Part shown: piece by piece, positions 1-5,709 of the stretch
How the letters are laid out: the number at the start of each line of letters is the position of its first letter
Numbering within the stretch: the stretch's first letter is position 1
NCBI GenBank assembly: GCA_937960725.1
Contig: CALGOY010000261.1
Coordinates: 1-5,709, forward strand
Length of the DNA: 5,709 nt
Origin: an uncultured Bacillota bacterium
Lineage (GTDB): Bacteria > Bacillota > Clostridia > Caldicoprobacterales > UBA3941
Direction of reading: 5' to 3'
Notes under the pieces: model-generated
What the model was told of the DNA's origin: nothing
The model's database searches: none
What the model saw: only the letters and a program-made list of their open reading frames with translations
Made by a program: the position numbers and the translations under genes

Positions 1-98
1 TTTCATAGAATAAAATTATACTTTTTTAGGTGACATTTTCACTGAGTATTGACACTGAATTTTTATATCTTCAGATTATATTATTAAACACAGTATTC
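1..98. other. AT-rich intergenic edge without a recognisable gene
   Basis: This stretch beyond the terminator of the leftward operon is AT-rich and contains no open frame I would defend. A TATAAT hexamer is readable on the minus strand at 15-20. It could be the -10 element of a leftward gene beyond the window, but nothing resembling TTGACA lies 16-18 bases upstream of it. A perfect TTGACA on the plus strand at 49-54 has no -10 element at a normal distance. I see no RNA gene. Confidence 0.4.
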
Positions 99-164
99 AA
101 AAAATATAGAGCCATAGCGGGAAATCCTATAACAAATACATAGAAAATCCACACTATGGCTCTA
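99..164 (-). terminator. Probable rho-independent terminator of the cooS operon
   Basis: Read on the minus strand, a perfect 11-bp inverted repeat (plus-strand arms 107-117 TAGAGCCATAG and 154-164 CTATGGCTCTA) is followed by TA and six T residues (104 down to 99). It starts 14 bases after the cooS stop codon. The orientation of the T-run fits termination of the leftward transcript only. The loop of 36 bases is unusually long for an intrinsic terminator. It may be shortened by an inner 4-5 bp stem (CTATG/TATAG). Termination is inferred from the structure alone. Confidence 0.7.
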
Positions 165-178
165 ATTATAAAAGCACT

Positions 179-2092
179 TTATTGCAACCCTAGTTTTTTT
201 CTCTTTTCCATAATGTGCTTCTCAATACCATCTGCCACTTCTACCGGGTCATCCCCTAGAGCAATTTTTCCCCCTGTTATTTCCTCCACATCTTCTGTCA
301 TTAGCTTTACAAGCTGGGGTGCACCGGTTATAAACGGCGTGGGGGATAAGTGGGTATACGCGCCATAAGCTACAGCAAATATACCATCAATGGTAGCTTT
401 TTGCTCCATCCACTCAGGAGCAGTAACAGCTATTGGTAGGTCGGGTATATCTACATCTAAATGATCCGCAAGAGCGGTAACCAACATGGATACCCTACCA
501 GTATCGGTACAGGTTCCAAAGCTCAATACAGGAGGAATTTTAAGCATGTTGCATACTTCCTTCAATCCATCTCCCGCCATGTTAATAGCATCTAAGTTGC
601 ACAGTCCCGCAACTTCCAGGGCGTGATTGCCGCAGCCTCCGCTTACCACCAGTATGTCCCTCTTAATGAGCTCTTTTGTCAGGTTTACCGTATTCCAATC
701 CTGCGGGCCGTTCCGTAAGGTAGAACAGTTGGCTAGTGCCACTACGCCCTTGATTTTACCAGCGGTAATTACATCCACTAGAGGATCCAATTTATTCCCA
801 AGGGCCTCTAGTACCGCCTCTGTGGAAAAACCAGCGATGGCTTTTTGCACAATTTTAGGTACTTTAGGCGCAACCTTGCCCTTGCGTTTTTTGAAGTTTT
901 CCAAAGCAAGCTCTATCAGCTTGTCCGCCATGGCATCTACTTCCGCAGGATAATATTCAATCTTATGCTTCAGCCCTGGCATATCTACAATAGTGCTTAC
1001 GCTAACCAGGGTTACCTGATATTTTTCAGCATACATATCAATAGCCGGTGGCGAACAGTTCTCCTCCATAGCCATAACGTCTACAGTTCCGGTAGCAAGA
1101 AGGGGTTCGATAGACAGCCAATTACCAATCAAGCCTACAAACACATCATCTACTGGAAACCTTTGCAGAAGCTCCTGTCCCGTTTCAATAGAGCCGACGA
1201 TTCTTAATCCCTTAGCTCCTACAGCTCTAGCCCTCTCCTGAACTTCCGGAGTCTTAGCTTTCTGCAGCGTAGCAACTCCGGCCCAGGGCTGGTGTCCATT
1301 AAACACAATATTTACATAATCCGGATCCATAATCCCAAGGTCAACATTTACCTCATGGGGTTTAGGAGTCCCGAACAATATATCCTGTACCATCTCTAGT
1401 CCAATCTGAGCATTATAGATAGTAGCCAGACCCAAGCGAAGAGCCTTCATCGCTAGTGAAACGTGATTTCCATCTACGTTAGTTAAACAGCTGGCAATGC
1501 AGTTTTGCTCTTCATGAACTACTCCAGCGGGATAAATTCCGATATCTCTCCACACCTTTTTCCGCTTCCTAGGTGCAAAAGCTTCTACCATGAGGTTTGG
1601 TTCCTCAACCCCAATCCTCATCTGAGCTTCTAATACATCCGCTAGCTCTTTTGCCATCTGATTGATGTCTTGATTTGTATTAATTCCTAATTTTTCGCAC
1701 ATCCATTTTAGTTTGCCTACATCAGTGATTTTAAAAGGCGTCTTTCCCTCTGCCGTAGCTCTAAGGGTTCTAAAGGCTTCATAGGCGTGATGGCTGTAGG
1801 TGGCTGCTCCCATTATATTTCTTAGCAGCAGGTTCCGCATAGCCATGGCGTCAGGCCCTATTCCGCAAACTCCCTTATCCTGCCCGCTTTTTTCGCTAAT
1901 CCTACAGGGGCCATTAGAACACAATTGACAGCTGAGTCCCTGCAAGCAAAATTTACACCGAATTTTCTCTTGAAGGACCCACCTGTCAAATACGTTGGAC
2001 ATACCATCTTCACGGATTCGCTTCAGCATCTCTTCTACCGAATCATGATAGCTTACCCTGCCTTCTGTTTTTTCCAGCACAGTTTCTCTCAT
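179..2092 (-). CDS. cooS: CooS-family protein (Ni-CODH-like), deviant type lacking one C-cluster cysteine
   Basis: This 637-residue cytoplasmic protein has the full length and fold signatures of the anaerobic Ni,Fe carbon monoxide dehydrogenase family (homodimers with B, C and D metal clusters). The B-cluster cysteines are visible as C55, C58, C63 and C76. C-cluster ligands are H267 (NGHQP), C346 (ENCSPP), C456 (ANCS), C487 (SGGCGNHAL) and C528 (FGTCTD). The active-site lysine is K565 (EWMEQKA). The sixth ligand, Cys295 in C. hydrogenoformans CODH-II numbering, is missing: the usual GxCCTG is GSIETG at 300-305, and no Cys occurs between 267 and 346. The catalytic His (H93) aligns by eye with Y99. 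The D-cluster pair is also altered (C46 and C49, with S54 where a Cys is usual). Authentic CO oxidation is therefore doubtful. The protein resembles CooS-V, reported to hold an Fe/S/O hybrid cluster and to turn over hydroxylamine slowly. The start at 2092 is supported by AAAGGGG seven bases upstream. It is the last gene of the leftward operon. Family membership is near certain; substrate unknown. Confidence 0.96.
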   Translation of the reverse strand: MRETVLEKTEGRVSYHDSVEEMLKRIREDGMSNVFDRWVLQEKIRCKFCLQGLSCQLCSNGPCRISEKSGQDKGVCGIGPDAMAMRNLLLRNIMGAATYSHHAYEAFRTLRATAEGKTPFKITDVGKLKWMCEKLGINTNQDINQMAKELADVLEAQMRIGVEEPNLMVEAFAPRKRKKVWRDIGIYPAGVVHEEQNCIASCLTNVDGNHVSLAMKALRLGLATIYNAQIGLEMVQDILFGTPKPHEVNVDLGIMDPDYVNIVFNGHQPWAGVATLQKAKTPEVQERARAVGAKGLRIVGSIETGQELLQRFPVDDVFVGLIGNWLSIEPLLATGTVDVMAMEENCSPPAIDMYAEKYQVTLVSVSTIVDMPGLKHKIEYYPAEVDAMADKLIELALENFKKRKGKVAPKVPKIVQKAIAGFSTEAVLEALGNKLDPLVDVITAGKIKGVVALANCSTLRNGPQDWNTVNLTKELIKRDILVVSGGCGNHALEVAGLCNLDAINMAGDGLKEVCNMLKIPPVLSFGTCTDTGRVSMLVTALADHLDVDIPDLPIAVTAPEWMEQKATIDGIFAVAYGAYTHLSPTPFITGAPQLVKLMTEDVEEITGGKIALGDDPVEVADGIEKHIMEKRKKLGLQ

Positions 2093-2093
2093 C

Positions 2094-2155
2094 CATAATC
2101 CCCTTTCTAAGAGTTTCTTCCCCTAAAAAGTTTGCCCCAAATGGGTGGGATTATG
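2094..2155 (-). promoter_or_regulatory. Inverted repeat able to sequester the cooS ribosome binding site
   Basis: In the gap between the binding-protein gene and cooS, the minus strand carries CATAATCCC (plus 2147-2155) and GGGATTATG (plus 2094-2102), a perfect 9-bp inverted repeat with a 44-base loop. The downstream arm covers most of the G-run of the cooS ribosome binding site and reaches to one base before the start codon. Pairing would hide the site in the mRNA. A short, weak CCCA/TGGG pairing is possible within the loop. I recognise no riboswitch class. A regulatory role is inference. Confidence 0.4.
2100..2106 (-). promoter_or_regulatory. Ribosome binding site of cooS
   Basis: On the minus strand, AAAGGGG lies seven bases before the ATG at 2092. 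It is one base different from AAAGGAG. It fixes the cooS start and lies partly inside the right arm of an inverted repeat that could mask it. Confidence 0.7.
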
Positions 2156-2170
2156 AGTTTAGTTAATAAA

Positions 2171-3226
2171 TTACTCTTGAAAGCACTCCGGGTATATTAT
2201 CTTAGCAAGATATTCGTAGCTTTCTCCCCACCTTGCATTAGGTTTATAGTGGAATAATTCCTTTGTCAAGATTATATACCGATCATTCTTAACAGCGGAC
2301 AAATTGTTCCAAGCTGGATTCTTTTGTATTCCGTTTTTAAGAGCTTCTATAGCCTTTTCACTATCTCCCATGGTAATTACAAATATATAATCGGGATCTT
2401 CTTCTATAACTTCCTCTATGCTCAAGTCCTCCAACAGGGACCGATGCTTCGACGCAATATTAAATGTCCCTAAATCCTCCAGAATTTTGCAGGCCATGTG
2501 GTCATCGCTTTTAGCCTTTGCCCCACTGGAAAATGCCCGAATAAATAAAACAGTCGGCTCTTTAGATTTATCTATTTTAGATAAAACATCTTCGATTTGT
2601 TTTTGAACCTTTAGCCCATTTTCTTCGTACAGCTCTTTATTGCCCGTTATATCGGTACAAATATCCAGCATATTTAAATAGTCTTCGAAATATTCTACCT
2701 TGAAAAAAGCATGGGGGATGTTAAGGTTCTCAAGAGTTTCCGATATTTTTACATGGTTCTCAATGTCCGGTGAAAGCAAAACAAAATCCGGCGATAAAGC
2801 TAATACCTCTTCCAAGTTGGGGTCTTTCACAGTACCTACGATTTTAGTTTCTTCAGTTACATTCATCCGGCCCTGGGTTATTACATCATCCGTAACTCCT
2901 ACCAACTGACCTCCTGCTAAAAGCCAGGTTTCTGCATAGGAACCCATCAAAGCCACTACCCTCTCAGGTTTCTGCTCTAAAATTACGGTATTTGTAAGGT
3001 CGTCTGTAAATGTGTAATAGGGCTCTTCTTCGCTGATTTTTGCATCATCGACATTGTTTCGATTAGTATTGGTTTGATTAGCACTGCTCTGATCGGTACT
3101 GCTTTGATTGTCCTGCTTGTCTTCGCCCTTTGGCCCACTGCTACAGGCCGCTAGGGATAAAATAACAAAGCAAATCAATAGTACAATAGCAGGCAATCGG
3201 TATTTATTTCTATTTTTTGTTAGCAT
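2171..3226 (-). CDS. ABC-transporter substrate-binding lipoprotein, Fe3+-siderophore/cobalamin (PF01497-like) family
   Basis: This 351-residue protein has a basic N-terminus, a hydrophobic stretch (about 11-27) and a lipobox L25-A-A-C28, so it should be a lipoprotein tethered outside the cytoplasmic membrane. A hydrophilic linker rich in S, T, N and Q (about 29-65) precedes the binding domain (about 70-350). Family-type features include TFTDDLTNTVIL near 72, KPERVVAL (86-93), LSPDFVLLSP (144-153), a long central helix region, and the closing NPAWNNLSAVKNDRYI (303-318) with YPECF near the end. This family delivers iron-siderophores, haem, cobalamin and related chelates to BtuCD/FhuBG-type permeases. 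No permease or ATPase gene is visible here, so it is an orphan binding protein. The ligand cannot be read from sequence. Its ATG overlaps the stop of the upstream siroheme gene by seven bases (ATGCTAA), and its ribosome binding site lies within that gene, which implies translational coupling. Confidence 0.9.
   Translation of the reverse strand: MLTKNRNKYRLPAIVLLICFVILSLAACSSGPKGEDKQDNQSSTDQSSANQTNTNRNNVDDAKISEEEPYYTFTDDLTNTVILEQKPERVVALMGSYAETWLLAGGQLVGVTDDVITQGRMNVTEETKIVGTVKDPNLEEVLALSPDFVLLSPDIENHVKISETLENLNIPHAFFKVEYFEDYLNMLDICTDITGNKELYEENGLKVQKQIEDVLSKIDKSKEPTVLFIRAFSSGAKAKSDDHMACKILEDLGTFNIASKHRSLLEDLSIEEVIEEDPDYIFVITMGDSEKAIEALKNGIQKNPAWNNLSAVKNDRYIILTKELFHYKPNARWGESYEYLAKIIYPECFQE
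3061..3105 (-). repeat. Degenerate 15-bp tandem repeat encoding the lipoprotein linker
   Basis: Three adjacent 15-bp units on the plus strand begin GATTAGTATT (3061), GATTAGCACT (3076) and GATCGGTACT (3091), with more diverged copies on both sides (about 3046-3060 and from 3106). They encode five-residue units in the linker after the lipid anchor: NQSST, DQSSA, NQTNT and NRNNV (residues 40-59). This looks like local slippage expansion of a flexible tether and has no separate function that I can see. Confidence 0.75.
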
Positions 3227-4155
3227 GTAGCACCTCCGACTGTTTCTTCTTCCAATATCTCTTCTTTGCGTCTTAAAAGATTATCGGATACCAGCATCTT
3301 TTCTACCTTTTCTACACCAAGCCTATCTACAGTTGTTGCAAATCGCTCTCCAGATATACCTTTATGCTTGTATAACAAAATTGCTTTTTCTACCACATCT
3401 AGCACTTCATCTTTTGCAAATAGGGTTTTAAGAGGTGAACCTATTCGTATCCTTTTACCCCATCTGCCACCTACATAAACTTTATATAACTGCTCTCCAT
3501 CAGGTATAGCCTTGAAAGGACATTTTGCCACACATAGTCCACAATTGTTGCAGATTGATTTATCAATTACCAGTTTTCCATCTTCAACCCGGGCTGCATC
3601 CATAGGACAAGCTTCTACAACGCTACACTTAGCACAACCCTTACACAAATCGGGATTATAATTCGGAACTTTTTGACCTACGATTCCTAAATCGTTTAGA
3701 TCTGGCTTTACACAGTTGTTGGGACATCCCCCTACCCCAATCTTAAATTTATGAGGAAGCACTACATCTGCGTAGCCTTCATAGAATCGCTTATGGATTT
3801 CCTTCGCTAACCCCTGGGTATCGATGTTGCCAAATACACAAACCGTACCCTTACATGCTACCACGGGACGGACTTTAGAGCCTGTTCCTCCCGTAACCAT
3901 TCCTTCTCTTGCAATATATTCTTTTACCTTCTCAATATCTTCAAACTTAATTCCAGGAATTTCTACTGTGAGCCTCGAAGTGAATGAAATATCCCCATTT
4001 CCAAATTTCTCAGCAACTTCGCTCAAATTTCTAAGCTGCTTGTAGTTTAATACCCCGTTTTCTGTAATAATCCTTGCAGAAAAGTGTACTCCATCCTTGT
4101 TTGACAAAAATCCTTCGCTTTTTACTTTTTTTCTTTGTTCTTCTGTAATATTCAT
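3220..4155 (-). CDS. Siroheme nitrite/sulfite reductase-like protein with inserted 2x[4Fe-4S] ferredoxin domain
   Basis: This protein is 311 residues long from the preferred ATG. Domains in order are a ferredoxin-like half domain of nitrite/sulfite reductases (about 15-85: FLSNKDGVHFSARII, LTVEIPG); the siroheme-[4Fe-4S] segment with C101-x4-C106 (ACKGTVCVFGN) and C144-x3-C148 (GGCPNNC); an inserted ferredoxin domain with C171, C174, C177, C183 and C202, C205, C208, C212; and a return to the reductase fold (VYVGGRWGKRIRIG, 227-239). This is one half of the duplicated reductase unit, as in the small assimilatory-type, AsrC and DsrA-like proteins, so it may act as a homo-oligomer. Six-electron reduction of sulfite or nitrite, or related electron transfer, is possible. 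The substrate is not decided by sequence. The first cysteine pair has spacing x4, while x5 is what I recall for classic sulfite reductases. A TTG at 4170 would add five residues but overlaps the GGGGG run (4164-4168) that serves the ATG eight bases on. First gene of the operon, divergent from lysR. Confidence 0.9.
   Translation of the reverse strand: MNITEEQRKKVKSEGFLSNKDGVHFSARIITENGVLNYKQLRNLSEVAEKFGNGDISFTSRLTVEIPGIKFEDIEKVKEYIAREGMVTGGTGSKVRPVVACKGTVCVFGNIDTQGLAKEIHKRFYEGYADVVLPHKFKIGVGGCPNNCVKPDLNDLGIVGQKVPNYNPDLCKGCAKCSVVEACPMDAARVEDGKLVIDKSICNNCGLCVAKCPFKAIPDGEQLYKVYVGGRWGKRIRIGSPLKTLFAKDEVLDVVEKAILLYKHKGISGERFATTVDRLGVEKVEKMLVSDNLLRRKEEILEEETVGGATC
3233..3237 (-). promoter_or_regulatory. 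Ribosome binding site of the binding-protein gene, inside the upstream gene
   Basis: On the minus strand, GGAGG is followed after six bases by the ATG at 3226. It lies in the last codons of the siroheme-protein gene, whose TAA (3222-3220) overlaps this ATG. The arrangement supports the chosen start and coupled translation of the two genes. Confidence 0.85.
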
Positions 4156-4190
4156 CAAAGTAACCCCCAATTTTTTTATATTTTGATTCG

Positions 4191-4219
4191 ATTATAACTC
4201 CTAAAGTATATATTGTAAA
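4191..4219 (-). promoter_or_regulatory. Sigma-A-type promoter of the leftward siroheme-lipoprotein-cooS operon
   Basis: On the minus strand, TTTACA (4219-4214) and a perfect TATAAT (4196-4191) are separated by exactly 17 bases. Transcription would begin near 4184, giving a leader of about 30 bases before the ATG at 4155. The element lies back to back with the lysR promoter, as expected for a target of a divergently encoded LysR regulator. Confidence 0.75.
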
Positions 4220-4228
4220 ATAATAATA

Positions 4229-4237
4229 TGTTATAAT
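4229..4237 (+). promoter_or_regulatory. Extended -10 promoter of the lysR-family gene
   Basis: TGTTATAAT matches the extended -10 consensus TGnTATAAT exactly. No good -35 hexamer lies 16-18 bases upstream, which is tolerated by extended -10 promoters. Transcription would start near 4244, about 40 bases before the ATG. Its upstream half overlaps the -35 region of the opposing promoter, so one bound regulator could affect both. Confidence 0.6.
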
Positions 4238-4273
4238 AATAATAGGTAATTAGTTATGGTAATTTATTTTAAA

Positions 4274-4279
4274 AGGAGA
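4274..4279 (+). promoter_or_regulatory. Ribosome binding site deciding the LysR start
   Basis: AGGAGA lies six bases before the ATG at 4286. An in-frame ATG at 4256 would add ten residues but has no ribosome binding site and lies upstream of this one. The resulting N-terminus (MTIRHLKIF) is the usual LysR beginning. Confidence 0.88.
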
Positions 4280-4285
4280 TTTTAT

Positions 4286-5188
4286 ATGACCATCAGACAT
4301 TTAAAAATTTTTATTGCTGTATGTGAATATGGAAAAATGAGTACCGCAGCTAAGAAGCTTCATATCTCGCAACCTTCTGTAAGTCAGGCTATTGCCCAGA
4401 TTGAACAATATTACGGGATAAAGCTGTTTGAACGTTTGTCTAAAAAACTCTACATTACTGAAGCCGGTCAGAGATTGCTAAATTATGCCCGGCACATAGT
4501 TGCTCTATTCGATGAAATGGACAAGAATATGAATAATGAAGCTAAAAATATCACTCTAAAGATAGGGGCAACAATAACCGTTGGTACCTGCGTGCTAAAC
4601 GATATATTGCAATCATTTGAATCAAGACATGAAGATGTTGAGACTAAAATATTTATACAAAACACCCATATCATAGAGGAAATGATATTAAGAAGCGAGC
4701 TGGATGTAGGGATGGTGGAAGGGGATATAAAAAGCCAGGACATAGTTAAAATCCCCATCCTTTCCGATGAGCTGGTACTAGTTTGCTCCAGCTCCCATGA
4801 GTTATCGAAGTTTAAAAGCATAGATATTAAAAAACTTCAAAATCTAGATTTTATCCTTAGGGAGAAAGGCAGCGGTACAAGGGAATTGTTTGAAAATGCC
4901 CTTGACAGGGCAGGGGTTACCGTTAATGAAAAGTGGGTTTGCAACAACTCAGAAGCAATTAAAAACGCGGTAATAAATAACCAAGGCTTGACCGTTATAT
5001 CCAAGATGTTGGTTGAAAAAGAATTAAAAGAAAAAAAGCTCCACACTATTTCAATAAATAATGTGAAGCTTACCAGAAAATTTCACGTGGCATATCATAA
5101 AAATAAATATCTGTCAGACCCCTTAAAAAGCTTTATACAGACTTGCATTCATTGCAGCCGTACTCAGGAAACTGCCTGTCGCTCATGA
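4286..5188 (+). CDS. LysR-family transcriptional regulator
   Basis: This 300-residue regulator has the normal family length. The N-terminal winged helix-turn-helix begins MTIRHLKIFIAVCEYG, and its core (about 18-37) includes STAAKKLHISQPSVSQAI, followed by the wing and linker helix (LFERLSKKLYITEAG). The effector-binding domain spans about 88-285 and carries REKGSGTRE (192-200), a sequence seen in LysR proteins of the CysL/YeiE/CbbR kind. B. subtilis CysL activates the sulfite reductase genes cysJI, so control of the divergent siroheme-reductase operon is a reasonable inference but is not shown. The ligand is unknown. The last 14 residues (CIHCSRTQETACRS) extend beyond the usual LysR end. Their coding region, together with the preceding few codons, overlaps the 3' end of the convergent reductase gene by 56 bp. 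C287, C290 and C298 lie in this tail. No terminator is visible at its end. Confidence 0.95.
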   Translation: MTIRHLKIFIAVCEYGKMSTAAKKLHISQPSVSQAIAQIEQYYGIKLFERLSKKLYITEAGQRLLNYARHIVALFDEMDKNMNNEAKNITLKIGATITVGTCVLNDILQSFESRHEDVETKIFIQNTHIIEEMILRSELDVGMVEGDIKSQDIVKIPILSDELVLVCSSSHELSKFKSIDIKKLQNLDFILREKGSGTRELFENALDRAGVTVNEKWVCNNSEAIKNAVINNQGLTVISKMLVEKELKEKKLHTISINNVKLTRKFHVAYHKNKYLSDPLKSFIQTCIHCSRTQETACRS

Positions 5189-5709
5189 TAGATTCGTACA
5201 GGCGGTAGCCTCCGCTTAAATTATAAGCGTCGAAGCCATGGCCCATCAGTATACGGCAGGCAATGTAGCTTCTTAAGCCGCTGTGACAGTGTACGTAGAC
5301 GGGCTTTGACTTATCCAGCTTATCGATACTTTCCCTCAAGTTATCTAGAGGTATATTGATGAAGCCGTCTATCTTTCCTCTAGCCACCTCTGCCGGCGTT
5401 CTTACGTCCAAGAGGGTTACACTTCCGTCGCGGGGCAGCTTCTCCACATCATGCCAATGAAAGTTCTTGACTAGGCCTTTTATGGTGTTCTCAATTACAA
5501 ACCCCACCATGTTTACAGGATCCTTTGCAGAGGAAAAGGGTGGAGCGTAGCACAGTTCAAGTTCTGCCAGATCAAATCCTGTCATACCGGCTCTAATAGC
5601 GGTAGCCAATACATCGCAGCGCTTATCAACCCCATCAAAACCTACAATCTGAGCTCCCAATATCCTGCCCGTATCTTTTTCAAATATAGTTTTTATAGAC
5701 ATATTTCTA
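5133..5709 (-). CDS. CoA-disulfide/persulfide reductase (NADH oxidase-like flavoprotein) with C-terminal rhodanese domain, 5' part cut by window
   Basis: Only the last 191 codons are inside the window. The frame stays open to the edge (Arg-Asn before the first Met at 5702), so this Met is internal, not the start. The visible part begins in the dimerisation domain of the pyridine nucleotide-disulfide oxidoreductase family: MSIKTIFEKDTGRILGAQIVG, then the signature YAPPFSSAKDPVNMVGF (52-68, counting from that Met). A rhodanese domain follows (about 83-172) with LLDVRTPAE (97-105) and the active-site loop C139-HSGLR. Such fusions (CoADR-RHD, Npsr) use FAD and NAD(P)H to reduce CoA disulfide, CoA persulfide or polysulfide. 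The rhodanese Cys carries the persulfide sulfur. A C-terminal C183-x2-C186 pair is present. The missing N-terminal part should hold the FAD and NADH domains and the redox-active Cys. It converges on lysR and overlaps its end by 56 bp. Function in the family is well supported; exact substrate is not. Confidence 0.93.
   Translation of the reverse strand, partial: RNMSIKTIFEKDTGRILGAQIVGFDGVDKRCDVLATAIRAGMTGFDLAELELCYAPPFSSAKDPVNMVGFVIENTIKGLVKNFHWHDVEKLPRDGSVTLLDVRTPAEVARGKIDGFINIPLDNLRESIDKLDKSKPVYVHCHSGLRSYIACRILMGHGFDAYNLSGGYRLYESIMSDRQFPEYGCNECKSV

What the first reader, a model, noticed from the sequence alone, without database searches (positions are those of the whole stretch)
1177..1195. 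CooS protein lacks the C-cluster cysteine equivalent to Cys295, a hybrid-cluster CooS-V-like enzyme
Seen: in the 637-residue CooS, the GxCCTG motif is GSIETG (residues 300-305), and no cysteine occurs from H267 to C346, while the other five C-cluster ligands and K565 are kept. Known: as I recall the published work on CooS-V of C. hydrogenoformans, a CooS lacking this kind of ligand binds an Fe/S/O hybrid cluster, shows no CO or CO2 activity and slowly turns over hydroxylamine. Inference: this gene, which would be auto-annotated as CO dehydrogenase, is probably not one. Glu303 or a nearby side chain may ligate an oxo-containing cluster.
Basis: partly seen in the sequence, partly recalled or inferred. 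Interest (0 to 1): 0.78.

Follow-up and report, generated by a model that had tools for sequence, protein, structure and literature searches.

The report
Nickel-less CooS-V protein, likely spore-linked
This gene, which annotation software scores as a carbon monoxide dehydrogenase, encodes a close relative of a known protein (CooS-V) with glutamate in place of one cysteine of the nickel site, so it likely holds an iron-sulfur-oxygen cluster and would not use carbon monoxide; the DNA in front of such genes resembles promoters used inside developing spores, which hints at a job for a family that has none yet.

Summary
The 637-aa CooS (2092..179, minus strand) has G-S-I-E303-T-G where Ni-CO dehydrogenases have GxCCTG. 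E303 aligns with Glu295 of CooS-V of Carboxydothermus hydrogenoformans (7b7q, 62% identity); the other cluster ligands are kept. In a tree, window and CooS-V fall in one clade of 81 Glu-bearing rows (support 100). It is a new member of a published family (CooS-V, group D-1); nickel and CO activity are unlikely.

Two points go beyond the print I found. (1) Glu-type cooS genes share an upstream element, roughly [A/G]NATA-N15-GNNNAAACTT. Matrices from spoIIR and SASP genes of the same genomes score cooS (AUC 0.76-0.80) like the held-out forespore genes spoVT (0.80-0.84) and gpr (0.70-0.71), and above mother-cell spoIVA (0.57-0.59) and other CODH genes (0.38-0.41). Forespore expression is inferred, not shown; the window's own copy is only a fair match. 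(2) In 35 of 80 genomes the Glu-type is the only gene matching the CODH model, against a published statement.

The window's neighbours (siroheme-reductase-like, binding protein) do not recur near cooS (0 of 80 loci).

The parts
179..2092 (-). cooS, Glu-type (CooS-V / structural group D-1), 637 aa
1178..1195 (-). G300-S-I-E303-T-G in place of GxCCTG; E303 codon at 1184-1186
1292..1294 (-). H267, cluster ligand (His259 of CooS-V)
   Evidence: role from PMC9311411
1055..1057 (-). C346, cluster ligand (Cys338 of CooS-V)
725..727 (-). C456, cluster ligand (Cys449 of CooS-V)
632..634 (-). C487, cluster ligand (Cys480 of CooS-V)
509..511 (-). C528, cluster ligand; its equivalent Cys521 carries the persulfide in oxidised CooS-V
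   Evidence: role from PMC9311411
404..406 (-). E563, equivalent of Glu556, a further hybrid-cluster ligand of CooS-V; also kept in the Cys-bearing clade-D-like rows
1946..1957 (-). C46 and C49, bridging [2Fe-2S] cluster (C49 = Cys41 of CooS-V; Gly in the other CODH rows compared)
1865..1930 (-). C55, C58, C63, C76: [4Fe-4S] B-cluster motif
2127..2156 (-). conserved upstream element, forespore-promoter-like: CATA at 2152-2155, GGGGCAAACTTT at 2127-2138; fair match only
2171..3226 (-). neighbour: lipoprotein-like periplasmic binding protein (Peripla_BP_2); not conserved near cooS
3220..4170 (-). neighbour: siroheme nitrite/sulfite-reductase-like protein with ferredoxin domain; not conserved near cooS

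Best explanation
[quoted passage not shown] Shown here: the substitution, the kept remaining ligands, the kinship with CooS-V, and an upstream element shared by most Glu-type cooS genes examined. Inferred from the CooS-V structures and assays: E303 and H267 hold the mobile iron, C528 switches between thiolate and persulfide and so opens or closes the substrate channel, electrons enter through the [2Fe-2S] (C46, C49) and [4Fe-4S] clusters, and the reaction is a low-potential reduction of a small molecule such as hydroxylamine or another N- or O-oxide. Also inferred, and separate (my probability about 0.55): the gene is transcribed from a sigma-F/sigma-G-type promoter in the forespore of endospore formers, so the protein would act in the developing or germinating spore, most plausibly as a scavenger of reactive nitrogen or oxygen species rather than in C1 metabolism. 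The confidence below is for the first sentence.
For: E303 aligns with Glu295 of 7b7q and with the second Cys of GxCC in 6t7j, 6elq, 6b6v; 62% identity to CooS-V; 21 ligand and second-shell positions identical to 79 of 80 related loci, and to CooS-V except at 101; Glu rows form one clade with support 100; model closest to CooS-V. CooS-V itself has no CO activity and no Ni (PMC9311411). For the forespore part: shared upstream motif, matrix tests with held-out forespore genes and mother-cell and CODH controls, reverse test, spore genes in the genomes tested: SASP 34 of 34, GPR 33, spoIIR 33, spoVT 33, spoIVA 33 of 34.
Against: Nothing was measured on this protein; hydroxylamine is a poor substrate even for CooS-V, so the true reaction is unknown. 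No genome is held for the window, so its own spore genes were not checked. The window's upstream site is only at the 95th percentile of 852 other genes, the 94th-97th of 510; a first matrix chose another site; a strict expression misses the window and 32 others of 78, and is itself met by few known forespore genes (SASP 9 of 59, spoIIR 4 of 29, spoVT 5 of 30). PMC4895105 (passages) says that all three CODH genes of C. autoethanogenum are expressed in growing cells.
Confidence: 0.88

Rival explanations
1. The protein is still a working Ni-CO dehydrogenase in which Glu303 serves as ligand in place of the cysteine.
For: All other C-cluster ligands and K565 are kept; it passes the NCBIfam CODH model at 914.7 bits, cut-off 478. 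PMC6344411 (passage) mentions genetic hints of CO oxidation by a group D-1 protein in Methanosarcina acetivorans.
Against: CooS-V, with the same ligand set, shows no CO activity and no Ni; C295E and C295A variants of CODH-II lose Ni and CO oxidation (PMC9311411). In 35 of 80 genomes it is the only match to the CODH model, and none of the 15 of these not titled MAG has an acetyl-CoA synthase match.
Confidence: 0.04
2. The upstream element is not a forespore promoter but the operator or promoter of a dedicated regulator or another sigma factor, for instance one that answers redox or nitrosative stress.
For: The cooS version is more uniform than the general forespore motifs and hardly found before other genes: the strict pattern had 26 matches in 14 genomes, 13 for the reversed pattern, six of the 26 at cooS; of five matches directly followed by an ORF in my scan four were cooS (two cooS sites were missed by that scan). 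A cooS gene of C. difficile (cd0174) is sigma-B-controlled and linked to aerobic/nitrosative stress (PMC7494833, passages; not checked whether it is Glu-type).
Against: The -35-like box varies as ACATA, GTATA, GAATA, as in spoIIR (TGTATA, TGAATA), and forespore-trained matrices recognise cooS but not the other CODH genes of the same genomes.
Confidence: 0.3
3. cooS is the last gene of an operon with the siroheme-reductase-like and binding-protein genes and serves sulfite, nitrite or iron metabolism in this organism.
For: The three genes lie on one strand with an overlap and a 78-nt gap; the best-scoring sigma-A-like site of the window lies before the reductase gene, though such sites are no more frequent than in shuffled DNA (14 against 14.0).
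Against: Neither neighbour occurs in the flanks (up to 10 kb, often less) of cooS in any of 80 related loci; no ORF family recurs in more than 13 of 80; the conserved element lies inside the 78-nt gap, so cooS likely has its own start.
Confidence: 0.08

Closest known systems
CooS-V of Carboxydothermus hydrogenoformans (PDB 7b7q and 7b7t, 7b95, 7b97, 7b9a); structural group D-1 of PMC6344411
   Same: Glu at the Cys295 position, Cys49 (Cys41), Tyr99 at the acid-base His position, Glu563, all other ligands, fold (TM 0.97), clade
   Different: 62% identity; Met-Tyr before Glu556 reads Trp-Met here, EENC for DMNC before C346, His for Tyr at 101. Biochemistry known only for CooS-V. The upstream element was not looked for in C. 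hydrogenoformans.
Ni,Fe-CO dehydrogenases of the CooS type (for example 6t7j, 6elq, 6b6v)
   Same: fold, B-cluster, five of six C-cluster ligands
   Different: have Cys in place of Glu303; the 59 Cys-bearing rows that I compared all have Gly at 49 where readable, and their upstream DNA shows no forespore-like element (AUC 0.38-0.41 for 54 usable, one of them the Asp row)
Hybrid cluster protein (HCP, hydroxylamine reductase)
   Same: same Pfam family (Prismane); by PMC6344411 the active-site residues of group D-1 equal those of HCP
   Different: only 49.7 bits with the HCP model, cut-off 360.8; HCP genes coexist in 36 of 36 genomes searched; CooS-V turns hydroxylamine over far more slowly (PMC9311411)
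Forespore sigma-F/sigma-G promoters (spoIIR, SASP, spoVT genes of the same genomes)
   Same: two-box layout NATA-(about 15 nt)-GNNNAA; cooS scores as held-out forespore genes do
   Different: cooS boxes are more uniform (CATA, AAACTT) and the strict cooS form is rare before known forespore genes

Membership tests
CooS-V / structural group D-1 | Glu in place of the first C-cluster Cys (Cys295) | tested here: met
   E303
CooS-V / structural group D-1 | remaining ligands His259, Cys338, Cys449, Cys480, Cys521, and Glu556 | tested here: met
   H267, C346, C456, C487, C528, E563
CooS-V / structural group D-1 | Cys41 of the bridging [2Fe-2S] cluster (Gly41>Cys exchange) | tested here: met
   C49 in window and 79 of 80 loci (L076 unreadable), Gly in the 59 readable other CODH rows
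CooS-V / structural group D-1 | Tyr at the acid-base His position, Lys kept | tested here: met
   Y99, K565
CooS-V / structural group D-1 | in one clade with CooS-V | tested here: met
   81 Glu rows, support 100, quick tree without bootstrap; 16 Glu rows, support 100
CooS-V / structural group D-1 | Fe/S/O hybrid cluster, no Ni, no CO activity | not testable with these tools
   needs purified protein
Ni,Fe-CO dehydrogenase | complete C-cluster motif, five Cys and one His | tested here: not met
   Cys295 position is E303
Hybrid cluster protein (TIGR01703) | score above the curated cut-off of 360.8 bits | tested here: not met
   49.7 bits
Forespore (sigma-F/sigma-G) regulon | promoter of forespore type upstream | tested here: inconclusive
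   family-wide support; window's own site 94th-97th percentile, missed by the strict expression
Forespore (sigma-F/sigma-G) regulon | expression depends on sigF or sigG | not testable with these tools
   needs transcript data; the searches listed no paper in which I saw such a link

The most novel reading that the evidence does not exclude
In endospore-forming Firmicutes, CooS-V-type hybrid-cluster proteins are forespore proteins: a CO dehydrogenase scaffold that lost nickel was recruited into the sigma-F/sigma-G programme, where it protects or re-reduces the developing or germinating anaerobic spore. That would explain why the gene stands alone, seems dispensable for growth on CO, occurs in species with no other CODH gene, and has had no known job.
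Probability: 0.55. Interest if true: 0.75.

Novelty: new member of a known kind. Interest (0 to 1): 0.48.

Why it matters
Annotation scores this protein as the catalytic subunit of CO dehydrogenase, far above the curated NCBIfam cut-off. [quoted passage not shown] one residue (Glu after GSI) is enough to tell. The function of the family is open: the 2022 structure paper found only a slow substrate (PMC9311411) and the 2026 context survey found no pattern for its clade (PMC13056359, passages). If the promoter reading holds, the question becomes directly testable: make spores with and without the gene and ask what changes.

Tried and rejected
Function from neighbours: rejected. SIR- and SBP-like neighbours in 0 of 80 loci, a weak LysR match in 6, CoADR-rhodanese in 1; no ORF family in more than 13 of 80. 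Viral contigs: no relative confirmed. Plasmids: 2 records, 29-32% identity. Rfam on the window: one hit, a microRNA family at 23.7 bits against a gathering score of 99, not upstream of cooS. CooS-V as a stand-in for HCP: rejected, HCP over its cut-off in 36 of 36 genomes searched. A long SASP matrix with flanks gave AUC 0.755 and pointed to another site in the window; I then used short -35/-10 boxes with flexible spacing, so the form of the matrix was chosen after a first result. Checks made afterwards: new genes spoVT and spoIVA, a stricter reference set and three seeds. GPR upstreams gave no clean motif of their own. The strict cooS pattern did not lead to other spore genes in 14 genomes. 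No whole genome is held for the window.

Papers: PMC9311411, main text parts 1-4 of 5 read (part 5 not opened). PMC3174212: term search without hits. Other listed papers: title and start of abstract at most. The sigma-F/sigma-G consensus that prompted the idea was recalled; PMC3789822 says only that the C. difficile consensus sequences resemble those of B. subtilis and each other, with a G before and an A after the -10 box. Names such as CODH-II numbering come from the papers; gene roles of spoIIR, SASP, gpr, spoVT (forespore) and spoIVA (mother cell) are recalled knowledge, partly borne out by passages (gpr, spoVT, sspA).

Full report
What is there. The window's minus strand carries one 637-aa ORF, 2092..179, that passes the NCBIfam model for anaerobic CO dehydrogenase at 914.7 bits (cut-off 478) and reaches only 49.7 bits with the hybrid-cluster-protein model (cut-off 360.8). 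Residues 300-305 read G-S-I-E-T-G at 1178-1195; E303 is codon 1184-1186; between C202 and C346 there is no cysteine.

What it is. Against solved structures the best match is CooS-V of C. hydrogenoformans, 7b7q (E 2.6e-265), then 6t7j (E 3.7e-137). In the printed alignments E303 stands opposite Glu295 of CooS-V and opposite the second Cys of G-M/I/L-C-C-T-G in 6t7j, 6elq and 6b6v. Identity to CooS-V is 62%. An AlphaFold model (22 aligned sequences, mean pLDDT 88.5) is closest to 7b9a and 7b7q (TM 0.97, rmsd 1.1 A), then 6t7j (TM 0.93, rmsd 2.7 A). I did not inspect atom positions in the model.

Family signature. I compared 80 loci from genome contigs (the best 80 of 451 relatives) and 60 further CODH-family regions from the same genomes (60 of the 83 matches beyond one per genome, fragments included). 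At 21 positions the window and 79 of the 80 loci are identical (C46 C49 C55 C58 C63 C76 Y99 H101 H102 H267 I302 E303 N345 C346 C456 C487 C528 M562 E563 Q564 K565); L076 lacks the N-terminus and agrees in the rest; CooS-V differs only at 101. In the 60 other regions residue 303 is Cys in 59 and Asp in one (L185); residue 49 is Gly in the 59 that can be read. A tree of 140 rows (L076 and L175 dropped beforehand) puts the 81 Glu rows, window and CooS-V included, on one side of a branch with SH-aLRT 100; the window's nearest row is L001, a Clostridia metagenome-assembled genome, 88% identical (quick method, no bootstrap, some long branches flagged).

What is known. PMC9311411 (main text parts 1-4 of 5) describes CooS-V as without Ni signal, inactive with CO and CO2, with a [4Fe-3S] cluster when reduced and an oxo-bridged cluster with a cysteine persulfide when oxidised, Glu295 a ligand, hydroxylamine kcat 0.13 per s, and midpoint potentials about 300 mV below those of E. 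coli HCP. PMC6344411 (passages) had already defined the Glu-bearing group D-1 and speculated on HCP-like properties. PMC13056359 (passages) finds no clear context pattern for clade D. The finding is a new member of a known kind.

Distribution. With TIGR01702 at E <= 1e-40, 35 of 80 genomes have a single match, the Glu-type gene itself (16 of 40, 19 of 40). By record titles 15 of the 35 are not MAGs (L002, L008, L019, L021, L032, L034, L037, L043, L052, L057, L066, L068, L073, L079, L080); none of the 15 has a match to the acetyl-CoA synthase model TIGR00316, which rings in 14 of the 36 genomes searched. [quoted passage not shown] this sample contradicts that. Many assemblies are drafts, so single absences may be gaps, hardly all 35. 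HCP is over its cut-off in 36 of 36 genomes, so the Glu-type does not replace HCP.

Context. On the same strand lie a siroheme nitrite/sulfite-reductase-like gene (4170..3220) that overlaps a binding-protein gene (3226..2171), then 78 nt, then cooS; a divergent LysR-type gene (4256-5188) and a CoA-disulfide-reductase/rhodanese fragment (5708..5133) lie beyond. In the flanks held (up to 10 kb, often cut by contig ends) the reductase and binding protein recur in 0 of 80 loci, and no ORF family in more than 13 of 80. The gene is mostly a loner, in line with PMC13056359 (64% of clade D without neighbours).

The upstream element. Expectation-maximisation on 130 nt upstream of 73 dissimilar Glu-type cooS genes (of 78 with enough sequence, of 81 in all) gives AtG.GaAAACTTa.TAt.ga, typically starting 40-50 nt before the start codon; log-likelihood ratio 287 against 66-70 in three shuffled sets. 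A wider model (36-46 nt) reads aTaCATAtTTa.....ttt.atG..aAAacTtt; at width 20 and 150 nt, four sets of other genes from the same loci reach 81-108 against 262. The -35-like box varies as ACATA, GTATA, GAATA. In the window it is CATA at 2152-2155 and GGGGCAAACTTT at 2127-2138, inside the 78-nt gap.

Test of the forespore reading. From the same genomes I took upstream DNA of genes known (recalled) as forespore genes: SASP (59 usable of 60 fetched) and spoIIR (29 usable of 30). Their own motifs are g..TA.taa.ttt.aaa..G.a.AAaaTAatA and TGtATA.Aa.t..aaaa..tgG.AAtaAtt. A matrix trained only on these (73 instances) separates cooS upstreams (78, window included) from 852 other genes with AUC 0.804. 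Held-out forespore genes score 0.839 (spoVT, 30) and 0.714 (gpr, 29 of 30 loci); the mother-cell gene spoIVA 0.594 (30); other CODH-family genes 0.405 (54 of the 60 regions: 53 with Cys, one with Asp). Training genes, not held out: SASP 0.863, spoIIR 0.893. At the 90th percentile of other genes pass cooS 29 of 78, SASP 40 of 59, spoIIR 20 of 29, gpr 11 of 29, spoVT 10 of 30, spoIVA 4 of 30, other CODH 2 of 54. Against 510 genes with ORF-free upstream DNA, over three seeds, cooS gives 0.757-0.800, spoVT 0.796-0.825, gpr 0.702-0.714, spoIVA 0.574-0.577, other CODH 0.382-0.400. The reverse matrix, trained on cooS, favours SASP (0.722), spoIIR (0.701) and gpr (0.611) over other CODH genes (0.466). 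Rows are related by descent, so the p-values in these calls are too small; I rely on the contrasts.

Results against. A first SASP matrix with flanks gave 0.755 and chose another site in the window. The window's own site is at the 95th percentile of 852 genes and the 94th-97th of 510: fair, not decisive. A strict expression for the two boxes is met by 45 of 78 cooS upstreams, not by the window, whose first box begins with T, and by few known forespore genes (SASP 9 of 59, spoIIR 4 of 29, spoVT 5 of 30, gpr 7 of 29), against spoIVA 1 of 30, other CODH 1 of 54, other genes 29 of 852. The strict cooS pattern had 26 matches in 14 genomes against 13 for the reversed pattern; six of the 26 are cooS sites; an ORF with a ribosome-binding site followed directly in five cases, four of them cooS (my scan missed two cooS sites). 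So the cooS version is peculiar to cooS. I give about 0.55 to the forespore reading and 0.3 to a dedicated regulator or another sigma factor. Spore genes are present nearly throughout the 34 genomes tested (SASP 34; GPR, spoIIR, spoVT, spoIVA 33 each), but these are Clostridia and relatives, so that says little by itself; Glu-type genes outside spore formers were not examined.

How it most likely works. Shown by sequence: ligands and kinship. Inferred from CooS-V: E303 and H267 bind the mobile iron, the C528 persulfide gates the channel, electrons come through [2Fe-2S] and [4Fe-4S], and a small oxidised molecule is reduced at low potential. Inferred from the element: the gene is switched on in the forespore. 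A scavenger of reactive nitrogen or oxygen species in the spore, or early in germination, is the simplest job that joins the two. Genetic data fit loosely: inactivating the orphan cooS2 of C. autoethanogenum hardly affects autotrophy, with a lower final density on CO, though the gene is said to be expressed in growing cells (PMC4895105 passages; that cooS2 is the clade D gene is my reading, not checked by sequence; the related C. ragsdalei locus L053 lacks the strict element).

Print. Searches for CooS or CO dehydrogenase together with sporulation or spore terms listed no paper in which I saw such a link; three listed papers were opened at the end without one. The library lacks most subscription journals, and of most listed papers I saw only the listing.

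Noticed in passing
L185:265-2163 (+); P0121-P0154, P0236: A second loss of the same ligand: a subfamily with Asp (GSMDTGQE) at the Cys295 position and Gly at 49. 35 of the 120 homologues of L185 listed have Asp, 85 have Cys. In a 73-row tree the 17 sampled Asp rows of this subfamily form one clade (support 100) nested among Cys-bearing clade-D-like rows, apart from the Glu clade; P0236 is a further, separate Asp case. The table of PMC6344411 seen lists no Asp at this position; an engineered C295D CODH-II structure exists (7zx3). L185 shows no forespore-like site by the strict expression.
   Followed up: partly
genomes of L001-L080: In 35 of 80 genomes the Glu-type is the only match to the CODH model; 15 of these are not titled MAG and have no acetyl-CoA synthase match. 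Contradicts the statement in PMC9311411 that such genes occur only beside other CODH genes.
   Followed up: yes
window 3220-4170 (-) and 5133-5708 (-); L081: The siroheme-reductase-like gene has a CoA-disulfide-reductase/rhodanese gene nearby both here and next to its 56%-identical relative in Clostridium sp. CX1 (L081), which hints at a sulfur-related unit independent of cooS.
   Followed up: no
window 4256-5188 (+): Divergent LysR-type regulator, best NCBIfam matches LysR_Sec_metab (215.3 bits, cut-off 250) and YeiE (199.7, cut-off 480), both below cut-off; a candidate regulator of the reductase unit.
   Followed up: no
[quoted passage not shown]
   Followed up: partly
L046: A record titled Calditrichales bacterium carries a Glu-type cooS that groups closely with Clostridia rows: recent transfer or a mislabelled assembly.
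   Followed up: no
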